Source: Thermodesulfobium acidiphilum (lineage in GTDB: Bacteria > Thermodesulfobiota > Thermodesulfobiia > Thermodesulfobiales > Thermodesulfobiaceae). From it: a DNA stretch of 64,000 nt. Each line of letters begins with the position of its first letter. Position 1 is the stretch's first letter. Location: positions 1,313,001 to 1,377,000 of the forward strand of contig NZ_CP020921.1 in NCBI RefSeq assembly GCF_003057965.1, written 5' to 3'. A program made the position numbers and the translations under genes. Positions 1 to 64,000 of the stretch are shown here, piece by piece. Below the pieces are notes generated by a model. That model had not been told where the DNA came from and did not search any database. It worked only from the letters and a program-made list of their open reading frames with translations.

Positions 1-648
1 GTCAGCAACAGAAATTGCTAAAGCACCACCCGATCCACCTTCTCCAATAACAATTGCTAACGATGGAATAGAAAGAGAACTCATAAGACAAATAGACTCC
101 GCAATTGCATTAGACTGTCCTCTTTCTTCAGCCTCTATACCTGGATATGCGCCTGGAGTATCTATAAACGTGATCAAAGGAAGATTAAATTTCTGGGCGT
201 GCCTCATTAATCTCATAGCCTTTCTGTAACCCTCTGGATGAGGCATTCCAAAGTTCCTGTACATATTACTTTTGGTATCGCTACCCTTTTGATGCCCAAT
301 AAAAACCACGCTCAAACCAGAAAGCCTTGCTATTCCACCTATTATTGAGGGGTCATCACGATATAACCTATCTCCTTTCATTTCAAACCAGTCATCAAAA
401 ATTCCTTTTACAAAGGTAAGAGTACCTGGTCTTTTTGGATGTCTAGCTATTTGAAGCCTCTGGTAAGGAGTTAGATCTTTCATAGTAATCTTATACAAGT
501 TCTCCACTCTTTTTTGAAGAGATTCTATCTCTCCTGTCATGTCAACACCAGTTTCAGCAGATACTCTTTTTAACTCTTCAATTTTGTTATAAAGGTCTAT
601 TATTGGTTTTTCAAAATCAATATATTGATCTTTTTTATCAATAGCCAT
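1..648 (-). CDS. accA: Acetyl-CoA carboxylase carboxyltransferase subunit alpha (partial, C-terminus off the left edge)
   Basis: This subunit, with AccD, transfers the carboxyl group from carboxybiotin to acetyl-CoA to make malonyl-CoA, the first step of fatty acid synthesis in the cytosol. The 216 visible codons begin MAIDKKDQYIDFEKPIIDLY and include the family stretches LTPYQRLQIARHPKRP, GMPHPEGYRKAMRLM and IGEGGSGGALAI. The last is the oxyanion-binding glycine-rich region of the crotonase fold. The ATG overlaps the end of accD by 11 bases, which indicates translational coupling. Only the C-terminal part is missing, cut by the window edge. Identification is firm. Confidence 0.97.
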   Translation of the reverse strand, partial: MAIDKKDQYIDFEKPIIDLYNKIEELKRVSAETGVDMTGEIESLQKRVENLYKITMKDLTPYQRLQIARHPKRPGTLTFVKGIFDDWFEMKGDRLYRDDPSIIGGIARLSGLSVVFIGHQKGSDTKSNMYRNFGMPHPEGYRKAMRLMRHAQKFNLPLITFIDTPGAYPGIEAEERGQSNAIAESICLMSSLSIPSLAIVIGEGGSGGALAISVAD

Positions 649-1453
649 GCCAGCTCACCAACTTATTTAAAGTCTCTTTAATTGCTTTTCTTTCAATTAC
701 AGCATCTATCATACCATGTTCTAAAAGATACTCCGACCTTTGAAATCCTTGTGGCAATTTTTGCCTTATTGTCTGCTCTATAACTCTTGGTCCAGCAAAA
801 CCTATCAAAGCACCAGGCTCAGCAATAATTACATCTCCCAGTGTTGCAAAGCTTGCAGAAACACCTCCCGTCGTTGGATGCAATAAACAAGAAATATAAA
901 ATCCTCCGCTCTCCTTGTATTTTCCAATAACCATTGCAGTTTTAGCCATCTGCATAAGAGAAAACATTCCTTCTTGCATTCTTGCTCCACCAGATGCACT
1001 AAACAGTACAAGCGCTAATCTTTTTTCTCTGGCATAATTGGTAATTCTAAATATCTTTTCTCCTACCACAGATCCCATACTTCCGCCAATAAAGTCAAAG
1101 TCCAAAATTCCTACAGCAATCTTCTTATCACCAATTGTACCAACTCCAACTATTATTGCTTCTTCTTTAAGAGTTTTAGACTGAGCTTCCTTAAGTCTTT
1201 CAGAATATGGCATTGTATCAACAAAATTAAGACTGTCCACCGGAAGAATCCCTGAAAACATTTCTTCAAAATTATCAAATGTAATATCTATTCTTTCTTG
1301 AACGGTTAGTCTAAAATGATAATTACAATGATGACAAACTTTAAGATTATCGTTTAATTCACGAGTATATATTGCATTACTGCAATTTGGACATTTTGTC
1401 CAGAGACCTCCTGGTATCTCCTTTTTTTTAACGTTAAAAAATTTATCTAGCAA
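638..1453 (-). CDS. accD: Acetyl-CoA carboxylase carboxyltransferase subunit beta
   Basis: AccD is the zinc-containing beta subunit of the acetyl-CoA carboxylase carboxyltransferase. The 271-residue protein has the N-terminal four-cysteine zinc ribbon (CPNC near residue 21, CHHC near residue 40) and the crotonase-fold core with SASGGARMQEG and PTTGGVSASFA. Length is normal for the family. It sits four bases after the YdjM-like gene and overlaps accA, so uvrA, the hydrolase-like gene, accD and accA are probably read as one transcript. Pairing of accD with uvrA looks like local operon history rather than a functional link. Confidence 0.97.
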   Translation of the reverse strand: MLDKFFNVKKKEIPGGLWTKCPNCSNAIYTRELNDNLKVCHHCNYHFRLTVQERIDITFDNFEEMFSGILPVDSLNFVDTMPYSERLKEAQSKTLKEEAIIVGVGTIGDKKIAVGILDFDFIGGSMGSVVGEKIFRITNYAREKRLALVLFSASGGARMQEGMFSLMQMAKTAMVIGKYKESGGFYISCLLHPTTGGVSASFATLGDVIIAEPGALIGFAGPRVIEQTIRQKLPQGFQRSEYLLEHGMIDAVIERKAIKETLNKLVSWHGY

Positions 1454-1457
1454 AATT

Positions 1458-1961
1458 TCACCTCAATCCTTCAAAAACAATTAATAAATATACCAAAAGA
1501 ATCAAAAATTCCAAAGGAGTTCTGCTCTTAAACCATCCAGTAAGAGGAAATGAAAAACTTCTTTTGCTAAAAGGATAAAAAAGCTTCACTCCCTTATTCC
1601 CTATCATATCAAAAAAGATATGAAGCAGATAACACATGGTAAAAAAAATTATAAAGCTTACAAAAAAATTAAAATCTATATTCATTAGAAATCTTAACAG
1701 AAAAGTAAACAAAAAGTCTACTATAATTACTGCAGATAAAGAGTGCCAAAAACCTCTATGTGAGAAAAAGATGCCAAAAAAAGGATTTCTCACCAAAGTA
1801 GATATCTTTGAAGTAGGCGAATCAATGTCTGGAAACAATGAGCCTAAAAAACTGCCCAAAAAAACTCCAATTTCATTGAAGTTCTTCACCCATTCAGGAT
1901 GATTAACATATATAGCAACTGTGCTACCAACTCCAGCCACCAAATGAGTAAAACCTGTCAA
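1458..1961 (-). CDS. YdjM/DUF457-family membrane-bound metal-dependent hydrolase-like protein
   Basis: This 167-residue membrane protein resembles the YdjM (DUF457) family of predicted membrane-bound metal-dependent hydrolases. Family marks are the N-terminal THLVAG histidine motif, SLFPDIDSPTS, FSHRGFWHS and a late LHIFFDMIGNKG, which together supply the His and Asp residues thought to bind metal. About four hydrophobic segments separate them. It starts with TTG, which overlaps the uvrA stop codon as TTGA, so translation is coupled to uvrA. In enterobacteria relatives are LexA-regulated; co-transcription with uvrA is compatible with a DNA damage setting here, but that is inference. The biochemical activity of the family is not established. 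Confidence 0.8.
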   Translation of the reverse strand: MTGFTHLVAGVGSTVAIYVNHPEWVKNFNEIGVFLGSFLGSLFPDIDSPTSKISTLVRNPFFGIFFSHRGFWHSLSAVIIVDFLFTFLLRFLMNIDFNFFVSFIIFFTMCYLLHIFFDMIGNKGVKLFYPFSKRSFSFPLTGWFKSRTPLEFLILLVYLLIVFEGLR

Positions 1962-4750
1962 GATCTACCAAACCATTCTTTAAGATATTTACCCGTAAAA
2001 GAATTATTCACTTCCATTATTTCTTCGGGAGTACCAAAAGCAACTATCTTTCCCCCTTTATCACCGCCTTCAGGACCTAAATCAATGACCATATCACTGG
2101 CATAAACTACATCAAGGTTGTGTTCGACAACAATAACAGAATCTCCTCTATCAACTAATCTGTGCAAAACATTGATCAACTTTTTTATATCATCAAAATG
2201 AAGTCCAGTAGTGGGCTCATCAAGCAAATATAAGGTATGGCCCCTAAACTTTTTTGTAAGTTCATATGCCAGCTTTAATCTTTGGGATTCCCCACCAGAA
2301 AGAGTGGTTGCGCTTTGGCCTAACCTTATATAACCAAGTCCAATATCACTCAGAACAGATAGCTTTCTAGATATTGCCGGGTGAGAAGAAAAAAATTCCC
2401 TTGCTTCATCTACACTCATATTCAAAATTTCAGATATATTTTTCCCTTTAAATTCTACTTTCAAAGTGTCTTTTTGATACCTTGTGCCATTACAAACATC
2501 ACAAGGAACGTATACATCGGGTAAAAAAAGCATCTGGATTTTTTTGAAACCTTCGCCTCTGCAAGCTTCACATCTTCCACCCTTTACGTTGAAGCTAAAA
2601 TGGCCAGGCTTAAAACCTAATCTTTTAGATTCAGGAAGCTGAGCAAACAAACTTCTTATATCATCTAATACCCCAGTATATGTGGCGGGATTAGACCTTG
2701 GCGTTCTACCTATAGGAGATTGATCCATTAAAAGAACCCTATCAATTTTCTCAACGCCCTCGATTGATTCATATTGACCTGGCATTTCTCTGAAACCCTT
2801 CTCCTTTTTTATACCTTTGTATAAAATTTCATATAGAAGCGTGCTTTTCCCCGAACCAGAAACACCTGTTATAGTACAAAATATTTTCAACGGTAAGTTT
2901 ATATCTATATTTTTTAGGTTAAACTGACTTGCACCAAATACTCTTAAAAAGCTATCTGTCTTCCTTCTAAAAGTATTCTCTACAATCCTTAACTTCCCTG
3001 AAAGATATTTGCCAGTCAAGGTATCTGATTCGTACAATCCCTTTATATCTCCCGAATACACTACTTTTCCACCTCTTTCTCCTGCATATGGCCCCATATC
3101 CACTACAAAATCTGCTGCCTCAATGGTTTCCCTATCATGTTCTACAACTATAACTGTATTGCCTATAAGTGAAAGTTCTCTCAAACTGTCTACCAATCTT
3201 GATATGTCTCTTGGATGAAGTCCAATACTTGGTTCGTCAAGTACATAAAGAACTCCAACCAGACCAGAACCAATTTGGGTGGCAAGTCTTAACCTTTGCA
3301 CTTCGCCTCCAGAAAGAGTCATCGTGGCTCTATCCAAAGTTAAATAATCTAAACCAAGATCTAGAAGATATCGAAGCCTCTTTTTTATTTCTTTAAAAAT
3401 AGGTCTTGAAATCTCTTCTTTTTCACGAGCATGTGTCTCGTACTCATAAATATTTTTCTCATAGTCTTCAATAAATGCCAAGATCTTTTCTGGAACAAGC
3501 TTCAAAAGATCAGCAATGTTCATTTTGTTTATATATACGCTAAGCGCTTCCTTTCTAAGCCTTGTGCCATTACATAGGCTACAAGTTCTCATTATAAAAA
3601 AATCTTTAAACTCATCCCAGGATTCATTAAACGATTCTGAACGTTTTCTTTCAATATACTTTGCTATACTTTCAAATGAATTATCCTTTTCTATATTCGA
3701 GACATCACCAAATAGAAGGAGATTTATTTCTTCAGAACTTAACATTTTTACAGGTTTGCTAATACTTATTCCTTTCGATCTCGCAAAACTTAACAGGTTA
3801 TATACGTAATATTGGTTATATCTACCTCTAAAAACTCTCGCAGCCCCTTCTTGTAAAGACAAATTCATATCAAAAACCTTTTCAGGGTCTAATTCTTCCA
3901 CAAATCCCAGTCCGTTACACGCTGGGCAAGCTCCATATGGGCTATTAAAAGAAAAAAGTCTTGGACTCAATTCTACAAGACTAAAACCACATTTAGGACA
4001 CGATAGTTTTTCACTATACAAATCAAATTGCCCATCTTTTCTTTGAACTCTAATTACACCATTTCCCACTTCCAAAGCTAGTCTAACAGCTTCGCTTAAT
4101 CTCTTTGTTTTATCACTGCTAAGCGTTATTTCATCAATAACTAAAATTATAGTGTGTTTTTTATTTTTATCTAAAAGAACTTCTTCCTCAGAAATATCGT
4201 AGGTTTTTGAGTCAATTATCATTTTGAAAAAACCTTGTTTTCTATATCTATTAATTAGATCTTTAAACTCACCCTTCCTTCCATCAATTAGAACTGAAGT
4301 TATCATTATCAATTCGTTTGGATATTTCTTGTATAAGTCACTAACTATCTCATCCAAAGAAGTTGCTTTTATCGGAATATTACATTTTGGACAATATGCC
4401 ACCCCTATTCTTGCAAAAAGTAATCTAAAATAATCATATATCTCTGTAAGAGTCCCCACTGTAGAACGAGGGTTATGAGTCATACCCCTTTGATCTATAG
4501 AAACTGCAGGGGAAAGTCCCTCAATAGATTCAACCTGTGGTTTTTTCAACTGTCCTAAAAATTGTCTGGCATAAACTGACAATGATTCTGCATATCTTCT
4601 TTGTCCTTCAGCGTAAAGGGTATCAAATGCAAGTGACGATTTTCCCGATCCTGACACTCCAGTAAAAACCACAAATTTGTTTCTTGGAATGTCTAAATTC
4701 ACATCCTTTAAATTGTTTTCTTTTGCACCTCTAATTCTTATATAATCCAC
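1958..4750 (-). CDS. uvrA: Excinuclease ABC subunit A
   Basis: UvrA is the damage-recognition ATPase of nucleotide excision repair and loads UvrB on lesions. The 930-residue length is typical. Two ABC modules are visible: Walker A TGVSGSGKSSLAF near residue 31 and [13 protein letters not shown] in the C-terminal half, with signatures LSGGEVQRLRLA and LSGGESQRLKLA. Zinc fingers CPKCGF...CPACNGLGF and CEACRGEGF...CDVCNGTRY are intact. It is the first gene of a probable uvrA-ydjM-like-accD-accA transcript, 26 bases downstream of nadD. Nothing appears broken. Confidence 0.98.
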   Translation of the reverse strand: MDYIRIRGAKENNLKDVNLDIPRNKFVVFTGVSGSGKSSLAFDTLYAEGQRRYAESLSVYARQFLGQLKKPQVESIEGLSPAVSIDQRGMTHNPRSTVGTLTEIYDYFRLLFARIGVAYCPKCNIPIKATSLDEIVSDLYKKYPNELIMITSVLIDGRKGEFKDLINRYRKQGFFKMIIDSKTYDISEEEVLLDKNKKHTIILVIDEITLSSDKTKRLSEAVRLALEVGNGVIRVQRKDGQFDLYSEKLSCPKCGFSLVELSPRLFSFNSPYGACPACNGLGFVEELDPEKVFDMNLSLQEGAARVFRGRYNQYYVYNLLSFARSKGISISKPVKMLSSEEINLLLFGDVSNIEKDNSFESIAKYIERKRSESFNESWDEFKDFFIMRTCSLCNGTRLRKEALSVYINKMNIADLLKLVPEKILAFIEDYEKNIYEYETHAREKEEISRPIFKEIKKRLRYLLDLGLDYLTLDRATMTLSGGEVQRLRLATQIGSGLVGVLYVLDEPSIGLHPRDISRLVDSLRELSLIGNTVIVVEHDRETIEAADFVVDMGPYAGERGGKVVYSGDIKGLYESDTLTGKYLSGKLRIVENTFRRKTDSFLRVFGASQFNLKNIDINLPLKIFCTITGVSGSGKSTLLYEILYKGIKKEKGFREMPGQYESIEGVEKIDRVLLMDQSPIGRTPRSNPATYTGVLDDIRSLFAQLPESKRLGFKPGHFSFNVKGGRCEACRGEGFKKIQMLFLPDVYVPCDVCNGTRYQKDTLKVEFKGKNISEILNMSVDEAREFFSSHPAISRKLSVLSDIGLGYIRLGQSATTLSGGESQRLKLAYELTKKFRGHTLYLLDEPTTGLHFDDIKKLINVLHRLVDRGDSVIVVEHNLDVVYASDMVIDLGPEGGDKGGKIVAFGTPEEIMEVNNSFTGKYLKEWFGRS

Positions 4751-4776
4751 AAATACCTCAATTTAGCAAATCCAAA

Positions 4777-5376
4777 TTATTTATATAAGTTAAATCTTTT
4801 AATATATTCTATAGTAGAAGGATCAAGAAACTCAGATAAATTTTCATTTAACGCTACTTTTTTTCTAATGAGATTTGATGAAATATCGGGTATATCAACT
4901 TCAAAGAAATCTATATTATGAAAAATTTCTTCAGGTAACTTTTCAATTGAATTATCTTTGTCGACATTTCTTTTGAAAACCACAAACTTACAAATTTTCA
5001 GTATATCATCAATTTTATACCAATTTGTTAGAGAAAGTGCAGTATCCAAACCCATAATAAAATATAACTGTGAACCAGGATACCGCTTCTTGATTTCTAC
5101 TAGAGTAAGGTAGGTATAAGATGGTTCCTTTCTAATTAATTCCAAATCGCTCAAAGTATATCTTTTTTCATTTTTTATACACTCATAAAGCATACACCAT
5201 CTGTGAAAGTCGCTAGCATAAATCCTATTTTTTAAAGGAGATCTTTTAGCAGGTATCCAAAAAAGAGTGTCTGGATCAATAATGTTAAGCGCACTCTGCC
5301 CTAATTTCAAATGGCCAATATGAACCGGATCAAAAGTGCCACCCAAAATTGCTATTCTATGTTCTAATTTGACCAT
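4777..5376 (-). CDS. nadD: Nicotinate-nucleotide adenylyltransferase
   Basis: NadD adenylates nicotinate mononucleotide to deamido-NAD in NAD biosynthesis. The N-terminal GGTFDPVHIGHL carries the HxGH nucleotidyltransferase motif, and the late SSNLIRKKV matches the family ISSTxIR motif. I chose ATG at 5376 (MVKLEHRI); a TTG two codons upstream (5382) is the alternative. The start lies 20 bases inside the end of proA, so the two are coupled. The product is about 199 residues, normal for the family. Confidence 0.95.
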   Translation of the reverse strand: MVKLEHRIAILGGTFDPVHIGHLKLGQSALNIIDPDTLFWIPAKRSPLKNRIYASDFHRWCMLYECIKNEKRYTLSDLELIRKEPSYTYLTLVEIKKRYPGSQLYFIMGLDTALSLTNWYKIDDILKICKFVVFKRNVDKDNSIEKLPEEIFHNIDFFEVDIPDISSNLIRKKVALNENLSEFLDPSTIEYIKRFNLYK

Positions 5377-6622
5377 TTCCAAATATAACGTATTTCATTG
5401 TAGTTAGTGCCTCAAGACCCATAGGTCCTCTTACGTGAAGTTTTTGAGTACTTATTCCTACTTCTGCGCCAAATCCAAATTCACCGCCATCTGTAAACCT
5501 CGTTGATGCGTTGGCATAAACTGCACTAGCATCAACATCTCTAAGAAATCTCCTGATACTTGAATAGTTTTCTGAAACTATAGCCTCAGAATGTTTAGAA
5601 CCATATTTATTAATATGACTTATAGCCTCCCTTAGATCTTTAACTATTTTAATAGCAACAATTAGGTCGTGATATTCTTTATACCAATCCTCTTCAGTAG
5701 CTAAAATCGCGTCCTTTACATATTTCAAAGTTTGCTGACACCCCCTTATCTGGACATCTCTCTTTTTAAATTCCATAACGAGAGGTACAAGTATATTTGA
5801 AGCAATATTTTTATGAATAAGGACTTTTTCTATAGAATTACATACAGATGGTCTTTGAGTCTTTGCGTTTATCGCTATCTTTAAAGCCATCTCAACGTTA
5901 GCTGATTCATCTATATATAAATGACAGTTACCTATACCAGTTTCAATCACAGGAATGTGAGAATTTTCAACAACATGCTTAATTAAACCTTCAGAACCTC
6001 TTGGAATGATAACGTCTATAAGTCCTCTCTGTTTTAAAAGCACATCAACTGCTGATCTGTCAGTAGTTTCTATAAATTGAACTGCCCTTTCATCTATCTG
6101 CGCTTCTTTAAGCGATTCTTTAACAAGGTCTACTAATACTTTATTTGTATTTATAACTTCACTACCACCTTTCAAGATTACTGCATTTCCAGATTTAATA
6201 GCAAGAGTTGTAATTTCTATAGTTACATTTGGTCTTGCCTCATATATTATTCCTATACATCCAAGAGGTACCCTTTTACAATAAATTTCAAGTCCATTTG
6301 GCCTTTTGGTGCCAAAAGTTACGCTTCCAATAGGATCTGGAAGATATGAAACTTTTTTACAACCTTCAGCCATCTGTACAATTCTTTTGTGATCCAAGAG
6401 CATTCTGTCAATCAAACTAGAAGACGTGCTCTTCTGTCTGGCAGCTTCTATATCTGAAGCGTTAGCGCTTATAACTTTTTTTTCACTTTCAATTAATTTT
6501 TTTGACAAAATGTTTAAAAAGTTATTTTTAGTGTTTGTATCCAAAGATGCAATATTGTATGTTGATTCTTTCCCCTCTCTACACAATTTTTCCACATATT
6601 CTTTAATTTCAACAGTTTCCAT
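5357..6622 (-). CDS. proA: Gamma-glutamyl phosphate reductase (glutamate-5-semialdehyde dehydrogenase)
   Basis: ProA reduces gamma-glutamyl phosphate to glutamate-5-semialdehyde with NADPH, the second step of proline synthesis. The 421-residue protein shows the aldehyde dehydrogenase fold: YEARPNVT, LKGGSEVINTN, the conserved region RPSVCNSIEK with the catalytic Cys, and the C-terminal FGFGAEVGISTQKLHVRGPMGLEALTT signature, quoted here in two parts of one run around residues 377-404. It lies 25 bases after proB and overlaps nadD. The rplU-rpmA-obg-proB-proA-nadD order is common in anaerobic bacteria. Confidence 0.97.
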   Translation of the reverse strand: METVEIKEYVEKLCREGKESTYNIASLDTNTKNNFLNILSKKLIESEKKVISANASDIEAARQKSTSSSLIDRMLLDHKRIVQMAEGCKKVSYLPDPIGSVTFGTKRPNGLEIYCKRVPLGCIGIIYEARPNVTIEITTLAIKSGNAVILKGGSEVINTNKVLVDLVKESLKEAQIDERAVQFIETTDRSAVDVLLKQRGLIDVIIPRGSEGLIKHVVENSHIPVIETGIGNCHLYIDESANVEMALKIAINAKTQRPSVCNSIEKVLIHKNIASNILVPLVMEFKKRDVQIRGCQQTLKYVKDAILATEEDWYKEYHDLIVAIKIVKDLREAISHINKYGSKHSEAIVSENYSSIRRFLRDVDASAVYANASTRFTDGGEFGFGAEVGISTQKLHVRGPMGLEALTTMKYVIFGNGQIRT

Positions 6623-6647
6623 AATTTTATTAACCTCCCCTAGACAT

Positions 6648-7730
6648 TTAAATAATTATCATGTAATCTTTATGTACTATCTCATCAGAAAATTTATAAC
6701 CTAGAATATCATAAATATTCTTAGTATTAGACCCTTTTATTCTTAAAATTTCATTAGACGAATAATTGGTTAATCCTTTAGCAACGACATTACCAGATTG
6801 ATCAGTAATCTCAATAATATCTGCTCTTTTAAAATTACCAACAACATCTACAACACCCGATGGCAAAAGACTTTTGTTTTTAAAAAGAGCTTCCTTTGCA
6901 CCTTGATCAATCACAATTTTACCCTTTGTTTTGCTATTGTGTTTTAACCATGACATCTTTTGCGAACTCTTTGTAGATGGCTCAAAAAATGTACCTATAT
7001 TAATATTTCTATCTACCATATTGAAAAATTCCTTTATTTTTTTATTGGAAACAATATGTACAGAAATTCCTGCATCAGTTGCTATCTGTGCTGCCTTAAG
7101 TTTTGTAAACATCCCACCAGTACCAAATTTTGAATTTGCTTGACCAGCAATATTAAAAAGTTCGCTATCAATTCTTTTAACTCTTTTGATAAGGGTGCTT
7201 GGATCATTTTTATTCATATACAATCCATCAACATCAGTAAAAATAGTAAGAATATTTGCTTTAACCAATAAGGAAACCAGAGCAGAAAGCGTATCGTTAT
7301 CACCAATCTTTATTTCTTCTACAGCAACAGTATCGTTTTCATTTACAACAGGTACAATATTTGATTTTAGCAATACCTTAAAGGTATTCTGGATATTTAG
7401 AAATCTTTCACGATTAGATAAATCTGCAGCAGTAAATAAAAGCTGTGCACATTGAATATCTCTCCTATCGAAAGCCCTTTTGTAAGCATTCATCAAATAA
7501 AGTTGTCCTACAGAAGCTGCAGCTTGCTTTTCAGGAATTGATTTTGGGTTTTTTATATTGGTATAAAACTTTCCAAGGCCTATTGCTCCCGACGAAACGA
7601 GAACAAACTTCATCCCCTTTTTCATATTCAATGACACGCCTTCAGCAATCATATCTATGAATTCTTCATTAATAGAATTTTGTTTAACTATCGAGGATGT
7701 GCCAATTTTCAAAACAATTCTCATACTCAT
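6648..7730 (-). CDS. proB: Glutamate 5-kinase with C-terminal PUA domain
   Basis: ProB phosphorylates the gamma carboxylate of glutamate, the first and feedback-controlled step of proline synthesis. The 360-residue protein has the amino acid kinase N-terminal domain ([55 protein letters not shown]). A PUA domain follows from about residue 270 ([13 protein letters not shown]). Length fits the PUA-containing form. It lies 46 bases after obg and 25 before proA, in the same transcript. Confidence 0.97.
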
Positions 7731-7776
7731 TTAAATTTCATCCCTAAAAAACGTTGTCCTCACAGATTAAAAAATT

Positions 7777-8787
7777 TTAAACAAGAATTTTGGATTCAGA
7801 AACTAATTCTAAAATTATATTTTTCAAAGCTTCAACGCTAGTTCTATCAAACGTACTTATAGAATAAACTTTTTCATTTAATCCATTAAAATAAGATAAA
7901 AGCTCATTTTCTGTAATTTTATTGATCAAATCACGCTTATTTAACAAAATTATTCTCTTTTTCTGCAACAAATCTCTATTATACTGCTCAAGCTCTTTTA
8001 TAATTATATTATAATACTTTATCGGATCTAAACTTGCATCTAAAACAAATATAAGAAAATTGGAACGCTCTATATGTCTTAAGAAGATATTCCCCAAACC
8101 CTTGCCCTTGCTTGCTCCTTCAATAATTCCAGGAATATCGGCTAAAACTATTGCCTTTTCATTATTTGATAACACTCCAAGAACTGGTTTTATAGTTGTA
8201 AAAGAATATTCCCCAACAATTGCTTTAGCATTTGTCAATGCATTTAAAATCGAAGATTTACCAGCATTAGGAAACCCTATCAAAGAAGCATCCGCAATAA
8301 TTTTTAATTCAAGTAAAACATTTTTTTCCTCACCAGGCTCTCCATCTTGAGCATAATGGGGAACTCTGTTTGTAGGCGTAGCGAAGTTAGAATTACCCAA
8401 TCCTCCCTTTCCACCCTTCGCAACCAAAAAGACTTTCCCATTATGATCAAGATCACATATAATCTCGTTTGTATTTGGGTCCTTAACCACTGTTCCTACG
8501 GGTACATGAAGATATAAATCTTCAGCATCCTTTCCGTGCATCTTTTTAGAAGATCCAGGTTCACCGTTCTTTCCCCTGAACTCGCGATTGGATTTAAAAA
8601 AAGATAGATCGCTTACTTCTCTGCTAGCAACAAGGTATATATTTGCTCCTCTTCCACCATCTCCGCCATCCGGTCCACCCTTTGGAATATATTTCTCCTT
8701 CCTAAAGCTTACACATCCTCTTCCACCATGCCCCCCCACAAATTTTACTTTTGCAGTATCAGGAAAAATATAAGATTTTAAAGACAT
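7777..8787 (-). CDS. obg: Obg/CgtA ribosome-associated GTPase
   Basis: Obg is a P-loop GTPase acting in 50S subunit maturation and stress control. The glycine-rich Obg fold fills residues 1-157 (VGGHGGRGCVSFRKEKYIPKG and GDGGRGANIYL). The G domain follows with G1 GFPNAGKSS, G2 TT, G3 DIPG and G4 NKRD. The protein is 336 residues and ends soon after the G domain, so the variable C-terminal OCT domain is lacking. Position directly after rplU and rpmA is the usual one for obg. Confidence 0.97.
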   Translation of the reverse strand: MSLKSYIFPDTAKVKFVGGHGGRGCVSFRKEKYIPKGGPDGGDGGRGANIYLVASREVSDLSFFKSNREFRGKNGEPGSSKKMHGKDAEDLYLHVPVGTVVKDPNTNEIICDLDHNGKVFLVAKGGKGGLGNSNFATPTNRVPHYAQDGEPGEEKNVLLELKIIADASLIGFPNAGKSSILNALTNAKAIVGEYSFTTIKPVLGVLSNNEKAIVLADIPGIIEGASKGKGLGNIFLRHIERSNFLIFVLDASLDPIKYYNIIIKELEQYNRDLLQKKRIILLNKRDLINKITENELLSYFNGLNEKVYSISTFDRTSVEALKNIILELVSESKILV

Positions 8788-8793
8788 AAAACT

Positions 8794-9045
8794 TTAATTA
8801 GGGATAACTTCAGCTACAACTTTTCCAGCTTTCTTTATAAAATTAACTCTGCCATCAATCTTAGCAAAAATAGTATAGTCTCTCCCTATTCCAACATTAT
8901 TACCTGGATGAATCTTTGTTCCACGTTGCCTTGCTATAATAGATCCAGCGCTTACCAACTCACCACCATAAGCTTTAACCCCAAGATATTGAGGATTACT
9001 ATCTCTTCCGTTTCTAGAACTGCCTCCACCTTTTTTGGATGCCAC
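8794..9045 (-). CDS. rpmA: 50S ribosomal protein L27
   Basis: L27 reaches the peptidyl transferase centre with its N-terminal tail. The 83-residue protein begins [16 protein letters not shown], the mature-type N-terminus, and contains [19 protein letters not shown]. Firmicutes usually carry a cleavable N-terminal extension on L27 and a protease gene between rplU and rpmA. Neither is present here: the gap to rplU is only 34 bases. This agrees with a non-Firmicute diderm. Confidence 0.98.
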
Positions 9046-9079
9046 TTAAATCACCTCTCACAAAATAGCTTAAAATAAT

Positions 9080-9367
9080 TTATATTTCAGAAATTCTTAA
9101 CATGGTAAACTTTTGTCTATTGCCTTTTTTATTCCTATAACCTTTTTTAGGCCTATATTTAAAAGCGATTACAGTTCTCTCCTTACCGCTTCCTTCAACA
9201 ATCGTCTCAACATTTGAAGTTTTAATCTCAGGTTCTTCATCAAAAACTAGAGCGTTTTCAACAACAAATCTTTCGCCTTCCTTTAAACCTTCGATAAAGG
9301 GCACTTTAATTTTATCGCCTGGAACAGCTAAAAACTCTTTGCCCCTAATTTTTAAAACATAAACCAC
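9080..9367 (-). CDS. rplU: 50S ribosomal protein L21
   Basis: L21 binds 23S rRNA domain regions early in 50S assembly. The 95-residue sequence has the L21 pattern: an N-terminal YVLKIRGKEFLAVPGDKIKV, and the C-terminal YRPKKGYRNKKGNRQKFTMLRI containing the conserved KGYRxKxGHRQ-like motif (here with Asn in place of His). It heads the rplU-rpmA-obg-proBA-nadD group and has a good ribosome binding site, AAGGAGGAATAA, just upstream. Confidence 0.97.
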   Translation of the reverse strand: MVYVLKIRGKEFLAVPGDKIKVPFIEGLKEGERFVVENALVFDEEPEIKTSNVETIVEGSGKERTVIAFKYRPKKGYRNKKGNRQKFTMLRISEI

Positions 9368-9390
9368 TATTTATTCCTCCTTAAAAAATA

Positions 9391-9482
9391 TGGCGGAGAG
9401 AGAGGGATTCGAACCCTCGAAGCAGTTTTGGCCGCTTACTCCCTTAGCAGGGGAGCGCCTTCGACCACTCGGCCATCTCTCC
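9391..9482 (-). tRNA. tRNA-Ser(GCT)
   Basis: The minus strand folds as a 92-base class II tRNA. The acceptor stem pairs GGAGAGA with TCTCTCC, followed by discriminator G and an encoded CCA. The anticodon arm is CTCCC-CTGCTAA-GGGAG, giving anticodon GCT for serine AGC/AGU codons. A long variable arm of about 16 bases, typical of tRNA-Ser, and the T arm GAGGGTTCGAATCCCTC are intact. It lies upstream of rplU on the same strand, 23 bases away. Confidence 0.97.
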
Positions 9483-9608
9483 ATCAGCAGGAAAATTATA
9501 ACAAAAAATTAAACTTTTGCAAACAACTTAGTGTGCTATTATATCACAATTTTTATAGCTTATCTATTTATTTAGTATAAATAAAACAATATTAACAAAA
9601 AACTAAAA

Positions 9609-9638
9609 ACGCGCAACCATACAAATATAGCTGCGCGT
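9609..9638 (-). terminator. Rho-independent terminator after the dsr-linked ferredoxin
   Basis: On the minus strand, arms ACGCGCAGCTATA and TATGGTTGCGCGT form a 13-pair stem (two G-U pairs) with a four-base TTTG loop. The run TTTTTAGTTTTTT follows directly. It begins 12 bases past the ferredoxin stop, so it ends the dsr/ferredoxin transcript. Confidence 0.9.
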
Positions 9639-9650
9639 ATATAATAATTT

Positions 9651-9839
9651 TTAGAGCTCAGTTACCGTAACTGCACCAGTTGGACAAACTGAAACACAGG
9701 TCATACAGCCAACACAATCATCCGCCCTTGTTGGCTGAGATTTACCATTGACCATGTCAAAAACTTGATTTGGACAATTATCTGCGCATGCACCATCTCC
9801 GTTACAAAGATCCTGATCTACTTTTACTACATAAACCAT
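9651..9839 (-). CDS. Two-cluster ferredoxin with an Asp-for-Cys cluster site, linked to dsr
   Basis: This is a 62-residue bacterial-type ferredoxin. The C-terminal cluster motif CVGCMTCVSVCP is a complete [4Fe-4S] site. The N-terminal motif reads C12-NG-D15-GA-C18-ADN-C22-P: the second cysteine is aspartate. Ferredoxins with Asp at this place are known from Pyrococcus furiosus and Desulfovibrio africanus FdIII, where the cluster can convert between [3Fe-4S] and [4Fe-4S]. It follows dsrD with a terminator-like hairpin between. It may serve electron transfer in sulfite reduction or general metabolism; no partner is shown by the sequence. Confidence 0.93.
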   Translation of the reverse strand: MVYVVKVDQDLCNGDGACADNCPNQVFDMVNGKSQPTRADDCVGCMTCVSVCPTGAVTVTEL

Positions 9840-9901
9840 GAAAATTACCTCCTTCGAGTATATTAAATGAGTTATATTTTATCAAATTTAAATAAATAAA
9901 T

Positions 9902-9932
9902 AAATACCTCCCTCTTGATGAGGGAGGTATTT
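9902..9932 (-). terminator. Terminator or attenuator between dsrD and the ferredoxin
   Basis: The minus strand carries a perfect inverted repeat, AATACCTCCCTC and GAGGGAGGTATT with an ATCAA loop, extendable by one A-T pair. It is followed by the T-rich TATTTATTTATTT. It sits 15 bases past the dsrD stop and about 60 bases before the ferredoxin. It should terminate, at least partly, the dsr transcript, so the ferredoxin may have its own promoter or receive read-through. Confidence 0.88.
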
Positions 9933-9946
9933 TGATTTAAAGTTAA

Positions 9947-10180
9947 CTATTTAGGCGTATAGTGCCAGTTTGGATCGTTGTGGTACTCATCCTTAAGTAC
10001 TACAAATGAAGTAGTAACGTAGATGTACTCAACTATCCCTTCATTTGCTAACTCAGCAATTGCAGCATCTACAGCCTTTTTGTCCTCACCAATTTTTTCT
10101 GCAATCTGCCTATTTTTTGCCTGTTTAACAGTTTTTAAATACTCACATATCTTAATCTTTATCGATGGATCAGCAGCCAT
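9947..10180 (-). CDS. dsrD: DsrD, activator of dissimilatory sulfite reductase
   Basis: DsrD is a small winged-helix protein found with dsrAB in sulfate reducers and shown in other species to be an allosteric activator of DsrAB, not a DNA regulator. The 77-residue product has the winged-helix region (VKQAKNRQIAEKIGEDKKAV, then ELANEGIVEYIY) and an aromatic, acidic C-terminus (NDPNWHYTPK). It lies 36 bases after dsrB on the same strand. The presence of DsrD supports the reductive rather than the oxidative (reverse) type of Dsr pathway. Confidence 0.95.
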   Translation of the reverse strand: MAADPSIKIKICEYLKTVKQAKNRQIAEKIGEDKKAVDAAIAELANEGIVEYIYVTTSFVVLKDEYHNDPNWHYTPK

Positions 10181-10216
10181 CTATTTTCACCGCCTTTATT
10201 TTAAAAGCCAATTTAA

Positions 10217-11275
10217 TTACCACTTAAATGTAGCAGTGGAGCGGAAAGTTGGAACGGAGAAGATATAATCATCGATATGCTTATCGGTAAATGGCAAGCC
10301 CGTAACCTGGAAAAACTTCTCCCAACCAATTCTATTAATCCACTCGCCGTAGCGCTCCCCTTCCTTTGCATCCTTTGCATAGACATCAATAAGTAATCTT
10401 ATAGTCTTAACCAGCGTTGGCCATCTTGGAGGTTCGTTTGGAATATAAGGAACAGCCAACTTAGAAAACATCGCTGGATGCCTTGCATCAGAAACCTTAC
10501 CACCTACAAATATTGCAGCTCCATCGTTCTTTGGATCAAATATTGGCATTGCAGGGCACATAGTATAGCAGTTACCACAGTACATACACCTTTCATCGTT
10601 TACAACGACAGATTTTTTGGCTGGTTCTGGTCTAATTGCTCTTGTAGGACATGCAGCTACCACGTTAGGTATTTCACACATCTTAGAAATTTTATCGTCC
10701 TGAACTTTTGGCGGTACTCTGTGAACGCCTACTATCGCGACATCAGAACAATGAACTGCGCCGCACATATTCAAGCAGCATGCCAAAGCAAGCCTGAGCC
10801 TCGCTGGAAGTTTTGCTTCCTTGTAGTACTCAAAAACCTCATCCATAACTGATTTTACTATACCAGATGCGTCAATTGCAGGAGTGTGGCAGTGAATCCA
10901 ACCTTGAGTGTGAAGCATATTTGAAATAGTATTGCCTACTCCACCAGGTGTATAGCCCATTGCGTGAAGTTCTGCCTTCAAGGGTTCAATGTTTGCTTCA
11001 TCTTCAATAAGAAATTCGACTGAATGTCTGCTAGTAAATCTGAAGAATCCACCACAATATTTATCAGCAAGATCACAAAAAGCCCTTACTGTATCAATAT
11101 GCATAAGCCTTGGTGTGGCAGCTCTAACTGTATATAGCTTTTCACCGCTTTCTGATACATGAACTAATGTTCCAGTATCCAAAACTTCATGATATTTCCA
11201 CTTGCCGTAATTCCTTTTACAAAGATCGGACATCATGTCCAAATATTTTGGTGGTCCAAAATCTGTTTTAACCAT
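10217..11275 (-). CDS. dsrB: Dissimilatory sulfite reductase beta subunit
   Basis: DsrB carries the catalytic siroheme-[4Fe-4S] site that reduces sulfite in the cytoplasm. In this 352-residue protein the siroheme-cluster cysteines are complete: one in GWIHCHTP and three in [11 protein letters not shown]. An inserted ferredoxin domain holds [11 protein letters not shown] and the motif [12 protein letters not shown]. The C-terminus ends in STATFKW as in other DsrB proteins. Its ATG shares one base with the dsrA stop (TAATG), so the subunits are translationally coupled. Confidence 0.98.
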
Positions 11276-12465
11276 TATTGGTTCACCTCCTCTTTATCCC
11301 AGAAGTAGAATGGATTGGCACGTGGATGTAAGACCATCTGAGGAACAGCAGGAAGTCCTGTCGCCTTCAAGAAGCTCCTCATACCCAATCTGTAAATAAG
11401 CTCACCAACTCTTTCCCTCATTTTTCCGTTCTCGTCCCACCATTCCCAAATCTTCTCGAGGAGTTCAGAAACTTCATCATAAGGAGGCTTCATTTCCATA
11501 AATGGAACAATAACCCAGGACATAAATGCCGATTGTAGAATAGGAGCATGAGCACCAATCAATATAGTGGCACCTGTTATTTTGCCCTGTCGAAGAGCTT
11601 TTGGCATCTTATTTATACAGTTGTGGCACCTTACACAGTTGCTGTTATCGATTGAAAGAGATTTGGTTACTGGATTGTAAGAAATACACTTTGTCGGACA
11701 TTTATCAACTACCTGACCAATAATGTCAAATCCACCATTTACATAATTTATAACTTCTGTTCTGTTAATTTGAATGTTATCTTTCCAGGTACCGATAATT
11801 GAAAAGTCAGCTCTAGCTTTTGCGGCTACGCCATCGTTCGCACAGCCTGAAATCTTAATCTTAAACTTATATGGCCACATTGGTCTGTGGAGCTCATTTT
11901 GATACCTTCTTGTAAGAGTATCTACAATATCAAGCGTATCAATACACGCCCACTCACACCTGCCTGGTCCTACGCACGCACTTGGGGTTCTAAGATCTGA
12001 ACCCGATCCGCCCAAGTCCCAACCTTCATGTGCAAGGTCATCTACGACAGGCTGTAATTGATCGGTATGAGTACCAAGCAAAATAATATCGCCTGTTGCA
12101 CCGTGAAAGTTCGTCAAACCGCTTCCACGCTTCTCCCATATGTCGAGAAATTTTCTTAGCCTATCTGTTTTATAAAACCATCCAGCAGGCTGATTGATTC
12201 TCATGGTGTGAAATTCAGTCAATCCTGGAAATTTTTCAGGGACATCAGAATAACGACCGATTACTCCACCACCATAACCCGTAACACCTACAATTCCACC
12301 GTGTTTCCAGTGCGTAACCTTTTCTTCGTACGAAAGCTCTAACTGACCAAGAAGGTCATTACAAGCTTCGTTTTTTTCAGCACCTTTTTTGATCTCTTTC
12401 ACAAAGCTTGGAAATGGACCATCAAGAAGCTGATCTAGCATTGGCGTTTTTCTTAATTCTGGCAT
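11275..12465 (-). CDS. dsrA: Dissimilatory sulfite reductase alpha subunit (one siroheme-cluster Cys replaced by Gly)
   Basis: DsrA pairs with DsrB in the alpha2beta2 sulfite reductase. The 396-residue protein has the DsrA hallmarks [35 protein letters not shown] and the inserted ferredoxin domain [12 protein letters not shown]. The first cysteine pair of the siroheme-cluster site, CVGPGRC, is present. The second motif, C-x3-C in other DsrA proteins, reads [10 protein letters not shown], so the last cysteine is glycine (codon GGC on the minus strand near 11838). By analogy with assimilatory sulfite reductase this residue would bridge cluster and siroheme. The DsrA site is non-catalytic in known structures, so the enzyme may still work. 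It lies 74 bases after dsrC. Confidence 0.97.
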
Positions 12466-12539
12466 TTAATCAGTACACCCCCTTAAGGTGAAATAAAATT
12501 TTGTTTAAAGAAATGGGTAAGCTTATCACCTCCCCTGAA

Positions 12540-12857
12540 TTAAACACATCCTGTCGGTTTAGGTAATCCTGCAATTTTACAAGCACCCTTTGCAGGACCA
12601 GTTGGAAACAGCTCGTAAATCTTCTTGAGGTCCACTCCGTTATCCTTACAGAGTTTTCTAACCATTGGAGCAATCTGGTACTTCTTAAAATAGTCATGCA
12701 AATAATTTACTATCTTCCAGTGCTCTTCTGTCAACTCTTCCACCTGTTCAGTCTTCGCAAGATAACGGGCTACATCCTCGTTCCACTGTTCTGGATCCTG
12801 GATGAAACCGTCCTCATCAACTTCTAATTGTTTACCATTAACTTCGATAAATGGCAT
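12540..12857 (-). CDS. dsrC: DsrC, sulfur-carrier protein with both redox cysteines
   Basis: DsrC accepts the sulfur from DsrAB as a trisulfide between two C-terminal cysteines, which the DsrMK membrane complex is thought to reduce. The 105-residue product has the family core WNEDVARYLAK and LTEEHWKIVNYLHDYF. Its flexible arm is GACKIAGLPKPTGCV. Both Cys are present, at the ACK position and next to the last residue, which marks true DsrC rather than TusE or the single-Cys homologues. It lies between dsrK and dsrA. Confidence 0.97.
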   Translation of the reverse strand: MPFIEVNGKQLEVDEDGFIQDPEQWNEDVARYLAKTEQVEELTEEHWKIVNYLHDYFKKYQIAPMVRKLCKDNGVDLKKIYELFPTGPAKGACKIAGLPKPTGCV

Positions 12858-12902
12858 AATCTAACACCTCCAAAATTTATTTTCAAAGTAAGATACAGCA
12901 AA

Positions 12903-14408
12903 TTAGGATTTCGCATACTTTCCTGCAGGGAATGGAAAGTCCACAATAGCATCGCCCACCAGATCAACCAAACCCTTAATTTTTACGTGATCGAGTTCTT
13001 TTTTATATCCATCGTGAACTATAAAAGTATTATGCGCCTTGCCAATAGAACATATAACTACAGCTATATCAGGATTTACTGACTTATACTGTTCAGCTTT
13101 GTTTTTCGAAAGTTTAATTCTCAGATTAATACTTTCAGGGTCATCCCATAATATTCCAGCTCCACCTCCACAACACCAGTTCATCTCACGATTAGGAGTC
13201 ATTTCAACAAAAGAACCTTCTGGCAATATCTTCGAAAGCACATATCTGGGTTCTTCAATAAGACCTCCTGCTCTAGCATTGTTACAAGAGTCGTGAAGCG
13301 TTACTCTCATGCCCTCATATCTCGACGGATCCACTTTAATAATTCCATTATCTATTAGCTCAATCAATTTATGAACAAGGTGTATATAGTGAAATCTTTT
13401 ATCAACCCATTCACCGTTTATAGTTTTGGTCATCATCTTCCACGTTCTCCATCCATGAGCACACTCGCCCAACACAACTTCTCTACAATTCTTCATTTTA
13501 AAAGTCTGATCTATAAGGCGCTTGTTTAACATCCTCATCGTATTCTCGTGTAAGAATAAACCAAAGTTACCTGTTTCTATTATATCGCTTGAAATCGTCC
13601 ACCTTATTCCTGCAGCATGCATTACTTTTGCCACACCCATCATAGTATCAGGATAGGCAAAAAAGTCAGCAGAAGAAGGATTATAAAGTAACTCAGCATC
13701 CCAGTCATCAACCGGTATCTTTATGTCCACACCTGTTTCTTCCTTTAGTTCTTCTTCAAGAAATTCTACAGTATCCATCAAACCAGGTTTGGTGATAACC
13801 ATGTGATTGCCAGTCTTCCACATAGAGGTCAACACGCTCCAGTGAAATTGAGAAACAAAACCACACTGAACGAGTATCTCTCTGCCATATCTTGTAATCT
13901 CAGCAGTATCTATTCCCATAGGACAATAATACGAACACCTTCTACATTGCGAACACTGATAGAAATAGTAATACATTTCCTTAAGGCCCTCAAAGGTAAC
14001 TCTTTCTGCCCCAACAATAGGCCCAAGAATTGCTCCCTGAGTAGTAAAGTATTTCTTGTAATACCTCCTTAAGAGATCAGCTCTCATCACAGGTATATTT
14101 CTAAGCTCACCCGTTCCCTGGTAAGTATGACAGGCGTTCACACATGCTCCGCACTTCACACAGCTTTCCATATAAACTTTCAATTGTCTATGCTGAGCCA
14201 AAACTCGAGCAAACGCGCTCACAAAGCGTGATTCTAATTCTGTTTCGTCAAAAGGTTTGTCTAATGGTTCAAGAGGATAAATTTTTGGGGCCAAAAAGGG
14301 TACTAAATGCTTTTCGCCCTTATCCATAGTTTGAACTGTTTTTAATCTTTCATCTTCCCACCATCTCTGGGGAAATCTTCCCTTTTCTACGTTTCTATCG
14401 AAGTTCAT
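12903..14408 (-). CDS. dsrK: DsrK, HdrD-like iron-sulfur subunit of the DsrMK complex
   Basis: DsrK is the cytoplasmic iron-sulfur subunit that is thought to reduce the DsrC trisulfide with electrons from DsrM. The 501-residue protein has two [4Fe-4S] motifs, CVKCGACVNACHTY near residue 83 and CSQCRRCSYYCPMGID near residue 152. It also has the heterodisulfide-reductase-type cysteine motifs GECAHGW, HDSCNNARAGG and WCCGGGAG, which form the non-cubane catalytic cluster site. It starts three bases after the dsrM stop. No dsrJ, dsrO or dsrP genes are near. Confidence 0.96.
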   Translation of the reverse strand: MNFDRNVEKGRFPQRWWEDERLKTVQTMDKGEKHLVPFLAPKIYPLEPLDKPFDETELESRFVSAFARVLAQHRQLKVYMESCVKCGACVNACHTYQGTGELRNIPVMRADLLRRYYKKYFTTQGAILGPIVGAERVTFEGLKEMYYYFYQCSQCRRCSYYCPMGIDTAEITRYGREILVQCGFVSQFHWSVLTSMWKTGNHMVITKPGLMDTVEFLEEELKEETGVDIKIPVDDWDAELLYNPSSADFFAYPDTMMGVAKVMHAAGIRWTISSDIIETGNFGLFLHENTMRMLNKRLIDQTFKMKNCREVVLGECAHGWRTWKMMTKTINGEWVDKRFHYIHLVHKLIELIDNGIIKVDPSRYEGMRVTLHDSCNNARAGGLIEEPRYVLSKILPEGSFVEMTPNREMNWCCGGGAGILWDDPESINLRIKLSKNKAEQYKSVNPDIAVVICSIGKAHNTFIVHDGYKKELDHVKIKGLVDLVGDAIVDFPFPAGKYAKS

Positions 14409-14411
14409 GCC

Positions 14412-15221
14412 CTATTTACCTCCCTTCCACTCACAAACCTTACTTCTCCAGTCGAAAACCATAACTTTTCTTGGATCATAGTTGGTAATCATCCAACGAG
14501 CGAAGAATATACCACAAGAATGCATAAGTTTACTAAAAGGAAAATAAATAAGCAAAATTTCTACAAGAAATAGATGCCAAGTAAAAATGGGGTTATCAGG
14601 GAGAGGCACAGGATGTAAAGTAAAAAGACCTATTATCCACTTTTGAGCAACGTCATATTCTACTCCATAAGTAGAATTAAATCTCATAAAGTTCCCCATA
14701 CAAGAGATGCCCAAAATTAGCAAAACAACCAAGTAATCAATACCATCTGACATGACTCTGACAATAGGATTAAAAAATCTTCTCAGTAATAGATAAATTA
14801 AGCTTAAACTAAGGAAAACTCCCGAAATAGTTCCTAACAGTTCTGACATATGTAAGCTTGTTTCAGGACTTACCCCTAAAATGGTGAACTGATGGCCCAA
14901 AGTTCCAATCCCAACAATATGACCTATAACAATAAGAGCAAACGATACGTGAAAAATCCATCCTCCAAGCCATAAATCAGTCCATTTTCCGGTATAAACG
15001 ATTGAATTATAGATTTTTAAAAGAATCGGACGAAATAAAAAAGCATCAAGAAGTACCTTTATAAAAGCTCCCTCTGCAGTTCTTGGTGCTGGAAAATCTG
15101 TCAAAGGATATACCACGGGAATCTTCATCCACCTATAAACTTGAAGTGGAACCCCCACAAAAAAAACAACAATTGCTAAATAAGATAAAACATTACCGAC
15201 TAAAAAAGAGAACCAATCCAA
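14412..15221 (-). CDS. dsrM: DsrM, NarI-like cytochrome b membrane subunit
   Basis: DsrM is an integral membrane di-haem cytochrome b that passes quinol electrons to DsrK. I place the start at TTG 15221, which gives MDWFSFLVGNVLSYLAIV with the ribosome binding site AGGGGTGAG six bases upstream. A longer frame starting at TTG 15317 would add 32 polar, basic residues with no Shine-Dalgarno and would disturb the N-terminal membrane helix. About five hydrophobic segments are visible, with histidines in WIFHVSFALIVIGHIVG and near FSKLMHSCG that can ligate haem b. It is the first gene of the dsr operon. Confidence 0.92.
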   Translation of the reverse strand: MDWFSFLVGNVLSYLAIVVFFVGVPLQVYRWMKIPVVYPLTDFPAPRTAEGAFIKVLLDAFLFRPILLKIYNSIVYTGKWTDLWLGGWIFHVSFALIVIGHIVGIGTLGHQFTILGVSPETSLHMSELLGTISGVFLSLSLIYLLLRRFFNPIVRVMSDGIDYLVVLLILGISCMGNFMRFNSTYGVEYDVAQKWIIGLFTLHPVPLPDNPIFTWHLFLVEILLIYFPFSKLMHSCGIFFARWMITNYDPRKVMVFDWRSKVCEWKGGK

Positions 15222-15385
15222 TAGACACTCACCCCTTCGTTTTCGTTTGAAATTTTCACCCCATGGGTTTTTACTATTATTTAAACTATAACAAAATTTA
15301 TTAGAATTAACAAGCAAAACTTATATAACTTTTAATAAAATAATATTATATTTCCATAAAAAATACTTATTAAATAATAAATAAT

Positions 15386-16126
15386 TTATATATTTAGTTG
15401 CTTTTTCATTTCTTCCTCAAGAAGCAACCTTGCCCAGGAAGCCATATGCTGATGCATTACTTCCCAATTGTTATACCCTTGATGAAGCCAATTTTTGATC
15501 TTTATTCTCTCGCTATCTTTGCTATATGGACATTCTGTTTCTATAGGATTTATGCCTTGAATCTTTTTTGAGAGTATTTTAATATGTTCTTCTTCAACCA
15601 AGAGCAACGGTCTAATTAGGTAAATGTCTCTTCTTGACAAATATTTAATAGGAACAAGAACATTAGGTCTTCCATTCATAGCTATTGTCATTACTATTCC
15701 CTCTAAGAGATCGTCTAGATGGTGACCCAAAGCTAAATGAGTAGCTCCCATTATCTTTGCTCCATCTACCAATGCTCCTCGCCTAAGATGAGAACAAATC
15801 GCACAGGGAGATTCAGTCTTTGATAAGGAATTATATATGTAAGATTTCTTCTCTATATAAGGTATATCATTTAAAAGCAAATAATCTTTAATTTTATTAT
15901 AACTAAAGCCTGGAAATCCTTGATCAACCAGGATTGCACAAAGCTTATATTTTTCTTTTCGATGTCTTAAAACCTCATTTAGGGCCCAAAGCGTAATTAA
16001 ACTATCTTTTCCTCCAGATAAACCAACAGCAAGAGTAGTACCATTTGGAAGTATTGAATATTTATAATCAAGCTCTAATATTTTGTTAAGAGTTCTTTTA
16101 ATCAGTCCCAATAATAATTCCACCAC
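15386..16126 (-). CDS. ttcA: TtcA-family tRNA 2-thiocytidine synthetase-like protein
   Basis: TtcA-type enzymes put sulfur on cytidine-32 of some tRNAs, using ATP and an iron-sulfur cluster. The 246-residue protein has the PP-loop VGLSGGKDSL near residue 33, the conserved SPCAICSHLRRG (CxxC) and GATHLALGHHLDDLLEG. A later Cys in ETECPYS could be the third cluster ligand. The reading frame begins with GTG 29 bases inside mnmA, so the two tRNA-thiolation genes are coupled. The exact tRNA substrate is inferred from the family only. Confidence 0.87.
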   Translation of the reverse strand: MVELLLGLIKRTLNKILELDYKYSILPNGTTLAVGLSGGKDSLITLWALNEVLRHRKEKYKLCAILVDQGFPGFSYNKIKDYLLLNDIPYIEKKSYIYNSLSKTESPCAICSHLRRGALVDGAKIMGATHLALGHHLDDLLEGIVMTIAMNGRPNVLVPIKYLSRRDIYLIRPLLLVEEEHIKILSKKIQGINPIETECPYSKDSERIKIKNWLHQGYNNWEVMHQHMASWARLLLEEEMKKQLNI

Positions 16127-17111
16127 CTAGTAGTTCTCTATTGTCTAAAGAATAAAATGACGCAATTTGCCCTGGAGTTGGAGCAAAAACCTTTTCATGA
16201 AAATTTGCGTACAATTTACTTTCTCGAAAATGTATATCACAAATAACCGGTTTTGCCTGATATCTTATCTGCACTAAACATCTATTTGGAAGCTTGTTAA
16301 AAAAATTAAGATCTGCTACAACTATTAAACTTTTGTAGCAAAACTCCCTTGTATTCAAATATACTTCATTTTTTTCGTGATTTAAACTCTCTACATAGAG
16401 CTTTACAGGTTCTTTGTGCCCAAGTCCTCTGCTTTCTCCAAGCGTATAAAGATATGAACCCCAATGATTTGCAACTACTCTATTTTTATACAAAAATTTT
16501 CCAAATTTTACTCCACATTTATCTTGAATTAACTTTTTATAACCCTTTTTTACAAAACAAAGGTCCTGACTGGATGAAATATCTTTCCAAAATAAATATT
16601 TTTCTTCCATAACTCTTTTTACATACTTCTTTGTAAAATTTCCTAGTGGGAAAATAGCGTTTTTAAGATAGATCGAAGGAACTAAAGCCAAAAAGTAACT
16701 TTGATCCTTTTTTTCATCAAATCCTCTAAAAATTTTAGTTGTACTATTGTGAAAAATTTTTACATAGTGACCCGTAGAAATATAGTCATAATTAGAGTCA
16801 GATCTTATCTTTTCTAATATTCTAAACTTTATTTTCATATTACAAAAAGCACACGGATTTGGAGTATACCCAGAAAGAGTCATATTAATAGATCTATCAA
16901 TAACTTCCTTTTTAAACTCCTTTATAGCATCGTAAAATTCAAATTTCGCTCCCAGAAGATCACTTAACATTTTCGCTCTCAAGAAAACCTCATGGTTATC
17001 AAATAGATTGATATACAAACACATTACATCAAATCCACGTTCTTTAAGCAAAAAAGCGGTATAGAAACTATCTATACCGCCGCTAATTCCTACGACTACT
17101 CTTTTATTCAA
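16098..17111 (-). CDS. mnmA: tRNA-specific 2-thiouridylase
   Basis: MnmA thiolates uridine-34 in tRNA-Lys, -Glu and -Gln. The 337-residue protein has the PP-loop VGISGGIDS, the catalytic Cys in TPNPCAFCN, STGHYVK, the second catalytic Cys in SSQDLCF, and the C-terminal beta-barrel with APTPGQIASFY. It is somewhat shorter and more divergent than E. coli MnmA, but no catalytic motif is missing. It lies 23 bases after trxA. Confidence 0.95.
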   Translation of the reverse strand: MNKRVVVGISGGIDSFYTAFLLKERGFDVMCLYINLFDNHEVFLRAKMLSDLLGAKFEFYDAIKEFKKEVIDRSINMTLSGYTPNPCAFCNMKIKFRILEKIRSDSNYDYISTGHYVKIFHNSTTKIFRGFDEKKDQSYFLALVPSIYLKNAIFPLGNFTKKYVKRVMEEKYLFWKDISSSQDLCFVKKGYKKLIQDKCGVKFGKFLYKNRVVANHWGSYLYTLGESRGLGHKEPVKLYVESLNHEKNEVYLNTREFCYKSLIVVADLNFFNKLPNRCLVQIRYQAKPVICDIHFRESKLYANFHEKVFAPTPGQIASFYSLDNRELLGGGIIIGTD

Positions 17112-17134
17112 TTTTCAAAAATCAATAAAGTGAA

Positions 17135-17446
17135 CTAAGCTAAAAATGGTGAAATTTCTCTTGTTATCTTTTCCTTTGCTACCGCACCAACAATTCTCTT
17201 TTGCTCTTCTCCATCTTTATACAAAATTAAGGTTGGGATGCTTACAATCCTAAGACTTTGCGCAAGCAATCTATCATTATCTACATTTACTTTACATATT
17301 TTCAGTTTTCCAGCATACTCTTTGTCCAACTCTTCCAGTATCGGCGCAATCATTCTACAGGGGCCACACCATGGTGCCCAAAAGTCCACCAAAGTAACAC
17401 CACTTGATATCTCATCCTTAAAATTTAGTTCGCTTAATTCTCTCAT
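17135..17446 (-). CDS. trxA: Thioredoxin
   Basis: Thioredoxin reduces protein disulfides in the cytosol. The 103-residue protein has the active site FWAPWCGPCRMIAP near residue 28, the cis-proline SIPTLILYKDG and normal length. It leads the trxA-mnmA-ttcA group and is divergent from metE. The association with tRNA thiolation enzymes, which need reductant to release sulfur, is plausible but inferred. Confidence 0.97.
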   Translation of the reverse strand: MRELSELNFKDEISSGVTLVDFWAPWCGPCRMIAPILEELDKEYAGKLKICKVNVDNDRLLAQSLRIVSIPTLILYKDGEEQKRIVGAVAKEKITREISPFLA

Positions 17447-17528
17447 AGTTTATCACTCCTTAATAAAAAATTAGCGTCTTCAAAAAATTTATCAAATATA
17501 CATAATATATTAAACTAAATTTATATTT

Positions 17529-17557
17529 TAGACAATTATTAGTAAAGATGCTAATAT
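17529..17557 (+). promoter_or_regulatory. Candidate promoter of metE
   Basis: A -35 like TAGACA (17529-17534) and a -10 TAATAT (17552-17557) are separated by 17 bases and lie about 30 bases before the metE start. No SAM-I, SAM-II or cobalamin riboswitch signature is visible in this short leader. Confidence 0.55.
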
Positions 17558-17588
17558 TTATCAATTGCATTGGAAGGAGTGAGGTTAT

Positions 17589-19850
17589 TTGTTTAAAACT
17601 AGTGTAGTAGGTTATCCAAGAATTGGTGAAAAAAGGGAATTAAAGTTTCTTCTGGAAAACTTTTGGCAGGGTAAAATCGATGAAGACGAATTTATATTAA
17701 AGTATCATGAACTAGAACTTTCAAGATGTAAACTACAGTCAGAATTTGGCATAGATTTAATACCCGTAGGTGATATGTCAATGTACGATCACGTACTTGA
17801 TACAGCTTATATGTTTGGAGCAATTCCAAAAAGGTTTGGCAAACCCAATGGTCTTGATTTATCAGTTTACTTTTCTATGGCTAGAGGTTCTAAAGATGCC
17901 CCAGCAATGGAAATGACAAAGTGGTTTGATACGAATTATCACTATCTTGTGCCAGAAATAGATGATGAACAAAAATTTTATTTAAATTACCCCTTCGTAT
18001 TAGAATCGTTTAAAAGAGCAAAAGAGGCTGGCATTATTGCAAAACCTGTAATTTTAGGCGGTTTTACCTTTCTTAAATTATCAAAGTCATATTCTCCAAA
18101 AAGATTCAAAGATCTTTTGTTAAAATTAGCCCCATTATATGTTGAACTAATTCAACTATTAGAGAAAGAGGGTGCAAAGTACGTTCAAATAGATGAACCA
18201 TATTTAGTTTTAGGTCTTACATCCGATGAGCTAAAAATATTTAGAGAATTTTATTACAGCATTTTGCCATATCTAAGCTGTAAAACCATTTTACAAACTT
18301 ATTTTGAAGGCGTACCAGAACTAGAAATGCTTTATGAACTTCCATTCAAAGGTTTTGGACTTGATTTTTGCAGATCAGACGAAAATCTTAATAAGATACT
18401 AAACACAGACTTTCCTGAAAACAAGTTTTTGGTAGCTGGTTTGATAAATGGTAGAAATATCTGGAAATCAGATTTAACTAAAGTCATAAAGATTCTGGAT
18501 AAAATTAAAGTCAAAGTACATCCGGATAAAATTATACTTTCTACAAGTTGTTCTCTAATGTTTATCCCTTCTTCTGACAAAAACGCTGAGGATTTTCCTA
18601 AAGAGCTAATTAATAGGCTTTCTTTTGCAAAAGATAGGCTTAAAGAACTCTACACTCTAAAGGAATTCTTAAACGGTAACAATTTATTTTCTTCAAAGAT
18701 AGAAGAATCACACAAAATATGGGAAAAAACACCTGAAACCTTTTTCATAAAGGAAGTACACAATAGAATAAAGAACTTGAAAAAAGAAGATTTTATAAGA
18801 AAGGAACCCTTTGAAGAAAGATACAATATTCAGATGGACGAGCTTAAACTTGGTTTGTTTCCTACTACTACTATTGGTAGTTTCCCGCAAACCAAAGAAC
18901 TTAGGGCAAAGAGGGCCGCATTCAAATCCGGTTCAATTTCTAAAGAAGAGTACACATCATATATCAAAAATCTTATAGAAGATGCAATTAAAAAGCAGGA
19001 GGACTTAGGTCTTGACGTATTTGTACATGGCGAATTTGAAAGAACTGATATGGTAGAATTTTTTGGAGAAAAACTACAGGGTTTTGCCACATCAAAATTT
19101 GCCTGGGTTCAATCTTATGGCTCAAGATGTGTAAGGCCGCCTATAATTTATGCTGATATTATGAGAAATGCTCCAATGACTTTAGACGAAATAATATACG
19201 CTCAATCATTAACAAAAAAGCCTGTAAAGGGTATGTTAACAGGTCCTGTTACAATACTCAATTGGTCATTTGTAAGAGAAGATATTCCACGAGAGGAAGT
19301 AGCTTATCAAATAGCTCTTGCTCTTGCAGATGAGATATTAGATCTTGAAAAGAACGGCATTAAAATAATTCAAATCGATGAACCGGCATTTAGAGAAGGC
19401 TTACCTTTAAGAAAATCAAATAGAGAGAAATATATTGATTGGGCTATAAAATCCTTTAGATTGACAAATAGTAATGTAAAAAAGAATACCCAAATTCATA
19501 CACATATGTGCTATTCTGAGTTCAATGAAATGATTGAAGCAATCTATGCAATGGATTCCGACGTTATTTCTATAGAAGCATCAAGAAGTAAAGGCGATAT
19601 CCTTGAGGTTTTTGAGAAATTCAAATACGATCACGGCATAGGACTTGGAACTTATGATATTCATAGTCCAAGAGTACCATCTGTTTCCGAAATACTCGAA
19701 ATATTAGAACGATCCATAAAGGTTATTGATAAAAAACTTATCTGGGTTAATCCAGATTGCGGTCTTAAAACAAGAAATTGGGAAGAAACCATACCCTCAT
19801 TAAAAAATATGGTTGAAGCTGCAAAAATTATGAGAGAAAGAAATAAATAG
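17589..19850 (+). CDS. metE: Cobalamin-independent methionine synthase
   Basis: MetE transfers the methyl group of methyltetrahydropteroyl-triglutamate to homocysteine without cobalamin. The 753-residue length fits the two-barrel enzyme. The N-terminal barrel starts VVGYPRIGEKREL; the C-terminal barrel has TTTIGSFPQTKELR, HGEFERTDMVEFFGE and VQSYGSRCVRPP. Zinc ligands are seen in THMCYSEF (His and Cys) and in NPDCGLKTR (Cys). Translation starts with TTG after GGAAGGAGTGAGG. It stands alone between divergent trxA and a bidirectional terminator. Confidence 0.97.
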   Translation: MFKTSVVGYPRIGEKRELKFLLENFWQGKIDEDEFILKYHELELSRCKLQSEFGIDLIPVGDMSMYDHVLDTAYMFGAIPKRFGKPNGLDLSVYFSMARGSKDAPAMEMTKWFDTNYHYLVPEIDDEQKFYLNYPFVLESFKRAKEAGIIAKPVILGGFTFLKLSKSYSPKRFKDLLLKLAPLYVELIQLLEKEGAKYVQIDEPYLVLGLTSDELKIFREFYYSILPYLSCKTILQTYFEGVPELEMLYELPFKGFGLDFCRSDENLNKILNTDFPENKFLVAGLINGRNIWKSDLTKVIKILDKIKVKVHPDKIILSTSCSLMFIPSSDKNAEDFPKELINRLSFAKDRLKELYTLKEFLNGNNLFSSKIEESHKIWEKTPETFFIKEVHNRIKNLKKEDFIRKEPFEERYNIQMDELKLGLFPTTTIGSFPQTKELRAKRAAFKSGSISKEEYTSYIKNLIEDAIKKQEDLGLDVFVHGEFERTDMVEFFGEKLQGFATSKFAWVQSYGSRCVRPPIIYADIMRNAPMTLDEIIYAQSLTKKPVKGMLTGPVTILNWSFVREDIPREEVAYQIALALADEILDLEKNGIKIIQIDEPAFREGLPLRKSNREKYIDWAIKSFRLTNSNVKKNTQIHTHMCYSEFNEMIEAIYAMDSDVISIEASRSKGDILEVFEKFKYDHGIGLGTYDIHSPRVPSVSEILEILERSIKVIDKKLIWVNPDCGLKTRNWEETIPSLKNMVEAAKIMRERNK

Positions 19851-19859
19851 AAAACTTTA

Positions 19860-19887
19860 CCCCAGAGTATTTCTTAACTCTCTGGGG
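19860..19887 (+). terminator. Bidirectional terminator between metE and the helicase gene
   Basis: Arms CCCCAGAG and CTCTGGGG form an eight-pair stem followed by TTTTTAT on the plus strand, ten bases after the metE stop. On the minus strand the downstream sequence is TAAAGTTTTC, so it may also end the opposing helicase transcript. Confidence 0.9.
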
Positions 19888-19890
19888 TTT

Positions 19891-21732
19891 TTATCCTACA
19901 ATAGAAACATCAAGATAACTATCCTTTTCTCTTAAAAAGGGAGAGATAGTGTTTTTCGCAAAATAGCCTCTATTTTTCTTTGAATGTCTGGGAAATATGA
20001 ATAAAAGTCTTTGTTTTGCCCTAGTTATTGCTACATAAAATAGTCTTCTCTCTTCTTCTATTTCATCAGTCGATTGGGCTTTAAAGTGTGGATAAACGCT
20101 TTCGATCACTGATAACAAGAATACTACGTCAAATTCCAATCCCTTTGCTGAATGAATAGTGCTTAAGATTACATTATTATTGTCAAATTCAACCCTTTCA
20201 ACCGGATTAAGTGTAAAAGCTTCAAGATAGTCTACCAAATTATCATAATTAGAACTCATATCCATGAATTTGATTAAATCTGCTTCTCTTTCTTCATAAT
20301 TTTCAGGGTAAAGTCTGATCATTATATCCTTATAAAAATTAAAAATTAATTCTAGGATATCATGCCAGTCGGTAGTTTCAAATAATTTTTCAAAAAAAAG
20401 ATTTAATTCTTCAAGATTTTTTTCTTTAGACAATGCAATCTTTAAATTACCTCCATTAATCACAGCATTTTTAATCTTTTCTGCTTTTTTTTCGCCAATT
20501 CCAGGAAACATCCTCAAAATTCTAATCAATGCTATTTCATCCTTTGGATTTACAAAAACTCTCAAAAACGACATAAAATCTTTAGCATGAGCGCTTTCAG
20601 TTAATTTTTGACCTCCATAAAAAGAATATTTTATTCCCATAGAGTTAAGTTGGCTTTCAAGGTTTCTACCAATATACGCTGCCCTATATAAAGCTGCCAC
20701 CTTTAAACCCTTTTCATTGAATTTTTGCATTTCTCTAGCCACATACCTTGCTTCTTCCCAGTCGTCACTAACAATTACCAATTTAGGCTTAACGTTATCC
20801 TTTAGTTTTACATTAGCTATCAATTCCTTTTTAATAGAATTATATGAAGACTGAATGATAGAATTAGCAATATCCAAAATTGGTTGAGTTGACCTGTAGT
20901 TTGAAGAAAGAATAATTTTTTCAGCATCAAGTCTTTTGATAAAATCAAACATATTTTTATAATAAGCCCCCCTAAAAGAATAAATGCTTTGAGCGTCATC
21001 TCCAACTGCACTTATCCTTGAACCTAAATAATAGAAACGGTACAACATTTCGGCCTGAATTTGATTTGTATCTTGAAATTCATCTACCAAAACTTCGTCG
21101 AAAGGACTTTTTTCAAGAGCTTTAATTGAAAGCAATCCGTACATCAAAAGATCGTCGAAATCCAAATAATTTCTTTCTCTTTTGCTTAGTTCATATAAAT
21201 TTACAATCTTTTTGATATCTTCAAAGTTAACATATTTATATTTTCTTTGAATGATCTCAATAAAATCCTGGTTATTATTTCTTGCATATGAATATATTGA
21301 TAAAATATCTTTTGGTTTAAATATCAGCGAATCAAGTTTTTCTTTACTATATATTCTAGAAAATACCTTCTTCATCAGGTCAAGAGAGTCAGATTCATCA
21401 ATTATGACAAAATCGTTGGTCAACCCAATTCTTTCTGAATGCCTTCTAATTATATTCGAACAAAAGGAATGAAAGGTTCCAGAATAAAGCCTATTTTTAG
21501 TGTCTTCTCTTATCAAGTCCCTAACTCTTGTAGTCATTTCCATTGCTGCCTTCTTAGTAAATGTGAGCAAAAGATACCTCGCATCCGGGTTCTCTTTTAT
21601 AAGTCTTGCTGCCCTGGTTGTTAAAACCCTTGTTTTGCCTGTGCCTGCACCAGCTACTATCAAAAGCGCCCTGCTATCAGAGTATACAGCCCTTTTTTGT
21701 TCTTCGTTTAAGTTTGAATCCAAAATATACAC
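19891..21732 (-). CDS. UvrD/Rep/PcrA-type superfamily 1 DNA helicase
   Basis: This 613-residue protein is a 3'-5' SF1 helicase of the UvrD/Rep group, used in repair and replication restart. Visible motifs are Q-motif LNEEQKRAV, motif I AGAGTGKTRVL, Ia TFTKKAAMEM, II VDEFQDTN, III GDDAQSIYSFRGA, IV SSNYRS, V STIHSAKGLEFDVVF and VI RRLFYVAITRAK. At 613 residues it is shorter than UvrD/PcrA (about 720) and lacks their basic C-terminal tail, so it may be closer to Rep-like or smaller anaerobe helicases. The substrate role is not determined by sequence. Confidence 0.93.
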   Translation of the reverse strand: MYILDSNLNEEQKRAVYSDSRALLIVAGAGTGKTRVLTTRAARLIKENPDARYLLLTFTKKAAMEMTTRVRDLIREDTKNRLYSGTFHSFCSNIIRRHSERIGLTNDFVIIDESDSLDLMKKVFSRIYSKEKLDSLIFKPKDILSIYSYARNNNQDFIEIIQRKYKYVNFEDIKKIVNLYELSKRERNYLDFDDLLMYGLLSIKALEKSPFDEVLVDEFQDTNQIQAEMLYRFYYLGSRISAVGDDAQSIYSFRGAYYKNMFDFIKRLDAEKIILSSNYRSTQPILDIANSIIQSSYNSIKKELIANVKLKDNVKPKLVIVSDDWEEARYVAREMQKFNEKGLKVAALYRAAYIGRNLESQLNSMGIKYSFYGGQKLTESAHAKDFMSFLRVFVNPKDEIALIRILRMFPGIGEKKAEKIKNAVINGGNLKIALSKEKNLEELNLFFEKLFETTDWHDILELIFNFYKDIMIRLYPENYEEREADLIKFMDMSSNYDNLVDYLEAFTLNPVERVEFDNNNVILSTIHSAKGLEFDVVFLLSVIESVYPHFKAQSTDEIEEERRLFYVAITRAKQRLLFIFPRHSKKNRGYFAKNTISPFLREKDSYLDVSIVG

Positions 21733-22199
21733 CTCTAAGCTCCTATTATTTAAAAACTTTATTATATATTAGAATCGAAAATAGAAGTTAAATATGTTAA
21801 TGAAATTCTAAAATTTTCTCTAACAGTGTAAAATTAATTTTATCATCCACTATCTCTTATCATGGACGATCTGATTTTACGAGAATTACCCAAAGAATTC
21901 AAAGTTATATTTAGAAAAGATTGTGCTGCTTAATAAACAAATGTATTGAAAAGGCAATATATTTAATAATGGGTTATAGTTTTTATAAAAGAAGTCTAAA
22001 TGAAAAAAATTATATTTATGACTGATAGCATTGTAAGAACTTTATTACTAGCTGGTTTAAGGATACCATATTAGACAGATATATTTAAACCAGTAAATTT
22101 CTCTAAAATTTTTAAGCATGTTAACTAAAAAAACTTTTGATATTATATTCTTATGTTAAAATAGAGTGTTAATTTTTTGTAGAGCATAAGGAGAGAATA
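21733..22199. other. 467-base stretch without a convincing gene
   Basis: The only open frames are short: one of 24 codons at 22000-22074 and fragments between 21860 and 22015 interrupted by stops. One fragment reads KAIYLIMGYSFYKRSLNE, faintly reminiscent of transposase remnants, but I cannot identify it. No clear terminal inverted repeats or tRNA are seen. The last 70 bases probably hold the hisS promoter; a -10 like TAAAAT lies near 22158. Confidence 0.5.
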
Positions 22200-23459
22200 T
22201 TGAACTACAAAGCGCCCAAAGGAACTTTTGATATTTTCGGGGAAAGGGTTAAAATTTACGAAAAAATAGAAAGCGTTGGCAAGAAAATTATGAAATTATA
22301 TGGTTTTTCACAGATAAGAACGCCAATCTTTGAGGATGCAGGACTTTTTATAAGAAGTCTCGGCGAGACTTCAGATGTAGTCCAAAAGGAGATGTATCTG
22401 TTCAAAGATAAAGGTGATAGGTTACTAGCTTTAAGACCAGAAGGTACAGCTCCAGTAATAAGAGCAATAATCGAAAACAACCTTGCCCAAAATAGCCCTA
22501 CAAAACTCTATTACACAGGTCAGATGTTTAGATACGAAAGGCCTCAGGCAGGTAGATTTAGGCAATTTCATCAATTTGGAGCAGAAATAGTTGGGACACA
22601 AGACCCTATTTCCGATTTTGAAATAATCGATTCCTCCACAAAAATATTAAAAGAATTGGGCATAGAATATGAATTACATCTTAACTCGGTAGGTTGTAAA
22701 GGTTGTAGAGGAGTTTATAAAGAGGCTTTACTCGCTTTTTTAAAAGATCATGAAAATGAGTTGTGTAACAATTGTAAAACCCGAATGTACAAAAACCCAC
22801 TAAGAGTTTTGGATTGTAAAGAACATCAGTGCATGCTTGCAATATCAAATGCACCTAAAATTACAGATTATCTATGCAATGACTGTAAAATTCATTTTGA
22901 AAAATTGCAGAGCTATCTTAAGAAATTTAAAATAGAATATGTTCTAAACCCTCGTCTCGTAAGAGGTCTTGATTATTACACGAAAACTGCATTCGAAGCA
23001 TTAAACTTTTCACTTGGTTCACAAAATGCAGTTTTAGGCGGAGGAAGATATGACGGGCTTGCAGAAGAGCTCGGAGGTAAAAATCTTCCAGGAGTAGGGT
23101 TTGCATCAGGAATAGAAAGACTCGTTACCATTTTAGAAAAATCGGATAAAACTTATGAAAAGGAACATAAATTTATGGTAATTCCTGTAACAGAAAATGA
23201 GTTTAGCTTTGCTTTGGAGTTTTTAGCACAATTAAGAAATTTTGTAAGTTCTTTGTTTCCATATGACTATAAAAACTTAAAATCTGCTATGAAACTTGCT
23301 TCTAAATCTAATTGTGACTACGCAATATTAATTGGCCAGGATGAAATAAATAATAATACGATCAGCATAAAAAATCTTGAAAATGGCCAGCAAAAGAGTT
23401 TTTCTAAAGATAAATTTCTAAATATCTTAAGTAATGAGAGGTGTAATTTTGGCTTATAG
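22200..23459 (+). CDS. hisS: Histidyl-tRNA synthetase
   Basis: HisRS charges tRNA-His. The 419-residue protein starts with TTG (MNYKAPKGTFDIFG) after AAGGAGAG. Class II motifs are present: motif 2 FRYERPQAGRFRQFHQFGAE, the His-specific RGLDYYTKTAFE, and motif 3 GVGFASGIERL. A four-cysteine patch, LCNNCKTRMYKNPLRVLDCK, matches that of many bacterial HisRS. The stop overlaps the start of aspS, a common hisS-aspS pairing. Confidence 0.97.
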   Translation: MNYKAPKGTFDIFGERVKIYEKIESVGKKIMKLYGFSQIRTPIFEDAGLFIRSLGETSDVVQKEMYLFKDKGDRLLALRPEGTAPVIRAIIENNLAQNSPTKLYYTGQMFRYERPQAGRFRQFHQFGAEIVGTQDPISDFEIIDSSTKILKELGIEYELHLNSVGCKGCRGVYKEALLAFLKDHENELCNNCKTRMYKNPLRVLDCKEHQCMLAISNAPKITDYLCNDCKIHFEKLQSYLKKFKIEYVLNPRLVRGLDYYTKTAFEALNFSLGSQNAVLGGGRYDGLAEELGGKNLPGVGFASGIERLVTILEKSDKTYEKEHKFMVIPVTENEFSFALEFLAQLRNFVSSLFPYDYKNLKSAMKLASKSNCDYAILIGQDEINNNTISIKNLENGQQKSFSKDKFLNILSNERCNFGL

Positions 23460-25221
23460 AACACACACGTTAAGAGATATAAACAAATCTTTAGAGAACA
23501 AAATTATCACTATATGTGGTTGGGTTAACAAAAGGCGTGATCACGGAAATCTTATATTTCTTGATATTAGAGACAGATATTCTCTTTTACAGGTTGTAGT
23601 AGACTCAGAAAACAAAGAAAATTTTAAGAAAGCAGAGGAAATCAGATCTGAATATGTGGTACAAATAACAGGAGAACTAAGAAAAAGACCATTGGGTACA
23701 GAGAATACAAAAATTTCAACTGGAGAATTCGAATTAGTTGCCAACACTATAAATATATTAAACAAATCAAAGGTACCACCATTTTCTATTTCTGATGATC
23801 AAAAGGATTATGACGAAAAATTAGGATTAAAATACAGATATCTTGATCTCAGAAGACCTGATAAAAAAGAAAATATCATAAAAAGACATATAATAACTAA
23901 CACTATAAGAAATCATTTTTTAGAAAACGATTTTCTCGAAATAGAAACACCATACCTTACAAAAAGCACGCCGGAAGGTGCAAGAGATTTTCTTGTTCCC
24001 TCAAGACTTCAACCGGGAACTTTTTATGCGCTTCCGCAATCACCACAACTTTTCAAACAAATTTTGATGGTGAGCGGATTTGATAAATACTTTCAAATAG
24101 TAAGATGTTTTAGGGATGAAGATCTAAGAGCTGATAGACAGCCAGAATTCACTCAGATAGACGTTGAAATGTCATTTGTAGAACCAAATGATGTAATAAC
24201 CATTACAGAAGAACTCTTCAAAAAATTAAACTCACAATTCGGCATAGAATGTAACTACCCTATTAAAAGAATGAGTTATAAAGAAGCTATGAATAAATAT
24301 GGGACAGATAGGCCAGATCTTAGAAATCCTCTTGAAATATGTGATTTTACTGAAATTCTAAGAAATACAAAGTTAAAGATATTTAGAAGTGTAATCGAAA
24401 GGGATGGGTATATTAAGGGTTTTATATTAAAAAATAAAGACTGCCATAATTCTCGGCCAATTCTTGAAAAGATAAACAATATGGCAAAGGATTTTGGACT
24501 CCCAGGCATTGCATGGATACTATTCGATGGCTCTGAGATAAGATCCCCAATAGCAAAATTTTTATCTGAAGATGAAATAAACTCTTTCAAAAAAATATTT
24601 GATATCGGAGACAAAGATGCCATTCTTCTTGCTGCAGGTAAAGACGGCCTTTTACAATCTCTTGGTTTGCTAAGAATATTTCTTGGAAACGAGTTTAAGT
24701 TGATAAATGAGGACGAATTTAAATACTTGTGGGTTGTAGATTTTCCCTTGTTCGAATACGACGAAAAGGAAAAAAGGCTAAGTTCTGTTCATCACCCATT
24801 TACTGCTCCACATCCAGAAGACCTGGAAAAATTAGATACAGATCCACTTTCTGTTCGCTCCCTTGCCTATGACATCGTCCTAAACGGAAACGAATTAGGC
24901 GGAGGAAGCATTAGAATAAACAATACCCATTTGCAAAGCAAGATATTCAAACTCCTCGACATTTCGACAGAAGAAGCACAAATAAAATTTGGCTTTCTTC
25001 TGGAGGCACTAGAATATGGCGCCCCTCCACACGGAGGCATTGCACTTGGGCTCGACAGAATAACTATGCTATTTACTGGTGCAAAGTCTCTGAGAGATGT
25101 AATAGCCTTTCCGAAGACCCAGAGCGGGACATGCCTTCTTACCGATGCGCCGTCACAGGTGGACAAAAAGCAGCTTGACGAATTGTCTATTTCTGTGAAT
25201 ATAAAGAAAGAGCAAGACTAA
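23449..25221 (+). CDS. aspS: Aspartyl-tRNA synthetase
   Basis: AspRS charges tRNA-Asp. I prefer the TTG start at 23449 (MAYRTHTLRDINKS) because GAGAGGTG lies five bases upstream. The frame extends to an ATG at 23434, which would add MRGVI but has no good ribosome binding site. Features are the OB-fold domain (VNKRRDHGNLIFLDIRDR), motif 2 FRDEDLRADRQPEFTQIDVE, a bacterial GAD insertion (residues about 280-410) and motif 3 GLDRITMLFTGAKSLRDVIAFPKT, quoted as family pattern around residue 530. It overlaps hisS by 11 bases. Confidence 0.96.
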   Translation: MAYRTHTLRDINKSLENKIITICGWVNKRRDHGNLIFLDIRDRYSLLQVVVDSENKENFKKAEEIRSEYVVQITGELRKRPLGTENTKISTGEFELVANTINILNKSKVPPFSISDDQKDYDEKLGLKYRYLDLRRPDKKENIIKRHIITNTIRNHFLENDFLEIETPYLTKSTPEGARDFLVPSRLQPGTFYALPQSPQLFKQILMVSGFDKYFQIVRCFRDEDLRADRQPEFTQIDVEMSFVEPNDVITITEELFKKLNSQFGIECNYPIKRMSYKEAMNKYGTDRPDLRNPLEICDFTEILRNTKLKIFRSVIERDGYIKGFILKNKDCHNSRPILEKINNMAKDFGLPGIAWILFDGSEIRSPIAKFLSEDEINSFKKIFDIGDKDAILLAAGKDGLLQSLGLLRIFLGNEFKLINEDEFKYLWVVDFPLFEYDEKEKRLSSVHHPFTAPHPEDLEKLDTDPLSVRSLAYDIVLNGNELGGGSIRINNTHLQSKIFKLLDISTEEAQIKFGFLLEALEYGAPPHGGIALGLDRITMLFTGAKSLRDVIAFPKTQSGTCLLTDAPSQVDKKQLDELSISVNIKKEQD

Positions 25222-25641
25222 TTATTTCTTGATATAATCTTCGGCTATATCAATAGCCCTTCCCAGAAGAGAAACGTCTTCTGGATAATTGATTATGGTT
25301 GATGGAGTTTTATCTTCTAATATCAAGATATTGTTTTCAGAAAATGTCTTGTATTCCAGCATTCTGGTTGGCAGCAAGATGTCTTTTATATCAGTAGAAT
25401 ATCTCTTCAAGCTCTTAACAACATCCTTATCAAAGTGTATCTCACTTAAAACCCAGAATTTCATAGTGTGATCGTTTTTGTCATAAACCACACTGTCAGC
25501 ATCCACATAATCTTTTCTAACCTCTCCCGATGAAAGTGTCAGTGTGCCAACATACTGCCAGTTGGTAGCAAACGCAAAATCTGATTTCGGAAAGAAAAAT
25601 ATTATTGCAAAACCTATTATTAGAAGAAGTTTAGCTCTCAT
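25222..25641 (-). CDS. Secreted protein, possibly surface-adhesin E-like
   Basis: A 139-residue exported protein of unknown role. Residues 1-25 form a signal peptide (MRAKLLLIIGFAIIFFFP... ending FAFA). The mature part, NWQYVGTLTLSSGEVRKDYV then DADSVVYDKNDHTMKFWVLS, resembles small adhesin-E-like domains in which a Trp starts the chain and an Asp-Ser pair follows a tyrosine or valine strand. This comparison is from memory and weak. Its stop codon touches the aspS stop with no base between the two convergent genes. Confidence 0.6.
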   Translation of the reverse strand: MRAKLLLIIGFAIIFFFPKSDFAFATNWQYVGTLTLSSGEVRKDYVDADSVVYDKNDHTMKFWVLSEIHFDKDVVKSLKRYSTDIKDILLPTRMLEYKTFSENNILILEDKTPSTIINYPEDVSLLGRAIDIAEDYIKK

Positions 25642-25777
25642 AAAATCTTCATCCCTCCTATATTTAGCATATTATTATATTTTATATCATAATCTCAGCA
25701 AATTGATCGCACAATGCAAGAAATGTTAGAATCTAATATCCTAAATTATTTAAAATTAAATAACTCTGGAGGAATTT

Positions 25778-26689
25778 ATGAAGCGATTATTGGTTTCAAT
25801 TTTTCTAATACTATTCATCTTGATCTCAAAAAGTGCTTATGCAAATCAAGAGTTTTACGATCTGTTAAGTAACACGTACACAAGGTACACAAATACTGAG
25901 TCTTCAATAATAGCCTACAAGATTTTAGGCGAAAAAAATAAAAAGACTATTGTAATGCTGGAGCCTTTTTCAAGCAGCATGAACAGTTGGGATGATTCGT
26001 TGGTTATGAGCCTGCTACAAAATTTCAGACTCATCTTTATAGATTATCCGGGTATCGGACAGTCCAGGTTTCTCTCAAACAACGATCCAGATATAAGAGA
26101 GCTGGCACAAGCTGTAAAAAATGTTTTAAGGAATGAGAAGATAAAGAGCGCAAATATTCTTGGATACTCTCTGGGAGGATTTGTAGCACAACAATTCGCA
26201 AGGATGTACCCTGATATGGTAGACTCCCTCATATTAATTAGTACCAATGCAGGAGGACCTAACGCTATAAAGCCTCAAGACTATGTAGTAGATGCTCTTT
26301 TCAATCCATTGCCAGACATAGAAAAGCAGGGCGAAAGAGTTATGAAGGTGCTATTCCCAAAAGACGAAGTTGACAATTACAAAATTAAGATGGCGCTCAT
26401 ATACCAAAGATCTTCTCCAGACATTACTCCAAGAGTTTTTAACTACGAGAAACAAATTATATCTGCATGGTATCTTAGCAATGTTAACCAAGAAGAGCTT
26501 AAAGGCAAAGATTTTAAAACTCTTATACTCTCATCCGATCAAGATCTGGTAGTCCCACCCGAAAACGCATCAATACTTCACAAGATTTTACCAAACTCAA
26601 AATTAATAATTTTCAAAGGCGCAGGTCACGCTCTTATCTACCAGATGCCATCAGAAGTAGCAACAGCTATTAGAAAATTTCTTGAGTAA
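25778..26689 (+). CDS. Exported alpha/beta hydrolase
   Basis: A 303-residue alpha/beta-fold hydrolase with an N-terminal signal peptide (MKRLLVSIFLILFILISKSAYA), so it should act outside the cytoplasmic membrane. The oxyanion region is MLEPFSSSMNSWDDS. The nucleophile elbow is GYSLGG, the acid is probably Asp in SSDQDLVVPPE, and the His is in GAGHALIYQ. It resembles esterases and haloperoxidase-like hydrolases; the substrate cannot be read from sequence. Ribosome binding site GGAGGAAT precedes the ATG. The 3' end overlaps the opposing methyltransferase gene by 20 bases. Confidence 0.85.
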   Translation: MKRLLVSIFLILFILISKSAYANQEFYDLLSNTYTRYTNTESSIIAYKILGEKNKKTIVMLEPFSSSMNSWDDSLVMSLLQNFRLIFIDYPGIGQSRFLSNNDPDIRELAQAVKNVLRNEKIKSANILGYSLGGFVAQQFARMYPDMVDSLILISTNAGGPNAIKPQDYVVDALFNPLPDIEKQGERVMKVLFPKDEVDNYKIKMALIYQRSSPDITPRVFNYEKQIISAWYLSNVNQEELKGKDFKTLILSSDQDLVVPPENASILHKILPNSKLIIFKGAGHALIYQMPSEVATAIRKFLE

Positions 26690-27266
26690 ATTTTTGTACG
26701 TAAAGAATATAGCCTTCTTCATCGTCCTTTGTGTGTAGTATTGAAAATCCTTTATCCTTTGCTATCTCCTGTACGATCTCTACGGGTAAAAGCACGTGGT
26801 CTTTTACTTCTTCTTTTCTTGAATGAACCATATTTATGTGCTGTCTCGAAGAGTTATGTAATATCAAGATTTCGCCTCTATTGTCCAATAGCTTTGAAGA
26901 TTTTGTAAACACCTCCTCCAATTCCCCCAAATGCGGCAAAACATTTATCATAAGAATAAGGTCAAAAATGCCCTCTACATCGAAGAAATTCTTTATATTA
27001 ACTGTGAACCTTGCATCCTGTATTCTCTCAATAGCCCTTCTAACCATCTTTGCTGATATATCTATTGCGAACAACTTTGCATTAGATTTTAATCTTTTTA
27101 AAATATAACTAGTTTCAACTCCTGTAGCACATCCAACTTCTAGCACTCTTGTAAACGAATTCCAGTTAACAAGCTCAAGCCCCCTCTCCAAGACGTCTAT
27201 ATCTCCTCTTGAAAAGATATCGTCCCATTCATCAGACAATCGATCAAAAAAGTCTACACTATCCAT
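26670..27266 (-). CDS. Class I SAM-dependent methyltransferase
   Basis: A 198-residue methyltransferase with motif I VLEVGCATGVETSYIL, the acidic strand KLFAIDIS, and the motif IV region FDLILMINVLPHLGELEEV. It is the last gene of the cooC-like/fecBCD operon, 14 bases after the ATPase gene, and this context suggests a role linked to the imported metal chelate or its ligand. That is inference; the sequence does not give the substrate. The gene ends 20 bases inside the opposing alpha/beta hydrolase. Confidence 0.85.
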   Translation of the reverse strand: MDSVDFFDRLSDEWDDIFSRGDIDVLERGLELVNWNSFTRVLEVGCATGVETSYILKRLKSNAKLFAIDISAKMVRRAIERIQDARFTVNIKNFFDVEGIFDLILMINVLPHLGELEEVFTKSSKLLDNRGEILILHNSSRQHINMVHSRKEEVKDHVLLPVEIVQEIAKDKGFSILHTKDDEEGYILYVQKFTQEIF

Positions 27267-27280
27267 TCTACCTCCAAAAC

Positions 27281-28027
27281 TTAAAAGATTAAAAAGGGTC
27301 TGCCATCTATATTTTTAATCTTTACCATAACTCCAAAAACCTCACTAAAATTTTCTTCAGTTATAATTTCCAATCCTCCTGAGGAAAATATTTTCCCATC
27401 TTTCATCAAAATAAACTTGTCTATAAATCTAAGCGCAAGGTTTATATCATGAATGGCCATAAGAGCCGAAATTTTTTTATCCTGCACAATTTGCCTGACA
27501 ATATTCATAACTTCGATCTGACTCTTTATATCAAGATTGTTAGTCGGTTCATCCAGAAGAATTAATAAAGGCTCTTGAACCAGTGCTCTTGCAACTATCA
27601 CTTTTTGAAGCTCTCCTCCACTTAATTCATCCACAAATCTCATGGAAATTTTCTGGAGAGAGAGCATTTCTATAACACCTTTTGTAATTTCAAGGTCTTT
27701 CTTCGATATTCCCCATGTAACGTATGGTTTTCTCCCCAATAGCACTGCATCAAAAACTGTAAGTCTCGTAACCTGATTTCGCTGAGAAACATAAGAAACC
27801 TTTTTTGCAATTTCAGAACCTAATTTTTCCACATCCTGTCCTTCAATCAATATTGTCCCAAATTTTGGTTTCAAAATTCTATTTATACACTTTATCAAAG
27901 TAGACTTGCCCGCTCCGTTGTTACCAAGGATAGCTATAAGATCGCCCTTTTCTATATAAAAACTTACGTCTTTTAATACATCAACACTATTATAAGAAAA
28001 CCTTATATTCTTAGCCTGAATAAACAT
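27281..28027 (-). CDS. FecE/BtuD-type ABC transporter ATPase for metal chelate uptake
   Basis: A 248-residue ATPase of the iron-siderophore/cobalamin ABC importer family. Walker A is GNNGAGKSTL near residue 36, the signature LSGGELQKVIVARAL, and Walker B LLILLDEPTNNLD with the D-loop. The start overlaps the permease stop by one base. It energises the FecCD-type permease next to it. Ligand could be a ferric siderophore, cobalamin, haem or a nickel chelate. Confidence 0.95.
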   Translation of the reverse strand: MFIQAKNIRFSYNSVDVLKDVSFYIEKGDLIAILGNNGAGKSTLIKCINRILKPKFGTILIEGQDVEKLGSEIAKKVSYVSQRNQVTRLTVFDAVLLGRKPYVTWGISKKDLEITKGVIEMLSLQKISMRFVDELSGGELQKVIVARALVQEPLLILLDEPTNNLDIKSQIEVMNIVRQIVQDKKISALMAIHDINLALRFIDKFILMKDGKIFSSGGLEIITEENFSEVFGVMVKIKNIDGRPFLIF

Positions 28028-29076
28028 TATCTGGTCTTTCCTTTTAAATATAGAATATAAATAAAAAAGGGCGCTCCCAAAAATGATGTAATTGCTCCAA
28101 TAGGCAAAATAACAGGTGAAAAAATTGTTCTGCTGACGATATCTGCTATTATAAGCAATATTGCACCCGACAATGCACTGGCAGGCAAAATAAATCTGTA
28201 ATCAAAATCTATTATTCTTCTCATCGCCTGAGGCGCTACTAATCCAATAAAACCTATTATTCCCAAAAATGACACTATCACTGCAGTTATAAGAGAAGAT
28301 ATTATCATTGATATAAATCTTATCTTATCGACATTAATACCCAAACTCTTAGCACTTTCATCGCCTATTTCCATTGCATTATAGTTCAGACTGTTCAACA
28401 AAAAATATACAAAAGAAAAGGTTACTACAACAAACATTATCAAAATCTCATTCCAGTAAGCACGACCTACATCACCAAAAGTCCAAAAAACCATACTAGC
28501 AACTGCTACCTCATTTGAAAAATACTGAAGTATAATGATCATAGCCGAAAAGAGCGCCCCAAGAGCTACTCCCGAAAGAACTATAGACTCAGGACTAAAA
28601 CCTTTGAGTTTTGCCAGAAATATTATTGTAAAGGTAGATATAAGCGATCCAAAAAAGGCACAAGCAGTAACGAAATATGGATTATTGATTATTATATTCG
28701 ACCCAAGAGAACCTTGACCCAACATCACTATCCCCACACAAGCTCCAAATGCTGCTCCCTGAGAAACGCCCAGCGTAAAGGGTGAAGCAAGCGGATTTCT
28801 CAAAACGTTTTGCATCACACAGCCTGCTATTGAAAGCCCAACTCCAGCTACAAATGATGAGGCTATTCTTGGAAACCGCACATTAAACAAAACTGCGCCC
28901 TCTCTCGAACCCGGGTTAAAAAAGGAAAAAATAATATCTGAAAAACTAATGTTAAACGTGCCAGTCTTTGTAGAAAATATTATAAATAGCAAAGATAAAA
29001 TAAAAAGCAATATCACAATGAAAATTTTTTTCTTGTAATAACTTTTATAACTCTTCAAAATATCTTCTTTGTTCAT
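28027..29076 (-). CDS. FecCD/BtuC-type ABC transporter permease
   Basis: A 349-residue integral membrane permease of the FecCD family, with about ten hydrophobic segments. The family signatures are FNVRFPRIASSFVAGVGLSI, AGCVMQNVLRNPLASPFTLG with VSQGAAFGA, and the coupling region GFIGLVAPQAMRRI. A single permease gene is present, so it should work as a homodimer. It overlaps the binding protein gene by four bases (ATGA) and the ATPase gene by one. Confidence 0.96.
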   Translation of the reverse strand: MNKEDILKSYKSYYKKKIFIVILLFILSLLFIIFSTKTGTFNISFSDIIFSFFNPGSREGAVLFNVRFPRIASSFVAGVGLSIAGCVMQNVLRNPLASPFTLGVSQGAAFGACVGIVMLGQGSLGSNIIINNPYFVTACAFFGSLISTFTIIFLAKLKGFSPESIVLSGVALGALFSAMIIILQYFSNEVAVASMVFWTFGDVGRAYWNEILIMFVVVTFSFVYFLLNSLNYNAMEIGDESAKSLGINVDKIRFISMIISSLITAVIVSFLGIIGFIGLVAPQAMRRIIDFDYRFILPASALSGAILLIIADIVSRTIFSPVILPIGAITSFLGAPFFIYILYLKGKTR

Positions 29077-30170
29077 AAAACTTTAAAATCTATTTTTACA
29101 AATCCAGGATAATTTTTCGTAATTTCATTGAACATAGATTTTCCCAAAAATTCTTTAAATATCTCATCTGCTTTTGTATTAATATTTACGTCAGAAAATC
29201 TTTCAGGATAGATAACTTTGCCAGCAAAATAGGTGTCTATCAAGGCTATCTCTACATTTGTAGCATAATAATTAAATGGTAGCTGCCCATAGATCTTATT
29301 GTTTTTGAATGCTTTTAATTTATCATAAAATGCCCTATTTTTTTTATAGTCCTCTTTTACCAAGGGCAATCCCCCCTCGTCAAGAAATATAATATCGGGA
29401 TTTAACTTTATTAGATATTCTTTATCCAGCATCAAGCTACCAGAACCCTTTATTTCATCAGCAACGTTTTTTGCATTAATTAAAGTAAAAGGAAGATATC
29501 TTGCCTGTGTACTTTCAATCCCGTGAACACCAGCCATTCCAAGCGCTCCTACATAAACGCTAGGTTTTTTATCAGGTAAAATATCTTTTGTTCTATTCCT
29601 TAAATCTTCTTCTATACCTTTTATATAGCCGATTAGCTGATTTGCCCTATCAGATTTACCTGAAACCTCACCTATAACTCTTAAAGAGTTATATATATCA
29701 TTTATATCAAGACTAGCAAGCTGGCCATAGCTAAGCAATATTACAGGTATATTTGTCTTAGATTGAATTGCATCAGCCTGATCCTTCGTTAAATATGCAG
29801 CAAATATCACATCAGGCTTCACAGCTATGATACTTTCCAGATTGGGATTTGGACGAGGACCTCCTTGACCTATCCCTGGCAAATTTTTTAACTGTGGATA
29901 TGCAAGAATATATGGTCGTGAGGTAGCGCCCCATTCTTTTTCTGAATCCTCTACTCCTACTACTGAATCTGCGAGCTTCATATAACAGACAAGTCTGAGC
30001 GCACCTGGTCCTATTGCCACAATTCTTTTTACTGGCCTCTCTTTCAGAACAACCTTTCTTCCAAAAACATCGGTAACGGTTAAATTAGAATTATCTTCCT
30101 GGGTTAAATTATTACAACCCGAAAGAAAAAATAACGCAGTTATTAAAAAAAGTATCTTTAGAAATTTCAT
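29073..30170 (-). CDS. FecB/BtuF-type periplasmic binding lipoprotein
   Basis: A 365-residue class III substrate-binding protein. The N-terminus is a lipoprotein signal with lipobox LSGC at about residue 19. The mature chain begins with the family pattern TVTDVFGRKVVLKERPVKRIV and contains KPDVIFAAYLTKDQ and LNPDIIFLDEGG. A region GVHGIESTQARYLPF is conserved in some anaerobe relatives, as I recall. It overlaps the CooC-like gene and the permease gene by four bases each. It would deliver the chelate to the FecCD-type permease; the metal is not known. Confidence 0.94.
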   Translation of the reverse strand: MKFLKILFLITALFFLSGCNNLTQEDNSNLTVTDVFGRKVVLKERPVKRIVAIGPGALRLVCYMKLADSVVGVEDSEKEWGATSRPYILAYPQLKNLPGIGQGGPRPNPNLESIIAVKPDVIFAAYLTKDQADAIQSKTNIPVILLSYGQLASLDINDIYNSLRVIGEVSGKSDRANQLIGYIKGIEEDLRNRTKDILPDKKPSVYVGALGMAGVHGIESTQARYLPFTLINAKNVADEIKGSGSLMLDKEYLIKLNPDIIFLDEGGLPLVKEDYKKNRAFYDKLKAFKNNKIYGQLPFNYYATNVEIALIDTYFAGKVIYPERFSDVNINTKADEIFKEFLGKSMFNEITKNYPGFVKIDFKVL

Positions 30171-30925
30171 TGTAAAATTGAATTTATAAGATTTAGGTCT
30201 TCAATAGTTAGTTTTTCGCCTTTGAGATTTGCCTTTGAGATCTCTCTATTAAACGGCAAAAATCCATTTACTTTTATTTTTTTCTCAGCAAGCAGTCTCT
30301 CAAGTTCCAATTTGCTCTCATCACTAACTTTGTTCAATATTACTTTATATGGTTTGGCATGCCTTCCCTCTGAGATTAAACCTATAGTTTTCTCACAAAG
30401 CGCAATTGATTCAAAAGATGGTTCTATAACAAGCCAGACGAGATCTATAGCTTCGTGTACGCCTCTTCCAAAGTGTTCTATCCCTGCTTCAGTATCCACC
30501 AAAACATATTGATTATCCTTAACTTTTAACTTTTTTAAAAACTCCCTTGTTACTGCCCCCATTGGGCAGGCACAGCCCTCCATACCGTGTTCAATTTTAC
30601 CAGTTCGAATAAAACCTATATTGTCCTTCCATGAAGAAAACTTTTTCAAATCCTCAAATGTGAGTTCATTTATAAACATTGGAGTTTTTTCTTTCCCCTC
30701 AGATTTTAAAAAAGATAGAAGAGCTTTCTTTACCTCAGCCTTACCACCAAGATATCCCATTAAGGTTTTTTCAGAATCGATCCCAAGCATGTTTGAAAGA
30801 CAAAGATTTGATTCATCAGCATCCAATACAAAAACCTCGCCCCTTTTTGAAAGGGTGTTAGCAGCAATTGCTGTAAGGGTACTCTTTCCGCATCCGCCTC
30901 TTCCGCAAACTAAAATCTTCGGCAT
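30167..30925 (-). CDS. CooC-like P-loop ATPase (nickel-insertion factor family)
   Basis: A 252-residue MinD/CooC-type ATPase. It begins MPKILVCGRGGCGKSTL, a deviant Walker A. A CxC pair occurs in EGCACPMGAV; CooC of Carboxydothermus has a CxC that binds metal at the dimer interface. YVLVDTEAGIEHFGRGV is the Walker B/switch region. I chose ATG 30925 because AGGAGG lies nine bases upstream; a longer frame to 31000 reads through the leader hairpin and has no ribosome binding site. It opens the fecBCD-like operon. CooC proteins mature nickel carbon monoxide dehydrogenase, hence the nickel hypothesis. Confidence 0.85.
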   Translation of the reverse strand: MPKILVCGRGGCGKSTLTAIAANTLSKRGEVFVLDADESNLCLSNMLGIDSEKTLMGYLGGKAEVKKALLSFLKSEGKEKTPMFINELTFEDLKKFSSWKDNIGFIRTGKIEHGMEGCACPMGAVTREFLKKLKVKDNQYVLVDTEAGIEHFGRGVHEAIDLVWLVIEPSFESIALCEKTIGLISEGRHAKPYKVILNKVSDESKLELERLLAEKKIKVNGFLPFNREISKANLKGEKLTIEDLNLINSILQ

Positions 30926-30950
30926 AATTAATAAACCTCCTAAATAAGAT

Positions 30951-31005
30951 AAGCCATAAAGGCTAATAACACAAGTTGTTGTGCATATAACAGCCTTCAT
31001 GGCTT
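30951..31005 (-). promoter_or_regulatory. Repeated leader hairpin, copy A, before the CooC-like/fecBCD operon
   Basis: On the minus strand AAGCCATGAAGGCT pairs with AGCCTTTATGGCTT over 14 positions, one being G-U in RNA. Between the arms a second hairpin, CACAA-CAAC-TTGTG (30970-30983), is possible. Nine bases (ATCTTATTT) separate the stem from the Shine-Dalgarno AGGAGG. Copies B (52708-52738) and C (58006-58050) share arms and spacing. Confidence 0.8.
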
Positions 31006-31167
31006 CTAAAAAGAGTTCTACTCTTTGTTTTTTTATTATACAATAAGTTCTAATTTTATAATAATTTTGAATACTATAGTAAGGTTTAAAGTGTAATTAT
31101 GAGATAATAATTCCTTAATAAAGGACCGGTTTTTTAAAATTTTAATATTCAATTCGGAGGTAAAAAA

Positions 31168-32046
31168 ATGAGAATTGATCCACAAACAACTAATGTAGGT
31201 TTCATTGGTACAGGGGTAATGGGAAAAAATATGGCCGGGCATATTCTAGATGCTGGATACAAACTTTTTGTCTATAATAGAACCAAATCAAAAACTGAAG
31301 AACTTTTAAAAAAGGGAGCTATATTTTTACCAATTGATGAATTAGCCAGAACTTGTAATCTGGTAATAACTATGGTTGGATTTCCAAAAGACGTTGAAGA
31401 AGTTTATTTAGGAGATAATGGGCTTCTAAAAAATGCAAGGAAAGATTCAATTTTAATTGATATGACTACTTCTCCTCCTTCTCTCGCCGTAAAAATAGAT
31501 ACAGAAGCAAAAAGGAGGGGCATATATTTCCTGGATGCACCAGTTTCTGGTGGTGACATTGGTGCAAAAAATGCTACCCTCTCTATAATGGTCGGTGGAA
31601 ATAAGGAAATTTTTAATACTGTTCTTCCAATCTTTAATCTAATGGGTAAAAATATCGTTTATCAAGGAAAGGCTGGTTCAGGTCAACACACTAAGATGTG
31701 TAATCAAATTGTAATAGCTACAAATATGATAGGTGTAGCAGAATCACTTTGTTATGCTATCAAATCAGGACTTGATCCGGAAAAAGTACTAAAGAGCATC
31801 GGAGGTGGTGCTGCCGGTAGTTGGTCTCTGACAAATCTTGGGCCAAAGATGTTAAAAGGAGATTTCGCTCCTGGATTTTATGTAAAACACTTTATAAAGG
31901 ATATGAAAATAGCGCTTGATGAAGCAATAAAAATGGGAATAAAACTTCCTGGATTAGAGCTTGCTCTCTCATTATATGAAGAACTATCAAAAATAGGCGA
32001 AGATAATAGCGGCACCCAGGCAATATTTAAATTGTATATGAAATAA
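31168..32046 (+). CDS. 3-hydroxyisobutyrate dehydrogenase / tartronate semialdehyde reductase family oxidoreductase
   Basis: A 292-residue NAD(P)-dependent beta-hydroxyacid dehydrogenase. The N-terminal Rossmann motif is VGFIGTGVMGKNMAGHIL. The substrate-binding motif DAPVSGGDIGAKNATLSIMV and the catalytic Lys in SGQHTKMCNQ are present. Sequence alone does not separate hydroxyisobutyrate, tartronate semialdehyde or succinic semialdehyde substrates. It is a single gene with good Shine-Dalgarno GGAGGT, divergent from the CooC-like operon. Confidence 0.9.
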   Translation: MRIDPQTTNVGFIGTGVMGKNMAGHILDAGYKLFVYNRTKSKTEELLKKGAIFLPIDELARTCNLVITMVGFPKDVEEVYLGDNGLLKNARKDSILIDMTTSPPSLAVKIDTEAKRRGIYFLDAPVSGGDIGAKNATLSIMVGGNKEIFNTVLPIFNLMGKNIVYQGKAGSGQHTKMCNQIVIATNMIGVAESLCYAIKSGLDPEKVLKSIGGGAAGSWSLTNLGPKMLKGDFAPGFYVKHFIKDMKIALDEAIKMGIKLPGLELALSLYEELSKIGEDNSGTQAIFKLYMK

Positions 32047-32053
32047 AATAAAG

Positions 32054-32087
32054 AGCGCAAAAACACTCGAAGGAGGTGTTTTGCGCT
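32054..32087. terminator. Bidirectional terminator between the dehydrogenase and the amino acid ABC operon
   Basis: Arms AGCGCAAAAACAC and GTGTTTTGCGCT form a stem of about 12 pairs with a bulged A around the loop TCGAAGGAG. On the minus strand the stem is followed by CTTTATTTTATTT, the better tail, so it mainly ends the amino acid transporter operon. Confidence 0.8.
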
Positions 32088-32094
32088 ATAAAGT

Positions 32095-32745
32095 TTAATA
32101 ACTTTGATAAATCATCCTTTTTTGCTGATTTCTTGCTATAACCGAAAGAGTATAGTTAATTACAAAATACGTTGATGCTATCATCCCAAATAACACAAAA
32201 ACTTGTGCTGGCTCTGCATATTGTCCCATAATTATCATCCCCCTGCCCGTTAACTCTTCGATGCCAACAGCCCATGTAAAAGATGTATCCTTTATGGTTG
32301 TAATAAATTGTGAAATAAGAGGTGGTATAACTTTTCTTATGGCTTGTGGCAATACTATATAAATAAGCGTTTGAGTATAACTAAGACCTTGCGAAGCAGC
32401 AGCTTCCCACTGACCTTTATCGATTGAATTAAGCCCCCCTCTAACAATTTCTGCTATCATTGCAGTAGTAAAAATAGTCATAGCAAGAATAGCCGCATGT
32501 ATTGGGGGGATGGGTATCATAAATCTGCAAGCAAGTATAAACAACAAAAGTGGGATGTTTCTAATAGAATCTATATAAATTGAAGCAATCTGGCTAACAA
32601 AAGGCTTTCTTGAATATTTTGCTACTCCAAGAATTATTCCAAAAAACGTACTAAAAATTATGGTAAATACTGCTATAGTAAGAGTTACCTGCAATCCTTT
32701 TAGTAGAAAAATTAAAATATTAGGAGCAAAAAGTTCTTCTATCAT
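32095..32745 (-). CDS. Polar amino acid ABC transporter permease
   Basis: A 216-residue permease of the His/Glu/Gln/Arg opine family (HisMQ type), with about five membrane segments. The coupling EAA-type loop is [25 protein letters not shown], visible around residues 110-135, and [11 protein letters not shown] matches the family N-terminal pattern. It overlaps the second permease gene by four bases. The paired permeases probably form a heterodimer. Confidence 0.93.
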
Positions 32746-33419
32746 GGATTCATCTTAGCCTTTCTTTCAAGATAATCAGCAAACCTAGCAAGTGGCAAGC
32801 AAAGACTTAAATATAATAGACCTACTACCACATATGCTGGCCCATAATATAAATTATTGCTTGACCATGAATCTGCATGATACATCAGATCTCCTCCAGC
32901 TACCATAGCCATTACTGAAGTATTTTTTATCAAACTGACAGCCTGATTAGTTAAAGGAGGAAATATTATTATCTTTGCCTGAGGTAAAATTATATATCTC
33001 ATAGCTTGCCAGAAGGTAAAACCTTGAGAATATGCAGCTTCCAATTGGCCTCTGTGAATAGCCTGAATTCCTGCCCTTATAACCTCTGCAATATATGCTC
33101 CGTGATAGACTCCTACTCCAATTACCCCAACAGCAAAAACAGGTAAAACTATATCCAGATGTGGAAGACCATTATAAAGAAAAAACACCTGTATTACTAA
33201 AGGGGTATTTTGGATAAATTCAACATATATCCGATTAATTATTTTAGCACTTCTAAATTGACTGGTTGCAAGAACACCAAAGATTAAGCCTAATACAAGC
33301 GCTAATAAGAGACCAAGAAATGAAACTGATATTGTAGTAAAGAAACCCTCTGCAAAGATCCTCCAATCAGAAAATAATTTCTCCCATTTAAATAATGCAA
33401 AGGGTCCCGTTTCAAACAC
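32742..33419 (-). CDS. Polar amino acid ABC transporter permease
   Basis: A 225-residue permease of the same HisMQ family as its neighbour, with [20 protein letters not shown] and the coupling loop [20 protein letters not shown]. Its gene overlaps both the binding protein gene (one base) and the second permease gene (four bases), so the set is translated together. The substrate is probably glutamate, glutamine or another polar amino acid. Confidence 0.93.
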
Positions 33420-34231
33420 TACTTAAGTCCCCACTTCTCCTTTAACTTCTGAAGTGTGCCATCTTTTTGCATTTCTTCAAGAGTTGAGTTCACTAATTTA
33501 AGCAGGCCGTCATTTCCTTTTTTCATCGCTATACCATAATTTTGTGGAGCAAATCTGTCAGGAAGTATGGTAGTAGAATCGTCAACATAACCATAAAGTA
33601 TTGCACCATCTGTAGAAAAGGCTTGAACTCTTCCAGATTCAAGTGCTGCCTTTATTTCTGGATAACTAGCAAATTCAAGCACATTGACCTTTATACCTTT
33701 TGCTTTTGCCTCAGCCTCTATTGCACCCTTTGTAGTTGCACTTTGTGCAACCCCAATTGTTTTGCCATTCAAATCTGTAAAACTCTTAATACCAGAATCT
33801 TTTTTTACCAAAAGTGCTACTCCATCAGTAAAATACGGTATTGAAAAGTTAAAACTTTTTTCTCTTTCTGGAGTAATAGTAAAGGTTGCAATAACCATGT
33901 CAACTTCACCGTTATCCAAAAGAGGACCCCTCGTTTTAGGTGTAACAGCTATCAAATTAACTTTATCAGGATTACCAAGGATCTTTTTTGCCATTTCGTG
34001 AGCAATATCAATTTCAAATCCTTCAACCTTACCTGTCTTTGGATCCTTATATCCAAACTTTGGAACATCGTACTTTACACCTACATTAAGAATACCTCGA
34101 TCTTTGATGGCCTTAATGTCTGGTGGCACTGCAGAACTCTCCTGAGGCTTTTGCGCTTGTTGAGAGCATCCAGTAATAACAAAACCCAGAAAAATAACAA
34201 TGCCTAAAAACAATAACTTCAAATTCTTCAT
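33419..34231 (-). CDS. Polar amino acid ABC transporter binding lipoprotein
   Basis: A 270-residue family 3 extracellular solute-binding protein. A lipoprotein signal ends at ITGC near residue 22. The mature chain contains GILNVGVKYDVPKFGYKD, GFEIDIAHEMAKKILG and TFTITPEREKSFNFSIPYF, all family patterns of glutamate/glutamine/aspartate binding proteins. The ATPase gene lies 51 bases upstream in the same direction. Confidence 0.94.
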   Translation of the reverse strand: MKNLKLLFLGIVIFLGFVITGCSQQAQKPQESSAVPPDIKAIKDRGILNVGVKYDVPKFGYKDPKTGKVEGFEIDIAHEMAKKILGNPDKVNLIAVTPKTRGPLLDNGEVDMVIATFTITPEREKSFNFSIPYFTDGVALLVKKDSGIKSFTDLNGKTIGVAQSATTKGAIEAEAKAKGIKVNVLEFASYPEIKAALESGRVQAFSTDGAILYGYVDDSTTILPDRFAPQNYGIAMKKGNDGLLKLVNSTLEEMQKDGTLQKLKEKWGLK

Positions 34232-34282
34232 TTTTATTCCTCCTTTTTTTAAATTTACTAAAACTTTTATTAAAAGCTAAAT

Positions 34283-35017
34283 TTAGACCTGAATCTTGTT
34301 TAACTTTTCAAGAAAAGCCTGAGTTCTTTCATGTTGAGGATTATTGAAAATCTGATCTGGGGTGCCTGTTTCAATGATCTGACCATCGTCCATAAAAACA
34401 ATTCTATCTGCAGCTTGTTTTGCAAAACCCATTTCGTGCGTTACTACAATCATCGTCATCCCCTCTTTTGCAAGAGCTACCATAATATCAAGAACTTCCT
34501 GAATCATTTCGGGATCAAGAGCCGATGTAGGCTCATCAAACAGCAAAAGATCAGGTTTCATATTCAAAGCCCTTGCAATCGCAACTCTTTGTTGCTGCCC
34601 ACCAGAAAGTTGAGATGGATATTTATTATATACATCCTTCAAGCCGACCTTCTCAAGAAGAGCAATTGCGCTTTTTTCAACTTCATTTCTATCTCTCTTT
34701 TCAACAAGAATCGGCGCAAGCATCACATTCTCAAGTGCCGTCTTATGTGGGTAAAGATTAAAATGTTGAAAAACCATGCCTATTTTTTGTCTTACTTTAT
34801 TTAGCTGAATTTTATTAGCAGTTATTTCCACACCGTTTACAAAGATCTTGCCAGATGATGGCTTCTCTAAAAAGTTAATACATCTTATCAAAGTACTTTT
34901 TCCTGAACCACTTGGTCCCATTATTACCAGTCTCTCTTTGAACTTTACATGAAGATTGATATCTTTAAGAACGTGATGAGTACCAAAGTATTTGTTTACA
35001 TGCTCCATTTTTACCAT
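34283..35017 (-). CDS. glnQ: GlnQ-type amino acid ABC transporter ATPase
   Basis: A 244-residue ATPase from the chosen ATG at 35017 ([12 protein letters not shown]), with GGAGGG ten bases upstream. The frame is open to 35071 but the added residues have no ribosome binding site. Walker A is [10 protein letters not shown], the signature [15 protein letters not shown], Walker [13 protein letters not shown], and the switch His VVTHEMGFA. It leads the glnQ-glnH-type-permease-permease operon. The gene symbol reflects family, not a proven glutamine substrate. Confidence 0.94.
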
Positions 35018-35057
35018 AAAATTTTTACCCTCCACAAATAAAAAGAAAACGTTCGAT

Positions 35058-35070
35058 TGTATATTATACA
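35058..35070 (-). promoter_or_regulatory. Palindrome over the candidate -10 of the amino acid transporter operon
   Basis: TGTATATTATACA is a perfect 13-base palindrome about the central T. On the minus strand it contains TATAAT, a perfect -10 hexamer (35063-35068), about 45 bases before the glnQ start. No strong -35 is visible. It may be a simple promoter or an operator. Confidence 0.4.
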
Positions 35071-35192
35071 TTAAAACTTGATTAAATTTTAATTAAAATT
35101 ATATAAAATTTTATATAAGATATTTTTATACATTTTAAAGAAAAATTTGATATGATTATATTTAAATTTATATTATTAAGGAGGTAAGAAAA

Positions 35193-35471
35193 TTGAATTT
35201 GGATCAAATTATTAAGATTTCTAATGCTTTAGCAAATGATTCAAGGTTTAAAATCCTTCAATCGATTTCTTCAAACCCTAAAATTTCTTGCACTGAAGTC
35301 ATTAAAGCTCTTGACATAACTCAACCAGCAGTCTCTCATCACTTAAAAATTTTAAACGATGCAGGTTTAATTGAAATAAACAGAAAGGGTCAATATGGAT
35401 TATGCTCTTTAAACAATGCTGTTCTAGAAGACTACCTAAAATCAATACAAAAAATATTTTTAAAAAGGTAA
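35193..35471 (+). CDS. ArsR-family winged-helix transcriptional regulator
   Basis: A 92-residue DNA-binding protein starting with TTG after AAGGAGGT. The winged helix shows DSRFKILQSIS, then the recognition helix DITQPAVSHHLKILNDAGLIE and wing NRKGQYGLCSL. The metal-binding ELCVCDL motif of ArsR/SmtB sensors is not present in helix 3 (it reads SCTEVIKALD), so a classical metal sensor is unlikely. The next gene, 157 bases downstream, is the LPS exporter. The target is unknown. Confidence 0.88.
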   Translation: MNLDQIIKISNALANDSRFKILQSISSNPKISCTEVIKALDITQPAVSHHLKILNDAGLIEINRKGQYGLCSLNNAVLEDYLKSIQKIFLKR

Positions 35472-35628
35472 AACCAGGATTTTAAATCTTGTTGTTTTTA
35501 ATACATAAAATAACCTTTTCTTTGATTTTTTATTTCAAAAAATTAAAGAACTAACTAAATTTTATTTTATCCTCATAAGATTAATAAGTGATATATAATT
35601 TTATTCAGATACTGTTTTAAAGAAGGAG

Positions 35629-37377
35629 TTGAAAGATATATATTTTAGACTTTTGAAATATCTAAAACCATATGTAAAATATTTTGTTTTAGCACTATTT
35701 TTTATGTGTTTAGTCTCGGCAATCATGGTAGCCATTCCTTGGACTTTAAAAGTTTTGATAGATTCTGCACTAATAAAGAAAAACGCCTTTATTTTAAATA
35801 TTTTAGCCTTGTCAATGATAGGTTTATATATAATCAAAGGAATACTAAGCTTTTGCCAGAATTATCTAATGATTTATATTACAAATAGCGTAATATCTGA
35901 TATTAGGGAGCAGTTTTTTACTCATATGCAACTGATGCCTCTAGAATTCTTTAAAAAACACTCTACAGGTGAGTTGATGTCCAGATTGACAAACGATACA
36001 TTTATATTACAGCAAGTTTTTTCTACAGGTTTAGTAAGCTTAGTGCTTGATACTCTTACTTTAATTGGAGTAGTTTGTTTTATATTTTATATTGATTGGA
36101 AACTAACGATGGCTACAATATTTATTTTACCTCTTGCATTTTTAGCAGTTCAAAAGTTTGGCAGGAGATTAAAGAGCGTCAGCTATAGAATTCAAGAAAG
36201 GTCTGCTGACGTCTTTGCAGTTTTGCAAGAGATTCTCTCCTCTATCAAAATAGTACATGGTTTTGCGACTTATGAAAAAGAAAGCGAACGCTTTAAGAAA
36301 ATAAATAGAGAATCAGTTAAAGCAGTTTTAAAGGCTGGTAGACTTAATTCTATTTATACCCCAGTGATGGAACTATTAGGAGCAATGGGAATAGCAGCTG
36401 TATTTTGGTATGGTGGCTATAGAGTTATAAATGGCCATATGACCATAGGAGATCTTATGGCATTTATTGGTTATATTGGTATCATCACCACTCCTGTAAG
36501 AAGAATGGGTTCAAATCTTGGAAATATCCAACAGGCAATGGCTGCAGCACATAGAATATTTTCTGTTCTCGATATAGAACCTAGTATAAAGGATAAAGAG
36601 GACGCAATCGAAATTCAAGAAATTAAAGGCATGATCGAATTTGAAAACGTGTGGTTCAAGTATCCTGATGACGAAGAGTATATTCTAAAAGGATTAAGCT
36701 TTAGGATAATGCCTGGTCAAGTTTTTGCAATTGTTGGGCCTTCAGGAGCTGGAAAAACTACTATCATTGATCTAATTATGAGATTTTATGACCCTCAAAG
36801 TGGAAGCATTAAAATCGACGGCTATGATGTAAGGGATTTATCTATGAGATCTCTTAGAAGGCATTTGGGACTTGTACCACAAGATATCATACTTTTTAAC
36901 ACAACAATTTCTGAAAATATTTCATATGGAAAAAATGACGCTACTACTGAAGATATAATTTGGGCTGCAAAAATATCAAACGCACACGATTTTATTGATA
37001 AGATGGAAAAAGGATATGATACTGTTCTGGGCGAAAGAGGAGTAAGATTTTCAGGAGGAGAAAGACAAAGAATTTCTATTGCACGCGCTGTAATAAAAAA
37101 TCCAAAGATATTCTTGTTAGATGAAGCAACGTCCAATCTTGATGCCTCTTCTGAATCTCAGTTTCAAGAAGCTCTTAAGAGAGTTTTAAAAGGAAGAACC
37201 ACTATAATAGTTGCTCACAGACTCTCAACAGTAATATTTGCAGATAAAATCCTGTATCTAGAAAACGGAAAAATAGTTGAAGAAGGTACCCACAGTGAAC
37301 TAATGAGCAAAGAAAATGGAAAATATAGAATGCTATTTGAACTTCAAACAAAAGAAAATATGTTCGCTTCACTATGA
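35629..37377 (+). CDS. msbA: MsbA-type lipid A ABC exporter
   Basis: A 582-residue half-transporter with six membrane helices in the first 310 residues and a C-terminal ATPase: Walker A GPSGAGKTTII, signature FSGGERQRISIARAV, Walker B IFLLDEATSNLD and H-loop VAHRLSTV. MsbA flips core lipid A across the inner membrane. Downstream waaA, lpxK and kdsB strongly support this role over a drug exporter. The TTG start at 35629 touches AAGGAG directly, so the true start may be a few codons later. Confidence 0.9.
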   Translation: MKDIYFRLLKYLKPYVKYFVLALFFMCLVSAIMVAIPWTLKVLIDSALIKKNAFILNILALSMIGLYIIKGILSFCQNYLMIYITNSVISDIREQFFTHMQLMPLEFFKKHSTGELMSRLTNDTFILQQVFSTGLVSLVLDTLTLIGVVCFIFYIDWKLTMATIFILPLAFLAVQKFGRRLKSVSYRIQERSADVFAVLQEILSSIKIVHGFATYEKESERFKKINRESVKAVLKAGRLNSIYTPVMELLGAMGIAAVFWYGGYRVINGHMTIGDLMAFIGYIGIITTPVRRMGSNLGNIQQAMAAAHRIFSVLDIEPSIKDKEDAIEIQEIKGMIEFENVWFKYPDDEEYILKGLSFRIMPGQVFAIVGPSGAGKTTIIDLIMRFYDPQSGSIKIDGYDVRDLSMRSLRRHLGLVPQDIILFNTTISENISYGKNDATTEDIIWAAKISNAHDFIDKMEKGYDTVLGERGVRFSGGERQRISIARAVIKNPKIFLLDEATSNLDASSESQFQEALKRVLKGRTTIIVAHRLSTVIFADKILYLENGKIVEEGTHSELMSKENGKYRMLFELQTKENMFASL

Positions 37378-38669
37378 AGTTTCGATCAGCAATATACGAT
37401 CTTTTATTATTAATTGCTTCAATGTATGTTATTTTAAAATCTATCTCTAACGAGGGTTATAGGAAAACTATAAAATATAGATTTACTCTTTCTAAAAATG
37501 AACCGGTAATAAAAGATTTTAAAAATCAGCAAAAAAAGAGTTCTTTTAATGGCTTGTGGATTCATGCAGCTTCTGTAGGAGAAGTTTTAGGAGCAGTAAA
37601 TCTTATTAACAAAATAAAACTCGAATATGAAAATTATCCAATATTTCTTACTGTAACTAATTATGCAGCACTAAAACTAATTAGAGAAAAATATCCCGAC
37701 ATTTATGTTAGGATATCTCCTCTAGATTTCAGCTGGCTAATTTCAAAATTGTGTTCTATTCTACAGGTTCCAAATATCGTTATTGTTGAAGCCGAATATT
37801 GGCCTAATTTAATAGATATCTTTTCTAAACATGGGCGGATATTTCACATCAGCACTAGATTTAGTAAAAAAGCTTTTAACAGATATAAGAGTTTTAATTT
37901 TTTGTTTAAAGACATATTTTCAAAAATTACCGCCTTTTTTGCGAAAACTGAAGACGATAAGAATAATTTAATTAAGTATGGAATAAAGGAAAATAAAGTG
38001 TTTACAGTTGGAGACATTAAAGCCTATCAAAATTACAAAGATTTCTGTTCAGAAGAAAATATATTTGATCTAGTAGCAGGTAGCACCCACAGGGGGGAGG
38101 AATCAATTTTGATAAAATTGTATTTGAAGTTTGAGAAGAATATATCGCTCGCAATTGCTCCCAGACACCTTTCAAGATTGGACGAAGTGATAATCGAATT
38201 AAAAAGAAATAATATTAAATTCCTATTATGGTCAAAAGATAAAGATTTTATAAAGAGATATAAAAATCAAAAATCAATTATCTTGATAGATACAATGGGA
38301 GAGCTTTCTGATATATATTCTCTTGGAAAAATTGGCTTTGTTGGTGGTACGCTTCAAAAGATTGGTGGACACAATCTATTTGAACCAGCAATATGTTCTA
38401 GACCAGTACTTTTCGGAAAATATTATCAAAGACAATCGTTTATGGCAGATACATTATTAAGAGAAAATAAAGAAATTTCAAATAACACACATAAAGGGGC
38501 TTATGTGATAGAAAACTTTGAACAATTCTATAAGTTAGTAAAATATTTGCTTCAAGACAATAATTGGCTTGAAGAGGGGAAAATAGCCAGAAAGAAATTT
38601 GAATATGCCTCACATTCTCTTGAAAGAACCTATAATCTCTTGAAGGACAAGTTTAATGTTTTTGTATGA
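37374..38669 (+). CDS. waaA: 3-deoxy-D-manno-octulosonic acid (Kdo) transferase
   Basis: WaaA transfers Kdo from CMP-Kdo to lipid A precursor at the inner membrane. The 431-residue protein has an N-terminal membrane anchor, GLWIHAASVGEVLGA, VIVEAEYWPNL and the C-terminal GFVGGTLQKIGGHNLFEPAI, all typical of the family. It overlaps msbA by four bases (ATGA) and lpxK by 14. Confidence 0.95.
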   Translation: MKFRSAIYDLLLLIASMYVILKSISNEGYRKTIKYRFTLSKNEPVIKDFKNQQKKSSFNGLWIHAASVGEVLGAVNLINKIKLEYENYPIFLTVTNYAALKLIREKYPDIYVRISPLDFSWLISKLCSILQVPNIVIVEAEYWPNLIDIFSKHGRIFHISTRFSKKAFNRYKSFNFLFKDIFSKITAFFAKTEDDKNNLIKYGIKENKVFTVGDIKAYQNYKDFCSEENIFDLVAGSTHRGEESILIKLYLKFEKNISLAIAPRHLSRLDEVIIELKRNNIKFLLWSKDKDFIKRYKNQKSIILIDTMGELSDIYSLGKIGFVGGTLQKIGGHNLFEPAICSRPVLFGKYYQRQSFMADTLLRENKEISNNTHKGAYVIENFEQFYKLVKYLLQDNNWLEEGKIARKKFEYASHSLERTYNLLKDKFNVFV

Positions 38670-39726
38670 AAAGCTTTCTTTTTACTGGATAGAATGCGTT
38701 AAAAGCGGAAAAAATAAAATATTTTTATCATTTTTATACCTTTTGAGTCGCATTTATAAAATGTTTGTTTTAAGGAGAAGAGAAAGAATCTTAGCGCTTC
38801 CAAAAAAGAAATTTGATTTAAAGGTTATTGGAGTTGGAAATATAGTCCTTGGTGGCACAGGAAAAACACCCCTTGTAATCTGGCTTGCAAAGAAAAATTT
38901 AGAAAAAGGCCTACGAGTAGGAGTTGTTTTTAGAGGATATGCGGGAGAGGCAAGGGGAACATTAATAGTACAAGATGGAAAAAATATTTTATCAACTCCT
39001 TATATTGCAGGAGATGAGGCATATCTCGTTTCAAAAAAGGTACCAAACGCAATAGTAATTGTAGACAGAGTCAAAGAGAGAGCTATCGAATTTCTTCAAA
39101 ATGAACATGGTTGCGATATTGTGATATTAGACGATGCATTTCAATATTGGAGCATACAAAAAGATTTAGATATCGTAACTATCGATGCGATCGATCCCTG
39201 GGGTGGTGGATATATGTTCCCGAGGGGTTTCTTAAGAGAACCAAAGGAATCTTTATCAAGAGCTAACATAGTAGTAATATCAAGATTTGACCTTATTGAC
39301 TACAAAGACCTGTTAAAATTAATACAAGACATAAAAAGTATTAATTTTAACGCAAAGATACTATTGATGAGATATGTTCCTAAAAAACTTGTAGATATGT
39401 CATTGTATAAAGAATATAATTTTAATGTTTTAAATAACAAAAGAGTTTTTGCATTCTGTGGTATTGGTAATCCTGATAGTTTTTTCCTTACATGTAAGAA
39501 TTTAGGAATAAATATAGTTGGTTCAACGTCTTTCCCCGATCACATAAGATATACAGAAAAAGATTTATTAAGATTATATAATAAGTCGAAAACCCTAAAT
39601 GTTGATGTTTTCTTAACAACAGAGAAAGATATAGTAAAATTAAACTTTTTAAAGGGTTCAAATCTTTTGTTATATGCATTATTAATCGAAGCAGAAATTT
39701 TTTCAGAAGGGGGCAAAAATGTATAA
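38656..39726 (+). CDS. lpxK: Tetraacyldisaccharide 4'-kinase
   Basis: LpxK phosphorylates the 4' position of the lipid A disaccharide. The 356-residue protein has the P-loop VGNIVLGGTGKTPLVIWLAK near residue 60, VVFRGYAGEARG, the DEAYLV segment and DIVILDDAFQYWSIQKDLDI. It overlaps waaA by 14 bases and kdsB by eight. All are read as one lipid A-core transcript. Confidence 0.95.
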   Translation: MFLYEKLSFYWIECVKSGKNKIFLSFLYLLSRIYKMFVLRRRERILALPKKKFDLKVIGVGNIVLGGTGKTPLVIWLAKKNLEKGLRVGVVFRGYAGEARGTLIVQDGKNILSTPYIAGDEAYLVSKKVPNAIVIVDRVKERAIEFLQNEHGCDIVILDDAFQYWSIQKDLDIVTIDAIDPWGGGYMFPRGFLREPKESLSRANIVVISRFDLIDYKDLLKLIQDIKSINFNAKILLMRYVPKKLVDMSLYKEYNFNVLNNKRVFAFCGIGNPDSFFLTCKNLGINIVGSTSFPDHIRYTEKDLLRLYNKSKTLNVDVFLTTEKDIVKLNFLKGSNLLLYALLIEAEIFSEGGKNV

Positions 39727-40456
39727 AATTTTAGGTGTAATTCCTTCTAGATTGAAATCTACCAGATTACCAGAAAAACCTTTAAGGAAAATTTTGAACA
39801 AGCCAATGATTCAATGGGTATATGAAGGAGCATATAAAAGTAAACTATTATCAGATCTGATTATTGCTACAGATTCAGAAACCATAATAAGTATAGCAAC
39901 TACTTTCGGTGCAAAGACACTTTTGACATCAAAATCGTGTAGAAGTGGGACAGACAGAGTAGCCGAAGTCGCAAGAATGCTAACAGATTATGAAATCATA
40001 GTAAATATTCAAGGCGATGAACCAATGGTAAACGAGGTAATAATTGATGCTCTTATAGAACCGTTCTCTGATAAAAAGGTAAATATGACTTCTCTTATGA
40101 CCATTATTAAACCAGAAGAGGAGTCTGATCCTGCAGTAGTAAAGGTAGTATGCAAAAAAAATATGGATGCTTTATACTTTTCCAGGCATTCCATTCCATT
40201 TGATAGAGATGGCATTGGAGTAACAAGATATAAACATTTAGGTTTCTACGCTTATAAAAGAGATTTTTTACTAATTATTTCCAATTTATCCCCCACTCCT
40301 CTAGAAAGGGCAGAATCGCTAGAACAACTCAGAGTCCTCGAAAACGGCTTTTCAATCCGTATGAATCTTATCCCTTTCAGTACAAAAAGTGTAGATACAA
40401 TAGAGGATTTAATAGAAGTTGAAAGGATATTGAAAGAAAAAATTGAGAAATTTTGA
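39719..40456 (+). CDS. kdsB: CMP-Kdo synthetase (3-deoxy-manno-octulosonate cytidylyltransferase)
   Basis: KdsB activates Kdo with CTP. The 245-residue protein has the nucleotide-binding start IPSRLKSTRLPEKPLRKI, the SGTDRVAEVA motif, NIQGDEPMV and the C-terminal TKSVDTIEDLIEVERIL. The ATG overlaps lpxK by eight bases and its end overlaps the glycosyltransferase gene by 14. Confidence 0.96.
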   Translation: MYKILGVIPSRLKSTRLPEKPLRKILNKPMIQWVYEGAYKSKLLSDLIIATDSETIISIATTFGAKTLLTSKSCRSGTDRVAEVARMLTDYEIIVNIQGDEPMVNEVIIDALIEPFSDKKVNMTSLMTIIKPEEESDPAVVKVVCKKNMDALYFSRHSIPFDRDGIGVTRYKHLGFYAYKRDFLLIISNLSPTPLERAESLEQLRVLENGFSIRMNLIPFSTKSVDTIEDLIEVERILKEKIEKF

Positions 40457-41471
40457 TATAAAAAATATTAAGAAGATAGGTGTAATAGTAGGCAACCCTG
40501 GATTGGGTGATTTATTATTTTCTTTCCCTCTTTTTTCTAATTTAAGAAGAAATTTTCCTGAAGCAGAAATATATTTTATTGGAAACCTTAGAGAATATAC
40601 GATGTCTTTAGTATTAAGATCAAAAAATATTGACGACATAATTTATTATGAAGAGTACAAAATCCAGAAAATTCCAGGAGATTTACCTCATTTCTTCCTC
40701 AATTACAGAAAAGAAAAATTTGATTTGATATTCGATCTCCAGAGGCATTTTTTAATAACAACATTAACTAAATTTTCTGGAGTAAAAATATTTCAAAGCT
40801 TTTCAATGAAACAAATTTTTTCAACCTACAAAGCTGATGATTCGCTAAGAAGAAAAGAACACAATGCTTTGCACCACTTGAGACTTTTAGAACCATTAGG
40901 AATAAATCCAGAACTAATTTGTGAATTAAACTTATTTGAAATTGACTTTAAAAAACCAAAAATATTTTTAAAAGAAAAAAATATTGACAAGTTCGTTGCT
41001 ATAGTAGCTTCATCAGGATATAAATTGAAAAATTGGTCTCAAGAAAATTATGTTCAGATTATAAACTATCTATACAAAAATTTTGGTTACAAATCAATTT
41101 TAATTGGTTCTAAAGAAGATAAAAAAGTTTTGGAAGGAATTTCAAATTTTACAGAAAATGCAATTACAATGCCTGATGACTTCAAAATTGAAGAAACTGC
41201 TGCGCTCCTCAAGCTTTCCGCACTTACGGTGGGCAACGATTCTGGCCCCTTACATCTTGCATCTTTTCAAAACATCCCTGTAATAGGGCTTTATGGCTCA
41301 ACAAATCCAAACCTTTGTGGTCCTCTAGGCAAAAATTCAGTAGTTTTACAAACTACTGTAAGTTGTGCACCCTGCTCCCTTTACTCTTGCCCTTACAATA
41401 TGAAGTGCATTGATCTTATCAGTGTAGACGATGTAAGTATGTCAATTTCAAAAGTTTTAAAGCTAAAATAG
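40443..41471 (+). CDS. Glycosyltransferase family 9 (heptosyltransferase-like)
   Basis: A 342-residue GT9 family enzyme that should add a heptose or related sugar to the LPS core. The start is TTG (MRNFDIKNIKKIGVIVG). Family marks are GNPGLGDLLFSFPLFSNLRR, FDLIFDLQRH, the nucleotide-sugar site GNDSGPLHLASFQNIPVIGL and GPLGK. A Cys-rich CAPCSLYSCPYNMKC segment near residue 305 is a common late motif of this family. Sugar specificity cannot be decided. Confidence 0.9.
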   Translation: MRNFDIKNIKKIGVIVGNPGLGDLLFSFPLFSNLRRNFPEAEIYFIGNLREYTMSLVLRSKNIDDIIYYEEYKIQKIPGDLPHFFLNYRKEKFDLIFDLQRHFLITTLTKFSGVKIFQSFSMKQIFSTYKADDSLRRKEHNALHHLRLLEPLGINPELICELNLFEIDFKKPKIFLKEKNIDKFVAIVASSGYKLKNWSQENYVQIINYLYKNFGYKSILIGSKEDKKVLEGISNFTENAITMPDDFKIEETAALLKLSALTVGNDSGPLHLASFQNIPVIGLYGSTNPNLCGPLGKNSVVLQTTVSCAPCSLYSCPYNMKCIDLISVDDVSMSISKVLKLK

Positions 41472-41522
41472 TGTTAAGTGATATAATTTTCATTATGTTT
41501 TGATATTTTGAAAGGAGACGTC

Positions 41523-42683
41523 ATGGGCAAAAGGATTAAGTATGGCTTTATTTTGTTTTTGGTTTCAGTAATAGCGTTCTCGGCAGGCTTTACTCTGAAA
41601 AGCAATATGGCTTCAGGTAGTACCAATTGGGGAATGTTGCAGTATGTGTATAATCTTGTTGAAAATTATTATGTAGCACCTTCTACTCTAGATCCCACTA
41701 AACTGGTTGAGGGCGCAATTAGAGGTATGGTACAGGCGGTAGGCGATCCATACACAAGATATGTGGATCCAGAATCCTTTGCTCAGATGAAAGACCAGCT
41801 CGAAGGATCGTTTAGCGGCATAGGTATTGAAATGGGCGTTAAAGACAAAAGTATAGTAGTTATAGCCCCTATTGAAGGAACACCTGCATACAAAGCTGGC
41901 ATAAAAGCAAACGATAGAATAGTTTCGGTAGATGGAAAACCAATTGACGGAATGGACATAAATCAGGTAGTAAAGTTAATTCGTGGACCTGTAGGAACTC
42001 AGGTAAAAATAGGAATAGAAAGAAAAGGGGAGCTTAAAGAATTTAATATTACAAGAGAAACCATAGAAATAAATAGCGTTACATTTAGACCTATTACCTA
42101 TCAAATAGGATATTTGAGAATAAGCACGTTTAATGACAAGACATACGATGAATTCAAATCGTATCTGCCAGAGATAGAAAAGATGAAAGCATTGATTTTA
42201 GACCTTAGAAACGATCCTGGTGGTACCGTAAAAACATGTCTGGATATCGCAGGATACTTTGTTGGAGATAACCCAGTTGTAATAACTGTGAACAGAAACG
42301 GTAATCAGACAAAAGTTTACTCTCCTTATAAGGATTCAAAATTAGATATCCCAGTAGTAGTTCTGGTAAATGAAGGATCAGCTAGCGCTGCAGAAATCTT
42401 ATCTGGTGCTATGAAAGATTACGGATATACTCTGATAGGTGAAAAAACCTTCGGTAAGGGACTAATTCAATCTGTTATACCTTTATATGACAATAGTGCT
42501 CTTGTAATAACGACTGAAAAATATTTGACTCCTTTAGGACACGACATTAATAAAATAGGGATAGAACCTAATATAATTGTCCCAGATCCAAAAGATTGGC
42601 AAGATATGGGTAAAAATCCTGAAAAGGATCCTCAATTAAACGAAGCTATAAAAATTCTTCGCGAAAAAGATGGTATTTATTAG
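41523..42683 (+). CDS. S41-family C-terminal processing peptidase
   Basis: A 386-residue CtpA/Prc-type serine protease, exported or membrane-anchored by an N-terminal hydrophobic segment (YGFILFLVSVIAFSAGF). A PDZ domain lies at about residues 95-180 (IEGTPAYKAGIKANDRIVSV). The catalytic region has NEGSASAAEILSGAMKDY (Ser nucleophile in SAS) and GEKTFGKGLIQS (Lys). I chose ATG 41523, five bases after AAAGGAG, over an in-frame TTG at 41508. It ends at a strong terminator. Confidence 0.94.
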   Translation: MGKRIKYGFILFLVSVIAFSAGFTLKSNMASGSTNWGMLQYVYNLVENYYVAPSTLDPTKLVEGAIRGMVQAVGDPYTRYVDPESFAQMKDQLEGSFSGIGIEMGVKDKSIVVIAPIEGTPAYKAGIKANDRIVSVDGKPIDGMDINQVVKLIRGPVGTQVKIGIERKGELKEFNITRETIEINSVTFRPITYQIGYLRISTFNDKTYDEFKSYLPEIEKMKALILDLRNDPGGTVKTCLDIAGYFVGDNPVVITVNRNGNQTKVYSPYKDSKLDIPVVVLVNEGSASAAEILSGAMKDYGYTLIGEKTFGKGLIQSVIPLYDNSALVITTEKYLTPLGHDINKIGIEPNIIVPDPKDWQDMGKNPEKDPQLNEAIKILREKDGIY

Positions 42684-42698
42684 TTACTACTTATTTAT

Positions 42699-42734
42699 AA
42701 TAAAAAGGGGCGCTTATAAGCGCCCCTTTTTATT
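42699..42734. terminator. Strong bidirectional terminator
   Basis: A perfect 36-base palindrome. On the plus strand AATAAAAAGGGGCGCT is followed by TATA and AGCGCCCCTTTTTATT. Both strands give a GC-rich stem with a T-run, so it ends the protease gene and the opposing orphan gene at 42745. Confidence 0.95.
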
Positions 42735-42744
42735 AACTCTAAAA

Positions 42745-43152
42745 TTAATCTTCTTCTTGTTCCCCCTCAAAAAGATCTTTGTCCGAAATAGTATCCATTT
42801 GCCACTGAACTTCTTTATCTTCTGTATCCAAGGGGTAAATTCTTATAGAAAAATCTGGAGTGAACAATTCAAAATAAGACGTATTAGTATTTGGATCTGT
42901 GTGTATCTGTAAATATTCAAAGCTATTTACGTTTAAGTATATGCGACCATTCATAAGTATGCTTGAATTAGTAGTATTATTATAAACTCTAAAAACTCTT
43001 CCTTCACCAGTCTTTTTTAGACCACTGGAATCATATTGTTCGTATTTAACAAATAAAAGATCAGACAAAATTCTTAACATATCCTTTTTTTGATATATGA
43101 TACCATCATTTACAAAACAAGCAACCAAACCACTCTCAACTCGTTTTTGCAC
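42745..43152 (-). CDS. Hypothetical protein
   Basis: I do not recognise this 135-residue protein. It has no signal peptide or membrane segment, mixed alpha/beta character, and a very acidic C-terminus (DTEDKEVQWQMDT then KDLFEGEQEED). A central part (YLNVNSFEYLQIHTDPNTNT) suggests beta strands. It is a single gene between a bidirectional terminator and the peroxiredoxin gene, read in the same direction as the latter. Codon use looks like its neighbours, so it is probably real. Confidence 0.6.
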   Translation of the reverse strand: MQKRVESGLVACFVNDGIIYQKKDMLRILSDLLFVKYEQYDSSGLKKTGEGRVFRVYNNTTNSSILMNGRIYLNVNSFEYLQIHTDPNTNTSYFELFTPDFSIRIYPLDTEDKEVQWQMDTISDKDLFEGEQEED

Positions 43153-43259
43153 TTTTCACCTCATAAATTTAAATTATCATATATAATATTCTATCATTTT
43201 TATATGTGTTTAGTTAAGCGTACAAAATTACAGATATTTAAAATTATATAACTTTTTAT

Positions 43260-43718
43260 TTATTTTTTCGATTTTAAAAAATCTATGATCTCATTAATGT
43301 CAGGTACTTCTTTTATAGGATATATTTTTTTAAATATTATTTTGTGAGATTCATCAAGAAGTATGTTTACCCTACCAGAAAAACCAAAATCCCCTAGAAA
43401 AACACCATATTGCTGCGCTAAACCACCATGTGGCCAGAAATCAGCCAACAAAGAAGTATTCTTTACGCCAATTATATCTGCCCATGCCTTTTTGCAATAA
43501 ACTGAATCAATACTGATTCCTAAACAAACTGTATTCAGAGACTTAAAGGTATCAAAGTTTGCCTCAAGCGACTTCATTTGTTCTTCACACACAGGAGTAA
43601 ATGCAAGAGGATGAAAAGACAAAAGAACATTTTTACCTCTTAAAGATTCAAGAGATACTACACTGTCATTTTGATCCTTTAAAGAAAAATTTATTGCCTG
43701 TGAACCTATAGGTAACAT
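43260..43718 (-). CDS. Peroxiredoxin (AhpC/TSA family)
   Basis: A 152-residue peroxiredoxin that reduces peroxides with a reactive cysteine. The peroxidatic motif PLAFTPVCEEQM contains the conserved Pro, Thr and Cys, and the conserved Arg is probably in GFSGRVNILLDE. One more Cys follows in NTVCLGISIDSVYC; a resolving Cys cannot be assigned with certainty. In an anaerobic sulfate reducer it would be oxidative-stress defence. It is probably followed by no partner gene. Confidence 0.92.
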   Translation of the reverse strand: MLPIGSQAINFSLKDQNDSVVSLESLRGKNVLLSFHPLAFTPVCEEQMKSLEANFDTFKSLNTVCLGISIDSVYCKKAWADIIGVKNTSLLADFWPHGGLAQQYGVFLGDFGFSGRVNILLDESHKIIFKKIYPIKEVPDINEIIDFLKSKK

Positions 43719-43754
43719 TTTTTACCTCCACAATTGAATTTTTATTAAAACTAC

Positions 43755-44954
43755 CTATACTGCTCTAAAACTTCTTCTAAAATATATAAAGCTTGCTACT
43801 GAAAAAATTTGCGCAGTAACTGAGAAAGCCACCAGATATACTGGCGATATACCATACAAAATTCCACAGACAAAGCTCCCAACAAACCAAAATATTCCCA
43901 GCAATGCATTAAATATGCCAAAGGCACTACCTCTTTTACTAGCAGGTACTATGTTTGCTACTGCGGCTCTGACAATAGATTCAAGTGCTCCCAAACCAAT
44001 ACCCCAGCAAATCATTCCAGCTACTATAGGGTAAACTGATCTTGACAAAAATATAAGAGGATTTGCAAAAACTGATATAACAATTGCAAATAGAAGCGCA
44101 ATAAATCCATTTTTATCAAAAAGCTTACCAAACACAAGTGCGCTTACTCCATCTACTCCCATCGTAAAGGCATAGAGTAAGGGTATTATAGGTTGTGATA
44201 TTATCTTTGCCCTTTCAAGGTGAAATGCTATCAAAACAAAATCCAAAAACCCAACGGCAAAACCTAATACACAAAAACAATATATCCAAAAAAGTTTTGG
44301 CAGTCCTTTTGAATCAATCTCTATTAAATTTACCTCCAATTTAGATGGAACAGGATATAAAAACCATGATAAAAATAATATCCCTATTGCACACAATGCC
44401 GGTATAAAAAGAAAAAAGAACGCATATCTAAAATTATTTTCTCCTAAAAAAAACAAAACTATAGCTACAAAAATGGGGCCACTAACAGCACCCAATTGAT
44501 CGAGGAATTCATGAATTCCAAATCCCCAACCTCTTCCAACAGATTTTGTAGCGAATGACAACATTGCATCTTTAGGTGGTACTCTAATACCCTTTCCAAT
44601 CCTTTCCGTTATCATTGGAAATATTGCCCACTGCCAAAGGGGTAAAAGAGCTATTAATGGAACCGACAAAAGGTTTATGAAGTATCCAAAAATAGTTAGT
44701 AACCAATACTTGTGGGTTCTATCAACAAGTCTGCCTGAAAAAAATCTAATAGCATATCCCATAAGCTCGCCCAGCCCACCTATAAACCCTACAATAGCTG
44801 CGCTAGCACCTAAAATTTCCAGATATTGACCTGAAATGGACCTTGCACCTTCGTATGTCATATCTGCAAATAGGCTTACCATTCCTATAAGAACTATAAA
44901 AACAATCGACTTTCTCCTGAGGTCGTCCAAAAAAGGCACCTCCTTAAAAACCAA
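43755..44954 (-). CDS. Major facilitator superfamily permease
   Basis: A 399-residue MFS transporter with about twelve hydrophobic segments. The loop RLVDRTHKYWLLTIFGY after helix 2 matches the family loop between helices 2 and 3, and GKLFDKNGFIALLFAI mirrors it in the second half. GKGIRVPPKDAMLS in helix 4 region resembles a group of uncharacterised MFS proteins in anaerobes. The substrate cannot be predicted. The gene is next to the ROK kinase with 17 bases or more between, same direction. Confidence 0.88.
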   Translation of the reverse strand: MVFKEVPFLDDLRRKSIVFIVLIGMVSLFADMTYEGARSISGQYLEILGASAAIVGFIGGLGELMGYAIRFFSGRLVDRTHKYWLLTIFGYFINLLSVPLIALLPLWQWAIFPMITERIGKGIRVPPKDAMLSFATKSVGRGWGFGIHEFLDQLGAVSGPIFVAIVLFFLGENNFRYAFFFLFIPALCAIGILFLSWFLYPVPSKLEVNLIEIDSKGLPKLFWIYCFCVLGFAVGFLDFVLIAFHLERAKIISQPIIPLLYAFTMGVDGVSALVFGKLFDKNGFIALLFAIVISVFANPLIFLSRSVYPIVAGMICWGIGLGALESIVRAAVANIVPASKRGSAFGIFNALLGIFWFVGSFVCGILYGISPVYLVAFSVTAQIFSVASFIYFRRSFRAV

Positions 44955-44971
44955 TCTTAATAGAAAATATT

Positions 44972-45931
44972 TTAGAAAGAATCTACTGTATTTAACACGC
45001 TTCCATAAAGAGACGAATCGTCGCCAAGGGAGCTTTTTACTATCTTTATCTTATTTATTGGAGCCATTTTTACATGAGTCGCTGCAAAATTTCTAATTTC
45101 TTCAATGATATAGTCTTGATTTGTAAGGCCTCCGCCCAAAACTACGCATTCAGGGGAGAGCACTGTGATGACGTTACTGATTCCAATGCCCATATATGTA
45201 ATAGCTTTATTTAGGATTTTCCAGGAAATGTCGTCGCCCTGGCTAGACGCCAAGAAAACATCACTTGCATTTATTGTTCCATTTTTCTTATAAATTTCAT
45301 AAAGAATACCAGATTTTCTAACTAAAGCTTTCGAAATAGCATCTCTTGAAATAGCATAGCCTGAAGAAACTGCCTCCAGGCAACCTTTACTCCCACATCT
45401 ACATTTTGGACCATTTGGTAGAACTATCTGGTGTCCAAATTCTCCTGCACTATCCATAAATCCTCTGTAAATCTTGCCATTTATAATAATTCCTCCGCCT
45501 ATTCCAGTAGACAGAGTAAAGTAAACCATATTCTTATATCCTTTGCCAGAACCAATTTTGTATTCTGCAAATGCCGCAGCATTTGCATCGTTTTCAAGAC
45601 TTACATAAGTATCAAATTTATTTTTAAAAAATTCGCTAACTCTTACCTCACCCCAACCAGGTAGATTAGGCGGGTTTTTTACTATGCCCAGTTTTGTGTC
45701 GCATGGACCAGGAGCTGATATGCCAATTGCAAATTCTGAATTTGGTTTTTTTAAACCTAAGATTTTCTTCGCAATCTCTTCTAATAAAAACTCAGGACTT
45801 TTTTTATAACGAATAGTTTCTATAACTTCCTTTTCTTCTAATTTACAATCTTTCGAAAAGCGCCCCACCCTTGTTCTTGTGCCGCCAATATCAATGCCTA
45901 TATAATAGTCAAATTGTGCTATATCTGCCAT
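44972..45931 (-). CDS. ROK-family sugar kinase (glucokinase-like)
   Basis: A sugar kinase of the ROK family, about 319 residues from the chosen ATG 45931 (MADIAQFDYYIGIDIGGTRT). The frame is open to 46009, but the extra N-terminal residues precede the first strand and no start has a clear Shine-Dalgarno. Family marks: phosphate loop IGIDIGGTRTRVG, LENDANAAAFAEYKIGSG, the catalytic region STGIGGGI, and the zinc motif CRCGSKGCLEAVSSG. It probably phosphorylates glucose or a related sugar. Confidence 0.9.
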   Translation of the reverse strand: MADIAQFDYYIGIDIGGTRTRVGRFSKDCKLEEKEVIETIRYKKSPEFLLEEIAKKILGLKKPNSEFAIGISAPGPCDTKLGIVKNPPNLPGWGEVRVSEFFKNKFDTYVSLENDANAAAFAEYKIGSGKGYKNMVYFTLSTGIGGGIIINGKIYRGFMDSAGEFGHQIVLPNGPKCRCGSKGCLEAVSSGYAISRDAISKALVRKSGILYEIYKKNGTINASDVFLASSQGDDISWKILNKAITYMGIGISNVITVLSPECVVLGGGLTNQDYIIEEIRNFAATHVKMAPINKIKIVKSSLGDDSSLYGSVLNTVDSF

Positions 45932-46061
45932 AGCAGTATTGTATATCATTTTTATTGTTTTGTAAAAATTAAGTATATTAAAAAATAAATTGCAAGTATT
46001 ACAAAACATATAGTAAATTAATATTTAAGACTAAAATTACCTTCAAAAGGGGTGACAGGTT

Positions 46062-46412
46062 ATGATAAATTTTTACAAATTTGGATATATAGAAATAGAT
46101 GGCAAAGAATATACAAAAGATTTAATATTTACCAAGGATGAAATACTCGTTTATCCGTGGTGGAGGAAAGAAGGACATATTTTTTCTCTTGGTGACATTG
46201 AAAGCATATTAAAAAAAATTGAAAATGTTACACATATAATATGTGGGACAGGCGCATACGGTATAGTAAGGGTTGAAGATAACTTTATCAAATATTTTAA
46301 AGAAGCTAAAAAAGAGATTTTGATATATGATACGAAAAAAGCCGCCGATATTTTTAATAGTCTTGTAAGTAATGGGATGGCGCCTCTAGCACTCTTTCAC
46401 CTTACGTGCTAA
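46062..46412 (+). CDS. Mth938-like domain protein
   Basis: A 116-residue protein of the Mth938/DUF498 fold, whose molecular function is not settled. The pattern is FGYIEIDGKEYTKDLIF, YPWWRKEGHIFSLGDIE, then ICGTGAYGIVRV and NGMAPLALFHLTC, which match the family ends. A good GGGGTGACAGG precedes the ATG. It lies alone between the divergent ROK kinase and the pilin cluster. Confidence 0.85.
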   Translation: MINFYKFGYIEIDGKEYTKDLIFTKDEILVYPWWRKEGHIFSLGDIESILKKIENVTHIICGTGAYGIVRVEDNFIKYFKEAKKEILIYDTKKAADIFNSLVSNGMAPLALFHLTC

Positions 46413-46481
46413 ATAAATTGATTATTTGAATTTTTTGGTATATCATTAATATAAATAAGCCAGAAATTAAGGGAGAAAATA

Positions 46482-46850
46482 GTGAATAAAAGAGGAGTAA
46501 CTCTAATAGAGCTCTTAATAGCTTCTTTTTTTTTGCTCTTTGCTCTCATTGTTCTTGCGTGGGGCCTGTCGTCATCTCTAAAGGCATCTACAAACAACTA
46601 TATCTTAAACCAGGCTAATATACTTGCTGATTCCCAGATGGAAAGTTTGAGAGCCCTTAGTTTAGGCAGCTCTGTAAATATCCAAAATTCTAATTATTGC
46701 GTTAACAATAGCAGTATATGCTTTAAATTGAGCGCTGTGCGCTCAAAGGATCCAAACTCTAATTGTGACTTACTAAGCGTCACAGTCAGCGATACAGCGA
46801 CTCCTGCGAGATTTCAAAATATCAATTTACAGTCTGAGGCATGCCAATGA
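46482..46850 (+). CDS. PilV-like minor pilin, cassette 1
   Basis: A 122-residue type IV pilin-like protein. The prepilin peptidase site is MNKRG/VTLIELLIASFF, with the conserved Glu five residues after cleavage, then a hydrophobic helix. The soluble part contains cysteines (NYCVNNSSICF, NCDLL, EACQ) that may form disulfides. It starts with GTG after GGGAG. It begins the first of two tandem pilin cassettes, overlapping the next gene by ten bases. Confidence 0.88.
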   Translation: MNKRGVTLIELLIASFFLLFALIVLAWGLSSSLKASTNNYILNQANILADSQMESLRALSLGSSVNIQNSNYCVNNSSICFKLSAVRSKDPNSNCDLLSVTVSDTATPARFQNINLQSEACQ

Positions 46851-47440
46851 ATAACAAGAGAGGTTTTACTCTTACCGAACTCTTGGTGGTTATAGTAATA
46901 GCATCAATGATCGCTATTGCTGTAATATATGTTCTTTCAAGCGGCGGCAAATCATTCGTTAAAAATCAGGAGATAGATAACATATCTATCAGTGTCCCAA
47001 ATATTCTTTATAGCATGTCAAGGGAGATTAGAGAGGCTGGGTATATAAATCTTCAGATAAGCCCTGGCACTACCGTAAATGCAAACATAGTCTGTGTTCA
47101 GGGCAGCTCTGGTTATATATCGTTTAACCTGGATGTTCCTACTTCGCAAAATCCCGATGGGACTGGCGCATATAGTGTAGTGAAATATCAATTGCAAAAT
47201 GGAAACCTGTCAAGATGTGTGAATAACACAACCTGTTCAGTTCTCAATCCTCCAAATGTGGTCTTTACGGCATTCTCTCCTGTATTGGGTTCGGTAAATT
47301 CAAGCGCTAATTTTGTCCCAAATCAGGTGGATCCCTTTGGGAACTATAACGTGGTCCAGATTGTTATAACTGCAAGATTAAAATCGAGCAATAATTCTTA
47401 TACCTTTACAAAGGAGGTGAAATTAAGAAATGTTCAGTAA
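46841..47440 (+). CDS. PilW-like minor pilin, cassette 1
   Basis: A 199-residue prepilin-like protein with cleavage site NNKRG/FTLTELLVVIVIASM. The segment SMSREIREAGYINL is typical of PilW-type minor pilins. Cysteines in NIVCVQGS and RCVNNTTCSV may form disulfides. It overlaps both neighbours. Cassette 2 has the same order of gene types with larger proteins. Confidence 0.86.
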   Translation: MPMNNKRGFTLTELLVVIVIASMIAIAVIYVLSSGGKSFVKNQEIDNISISVPNILYSMSREIREAGYINLQISPGTTVNANIVCVQGSSGYISFNLDVPTSQNPDGTGAYSVVKYQLQNGNLSRCVNNTTCSVLNPPNVVFTAFSPVLGSVNSSANFVPNQVDPFGNYNVVQIVITARLKSSNNSYTFTKEVKLRNVQ

Positions 47441-48794
47441 AAAAATTCTTGACAAGAGCGGATTCGCTTTGCCAATTGCTATTGGTGCTTTAATATTTTT
47501 TGTAATAGTAATTGGAGTATGGGCAGTTTTGAATCTATCATTATTTAAAACTTCCTCTGCCCAAACAGGTTCTGTTCAAGCTTTGGCTGCGTGTGAAGAG
47601 GGAATATCTTATGCGACGGCGAAAAATTTGCCTTATGGCAGCTCACAGTATACTTCGCAAGAAGGGCTAAACGTAAATATTGTGGTAAAACAGCCAGCTA
47701 CAATTTCAGGTTATATTACGAAAATTATAACTGCTTCAGTAGACACACCGCAAAAGAGATCTGTAACGGTTTATCTTGGAAATGTAATTCCTGGGGCAGT
47801 CATAGCAAATGGTGACATAAATATGAACAGTAACTCTGCTATTACCACAAATAACCCAAATATACCAGGCGCTCTGCTCAGCGGGGCTTTATCGAAAGAT
47901 TCGAACTCATCTGTTATAGGTCCCCCTCAGCATCTTTCTGATTTTACGCCTTACAAAAACGCTATTCATCAAGTAGTTAGCAGCATGACGCCAAGCATTC
48001 CTGCTAAGCCCACAGACTATACTATGCTTTCAAATCCGACTTGCGGTCAAACATTGACTGGAAATTATATCTTGACGGATGGCAGCCTTAACAATAACTG
48101 CAACCTAACTATAAATGGTAATCTCGTTATAAACTCTTCAAATTTTTTAATCAATACAAATAGTTCTCTTACTGTAAATGGAAACATGTGGTCAAATACA
48201 GTCAAACTAAATTCAAATGCCAACTTAACAGTTAACAAAAGCTTATACGCAAATGGTAGCGTAACAGATAATTCTAATTCACAGATCAACATAGGTGGCA
48301 ATATTATTTTGACAGGTAGCAATTCAAATCTCATCTTAAACAGCAATTCTGATACAATTTCAGGAAACATCATCACAATTGGAAACTATACCTCAGTAAT
48401 ATTTGACAGTAATTCTACAGTTGGCGGTAATATAATAATTTATGATGGAAATTTAACTTTCAACTCTAACGTACAGGGTTTAACTAACAGTTTAATTTAT
48501 GTTGGTGATAGTTCTGGTTCTTCTTCCTCAGGGAATCTGACTATTAACAGTAACAATACTATAAATGGACTTGTATACGCCTCAGGCTCTGCCCAAATAG
48601 GAGAAACAACTGTCCAGATGAATTCTAATTCTAATATAAACGGTGCCTTGCTGGTAGAGAGCGGAAACTTACAAGTAAATGCTGGCAGTGAAATAGTGTA
48701 TAATCCTGCTAATTTCAGTAATATAACCAATCTTTTGTCAAGCTATTTAAGCTCACCTATTATTACTGGTTCATGGCATGAACCTCTTATATAA
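47430..48794 (+). CDS. PilX-like pilus protein with Asn/Ser-rich beta-solenoid repeats, cassette 1
   Basis: A 454-residue protein. Residues 1-40 look like a PilX-type N-terminus (LDKSG/FALPIAIGALIF), without the Glu at position 5. From about residue 128 to 440 it is rich in Asn and Ser with repeats of about 15-20 residues, such as LTINGNLVINSSN, LTVNGNMWSNT, INIGGNIILTG and LTINSNNTINGLV. This alternation of N-rich turns and short beta strands is typical of a right-handed beta-solenoid (bactofilin-like or polymer adhesin-like). It probably sits on the pilus as a tip or adhesin component; this is inferred. Confidence 0.8.
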   Translation: MFSKKILDKSGFALPIAIGALIFFVIVIGVWAVLNLSLFKTSSAQTGSVQALAACEEGISYATAKNLPYGSSQYTSQEGLNVNIVVKQPATISGYITKIITASVDTPQKRSVTVYLGNVIPGAVIANGDINMNSNSAITTNNPNIPGALLSGALSKDSNSSVIGPPQHLSDFTPYKNAIHQVVSSMTPSIPAKPTDYTMLSNPTCGQTLTGNYILTDGSLNNNCNLTINGNLVINSSNFLINTNSSLTVNGNMWSNTVKLNSNANLTVNKSLYANGSVTDNSNSQINIGGNIILTGSNSNLILNSNSDTISGNIITIGNYTSVIFDSNSTVGGNIIIYDGNLTFNSNVQGLTNSLIYVGDSSGSSSSGNLTINSNNTINGLVYASGSAQIGETTVQMNSNSNINGALLVESGNLQVNAGSEIVYNPANFSNITNLLSSYLSSPIITGSWHEPLI

Positions 48795-48870
48795 CATTAA
48801 GCTTCTTTTTTGTATTATAATCTATAGTTATGTGTAGTTATGACTACAGGCAACCTTTAAGGGGTTTGTA

Positions 48871-49326
48871 ATGCTTCGCGCTATAAGAAAGAATAAAAGG
48901 GGTTTTACTCTAATAGAGCTGATGGTGGCGGCTGTTCTTCTCACCTTTGGCCTTATGACACTTGCTATGTCTTTGTTTGGATCTATAAGAGCTCAAGAGG
49001 CAGCGGCTCAGCAAACAAATGCTCAAGGGTTGGTAAACCAAAGGTTAGCTCAGCTATCAGCTATGGCAAATCTTCAAAATAGCTCCGATGTGGCCGTTGG
49101 TTGGAATGCCCTCCTCGCTCAAAATGGAGTGACAGAAATAGTAAAGATAAATCATTCCCTTAATGGAAAAAGAACCACTACTGTTTCGGATAATAATCCT
49201 GGCACACAGTATGAATATGCTGCTGTAATTGTTAGCGTTAGCTGGAATTGCGGCAAACCTGGAGGGGCGCTTTGCCAGGTAGAAGGATTTGAACGTATAG
49301 ACAAGCCTCAGGGAGTCTTACCATGA
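48871..49326 (+). CDS. PilV-like minor pilin, cassette 2
   Basis: A 151-residue pilin-like protein with cleavage site KNKRG/FTLIELMVAAVLL and the conserved Glu. The soluble domain includes QGLVNQRLAQLSAMAN and cysteines in WNCGKPGGALCQV. It begins the second cassette, 76 bases after the first ends. A TATAAT-like -10 lies near 48818, so the second cassette may have its own promoter. The stop overlaps the next start by four bases. Confidence 0.88.
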   Translation: MLRAIRKNKRGFTLIELMVAAVLLTFGLMTLAMSLFGSIRAQEAAAQQTNAQGLVNQRLAQLSAMANLQNSSDVAVGWNALLAQNGVTEIVKINHSLNGKRTTTVSDNNPGTQYEYAAVIVSVSWNCGKPGGALCQVEGFERIDKPQGVLP

Positions 49327-50108
49327 AAGATAAATCTGGTTTTACTCTTATTGAGCTAATGGTAACACTGATTATACTTGTGATAATCACAGCAGGAGTT
49401 ACAGTGCTTCTTATCAACGCAAACAACACGCTTATCTCATCCCAAAACAGAAACATTACAAGCTCTGCTATCTCTACAGTTCAAATTCTTATGTCAAAAG
49501 ACCTTACTCTGGCTGGCAGGGGTGTAAATCTGGACGTTGGTCAAAGTATAGCAAATGCCACTACGTTTGTTCCCGTACAGACTACTGGTGGGATAATCAG
49601 ATTTAAGACTGCATGCGTTTATTATGATAGCTCAAATCCTTATAATACTTCTTATAAGATTGGAACAGATCCAAATAACCCTGTGTATGACGTTTCCTGT
49701 ACTGCAAGCGATCTGACGCCGAGGAAAGAGATAGAATATAGTTTAGAAAACAATCCGGATGGCTCAAAAAGCCTTCACAGAATCGTGACCTTTTATCGAC
49801 AAGACTGGACTATAGTGGTGGGTAATCCAATAGACAATACAGTGACACCGAAAAATGTAAACGTAATAAGTGTTGTCCCTACCTGCTATAACTATTGTAG
49901 CGATTCAACCTGCTCATCTATAGTAGATCCTCCACACACGGTTTCTTGCTCTATAAATAATACCAACCCAGTGGATCTGAGTAAAAACGTGCAAAGCATT
50001 CAAATTTCTATTACTCTGGAAGCCAACACCGGAGTCAGCCCTTCATTAAGAGGGAGTCAAACAGGGACATTTCAGGTTACTCCAATCTTTCTTGTAAGGG
50101 GGAATTAG
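49323..50108 (+). CDS. PilW-like minor pilin, cassette 2
   Basis: A 261-residue pilin-like protein with prepilin site KDKSG/FTLIELMVTLIIL. MSKDLTLAGRGVNL follows the pilin helix as in PilW-type proteins. Later cysteines (TACVYYD, DVSCTAS, TCYNYCSDSTCS) could form several disulfides. It is larger than its counterpart in cassette 1. The GTG of the next gene lies two bases after its stop. Confidence 0.86.
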   Translation: MKDKSGFTLIELMVTLIILVIITAGVTVLLINANNTLISSQNRNITSSAISTVQILMSKDLTLAGRGVNLDVGQSIANATTFVPVQTTGGIIRFKTACVYYDSSNPYNTSYKIGTDPNNPVYDVSCTASDLTPRKEIEYSLENNPDGSKSLHRIVTFYRQDWTIVVGNPIDNTVTPKNVNVISVVPTCYNYCSDSTCSSIVDPPHTVSCSINNTNPVDLSKNVQSIQISITLEANTGVSPSLRGSQTGTFQVTPIFLVRGN

Positions 50109-50110
50109 AT

Positions 50111-52234
50111 GTGAACAAAAATGGTTCTGCACTGATAATTGTCTTAATAATTATGACTTTGATATTAACTATTTCGGTGGCCATAGCAGCTCTAGGCATA
50201 AACCCAATTAAATTTGCAGCGCAAAATGCTCTATACGATCAGTCAGTTTATGCTGCACAGGATTTTTCGAGTAAATATATAAACGCTATAAAGCAGCAAT
50301 TCGTAGCAAACCAAGGAATACCTCCAGATCCAAATAGTTTAGGAATCCCTACCAGCCAGCAATACAATACAAAGGGTACAGGAAATCCCAATATAGAGGT
50401 GGACTTAGCAAGCGCTGATTATGCATTTTACCCCGATCCAGCTAACTGGACAGATTGTCACTACGATCTTTCCTTTATAACAAAGGATCTAATCAGTGGG
50501 AAAAATGTATTGCAATATAACGTACACTTTGACATAAACAACTCTCCCCCAAATGCAGCACTTCTTACTAATAAGGATTATCATTCAGGTGGAACTCAGG
50601 GCGGTAACTGGTGGCTGGGCGGCTTTAGCAGGGTGGTGGGACCATATTATACAAACGATGATATAGGCATCGCCTATTGGCAAAACGCAAACGCTAATGC
50701 GAAACCTCCTACTGCACCGATGTTTGACGCTCTAAATAGATTCGTGCCCACTGCTCCAGCGCTTCCCGATCTGAGAGTGGGCGGACAAATTATATGGTAT
50801 GGTAGCCAACCTGGTAGCTCTTCAGACTGGGAAAAGATTGCCTATCAGGGGAGCGCGGGCGTTAAAACAAATTACCCAAAATATTCTTTCGCTCAAAATG
50901 TCCTGAAGAGGGGAATCAACCTTTTACCAGCAGAGGCTAAAGGGAACAGCACGCTAGCAGGAAGTAACAATAGCTTTGTAGCCTTTAATAGTGGATTTAG
51001 CTCAATTGTAGGAGGCAACTATTATTCCCTATATATAAATCCAAGTACAATAAACAACAATTATTCCGTGGATAAATTCGAGTTCTCTTCTATGAGGATG
51101 AACTTTCAGGTTAATGGAAGACCAAAATATGCATCAACCTATCGAATTACCCTTTCGTCAAACTCAGGTGCGCAGTATAGGATATGGCTTATAGACATAC
51201 CAAGAGATAGTGGTTCTACTGCTACTGATACTGAGCTATCCACGAAGATATTCTATGTTCAGAAATATAACAGTAAACTTGGCAAGTGGCTATATACGAA
51301 TGATCCCCCATTTGCATCCTGTCCCGCTGTTATAAATAGTGACAGGTGTAATCCTTATATAGTTACCGATCACACAGATTTTAATCTAATATACATAAAT
51401 GGTCACGTTCAAGAAATGCAAACAAGCACTCTGCCATCAAGCGACTACAATTCTCTAAGTGACCTGTACAACGCACTTACGCTTTCAGGACACGGGACTT
51501 CCTCAAGTGGCAATCTGGCAGATCTTGTAGCTGGTAAAGCTCCTGCTAACCCTCAAGATCCCAACAATCCCTGGCAATACTACGTATCTGGGAGGCTTAC
51601 TGTGGCAGCAGCGGGCGATATTGTAATTGGAGACGGTGGGACCAATTATCTTAATTATAGTCTTACATATCCTGAGAGGCTCGTTAACCCTGACGGGAGC
51701 TTCACGTCGTATTCTGGGACAGATGATTCCAGATTTCTACTGGGTCTTGTGGCAAGAAATATATTCTTAAATGTAAAATCTAATGCCAGTAAACCTCCTT
51801 CCAAACCAGACTATGCTAATGATGGGACGAACGTTTCTGATAACCAAACTTACTCATTTGATGGACAGATCCTTACCTTTGGGACGCAAACGGGAAACAA
51901 TGACAATACTATTCAGACAGGGGTATTTGATAATTATCACTATTATAGCAATGTGGCAAGTGGCAATCCTGCAAGCACCTCAAACTATCCATACTTCTCA
52001 GTGGGTTATGGCAGCGATAATTTGCTCGGATATGCCCTTACAAGAGGTATGTTAGTTGAGAACTGGCACGGGGTATGGGGCTTCTTCAATGGTAGCGCTC
52101 TGACAAATGGCTATCAAGATGAATATGTGTACGATAACCGCTTAAGATACTTTGTCACCCCATGGTTTCCGCTGCCAAAAAGCCCAAATATGTCGGCAAA
52201 CTATAGCATGACGGTAGAGATAATAAAACTATGA
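50111..52234 (+). CDS. Large PilX-like pilus protein, cassette 2
   Basis: A 707-residue protein that starts with GTG. The N-terminus MNKNGSALIIVLIIMTLIL fits a PilX-type or pseudopilin-like anchor, though no Glu follows the cleavage glycine. The long rest, with QNALYDQSVYAAQDFSSKYI and a DUF-type pilus-adhesin look (GGTQGGNWWLGGFSR, LVAGKAPANPQDPNNPW), has no repeats like those of the cassette 1 protein. It may be an adhesin or assembly-associated subunit. Function is not established. Confidence 0.78.
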   Translation: MNKNGSALIIVLIIMTLILTISVAIAALGINPIKFAAQNALYDQSVYAAQDFSSKYINAIKQQFVANQGIPPDPNSLGIPTSQQYNTKGTGNPNIEVDLASADYAFYPDPANWTDCHYDLSFITKDLISGKNVLQYNVHFDINNSPPNAALLTNKDYHSGGTQGGNWWLGGFSRVVGPYYTNDDIGIAYWQNANANAKPPTAPMFDALNRFVPTAPALPDLRVGGQIIWYGSQPGSSSDWEKIAYQGSAGVKTNYPKYSFAQNVLKRGINLLPAEAKGNSTLAGSNNSFVAFNSGFSSIVGGNYYSLYINPSTINNNYSVDKFEFSSMRMNFQVNGRPKYASTYRITLSSNSGAQYRIWLIDIPRDSGSTATDTELSTKIFYVQKYNSKLGKWLYTNDPPFASCPAVINSDRCNPYIVTDHTDFNLIYINGHVQEMQTSTLPSSDYNSLSDLYNALTLSGHGTSSSGNLADLVAGKAPANPQDPNNPWQYYVSGRLTVAAAGDIVIGDGGTNYLNYSLTYPERLVNPDGSFTSYSGTDDSRFLLGLVARNIFLNVKSNASKPPSKPDYANDGTNVSDNQTYSFDGQILTFGTQTGNNDNTIQTGVFDNYHYYSNVASGNPASTSNYPYFSVGYGSDNLLGYALTRGMLVENWHGVWGFFNGSALTNGYQDEYVYDNRLRYFVTPWFPLPKSPNMSANYSMTVEIIKL

Positions 52235-52587
52235 AATATTTACTTTTTTCCCTAATCTTCTTATTTGTATTTTCTGGCTTGTCTCATGCTCTTATGTGGA
52301 GTCCAGACGATCCAAATAGACCGAAGGTTATGCCAGAAAGCAGCGCTATGAGCAGCGAGAGTTCAAGTAAAGACCAGGAAATGACTAAAAATAACGATAT
52401 GAATAATCAAGAAAGCACACAGCGCTACCAGAATAAAAATGTCCAAATTGCCAATAAAAATATGAATGTAACGAATCAAAATTACGAAGAAACAACCCCT
52501 GTAGTTTTTTATTTACAGATGTTCGCAATACTTATAGGAGTTATTTTTAGCCTATTTTTATTTTTTAAGATTTTGCGCTCAAGATAG
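52231..52587 (+). CDS. Small membrane protein at the end of the pilin cluster
   Basis: I do not recognise this 118-residue protein. It has an N-terminal signal peptide (YLLFSLIFLFVFSGLSHA), a middle part full of Ser, Asn, Gln and Met, and a C-terminal membrane helix (FYLQMFAILIGVIFSLFLFF) followed by KILRSR. This is the arrangement of a periplasmic linker held by a C-terminal anchor. The start overlaps the pilus gene by four bases, so it is part of the same transcript and may support pilus assembly or anchoring. Confidence 0.65.
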   Translation: MKYLLFSLIFLFVFSGLSHALMWSPDDPNRPKVMPESSAMSSESSSKDQEMTKNNDMNNQESTQRYQNKNVQIANKNMNVTNQNYEETTPVVFYLQMFAILIGVIFSLFLFFKILRSR

Positions 52588-52620
52588 AAATTTTCTAATT
52601 TTCTTGACATTAGAAAATTT
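52588..52620 (+). promoter_or_regulatory. Inverted repeat overlapping the -35 of the TonB receptor promoter
   Basis: AAATTTTCTAAT (52588-52599) and ATTAGAAAATTT (52609-52620) form a perfect 12-base inverted repeat with a nine-base spacer that contains most of TTGACA. A third half-site, ATTAGAAAAT, lies at 52651-52660. The repeat with its T-run may also work as a weak terminator for the pilin transcript. It may equally be an operator for the downstream receptor. Confidence 0.55.
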
Positions 52621-52633
52621 TTTGATATATTAA
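52604..52633 (+). promoter_or_regulatory. Candidate promoter of the TonB receptor
   Basis: A consensus -35, TTGACA (52604-52609), is followed at 16-18 bases by TATATTAA, giving possible -10 hexamers TATATT or TATTAA around 52626-52633. It would yield a leader of about 70 bases ahead of hairpin copy B. Confidence 0.6.
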
Positions 52634-52707
52634 AATAAAATTAAAATTCTATTAGAAAATGTCCTAAATGAATTAGGGCGCTTTTAAATTTATTAAATTT
52701 AGCATTA

Positions 52708-52738
52708 AAGCCATGAAGGCTTTTTGTCTTCATGGCTT
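52708..52738 (+). promoter_or_regulatory. Repeated leader hairpin, copy B, before the TonB receptor
   Basis: AAGCCATGAAG and CTTCATGGCTT form a perfect 11-pair stem with a nine-base loop (GCTTTTTGT). ATTTTTTT follows, then AAGGGAGG. It has the shape of an intrinsic terminator placed just before the Shine-Dalgarno. The inner hairpin seen in copies A and C is not present. Confidence 0.8.
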
Positions 52739-52764
52739 ATTTTTTTAAGGGAGGTAGAGGATAT

Positions 52765-54852
52765 TTGATTATTGTGTTAGTTTTTTTGTTTTTTGCTTTT
52801 TTTTATTCAGATTTGGCAGAAATTGGATTTTGTGATGACTCTTCTCAGTTTCAGGAGATTGTAGTCTACGGTAACAAGGAAAAAGAGAAAAATGCAGATG
52901 TGGTAAACGTATTCAAAGTAAACCCCGCTATGAGTTTTTCTATTACTGATTACCTCAAGGATATGGCAGGGGTAGAGATCTCAGAAAAATCACTTGTAGG
53001 AGACACGGGCGATGTGGTTAAGATCAGAGGTTTTGGGAATAGCAGATTGAAAGTATTCGAGAATGGAAGAGATATCAATGCCACAGGCGTTTATGGCGGC
53101 TTTTATGTGGACTGGAGCACCATACCGCCAATAAACGTTGACTCTATTAAGGTTATAAAAAGCGGCGTAGACGCTAAACTTGGAGTTTTAGGCGGCGCAA
53201 TAGAGATTAAGAATAGAGTCCCGACTGGCACGCCAATAACAGAATTTTTTGGTTCATATGGGACTAGGGATACTCAAAATTACAGGTTTTATTTTGAAAA
53301 CAAGATAAAGGATATACCCTTTAATATATCTATCGATCATCTCTCTTCTGACCCATTTTTACGAAACAATGATTTTCTATCAAACTCGTTTAACTTTTCC
53401 ACGGTCATTCCAAACGTTTTCGATGGTAAAATCAATGTCTCAGCTTATTATACAAAAGTAAAAAGAGGCCTTATAGTAAATAATAGAAAATCAAATGATC
53501 CTCAAAGCCCACTGTGGAATGTACCCATTGATCCATCATATCCCACATCACTTGGAGAATTTATGCCTCCTGGCGGAGGACCTACAAGAACGCCTGTAAT
53601 GGGTGCGTACTGGCAAAAGGAAAAAACTCTTCTGGATCTGTCGTATGAACGAAAAATATTTGGATGGAATGCGAAGATTGCAGGCTTTACAAATAGGGAA
53701 GAAAGATACGAGGTAAATCCTGGGCTTCTTATAAGAGATCTAAAGCCTGATAAGACCGATGGATTCTATATGGATTTTAGCAAGGATTTTTCAAAGCACC
53801 ACGTGAGATTTGGCTATTACTTTAAAAATCAAGGCTCAGGGGACACATTTATAATTTATGAAAAAACAAACCCTCCCACTTACAATCAAAATAGCCCATC
53901 GAGCCAGAAGATAATTTACAATTCAGCATATCTTGATGACAGATTTAAGATATCAAAGAGATCATCTCTTTATATGGGCGTAAGATACGATAGCTTTCAC
54001 GCAGAGGGAGCACCCATATTGCAGGATGGAAGAGGAACTTATGTTCAGGGTATATCTCTAACTGGCGATGCGATCACCCCAAGAATAAGCTTAGACTACG
54101 AGCTAACTAAAAACGATACTGCAACTCTTTCAGTATTCAAATCTGCAAGGATGCCTACCAACCCTGAATACTATTGGTGGATCACAGGTTATAGCGGAGC
54201 AAAGCTCGCAAATGGTGCACCCGCTCCCGGTTATAGGCCAGTAAACTATCTTTTAAAGCCAGAAAAGGAGGACGCAGTAGAACTTAGCATTAAAGGAAAA
54301 AGGCTCGGAGTTGACTACTCTATTAATGGCTATTATTATTCTATTCACGACTATATTATGTTTAGAATTGATCCAAATCCTACAAACAGAGTGGCTTACA
54401 ACGTAGATGAAGTAAATATATATGGAGCTGAAACAACGCTTAAAAAGAGAATAAAGGGCATTGATACGGTACTAACTTATACTTATCAGAAAAGCACAAA
54501 GGTTAACGACGCGCTTGACACCCAGCATCTGTTAAACGGTTTGGACTATTTTCCAAGAAGCATGGCGAATCTGACCTTTCAGAAAAAGTTTGATAACGGC
54601 TTGATTTTAGATTTTGACAATCACTACGTATCAAAGCAAAATTTGCTCTATGCACCAAATAGCAGTAAGCTTGAGCTTGTTTCGATAAAGCCATATTATA
54701 CTGCAGACCTTGGGATATCATACCTTGTACCAAAACACGACCTGAGGATGGATCTGATGATCTATGACATTTTTAATAAAAAGTATCAAGAGGTATTTGG
54801 GTATCCCATGCCAGGAAGAAGCGTATTTGGGTCTCTCACTCTAACTTTTTAA
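52765..54852 (+). CDS. TonB-dependent outer membrane receptor
   Basis: A TonB-dependent receptor of about 695 residues that should import a metal chelate or cofactor. A TonB box (EIVVYGNKE) is followed by the plug domain (DYLKDMAGVEISEKSLVG, VKIRGFGNSRLKVFENGRDI, IKVIKSGVDAKLGVLGGA). A beta-barrel follows and ends in GSLTLTF with terminal Phe. The start is uncertain. TTG 52765 follows GGGAGG and parallels copies A and C of the leader hairpin. An in-frame ATG at 52732 lies inside the hairpin and would add 11 residues with basic K and R, favouring a better signal peptide. The ligand is not known. Confidence 0.92.
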   Translation: MIIVLVFLFFAFFYSDLAEIGFCDDSSQFQEIVVYGNKEKEKNADVVNVFKVNPAMSFSITDYLKDMAGVEISEKSLVGDTGDVVKIRGFGNSRLKVFENGRDINATGVYGGFYVDWSTIPPINVDSIKVIKSGVDAKLGVLGGAIEIKNRVPTGTPITEFFGSYGTRDTQNYRFYFENKIKDIPFNISIDHLSSDPFLRNNDFLSNSFNFSTVIPNVFDGKINVSAYYTKVKRGLIVNNRKSNDPQSPLWNVPIDPSYPTSLGEFMPPGGGPTRTPVMGAYWQKEKTLLDLSYERKIFGWNAKIAGFTNREERYEVNPGLLIRDLKPDKTDGFYMDFSKDFSKHHVRFGYYFKNQGSGDTFIIYEKTNPPTYNQNSPSSQKIIYNSAYLDDRFKISKRSSLYMGVRYDSFHAEGAPILQDGRGTYVQGISLTGDAITPRISLDYELTKNDTATLSVFKSARMPTNPEYYWWITGYSGAKLANGAPAPGYRPVNYLLKPEKEDAVELSIKGKRLGVDYSINGYYYSIHDYIMFRIDPNPTNRVAYNVDEVNIYGAETTLKKRIKGIDTVLTYTYQKSTKVNDALDTQHLLNGLDYFPRSMANLTFQKKFDNGLILDFDNHYVSKQNLLYAPNSSKLELVSIKPYYTADLGISYLVPKHDLRMDLMIYDIFNKKYQEVFGYPMPGRSVFGSLTLTF

Positions 54853-54863
54853 CCACATAAAAG

Positions 54864-54895
54864 CCCCCAACATAAAAAATTGGTTGGGGGTTTTT
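54864..54895. terminator. Bidirectional terminator between TonB receptor and BASS symporter
   Basis: CCCCCAAC pairs with GTTGGGGG (54864-54871, 54883-54890), extended by A-T pairs on both sides, and is followed by TTTTT. On the minus strand the structure is followed by CTTTTATG. It ends both convergent genes. Confidence 0.92.
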
Positions 54896-54898
54896 ATC

Positions 54899-55837
54899 TT
54901 AGTATTTTGTGTTTTTATCTCTTGCACCCCAGTATCCTGCAAGAGTAGAACCTGAGAGGTTGTGCCACACACTAAATATTGCACCAGGTAGTGCTGCTAC
55001 AGGATTTAGATGTGCAATTGCAAGAGCGACAGCGAGAGCTGAGTTTTCCATACCCACCTCAAAAGCAATGGCCTTCGCTTTGTAGTGAGGCATTCTGGCT
55101 CCTCTTGCTATCCAATATCCAAGACTAAGACCGAGTGAGTTATGCAGAATTACTGCAACAAAAGCTATCAGTGCTACTGTTGCTAGTTTTGCAGCACTTA
55201 AACCTACAACAATAGCTATTATAGCTATTATGCTGACTACTGAAATGACAGGGATTATTGTGATTATTTTTTTAATAAAGTTAGGTATAGTCATTCTAAG
55301 CATTATTCCAATTGCAATAGGCAAAAGTACTATCTTTAAAATATCAATAAAAAGACCACCTGGATCTATAGGGATAAATTTGCCTGCAAGGAATAAAAAA
55401 ATAATTGGAGTAAGAAGTGGAGCTAAAAATGTATTTACGCTTGACACTGTAACAGAAAGTGCTGTATCGCCTTTAGAAAGAAATGTCATTACGTTTGACG
55501 CTGTGCCGCTTGGGCAGCATCCTACAAGAATCAAGCCAGCAGCGAGTTCGGGAGGAAGTCTAAGAAGCAGCGCAACAGAAAGCGCAACGCCAGGCATCAC
55601 AAAGTATCTAATTAAAACGCCTAATAATATATCAAGAGGTCTGGTAAGAACTAATTTAAAGTCATCCAGAGTCAGAGTTAGTCCCATACCAAGCATTATT
55701 ATCCCCAAAAGCCATGGAATCCAGGAACCATAAGGCTTAAAAGGTTCAGGAAATAAAAACGCAACAACAGCAAAAATTACAACCCACAATGGAAATAGCT
55801 TTGTGATCCAATTGGAAACCCTTTCAAAAAATTCCAT
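54899..55837 (-). CDS. Bile acid:sodium symporter (BASS) family transporter
   Basis: A 312-residue membrane protein with about ten hydrophobic segments. Family motifs are GMGLTLTLDDFKLVLTRPLD, VGCCPSGTASNVMTFLSKGD and EVGMENSALAVALAIAHLN. Bacterial members move organic anions or keto acids with sodium. It stands alone between two terminators or gaps, so the substrate cannot be inferred from context. Confidence 0.94.
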   Translation of the reverse strand: MEFFERVSNWITKLFPLWVVIFAVVAFLFPEPFKPYGSWIPWLLGIIMLGMGLTLTLDDFKLVLTRPLDILLGVLIRYFVMPGVALSVALLLRLPPELAAGLILVGCCPSGTASNVMTFLSKGDTALSVTVSSVNTFLAPLLTPIIFLFLAGKFIPIDPGGLFIDILKIVLLPIAIGIMLRMTIPNFIKKIITIIPVISVVSIIAIIAIVVGLSAAKLATVALIAFVAVILHNSLGLSLGYWIARGARMPHYKAKAIAFEVGMENSALAVALAIAHLNPVAALPGAIFSVWHNLSGSTLAGYWGARDKNTKY

Positions 55838-55999
55838 TTACCCTCCTTAGTTTGTCAGATAATATGATAAAAAAAATATAATATTTAGTATAAATTATTT
55901 TATAATATTTTTCTATGTTGAAAAGTTTACTTTTACAAAATCTTTATTATAAAATGCAATTATTAATAGGGACGAGAGTAAAGTAAATTTAAATTATTA

Positions 56000-56410
56000 T
56001 TATAATTCTTTATACTCCACATAAGGCTTTATGTCCAAAATAGGCGTGCCATCTAACATATCAAGCCTTTTAACTTTTATTATATTTTCTGATTTATCCA
56101 GGACCTCAAGAACAGAAAGTCCTATTGGGTTTGGCCTGTATGGTGAACATATACTGAATACTCCCATTTTTATACCTATATGAGGTGGAGATTGAATAAG
56201 TTTTTCTTGAGAAAAAGGAGGAGATTTGTGAAAACAAAAAATTACACATATCTTATCTTTTGGCTTTATATCCCTAATTCCATCTTTATACTCAGGTAAG
56301 ATAACCAGCTCTCCTTCAATATCAGAAACGCTCCAATGTCTGGGAACGCTAACAGAGCTATTTTTTACATAGCCAATTGGCACAAAGTTGCATTCAATTT
56401 TATTTTTCAT
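56000..56410 (-). CDS. TrmO/TsaA-family tRNA methyltransferase-like protein
   Basis: A 136-residue protein of the TrmO (UPF0066, VirR/TsaA) family, in which E. coli TrmO adds the N6-methyl group to t6A37 of tRNA-Thr with SAM. It has FVPIGYVKNSS, IFCFHKSPPF, and FSICSPYRPNPIGLSVLEV (the SPxRPNPI core), then DMLDGTPILDIKPYV. It lacks the C-terminal domain of E. coli TrmO, as do archaeal and many anaerobe homologues. It follows tonB with 56 bases between, and is probably co-transcribed with exbB-exbD-tonB; the reason is unknown. Confidence 0.88.
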   Translation of the reverse strand: MKNKIECNFVPIGYVKNSSVSVPRHWSVSDIEGELVILPEYKDGIRDIKPKDKICVIFCFHKSPPFSQEKLIQSPPHIGIKMGVFSICSPYRPNPIGLSVLEVLDKSENIIKVKRLDMLDGTPILDIKPYVEYKEL

Positions 56411-56466
56411 ATTTTTCTCCTTTTTTATATATTTTGGAACTATACTCCTCCTTTGTAAATCATTAA

Positions 56467-57144
56467 CTAATCTTCTAACACAAATCTAATAGGTAAAATT
56501 GCCCTTGATTTAACAAATGCTCCGTTTTCTATAGCCGCCCTAAAAGTTGATTGTTTTACAGCATTTATTGCAGCCTGAGCAAAATCATCATTTGTGCTAT
56601 TTAGCACCCTAACACTTATAAGTCGACCATTTTCGTCAATTAATAACTCTAATACTACTTTACCTTCGATTCCCAGTCTTTTTTCTCTTAGGGGATATTC
56701 AGGAATTACCCTCTTTATAAATTTTGGACCATCTGATGAATCAAATGTTTTCGAATATATCTTATTGTTGCTTTCTCTTGGAGAGCCATCCTTAATCCCT
56801 CTATCCATTTTTTCATTGTTTGAAAAGCCAGTGTTAACTTGACGTGAAATATCTACAGCCGAAATTTGAGAGGTAACTAAATTATTTATATTTACAGCTT
56901 GTGTACTATTAGAAACCTTTTGAAGATTTGGCTCGGTTACATTTTTCTCTAAAGTTTTGCTGCTATTATCTTTACTACTTTTTTTATTTACAGCTTTTTG
57001 ATTTTCTTGAAGAGAATTTAGACTCATAATAAATATCGGTTCACTCTTTATAACGTTAGTAGCTCCCACTAGAAAAACAGTGCCAAAGAGTAATAAGTGA
57101 AATACTATGGAAAAAACAAAACTAAGAGAAAGTCTTCTGTTCAA
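56467..57144 (-). CDS. tonB: TonB energy-transducing protein
   Basis: A 225-residue TonB. It has an N-terminal membrane helix (LSFVFSIVFHLLLFGTVFLV), a polar, Asn/Ser/Lys-rich middle instead of the classic Pro-rich spacer, and a C-terminal domain with YPLREKRLGIEGKVVLELLI, DENGRLISVRVLNST and ILPIRFVLED. It brings proton motive force from ExbBD to the outer-membrane receptor. It overlaps exbD by four bases. Confidence 0.94.
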   Translation of the reverse strand: MNRRLSLSFVFSIVFHLLLFGTVFLVGATNVIKSEPIFIMSLNSLQENQKAVNKKSSKDNSSKTLEKNVTEPNLQKVSNSTQAVNINNLVTSQISAVDISRQVNTGFSNNEKMDRGIKDGSPRESNNKIYSKTFDSSDGPKFIKRVIPEYPLREKRLGIEGKVVLELLIDENGRLISVRVLNSTNDDFAQAAINAVKQSTFRAAIENGAFVKSRAILPIRFVLED

Positions 57145-57551
57145 ATCCTTTCGTCCTTAAGCGTTTCTATGTTGTATCTTTCTATCCCAGCAGCCCTACA
57201 CGCATCAATAGCCTTTACAACATAGCCAAACTGAGTATTTTTGTCAGCACGAATTTTTATTATTATATTTGGGTTATTTGCCTTAAGAGTTCTTAGCGTT
57301 TCAGTAATCAATTTTGGGTCAGTTTTATCTTCATTTATAAACATCGTCCCATCACTTTTTATGGTAAGCGGGATATCCTTAAGCTCTTCCTTTATAACTG
57401 CAGTCTTAGCCTGTGGCAAATCAATCGGGATGGCCCCCTGGGCTATCAGGGTAGCAGTAACCAAGAATATTATAAGTATGACCAAAACCACATCTACCAA
57501 TGGGACAACGTTTATTTCTGCTATTTCGTCGTCATGATTTGGGTTGTGCAT
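57141..57551 (-). CDS. exbD: ExbD/TolR-family biopolymer transport protein
   Basis: A 136-residue ExbD. It has one N-terminal membrane helix with the functional Asp in INVVPLVDVVLVILIIFLV and a periplasmic domain (IPIDLPQAKTAV, then IIIKIRADKNTQFGYVVKAID). It overlaps exbB by 20 bases and tonB by four, so all three are coupled. Confidence 0.95.
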   Translation of the reverse strand: MHNPNHDDEIAEINVVPLVDVVLVILIIFLVTATLIAQGAIPIDLPQAKTAVIKEELKDIPLTIKSDGTMFINEDKTDPKLITETLRTLKANNPNIIIKIRADKNTQFGYVVKAIDACRAAGIERYNIETLKDERI

Positions 57552-57987
57552 TATTTATATGCTCCTCATATGCATAGCTCAAATCTCTTGCTTTTCTAAC
57601 AAAATAGTTGTATGCAATTACACATGGCACAGCAACAAATAGCCCCAGTGCAGTAGAGCTAAGCGCCTCTGCAATGCCATTCATCACCACTCTTACTCCA
57701 AAATCTTGCGAAATGGCAAGATCGTGAAATGCCTTCATAATTCCAAGAACTGTGCCAAATAGACCGATAAAAGGTGCATTACTGCCAACAGTTGCAAAAA
57801 AACCAAGCCTTTTGTTAAGAATCGATCTTAGATCAGAAGGAGTATAACTAAAGAGTTCCTTTTCAATTTTTCGCATAAAAAATATTTTTTCGAAAATAAA
57901 AGCAACAGATATAACGCTTAAAATTATTAAGAGCACTAAAACAGGATCCCCACCTACCATTGCAAGATTTAATATTAACTTTGCCAT
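57532..57987 (-). CDS. exbB: ExbB/TolQ-family proton channel protein
   Basis: A 151-residue ExbB with three membrane helices. The family core is TVGSNAPFIGLFGTVLGIMK followed by AEALSSTALGLFVAVPCVIAYN. I chose ATG 57987, four bases after AGGAGG, since the frame is open to 58026 but the extra residues come from the leader element. It opens the exbB-exbD-tonB-trmO operon behind hairpin copy C. Confidence 0.94.
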   Translation of the reverse strand: MAKLILNLAMVGGDPVLVLLIILSVISVAFIFEKIFFMRKIEKELFSYTPSDLRSILNKRLGFFATVGSNAPFIGLFGTVLGIMKAFHDLAISQDFGVRVVMNGIAEALSSTALGLFVAVPCVIAYNYFVRKARDLSYAYEEHINNAQPKS

Positions 57988-58005
57988 AATTCCTCCTAAA
58001 AAAAT

Positions 58006-58050
58006 AAGCCATAGAAAGATGTGCAATTTTTACACAAACCTTCATGGCTT
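58006..58050 (-). promoter_or_regulatory. Repeated leader hairpin, copy C, before exbB-exbD-tonB
   Basis: On the minus strand AAGCCATGAAGG pairs with CTTTCTATGGCTT as a 12-pair stem with one bulged U. The inner segment TGTGT...GCACA (58020-58036) can form a second hairpin, as in copy A but with the arms swapped. ATTTTTTT (8 bases) separates the stem from AGGAGG. Confidence 0.78.
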
Positions 58051-58073
58051 TATCCTAATACTTTAATTTTATA

Positions 58074-58101
58074 ATTTTAACAAATTCGATCTAAAAGTCA
58101 A
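58074..58101 (-). promoter_or_regulatory. Candidate promoter of exbB-exbD-tonB
   Basis: On the minus strand TTGACT (58096-58101) and TAAAAT (58074-58079) are separated by 16 bases. Transcription would begin near 58067, so hairpin copy C would start about 15 bases into the leader. Confidence 0.6.
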
Positions 58102-58189
58102 ACTATTTTTCCTGAACTTCTGCGTTGATTATCAATTAAAGGCTTTATATGTTATTATATTATTATTCTAAAGAGTATTGGGAGCAAAT

Positions 58190-58867
58190 ATGAGAAAGTT
58201 ATTATATATCCTTTTTGCTTTTTTATTTTTTGCAATTTTAGGTACAAATTCTGCTTTTGCAAATATAGAACTAATTGGGCCAGGTAAGCCAAACCCTCCT
58301 GGAGATTATATTTCAAATCTAAATCCTGTTTTGATCTGGAGTTCAGATAAAGATAGTTCGTATTTTAAAGTTGCTATATATCTAGAAGATAACAACTCTT
58401 TAGCACCAAAAATTGTTAGAGAATGGCTCTTTATAAAGGGTACTTCTATCAGAGTTCCAGATGGTGTTTTGTCGCCAAATAACACATACTTTTGGACAGT
58501 TACTGATATGCAAAACTCTACCACTAATAATTACCTGTATTTCACCACTGTAAATCCAATAATAGTTAAAATTCTCGAACCAGGATCTGAAACATTTCCA
58601 GGATTTTTTGTCAACCCAGATGACTTAAAATTTATCTGGAGATCTGAAAACGCAGATAAAATAAATTTGATAGTCTTAAGAATTGAAAAAGAAGGAAAAA
58701 CTACTATATTATCAAAGGAATTTAACTCAAAAGAAAATGAATTTGACGTTTCTAGTAATCCTGATATTAAAAAGCTTTTTACCAGTGGTGATTATGAATA
58801 TTACATTGTTGCCACATCAGGAAGTAATACAAAGGTAACATCAAGCAAGTTTTTTAGGATAAAATAA
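58190..58867 (+). CDS. Secreted protein with two Ig-like/FN3-like domains
   Basis: A 225-residue exported protein that I do not recognise by name. The signal peptide is residues 1-24 (RKLLYILFAFLFFAILG ending SAFA). Two repeats look like fibronectin-III or Ig-like beta domains: LNPVLIWSSDKDSSYFKVAI ... NNTYFWTVTD, and DDLKFIWRSENADKINLIVL ... DYEYYIVATSG. ATG 58190 is chosen over an upstream TTG because GGGAG precedes it. It is divergent from exbB with 150 bases between, then 36 bases ahead of ahbB. Confidence 0.65.
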   Translation: MRKLLYILFAFLFFAILGTNSAFANIELIGPGKPNPPGDYISNLNPVLIWSSDKDSSYFKVAIYLEDNNSLAPKIVREWLFIKGTSIRVPDGVLSPNNTYFWTVTDMQNSTTNNYLYFTTVNPIIVKILEPGSETFPGFFVNPDDLKFIWRSENADKINLIVLRIEKEGKTTILSKEFNSKENEFDVSSNPDIKKLFTSGDYEYYIVATSGSNTKVTSSKFFRIK

Positions 58868-58903
58868 CTATTTAAACTATTGGATCTTTCAGGAGAGTTG
58901 GTA

Positions 58904-59407
58904 ATGGACAAAGAAAATAAATTAAAGATAGACGATTTAGATATAAAACTTATAAAGCTTTTACAAGAAGATATTCCTTTAGTAGAAAGGCCTTTTTTAG
59001 AAATATCAAAGAAATTAAACATAACTGAAAAAGAAGTTATTTCCTGGGTCAAAAAGTCATTAAATAGTGGTCTGATGAGAAGATTTGGGGCAAGAATTAG
59101 CCATAGAAAGATAGGAATAAATGCGAACCCAATGATAGCATGGAAAATTCCAGAATCAAGAGTAGAAGAATGTGGTAATATCCTTGCAAAAAATCCAGAT
59201 GTAACTCACTGCTATGAAAGGGCTACCTCAGATGAATGGCCATACAACATTTATACAATGATACATTGCAAAAGCAAGTCAGAAGCTGACAAAATTGCAA
59301 AAAGTCTATCAGATCAAATAAAAATAACTGATTATATCTTATTGTACAGCATAAGGGAGTTGAAAAAGACCCATATGGCTTATTTTACCGACAAAAAGGG
59401 TAAATAA
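58904..59407 (+). CDS. ahbB: Siroheme decarboxylase subunit (AhbB-like, Lrp/AsnC fold)
   Basis: AhbA and AhbB form siroheme decarboxylase, which makes didecarboxysiroheme in the siroheme-dependent haem pathway of sulfate reducers and archaea. The 167-residue product has an Lrp-type helix-turn-helix start (LDIKLIKLLQEDIPLVERPF, EISKKLNITEKEVI, LMRRFGARISHRK) and the conserved HCYERATSDEWPYNIYTMIH. The His, Arg and Tyr residues there are those expected in the active site. I chose ATG 58904 with GGAGAG six bases upstream. The partner ahbA is not in this window. Position next to hemL supports a haem role over transcription regulation. Confidence 0.88.
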   Translation: MDKENKLKIDDLDIKLIKLLQEDIPLVERPFLEISKKLNITEKEVISWVKKSLNSGLMRRFGARISHRKIGINANPMIAWKIPESRVEECGNILAKNPDVTHCYERATSDEWPYNIYTMIHCKSKSEADKIAKSLSDQIKITDYILLYSIRELKKTHMAYFTDKKGK

Positions 59408-59422
59408 AAGGGAGTGAAAAAT

Positions 59423-60706
59423 TTGTTTTTTAAAAAATCAAAAGAACTTTATGACGAGGCAAGAAAGTATATACCTGGTGGAGTAAACTCACCAGTCAGG
59501 GCTTTAAAAGCTGTGGGCTGTAATCCTGCTTTTATAAAAAGTGGCAAAAAAGCTTATTTATTTGACGAGGATTCAAACAAATATATAGACTATGTTTGCT
59601 CCTGGGGCCCACTTATCTTTGGTCATGCAAATAAGAAAATTATAAAATCTGTTGAAGAAGCTTTGTATCACGGCTTTACTTACGGTGCTCCTACAAAAGT
59701 TGAAGTTGAGTTAGCTAAATTGATAACAAAGTGTGTCCCTAGCATAGAAAAAGTAAGATTGGTATCCTCAGGCACAGAAGCTACAATGACTGCTATCAGG
59801 TTAGCAAGGGCTTATACAAAAAGAGATAAGATAATTAAATTCAAAGGTTGTTACCACGGTCACGCTGATAGCTTCCTTGTTCAGATGGGATCAGGAGGCC
59901 TTACTTTCTCTATTCCTACTTCACCAGGTGTCCTTGAAGATGTAGCAAAAAATACCCTGCTAGCAAACTACAACAATAAAGAAGATGTAAAAAACATTTT
60001 TAACACCTTTAAGGACCAAATCAGTGCAGTAATAGTAGAACCAGTAGCAGGAAATATGGGCATAGTAAAGCCAGAAGATGGCTTTCTTAACTTTTTAGCC
60101 GAAATTACGCGCGAAAATGGATCACTTTTAATATTTGATGAAGTTATTACAGGCTTTAGATTAGGGCTTGCTGGCGCTCAGGGAATTTATAACATTAAAC
60201 CCGATATCACTACGTTGGGGAAAATAATTGGAGGAGGTTTTCCACTTGCCGCATTTGGTGGAAAAGCTCAAATAATGGATTTGCTCTCACCCGAAGGTCC
60301 AGTTTATCAAGCTGGCACATTATCTGGTAATCCAATAGCCTGTACAGCTGGGATAACAACTATAAAGATGTTACTTGAAGATCCCCCATATGATAAACTT
60401 GAAAAAATTACCAAATATCTTACAGAAGGAATGAAAGACATATTCAAAAAATATTCAATAGACATATACATTTCACAGTGTAGTTCAATGTTTACGCCAT
60501 TTTTCTGTAGTGGAAAAGTTACAGATCTTGATTCGGCAATAAAATCAAACACACAAATGTATTCAAAATTCTTTCAAGGGCTTTTAAATAAAGGTGTATA
60601 TCCTCCAGCATCACAATTTGAAGCATGGTTTGTTTCAACAGCCCATTCACAGAAAGATATTGATGCTACTCTTGAGACAATTGAAAATGTTGCCAAAAAT
60701 TTCTAA
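59423..60706 (+). CDS. hemL: Glutamate-1-semialdehyde 2,1-aminomutase
   Basis: HemL makes 5-aminolevulinate from glutamate-1-semialdehyde, the first tetrapyrrole-committed product of the C5 pathway. The protein is about 427 residues. Visible motifs are YIPGGVNSPVRAL, SSGTEATMTAIRLARAYT, the PLP-binding region FDEVITGFRLG with TLGKIIGGGFPLAAFGG (Lys), and AGTLSGNPIACTAG. TTG 59423 is preferred, seven bases after GGGAG; a GTG at 59414 lies on the Shine-Dalgarno itself. It follows ahbB by 15 bases. Confidence 0.96.
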   Translation: MFFKKSKELYDEARKYIPGGVNSPVRALKAVGCNPAFIKSGKKAYLFDEDSNKYIDYVCSWGPLIFGHANKKIIKSVEEALYHGFTYGAPTKVEVELAKLITKCVPSIEKVRLVSSGTEATMTAIRLARAYTKRDKIIKFKGCYHGHADSFLVQMGSGGLTFSIPTSPGVLEDVAKNTLLANYNNKEDVKNIFNTFKDQISAVIVEPVAGNMGIVKPEDGFLNFLAEITRENGSLLIFDEVITGFRLGLAGAQGIYNIKPDITTLGKIIGGGFPLAAFGGKAQIMDLLSPEGPVYQAGTLSGNPIACTAGITTIKMLLEDPPYDKLEKITKYLTEGMKDIFKKYSIDIYISQCSSMFTPFFCSGKVTDLDSAIKSNTQMYSKFFQGLLNKGVYPPASQFEAWFVSTAHSQKDIDATLETIENVAKNF

Positions 60707-60836
60707 AAATAATTTAATCGTTGGCTTTGTTGTACTCTTTGTATTAAGCGTGCTTATACCTATAATTTCAAAAATACTACTTTTTTTTATAGCATTTCTT
60801 TTAATCTACCAATATTTCTTAAAAAAAAGACAATGA
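60687..60836 (+). CDS. Small two-helix membrane protein
   Basis: A 49-residue frame starting at ATG 60687, inside the end of hemL in another frame, and ending in TGA that overlaps the next ATG as ATGA. It encodes two hydrophobic stretches (LIVGFVVLFVLSVLIPII and ILLFFIAFLLIYQYF) and a basic end (LKKRQ). No strong ribosome binding site is visible. The ATGA junction with the phosphoesterase suggests real coupled translation. Function unknown. Confidence 0.6.
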   Translation: MLPKISKNNLIVGFVVLFVLSVLIPIISKILLFFIAFLLIYQYFLKKRQ

Positions 60837-61543
60837 AAGTAATTGCAATAAGCGACGTTCATACTCCTCAATATTTATGGATGTTAAAGAAAAAATTAGA
60901 AACCTTAGATAACGATATTGACCTCATAATTGGAGCAGGAGATTTAATATACAAGGGGGCAAGTTTAGCAATTAACAGTTTAACTTCTACAATAGTTGAA
61001 AAGTTCAATAAATTTGTGCCCTTTTTTACGTGCTTCGGAAATGAAGAGTATTTCAACACAGAACCTAAATTAAAGCAACTTAAATATCCTATTTATTTAG
61101 ATACAGACTTTATCAAACTAGGGAAACCTGAATGGACATTTTTCTTTACAAGAGGTATTTTAGCACAACCAACTACCTGGCAAAAAAAGCATATGAAAGA
61201 TGCAGAAGGAATATATGAAAGAAAGCTAAGTGAAATACGTTCTATAATTGAGAATCTAAAAAAGCAAACAGACAGAATAGTTTATATAAGTCACTATGCT
61301 CCTACATATAGAACCCTGGAAGGAGAAAACCAAGAAAGCTTAGAACTATTAGGAAGCAACAAGGTTGAAAAACTTTTATTAGAATTTGATATCCCACTTG
61401 CAATACATGGGCACTCTCATCACTCAACCAAACCTATTGTAAGTATTGGAAAATCAACTATAATAAACGCTGCTATAATGGTTAATAAAGCTATCCCGAC
61501 TATAATTTTAAAGGACGGTGTGAGTATTGAACATATTAGCTAA
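60833..61543 (+). CDS. Calcineurin-like metallophosphoesterase
   Basis: A 236-residue phosphoesterase. Metal-binding motifs are in order: SDVHTPQYL, IIGAGDLIY, CFGNEEYF, YISHYAP and IHGHSHHS. The second motif normally reads GDxx, which is present as AGDLIYKG. No signal peptide is seen, so it acts in the cytosol. The substrate cannot be assigned. It overlaps the small membrane protein gene and cysK. Confidence 0.9.
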   Translation: MKVIAISDVHTPQYLWMLKKKLETLDNDIDLIIGAGDLIYKGASLAINSLTSTIVEKFNKFVPFFTCFGNEEYFNTEPKLKQLKYPIYLDTDFIKLGKPEWTFFFTRGILAQPTTWQKKHMKDAEGIYERKLSEIRSIIENLKKQTDRIVYISHYAPTYRTLEGENQESLELLGSNKVEKLLLEFDIPLAIHGHSHHSTKPIVSIGKSTIINAAIMVNKAIPTIILKDGVSIEHIS

Positions 61544-62414
61544 TGTTGGTAACACTCCCTTAATAAAGCTTGGTAGCTTTAATGATAAAAATATATTTGG
61601 CAAATGGGAAGCAAAAAATCCTATGGGTTCAATAAAGGATAGAGCAGCTCTAAATATGATAGAAACAGCAATCAAAGAGGGAAAAATTACCTCTGAAACG
61701 ATAGTGGTAGAAGCTACATCTGGAAACACAGGAATAGGACTTGCTTTTGTCTGTGCAGTTAAGGGTATAAAATTAAGAATTTATCTCCCAGAACACATGA
61801 GCGAAGAGAGAAAAAAGATCTTAAAAGCATTTGGCACCCAATTGATTCTCACCCCAAAGAATAAGGGCATTTCAGGTTCTGTGATAGCTGCAAAAGAATT
61901 TGCAAAATCATCTAATGCTTTTTATGTTGATCAGTTCAACAATCCCTCCAACGCTATGGCACATTATATTAGCACTGCTCCAGAAATATATAGAGATATG
62001 AAAGGAGAAATTGGAGCTATCGTTTGTCCGATAGGAAGTGCGGGCACCATAACGGGCATTGGTAAATTTATGAAATCAATAAATAAGGAAATAAAGATAA
62101 TAGGAGTAGAACCAGAGTTAAGCCCCACCATTAAAAGGGGCATTAGTGCACCTCATAAAATTCAAGGAATAGCGCCAGGTTTTGTTCCTGGCATATATAA
62201 TCCTAATGTCGTTGACGACATTATATGCGTTTCAGATGATGAAGCATACGAAATGACTAGATATTTAGCTAGAAAAGAGGGTCTTTTTGTAGGCATATCA
62301 TCAGGAGCAAGCTTAGCAGCATCGTTAAAACTCAATGTTGAAAAGCCAATAGTCGCAATACTCCCAGACACGGGGGAAAGGTATCTCTCAGTAGAAAATC
62401 TATTCAATGCATAG
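61527..62414 (+). CDS. cysK: Cysteine synthase (O-acetylserine sulfhydrylase)
   Basis: CysK makes cysteine from O-acetylserine and sulfide with PLP. The 295-residue protein has NPMGSIKDRAALNMI (PLP Lys), VEATSGNTGIGLAFVCAVKG, QFNNPSNAMAHYISTAPEI, and the PLP phosphate loop PIGSAGTITGIG. The C-terminus is shorter than in E. coli CysK but the fold is intact. It starts with TTG inside the phosphoesterase gene, and overlaps the next gene by eight bases. In a sulfate reducer sulfide is the natural donor. Confidence 0.94.
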   Translation: MNILANVGNTPLIKLGSFNDKNIFGKWEAKNPMGSIKDRAALNMIETAIKEGKITSETIVVEATSGNTGIGLAFVCAVKGIKLRIYLPEHMSEERKKILKAFGTQLILTPKNKGISGSVIAAKEFAKSSNAFYVDQFNNPSNAMAHYISTAPEIYRDMKGEIGAIVCPIGSAGTITGIGKFMKSINKEIKIIGVEPELSPTIKRGISAPHKIQGIAPGFVPGIYNPNVVDDIICVSDDEAYEMTRYLARKEGLFVGISSGASLAASLKLNVEKPIVAILPDTGERYLSVENLFNA

Positions 62415-63381
62415 AGCAATACTTCTTTTTTCAGGAGGCTTAGACTCCCTGATTGCAGGGAGAATCATACAGGATCAAAATATTGAGGTAATTCCAATCA
62501 AGTTTACTACCCCTTTTTTTGAAGCTGACGAAAGAGTTAAGGTATACGCAAGAGAAGCAAGATTAAAAGAACCTATATTTTTTGACGTTACTGATCAATT
62601 TTTTAATATATTAAAGAATCCAAAATACGGTTTCGGAAAATCACTTAATCCTTGCATAGATTGTCATAAATTAATGATTGAAGAAAGCATAAAGTTGCTT
62701 AAAGTTTTTGACGCATCATTTGTTATAACCGGAGAAGTTTTAGGTGAAAGACCCATGTCTCAAAACAAAAGAAGTCTAAATTTAGTTGCACATAATTACT
62801 CGGATTTAGTATTAAGGCCACTTTCAGCTAAGCTATTGCCAGAAACCAGCATTGAAAGGTCTAAAATTGTAAACAGAGAACTTCTCGAAGGCATTTCAGG
62901 AAGATCGAGAAAAAAACAGAAAGAACTCGCAAGGCTTTTAAACATAAAGAAATATCCCGCACCAGCTGGCGGCTGCGTTCTCACAGAAAAGCAATTTGGA
63001 AATAAGATTAAGAAATTAATTGACCTGGGTATGTTAACAGCAGATTTTTGCAGGCTGATAAAAAATTCAAGGGTGCTCTTTGTTGAAAAGTATAATAACC
63101 TCCTGATAACTGGTCGTTGTGAAAGAGAAAATCAAATGATCCAGAATTTTGCTGAAAAGTTTGGAATATCTTATTTTATGCCAAAAAATGAGAAAGGGAG
63201 CTATCTTTTGCCCATAAAAGCAGCATTTAGTGAAGAGGAGAATATTTTCTACGCAAAAGTTACTGCCTCATTCAATGATGAAAAAGATAATGAAGTCGAA
63301 ATCATCACCTCTGATCACAGCCAGAGCTATAAAGTTTTGGCTCTAGAAAGAGAAGAAATAAATAAATTCTTATTTACTTAG
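62407..63381 (+). CDS. PP-loop ATP pyrophosphatase, tRNA thiolation type
   Basis: A 324-residue protein with a PP-loop at the N-terminus, LLFSGGLDSL, and the conserved LNPCIDCHKLMIEE (CxxC) seen in the MnmA/ThiI-like group. A second region has YPAPAGGCVLTEKQFGN. The C-terminal 100 residues (FVEKYNNLLITGRCERENQM) form an additional domain of uncertain class. It probably activates a nucleoside with ATP for sulfur transfer. It is the last gene of the run from ahbB to here and is coupled to cysK. The precise product is not determined. Confidence 0.78.
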   Translation: MHRAILLFSGGLDSLIAGRIIQDQNIEVIPIKFTTPFFEADERVKVYAREARLKEPIFFDVTDQFFNILKNPKYGFGKSLNPCIDCHKLMIEESIKLLKVFDASFVITGEVLGERPMSQNKRSLNLVAHNYSDLVLRPLSAKLLPETSIERSKIVNRELLEGISGRSRKKQKELARLLNIKKYPAPAGGCVLTEKQFGNKIKKLIDLGMLTADFCRLIKNSRVLFVEKYNNLLITGRCERENQMIQNFAEKFGISYFMPKNEKGSYLLPIKAAFSEEENIFYAKVTASFNDEKDNEVEIITSDHSQSYKVLALEREEINKFLFT

Positions 63382-63430
63382 ATTAAGCCAAAATATTTAA
63401 GCAAAGAACTTCACGTAATTAAGATCCTTC

Positions 63431-63754
63431 TTAACCACCACTAATTTTGGTAATACTCTTCCCAAAGTAATTTTGAGCAAATTCAGCAACCTTTTCTTTG
63501 TTAATGTCTCCTTCAATAGTGCCAATATTTACTCCCGAAACGCTTAGATCCCAATCTACCATCCATGCTCTTCTGGCTTCAATTTTGGCAAAAGTGCCAT
63601 CAGAAAACCAAACGTCATAAACCTTATAGAAAACAAACTGATCGCTTTCTGCTCTAGCCGGCACATTGGTGTTTAACACGAAGTCATAAGAAGTGAAAAC
63701 AAACGTTGACACACAAAGGATACACAAAAATATTAAAAGTCTAAAAAATTTCAT
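63431..63754 (-). CDS. Secreted hypothetical protein
   Basis: I do not recognise this 107-residue protein. Residues 1-22 are a hydrophobic signal (FFRLLIFLCILCVSTFVFTS). The mature part contains FYKVYDVWFSDGTFAKIEAR and RRAWMVDWDLSVSGVNIGTI, which suggests an all-beta fold followed by a helical end (KEKVAEFAQNYFGKSITK). A good AGGAGG is upstream of the ATG. It converges on the PP-loop gene, with 49 bases between. Confidence 0.6.
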   Translation of the reverse strand: MKFFRLLIFLCILCVSTFVFTSYDFVLNTNVPARAESDQFVFYKVYDVWFSDGTFAKIEARRAWMVDWDLSVSGVNIGTIEGDINKEKVAEFAQNYFGKSITKISGG

Positions 63755-63825
63755 TTATCCTCCTGAAAACGAAATATTCATTTCATAAAGTAAATTTTAT
63801 CACACCTTAATTACTACTACAAAAT

Positions 63826-64000
63826 CTAACCCCTAATCCTTTCTACATATATTCTCTCTGGATAAACAATAAGCCCAGAAGGGTTCGGTTTAGAAAGCCC
63901 CTTTACCCAATTTCTGTAAGCTACAATACTTTTTGGATACCAAAGAAATACATATGGCTGATCTTGAACTATAATCTTATATACTTTTCTATAAATCTTC
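63826..64000 (-). CDS. Family 5 extracellular solute-binding protein (C-terminus only)
   Basis: The 57 residues visible before the TAG stop contain QDQPYVFLWYPKSIVAYRNW, then VKGLSKPNPSGLIVYPERIY and VERIRG. This is the C-terminal pattern of oligopeptide/dipeptide/nickel-type (DppA/OppA/NikA) ABC binding proteins. The rest of the gene lies to the right of the window. Whether the ligand is a peptide or nickel cannot be told from this fragment. Confidence 0.8.
   Translation of the reverse strand, partial: KIYRKVYKIIVQDQPYVFLWYPKSIVAYRNWVKGLSKPNPSGLIVYPERIYVERIRG

Follow-up and report, generated by a model that had tools for sequence, protein, structure and literature searches.

Little is known about the entry of nickel complexes into anaerobes or about how the metal is subsequently handed on within the cell. 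The window analyzed here, a stretch of 64,000 nucleotides from Thermodesulfobium acidiphilum, raises this question through a minus-strand operon of five genes (26670–30925), in which a gene for a CooC-like ATPase is followed by genes for a binding protein, a FecCD permease, an ATPase, and an SAM methyltransferase. What does this importer carry, and which enzymes would the CooC-like protein serve? The genes are as follows, with positions counted from the first letter of the window.

30167–30925, minus strand: CooC-like SIMIBI ATPase, 252 aa, with GRGGCGKST, DADESN, and CAC motifs (3kje, ChCooC1, E = 4.6e-19)
29073–30170, minus strand: Peripla_BP_2 lipoprotein substrate-binding protein of the TM0189/2etv family (Pfam; 2etv, E = 1.9e-103; TM-score 0.93 to 2etv)
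28027–29076, minus strand: FecCD/BtuC-type permease (Pfam and NCBIfam)
27281–28027, minus strand: FecE/BtuD-type ABC ATPase (Pfam and NCBIfam)
26670–27266, minus strand: class I SAM-dependent methyltransferase, 198 aa (Pfam and NCBIfam)

Pfam and NCBIfam were concordant on these families, and all five genes lie in the order given by the initial annotation, which had placed a CooC-like ATPase with a CxC motif at the head of a FecBCD-type operon with a methyltransferase; the motif is likewise present (EGCACP). The combination of a Peripla_BP_2 protein, a FecCD permease, and a matching ATPase in a single operon identifies a type II ABC importer of the FecBCD/BtuFCD type. The CooC-like gene and the binding protein gene overlap by 4 nt, the latter and the permease gene by 4 nt, and the permease and ATPase genes by 1 nt, and a 14-nt gap separates the ATPase and methyltransferase genes. 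The start of the CooC-like gene was placed at ATG 30925 (252 aa, beginning MPKILVCGRGG), just 3′ of a Shine–Dalgarno sequence (GGAGG), in agreement with the sequences of relatives. An alternative ORF of 277 aa starting at 31000 was rejected as too long because its extra stretch is the leader hairpin described later; two relatives carry stop codons in this upstream stretch. The remaining three genomes of the genus show the same five-gene order (truncated by a contig end in one of them), and the operon arrangement is therefore not due to chance. A scan of viral contigs with the CooC-like protein gave no match.

One reading of this arrangement is that the operon delivers nickel specifically to CO dehydrogenase (CODH), the CooC-like protein being a second CODH maturase with its own importer. 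The genome does encode a CODH, and the protein, which has a SIMIBI fold and a deviant Walker A motif (GRGGCGKST) with Arg at the signature Lys position, shares the CxC motif and has ChCooC1 as its best solved relative. However, the single CODH catalytic subunit of this genome already has a CooC gene of its own directly upstream. In a tree of 96 proteins (the program cautions that the placement of some long branches may be wrong), the window protein falls within a clade of 84 that is separated from 12 CODH-type proteins by a long branch with 100/100 support. Members of the window clade have a GKS Walker A and a DxDESN motif, whereas CODH-type CooC proteins mostly have GKT; the search patterns themselves account for part of the DESN and CxC counts across the wider CooC-like clade. 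Neither CooS nor CdhA was found near any of the 79 genome loci of the clade. Furthermore, one genome with a cluster of CooC, binding protein, permease, and ATPase genes (G081, 99% complete) contains neither a CODH nor a hybrid-cluster protein. The window protein thus neither groups with CODH-linked CooC nor belongs to a family found near CODH genes. Because a separate CooC adjoins CODH, the clade is distinct, CODH genes are lacking near 79 relatives, and a carrier genome is free of CODH, the window protein is probably not the CODH maturase, feeding of CODH through it is not supported, and a CODH-specific operon is very unlikely. Matches to [NiFe]-hydrogenase families, which can be complex I-like relatives, were obtained in all 10 genomes checked, including CODH-free G081. 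It is plausible that a CooC-like chaperone receives the nickel and supplies the nickel enzymes of the cell in general.

By sequence and by predicted fold, the binding protein belongs to the TM0189 (2etv) family. After 2etv, the nearest folds include molybdate-binding MolA (3psa), iron-binding YiuA, and a Ni–His complex of Helicobacter pylori CeuE (4ls3). Since binders of iron, haem, and molybdate share this fold, the fold alone does not tell the cargo. The Fe(III) label of 2etv itself is an annotation only. Import of another metal complex (iron, molybdate, or cobalt) would fit the proximity to MolA and YiuA, as well as the recurrence nearby of FmdE, a protein named for a molybdenum operon, but the CeuE complex indicates that the fold is able to carry nickel, and with the regulatory evidence presented later favoring nickel, we consider such a cargo improbable.

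The operons of binding-protein relatives, some of which come from metagenome-assembled genomes that may be incomplete, include TonB receptors, FmdE, methyltransferases, and CooC-like genes. The archaeal gene order CooC, binding protein, methyltransferase, permease, ATPase is kept in Bathyarchaeota, Thermoplasmatota, and Methanomassiliicoccales. Seven archaeal loci have this gene set with a PF00891-type methyltransferase, one of them (L075) being cut by a contig end and another (L151) having no called methyltransferase. In Methanosarcinales, CooC-like genes of the window clade adjoin FecBCD or Opp/Nik-type importers and a methyltransferase of another family. An importer lies within 4.5 kb of the CooC-like gene (≤4.5 kb) in 33 of the 79 loci, and an importer together with a methyltransferase in 25, many loci being cut by contig ends. 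Counts of importer genes nearer to CooC than 4.5 kb and farther away did not differ informatively, because extended transport operons also lie in the outer flanks. The recurrence of methyltransferases from several subfamilies makes a chemical step by the operon methyltransferase likely, but because these subfamilies differ, a common role is unproven. Single-sequence structure prediction of the window methyltransferase yielded no usable fold (pLDDT 37).

A first line of evidence on the cargo comes from NikR. The consensus site of delta-proteobacterial NikR is GTGTTAC-N13/14-GTAACAC (PMC545781), and we scanned 1.12 Mb for this consensus or its reversed form. Consensus boxes were found 15 to 120 bp upstream of the first gene of the operon at six related loci: L057, L062 (two boxes), L065 (a perfect reversed site), L078, L131, and L151 (two boxes). 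Looser sites were found at L058, L061, and L126. In total, the scanned sequence contained 13 sites, compared with 3 to 5 in simulated sequence. The nikR gene itself adjoins the operon of a relative in G237 and is also present in G081, G177, and G378. Homologous operons elsewhere thus show a box or nikR, as in NikR regulons. For the window’s operon and genome, the site scan revealed no NikR box at the operon’s own promoter, and a search of three genomes of the genus (G000, G001, and G003) gave no nikR. The single NikR site in the window, at 12281, was rejected, as it lies away from the operon and from the receptor and exb/tonB units. Since the promoter in the window has no NikR box, nickel control there rests on a second line of evidence, a leader regulon.

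Three transcription units of the window carry the same leader hairpin near their transcript 5′ ends, each with the invariant 5′ arm AGCCATGAAGG and a folding z between −4 and −6. These features are listed below; the E-values of the leader models are rough.

30936–31008, minus strand: leader hairpin of the CooC operon (AGCCATGAAGG...CCTTTATGGCTT), directly 5′ of the Shine–Dalgarno sequence (folding z −5.8; 62.8 bits, E = 6e-12)
52705–52753, plus strand: same leader hairpin, 5′ of the TonB-dependent receptor (model match, E = 2.6e-11)
52765–54852, plus strand: TonB-dependent receptor, with a probable TTG start at 52765 (the listed ATG at 52732 falls within the leader)
57991–58053, minus strand: same leader hairpin, 5′ of exbB-exbD-tonB (model match, E = 7e-10)
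56467–57987, minus strand: exbB (start at about 57987), exbD (57141–57551), and tonB (56467–57144)

The initial annotation had referred to co-regulated TonB parts, and this suggestion holds well: the receptor, tonB, exbD, and exbB exist, and all three units bear the leader. The receptor and ExbB/ExbD/TonB share the control element of the importer, as would be expected of TonB-dependent nickel uptake. The closest relatives of the window’s receptor are those of two NikR-box operons (L061 and L062), and in another genome of the genus (G003, locus L055) the receptor and tonB/exb genes directly adjoin the CooC operon.

Genome-wide statements refer to pattern and model searches of the genome collection. 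A model built from the window leaders retrieved additional copies in the genus before an operon of CbiM-PDGLE, CbiQ, and CbiO with a His-rich tail; CbiM-PDGLE could carry cobalt. A strict leader pattern gave exactly four copies in the window’s genome, located at the CooC operon, the receptor, exbB-exbD-tonB, and the CbiM-PDGLE operon, and none in the reversed control. A fifth leader copy, in genome G001 only, precedes an [FeFe]-hydrogenase operon. A model match before a porin gene, beside a tRNA end (G000:585060), was set aside as a likely ordinary terminator.

The leader recurs in four other genomes among 386. In G263, copies precede a set of porin, NikM, NikN, CbiQ, and NikO genes and a set of methyltransferase, TonB, ExbB, and ExbD genes; in G278, the leader precedes genes for a porin, CbiM-PDGLE, CbiQ, CbiO, HypC, HypD, and an apparent HypE; in G238, genes for a repeat protein, ExbB, ExbD, and TonB; and in G267, several TonB receptors, of which one is accompanied by a Peripla_BP_2 protein and another by DUF4198. 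The second copy in G263 and the matches in G278, G238, and G267 (C122) are independent of model building. A variant also precedes an FmdE gene in a CooC-carrying locus (L142). A model match after atpG in G065 was set aside as a likely ordinary terminator, and pattern matches in G264, G315, and G365, being without a matching stem, were taken as chance.

These regulons also bear on whether the operon could be an importer of cobalamin or another corrinoid (BtuFCD type) with accessory enzymes. BtuC is the best NCBIfam model of the permease, a CbiM homologue belongs to the same leader regulon, and a tetrapyrrole methylase lies 3′ of one leader-linked receptor in G267. Yet no cobalamin riboswitch, a common though not universal control, was found either in the window or among those related loci that were scanned, relatives have NikR boxes or nikR, and the leader precedes hypCDE and [FeFe]-hydrogenase genes, so that corrinoid import appears highly improbable. 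More generally, Rfam 15 scans of the window and related loci for riboswitches returned tRNAs only, with no curated riboswitch family above its threshold, and a permissive Rfam scan of one leader gave matches at chance level.

Apart from the question of cargo, the leader could be an operator to which a repressor binds on the DNA, or its copies could be mere recurrent terminators, with no regulatory RNA involved. Its arms also form an inverted DNA repeat, the hairpins bear U-runs as in intrinsic terminators (weak at the CooC leader), and model matches include ordinary terminators such as that after atpG. On the other hand, loop length between the two arms ranges from 5 nt to more than 30 nt, and the sequence of the 5′ arm does not vary at all, a constraint not required of ordinary terminators. 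Across the 23 leaders compared, pairing holds for 97.5% of cells, against 25 to 57% when the partner is slid; in six cells both members changed, a count that none of the shuffles attained, and compensatory changes occur at two pairs of the stem. Among 40 non-Watson–Crick cells, 33 are G–U wobbles, where 1 in 6 would be expected, and 7 are others; this excess points to selection at the level of RNA, with the proviso that related rows are not independent and the p-value can serve only as a guide. We therefore regard an operator or plain terminators as a rather unlikely explanation, and from the U-run and a location close to the 5′ end of the transcript, we read the leader as a putative attenuator. 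A small alternative hairpin (GCC-AYGAA-GGY), which uses the same 5′ arm, forms in 23 of 23 leaders without separate covariation support. The leader is a candidate for a new nickel-responsive RNA element. We see about an even chance that it represents a new class of leader RNA, in which a 5′-terminal attenuator hairpin with the invariant arm GCCAYGAAGG and the competing hairpin would control whole nickel regulons (NikMNQO, TonB/Exb, receptors, FecBCD-CooC, hypCDE, and [FeFe]-hydrogenase) in several bacterial lineages, replacing NikR.

Nickel as the probable cargo is strongly supported by two independent lines, namely the NikR boxes or nikR at the operons of relatives and the shared leader regulon. 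Judging from these sequence data, the operon probably imports a nickel complex, with the CooC-like ATPase handing nickel to the cell’s nickel enzymes generally and the leader hairpin controlling all units in place of NikR. The TonB receptor, energized by ExbB/ExbD/TonB, would move a nickel chelate across the outer membrane, and uptake into the cytoplasm would proceed through the substrate-binding lipoprotein and the ABC transporter of the FecCD type. The methyltransferase probably modifies the chelator or makes one. The CooC-like ATPase, with a CxC motif as in CooC, would accept the released Ni(II) and deliver it to [NiFe]-hydrogenases as well as CODH, and not to CODH alone. One 5′-leader hairpin with a terminator-like U-run would control all these units together with a CbiM/NikM-type ECF transporter, in the role of NikR, both the direction and the mechanism of control being presumed. 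The initial annotation had envisaged metal scavenging with a direct handover to a maturation factor; the first part is well supported for nickel, and the transfer to a CODH maturation factor is not, given the separate CooC next to CODH, the different clade, and the lack of CODH neighbors.

The operon would represent a new form of nickel import by the TonB/FecBCD route, which has been proposed for Helicobacter (as cited in PMC11247825). The separate CooC-like clade is widespread in methanogens, ANME archaea, and sulfate reducers and is tied to nickel import instead of CODH; hence, many annotations as “CODH accessory protein CooC” are probably misnamed. For bacteria lacking NikR, the leader offers an RNA candidate for nickel control that is open to testing. 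In the open-licence literature, we found no description of this gene combination or of a nickel leader RNA, nickel control there being by NikR.

Comparison with known systems places these features in context. ChCooC1 (PDB 3kje), the nickel-insertion ATPase of CODH, is like the window protein in fold, deviant Walker A region, and CxC motif, but the latter belongs to a separate clade with DxDESN and with GKS for GKT, which in the loci examined is never encoded beside CODH genes; the proteins of the genus have Arg for Lys at the signature position. Compared as a protein, TM0189 of Thermotoga maritima (PDB 2etv) is about 47% identical to the binding protein and has nearly the same fold. The TonB-dependent nickel uptake of Helicobacter mustelae and H. 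pylori (NikH or FecA3/FrpB4, FecDE, and CeuE) resembles the system described here in that a TonB receptor and a FecBCD-type importer are both proposed for nickel. To our knowledge, the Helicobacter nickel-uptake operon has neither a CooC-like ATPase nor a methyltransferase. Control there is by NikR, whereas in the window’s genus, where NikR was not found, a leader hairpin would take this part. The same difference applies to the NikR regulons of delta-proteobacteria, whose published content is nikMQO and an Fe-only hydrogenase (PMC545781), and in which, as in the leader regulon, a nickel transporter and an Fe-only hydrogenase come under one control.

The leader, a 5′ hairpin and candidate nickel-responsive RNA element, holds a conserved ATG (window positions 30953-31005, 52732, and 57988-58026), and because of it the CooC, receptor, and ExbB genes were extended into the leader by ORF callers. 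Short reading frames with an MK(A/V) start open at this ATG. A second small palindrome, AAAGAGTAGAACTCTTT, lies at about 31010-31030 of the window, is kept across the genus, and precedes the leader of the CooC operon only.

Leader copies were also found elsewhere in the genus and in other lineages (L, loci cut from genomes, with positions within the locus).

G000:C1:765925-765989 (L179; a genome of the genus), hairpin before the CbiM-PDGLE/CbiQ/CbiO operon of the genus
G001:C1:1572361-1572429 (L181), hairpin before a [FeFe]-hydrogenase operon
L208 643-716; L209 1526-1598; L195 2597-2657; L210 1101-1153, other lineages
L191; L194; L211; L142 229-295, further loci in other lineages

Downstream of the leaders in other lineages are NikMNQO, NikMQO-hypCDE, methyltransferase-TonB-ExbBD, ExbBD-TonB, TonB receptor, and FmdE genes.

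A secreted protein with acidic D-x-N/D-x-D repeats recurs in the leader regulons (L192 2120; L193 2948; L210 1132; L138 3-1106), placed before ExbB-ExbD-TonB or behind a leader. Two copies were tested and gave no Pfam match; the protein may be a metal-binding surface protein. Nik operons under leader control open with the gene for a Phenol_MetA_deg-type outer-membrane protein (L208 769-1533; L209 1611-2414), which has HPLITDDTGTQGKGKFQLE close to its start and is a possible nickel porin.

A match to NiFeSe_Hases that contains a single in-frame TGA is conserved in three genomes of the genus (G000:C1:574771-574977; G001:C1:618452; G003:C3:108265); the TGA is a candidate selenocysteine codon or else the mark of a broken gene.

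The operon of CooC, binding protein, permease, and ATPase in G081, a CooC-carrying genome without CODH, opens with a TrmO-like (PF01980) gene (L058 6257-6700), and TrmO-like genes repeatedly adjoin CooC-like genes in Methanotrichaceae. In Methanosarcinaceae, NikR-type sites precede flavin reductase-FmdE genes (L083, about 7026; L092, about 7029), which suggests that these genes also belong to nickel regulons.
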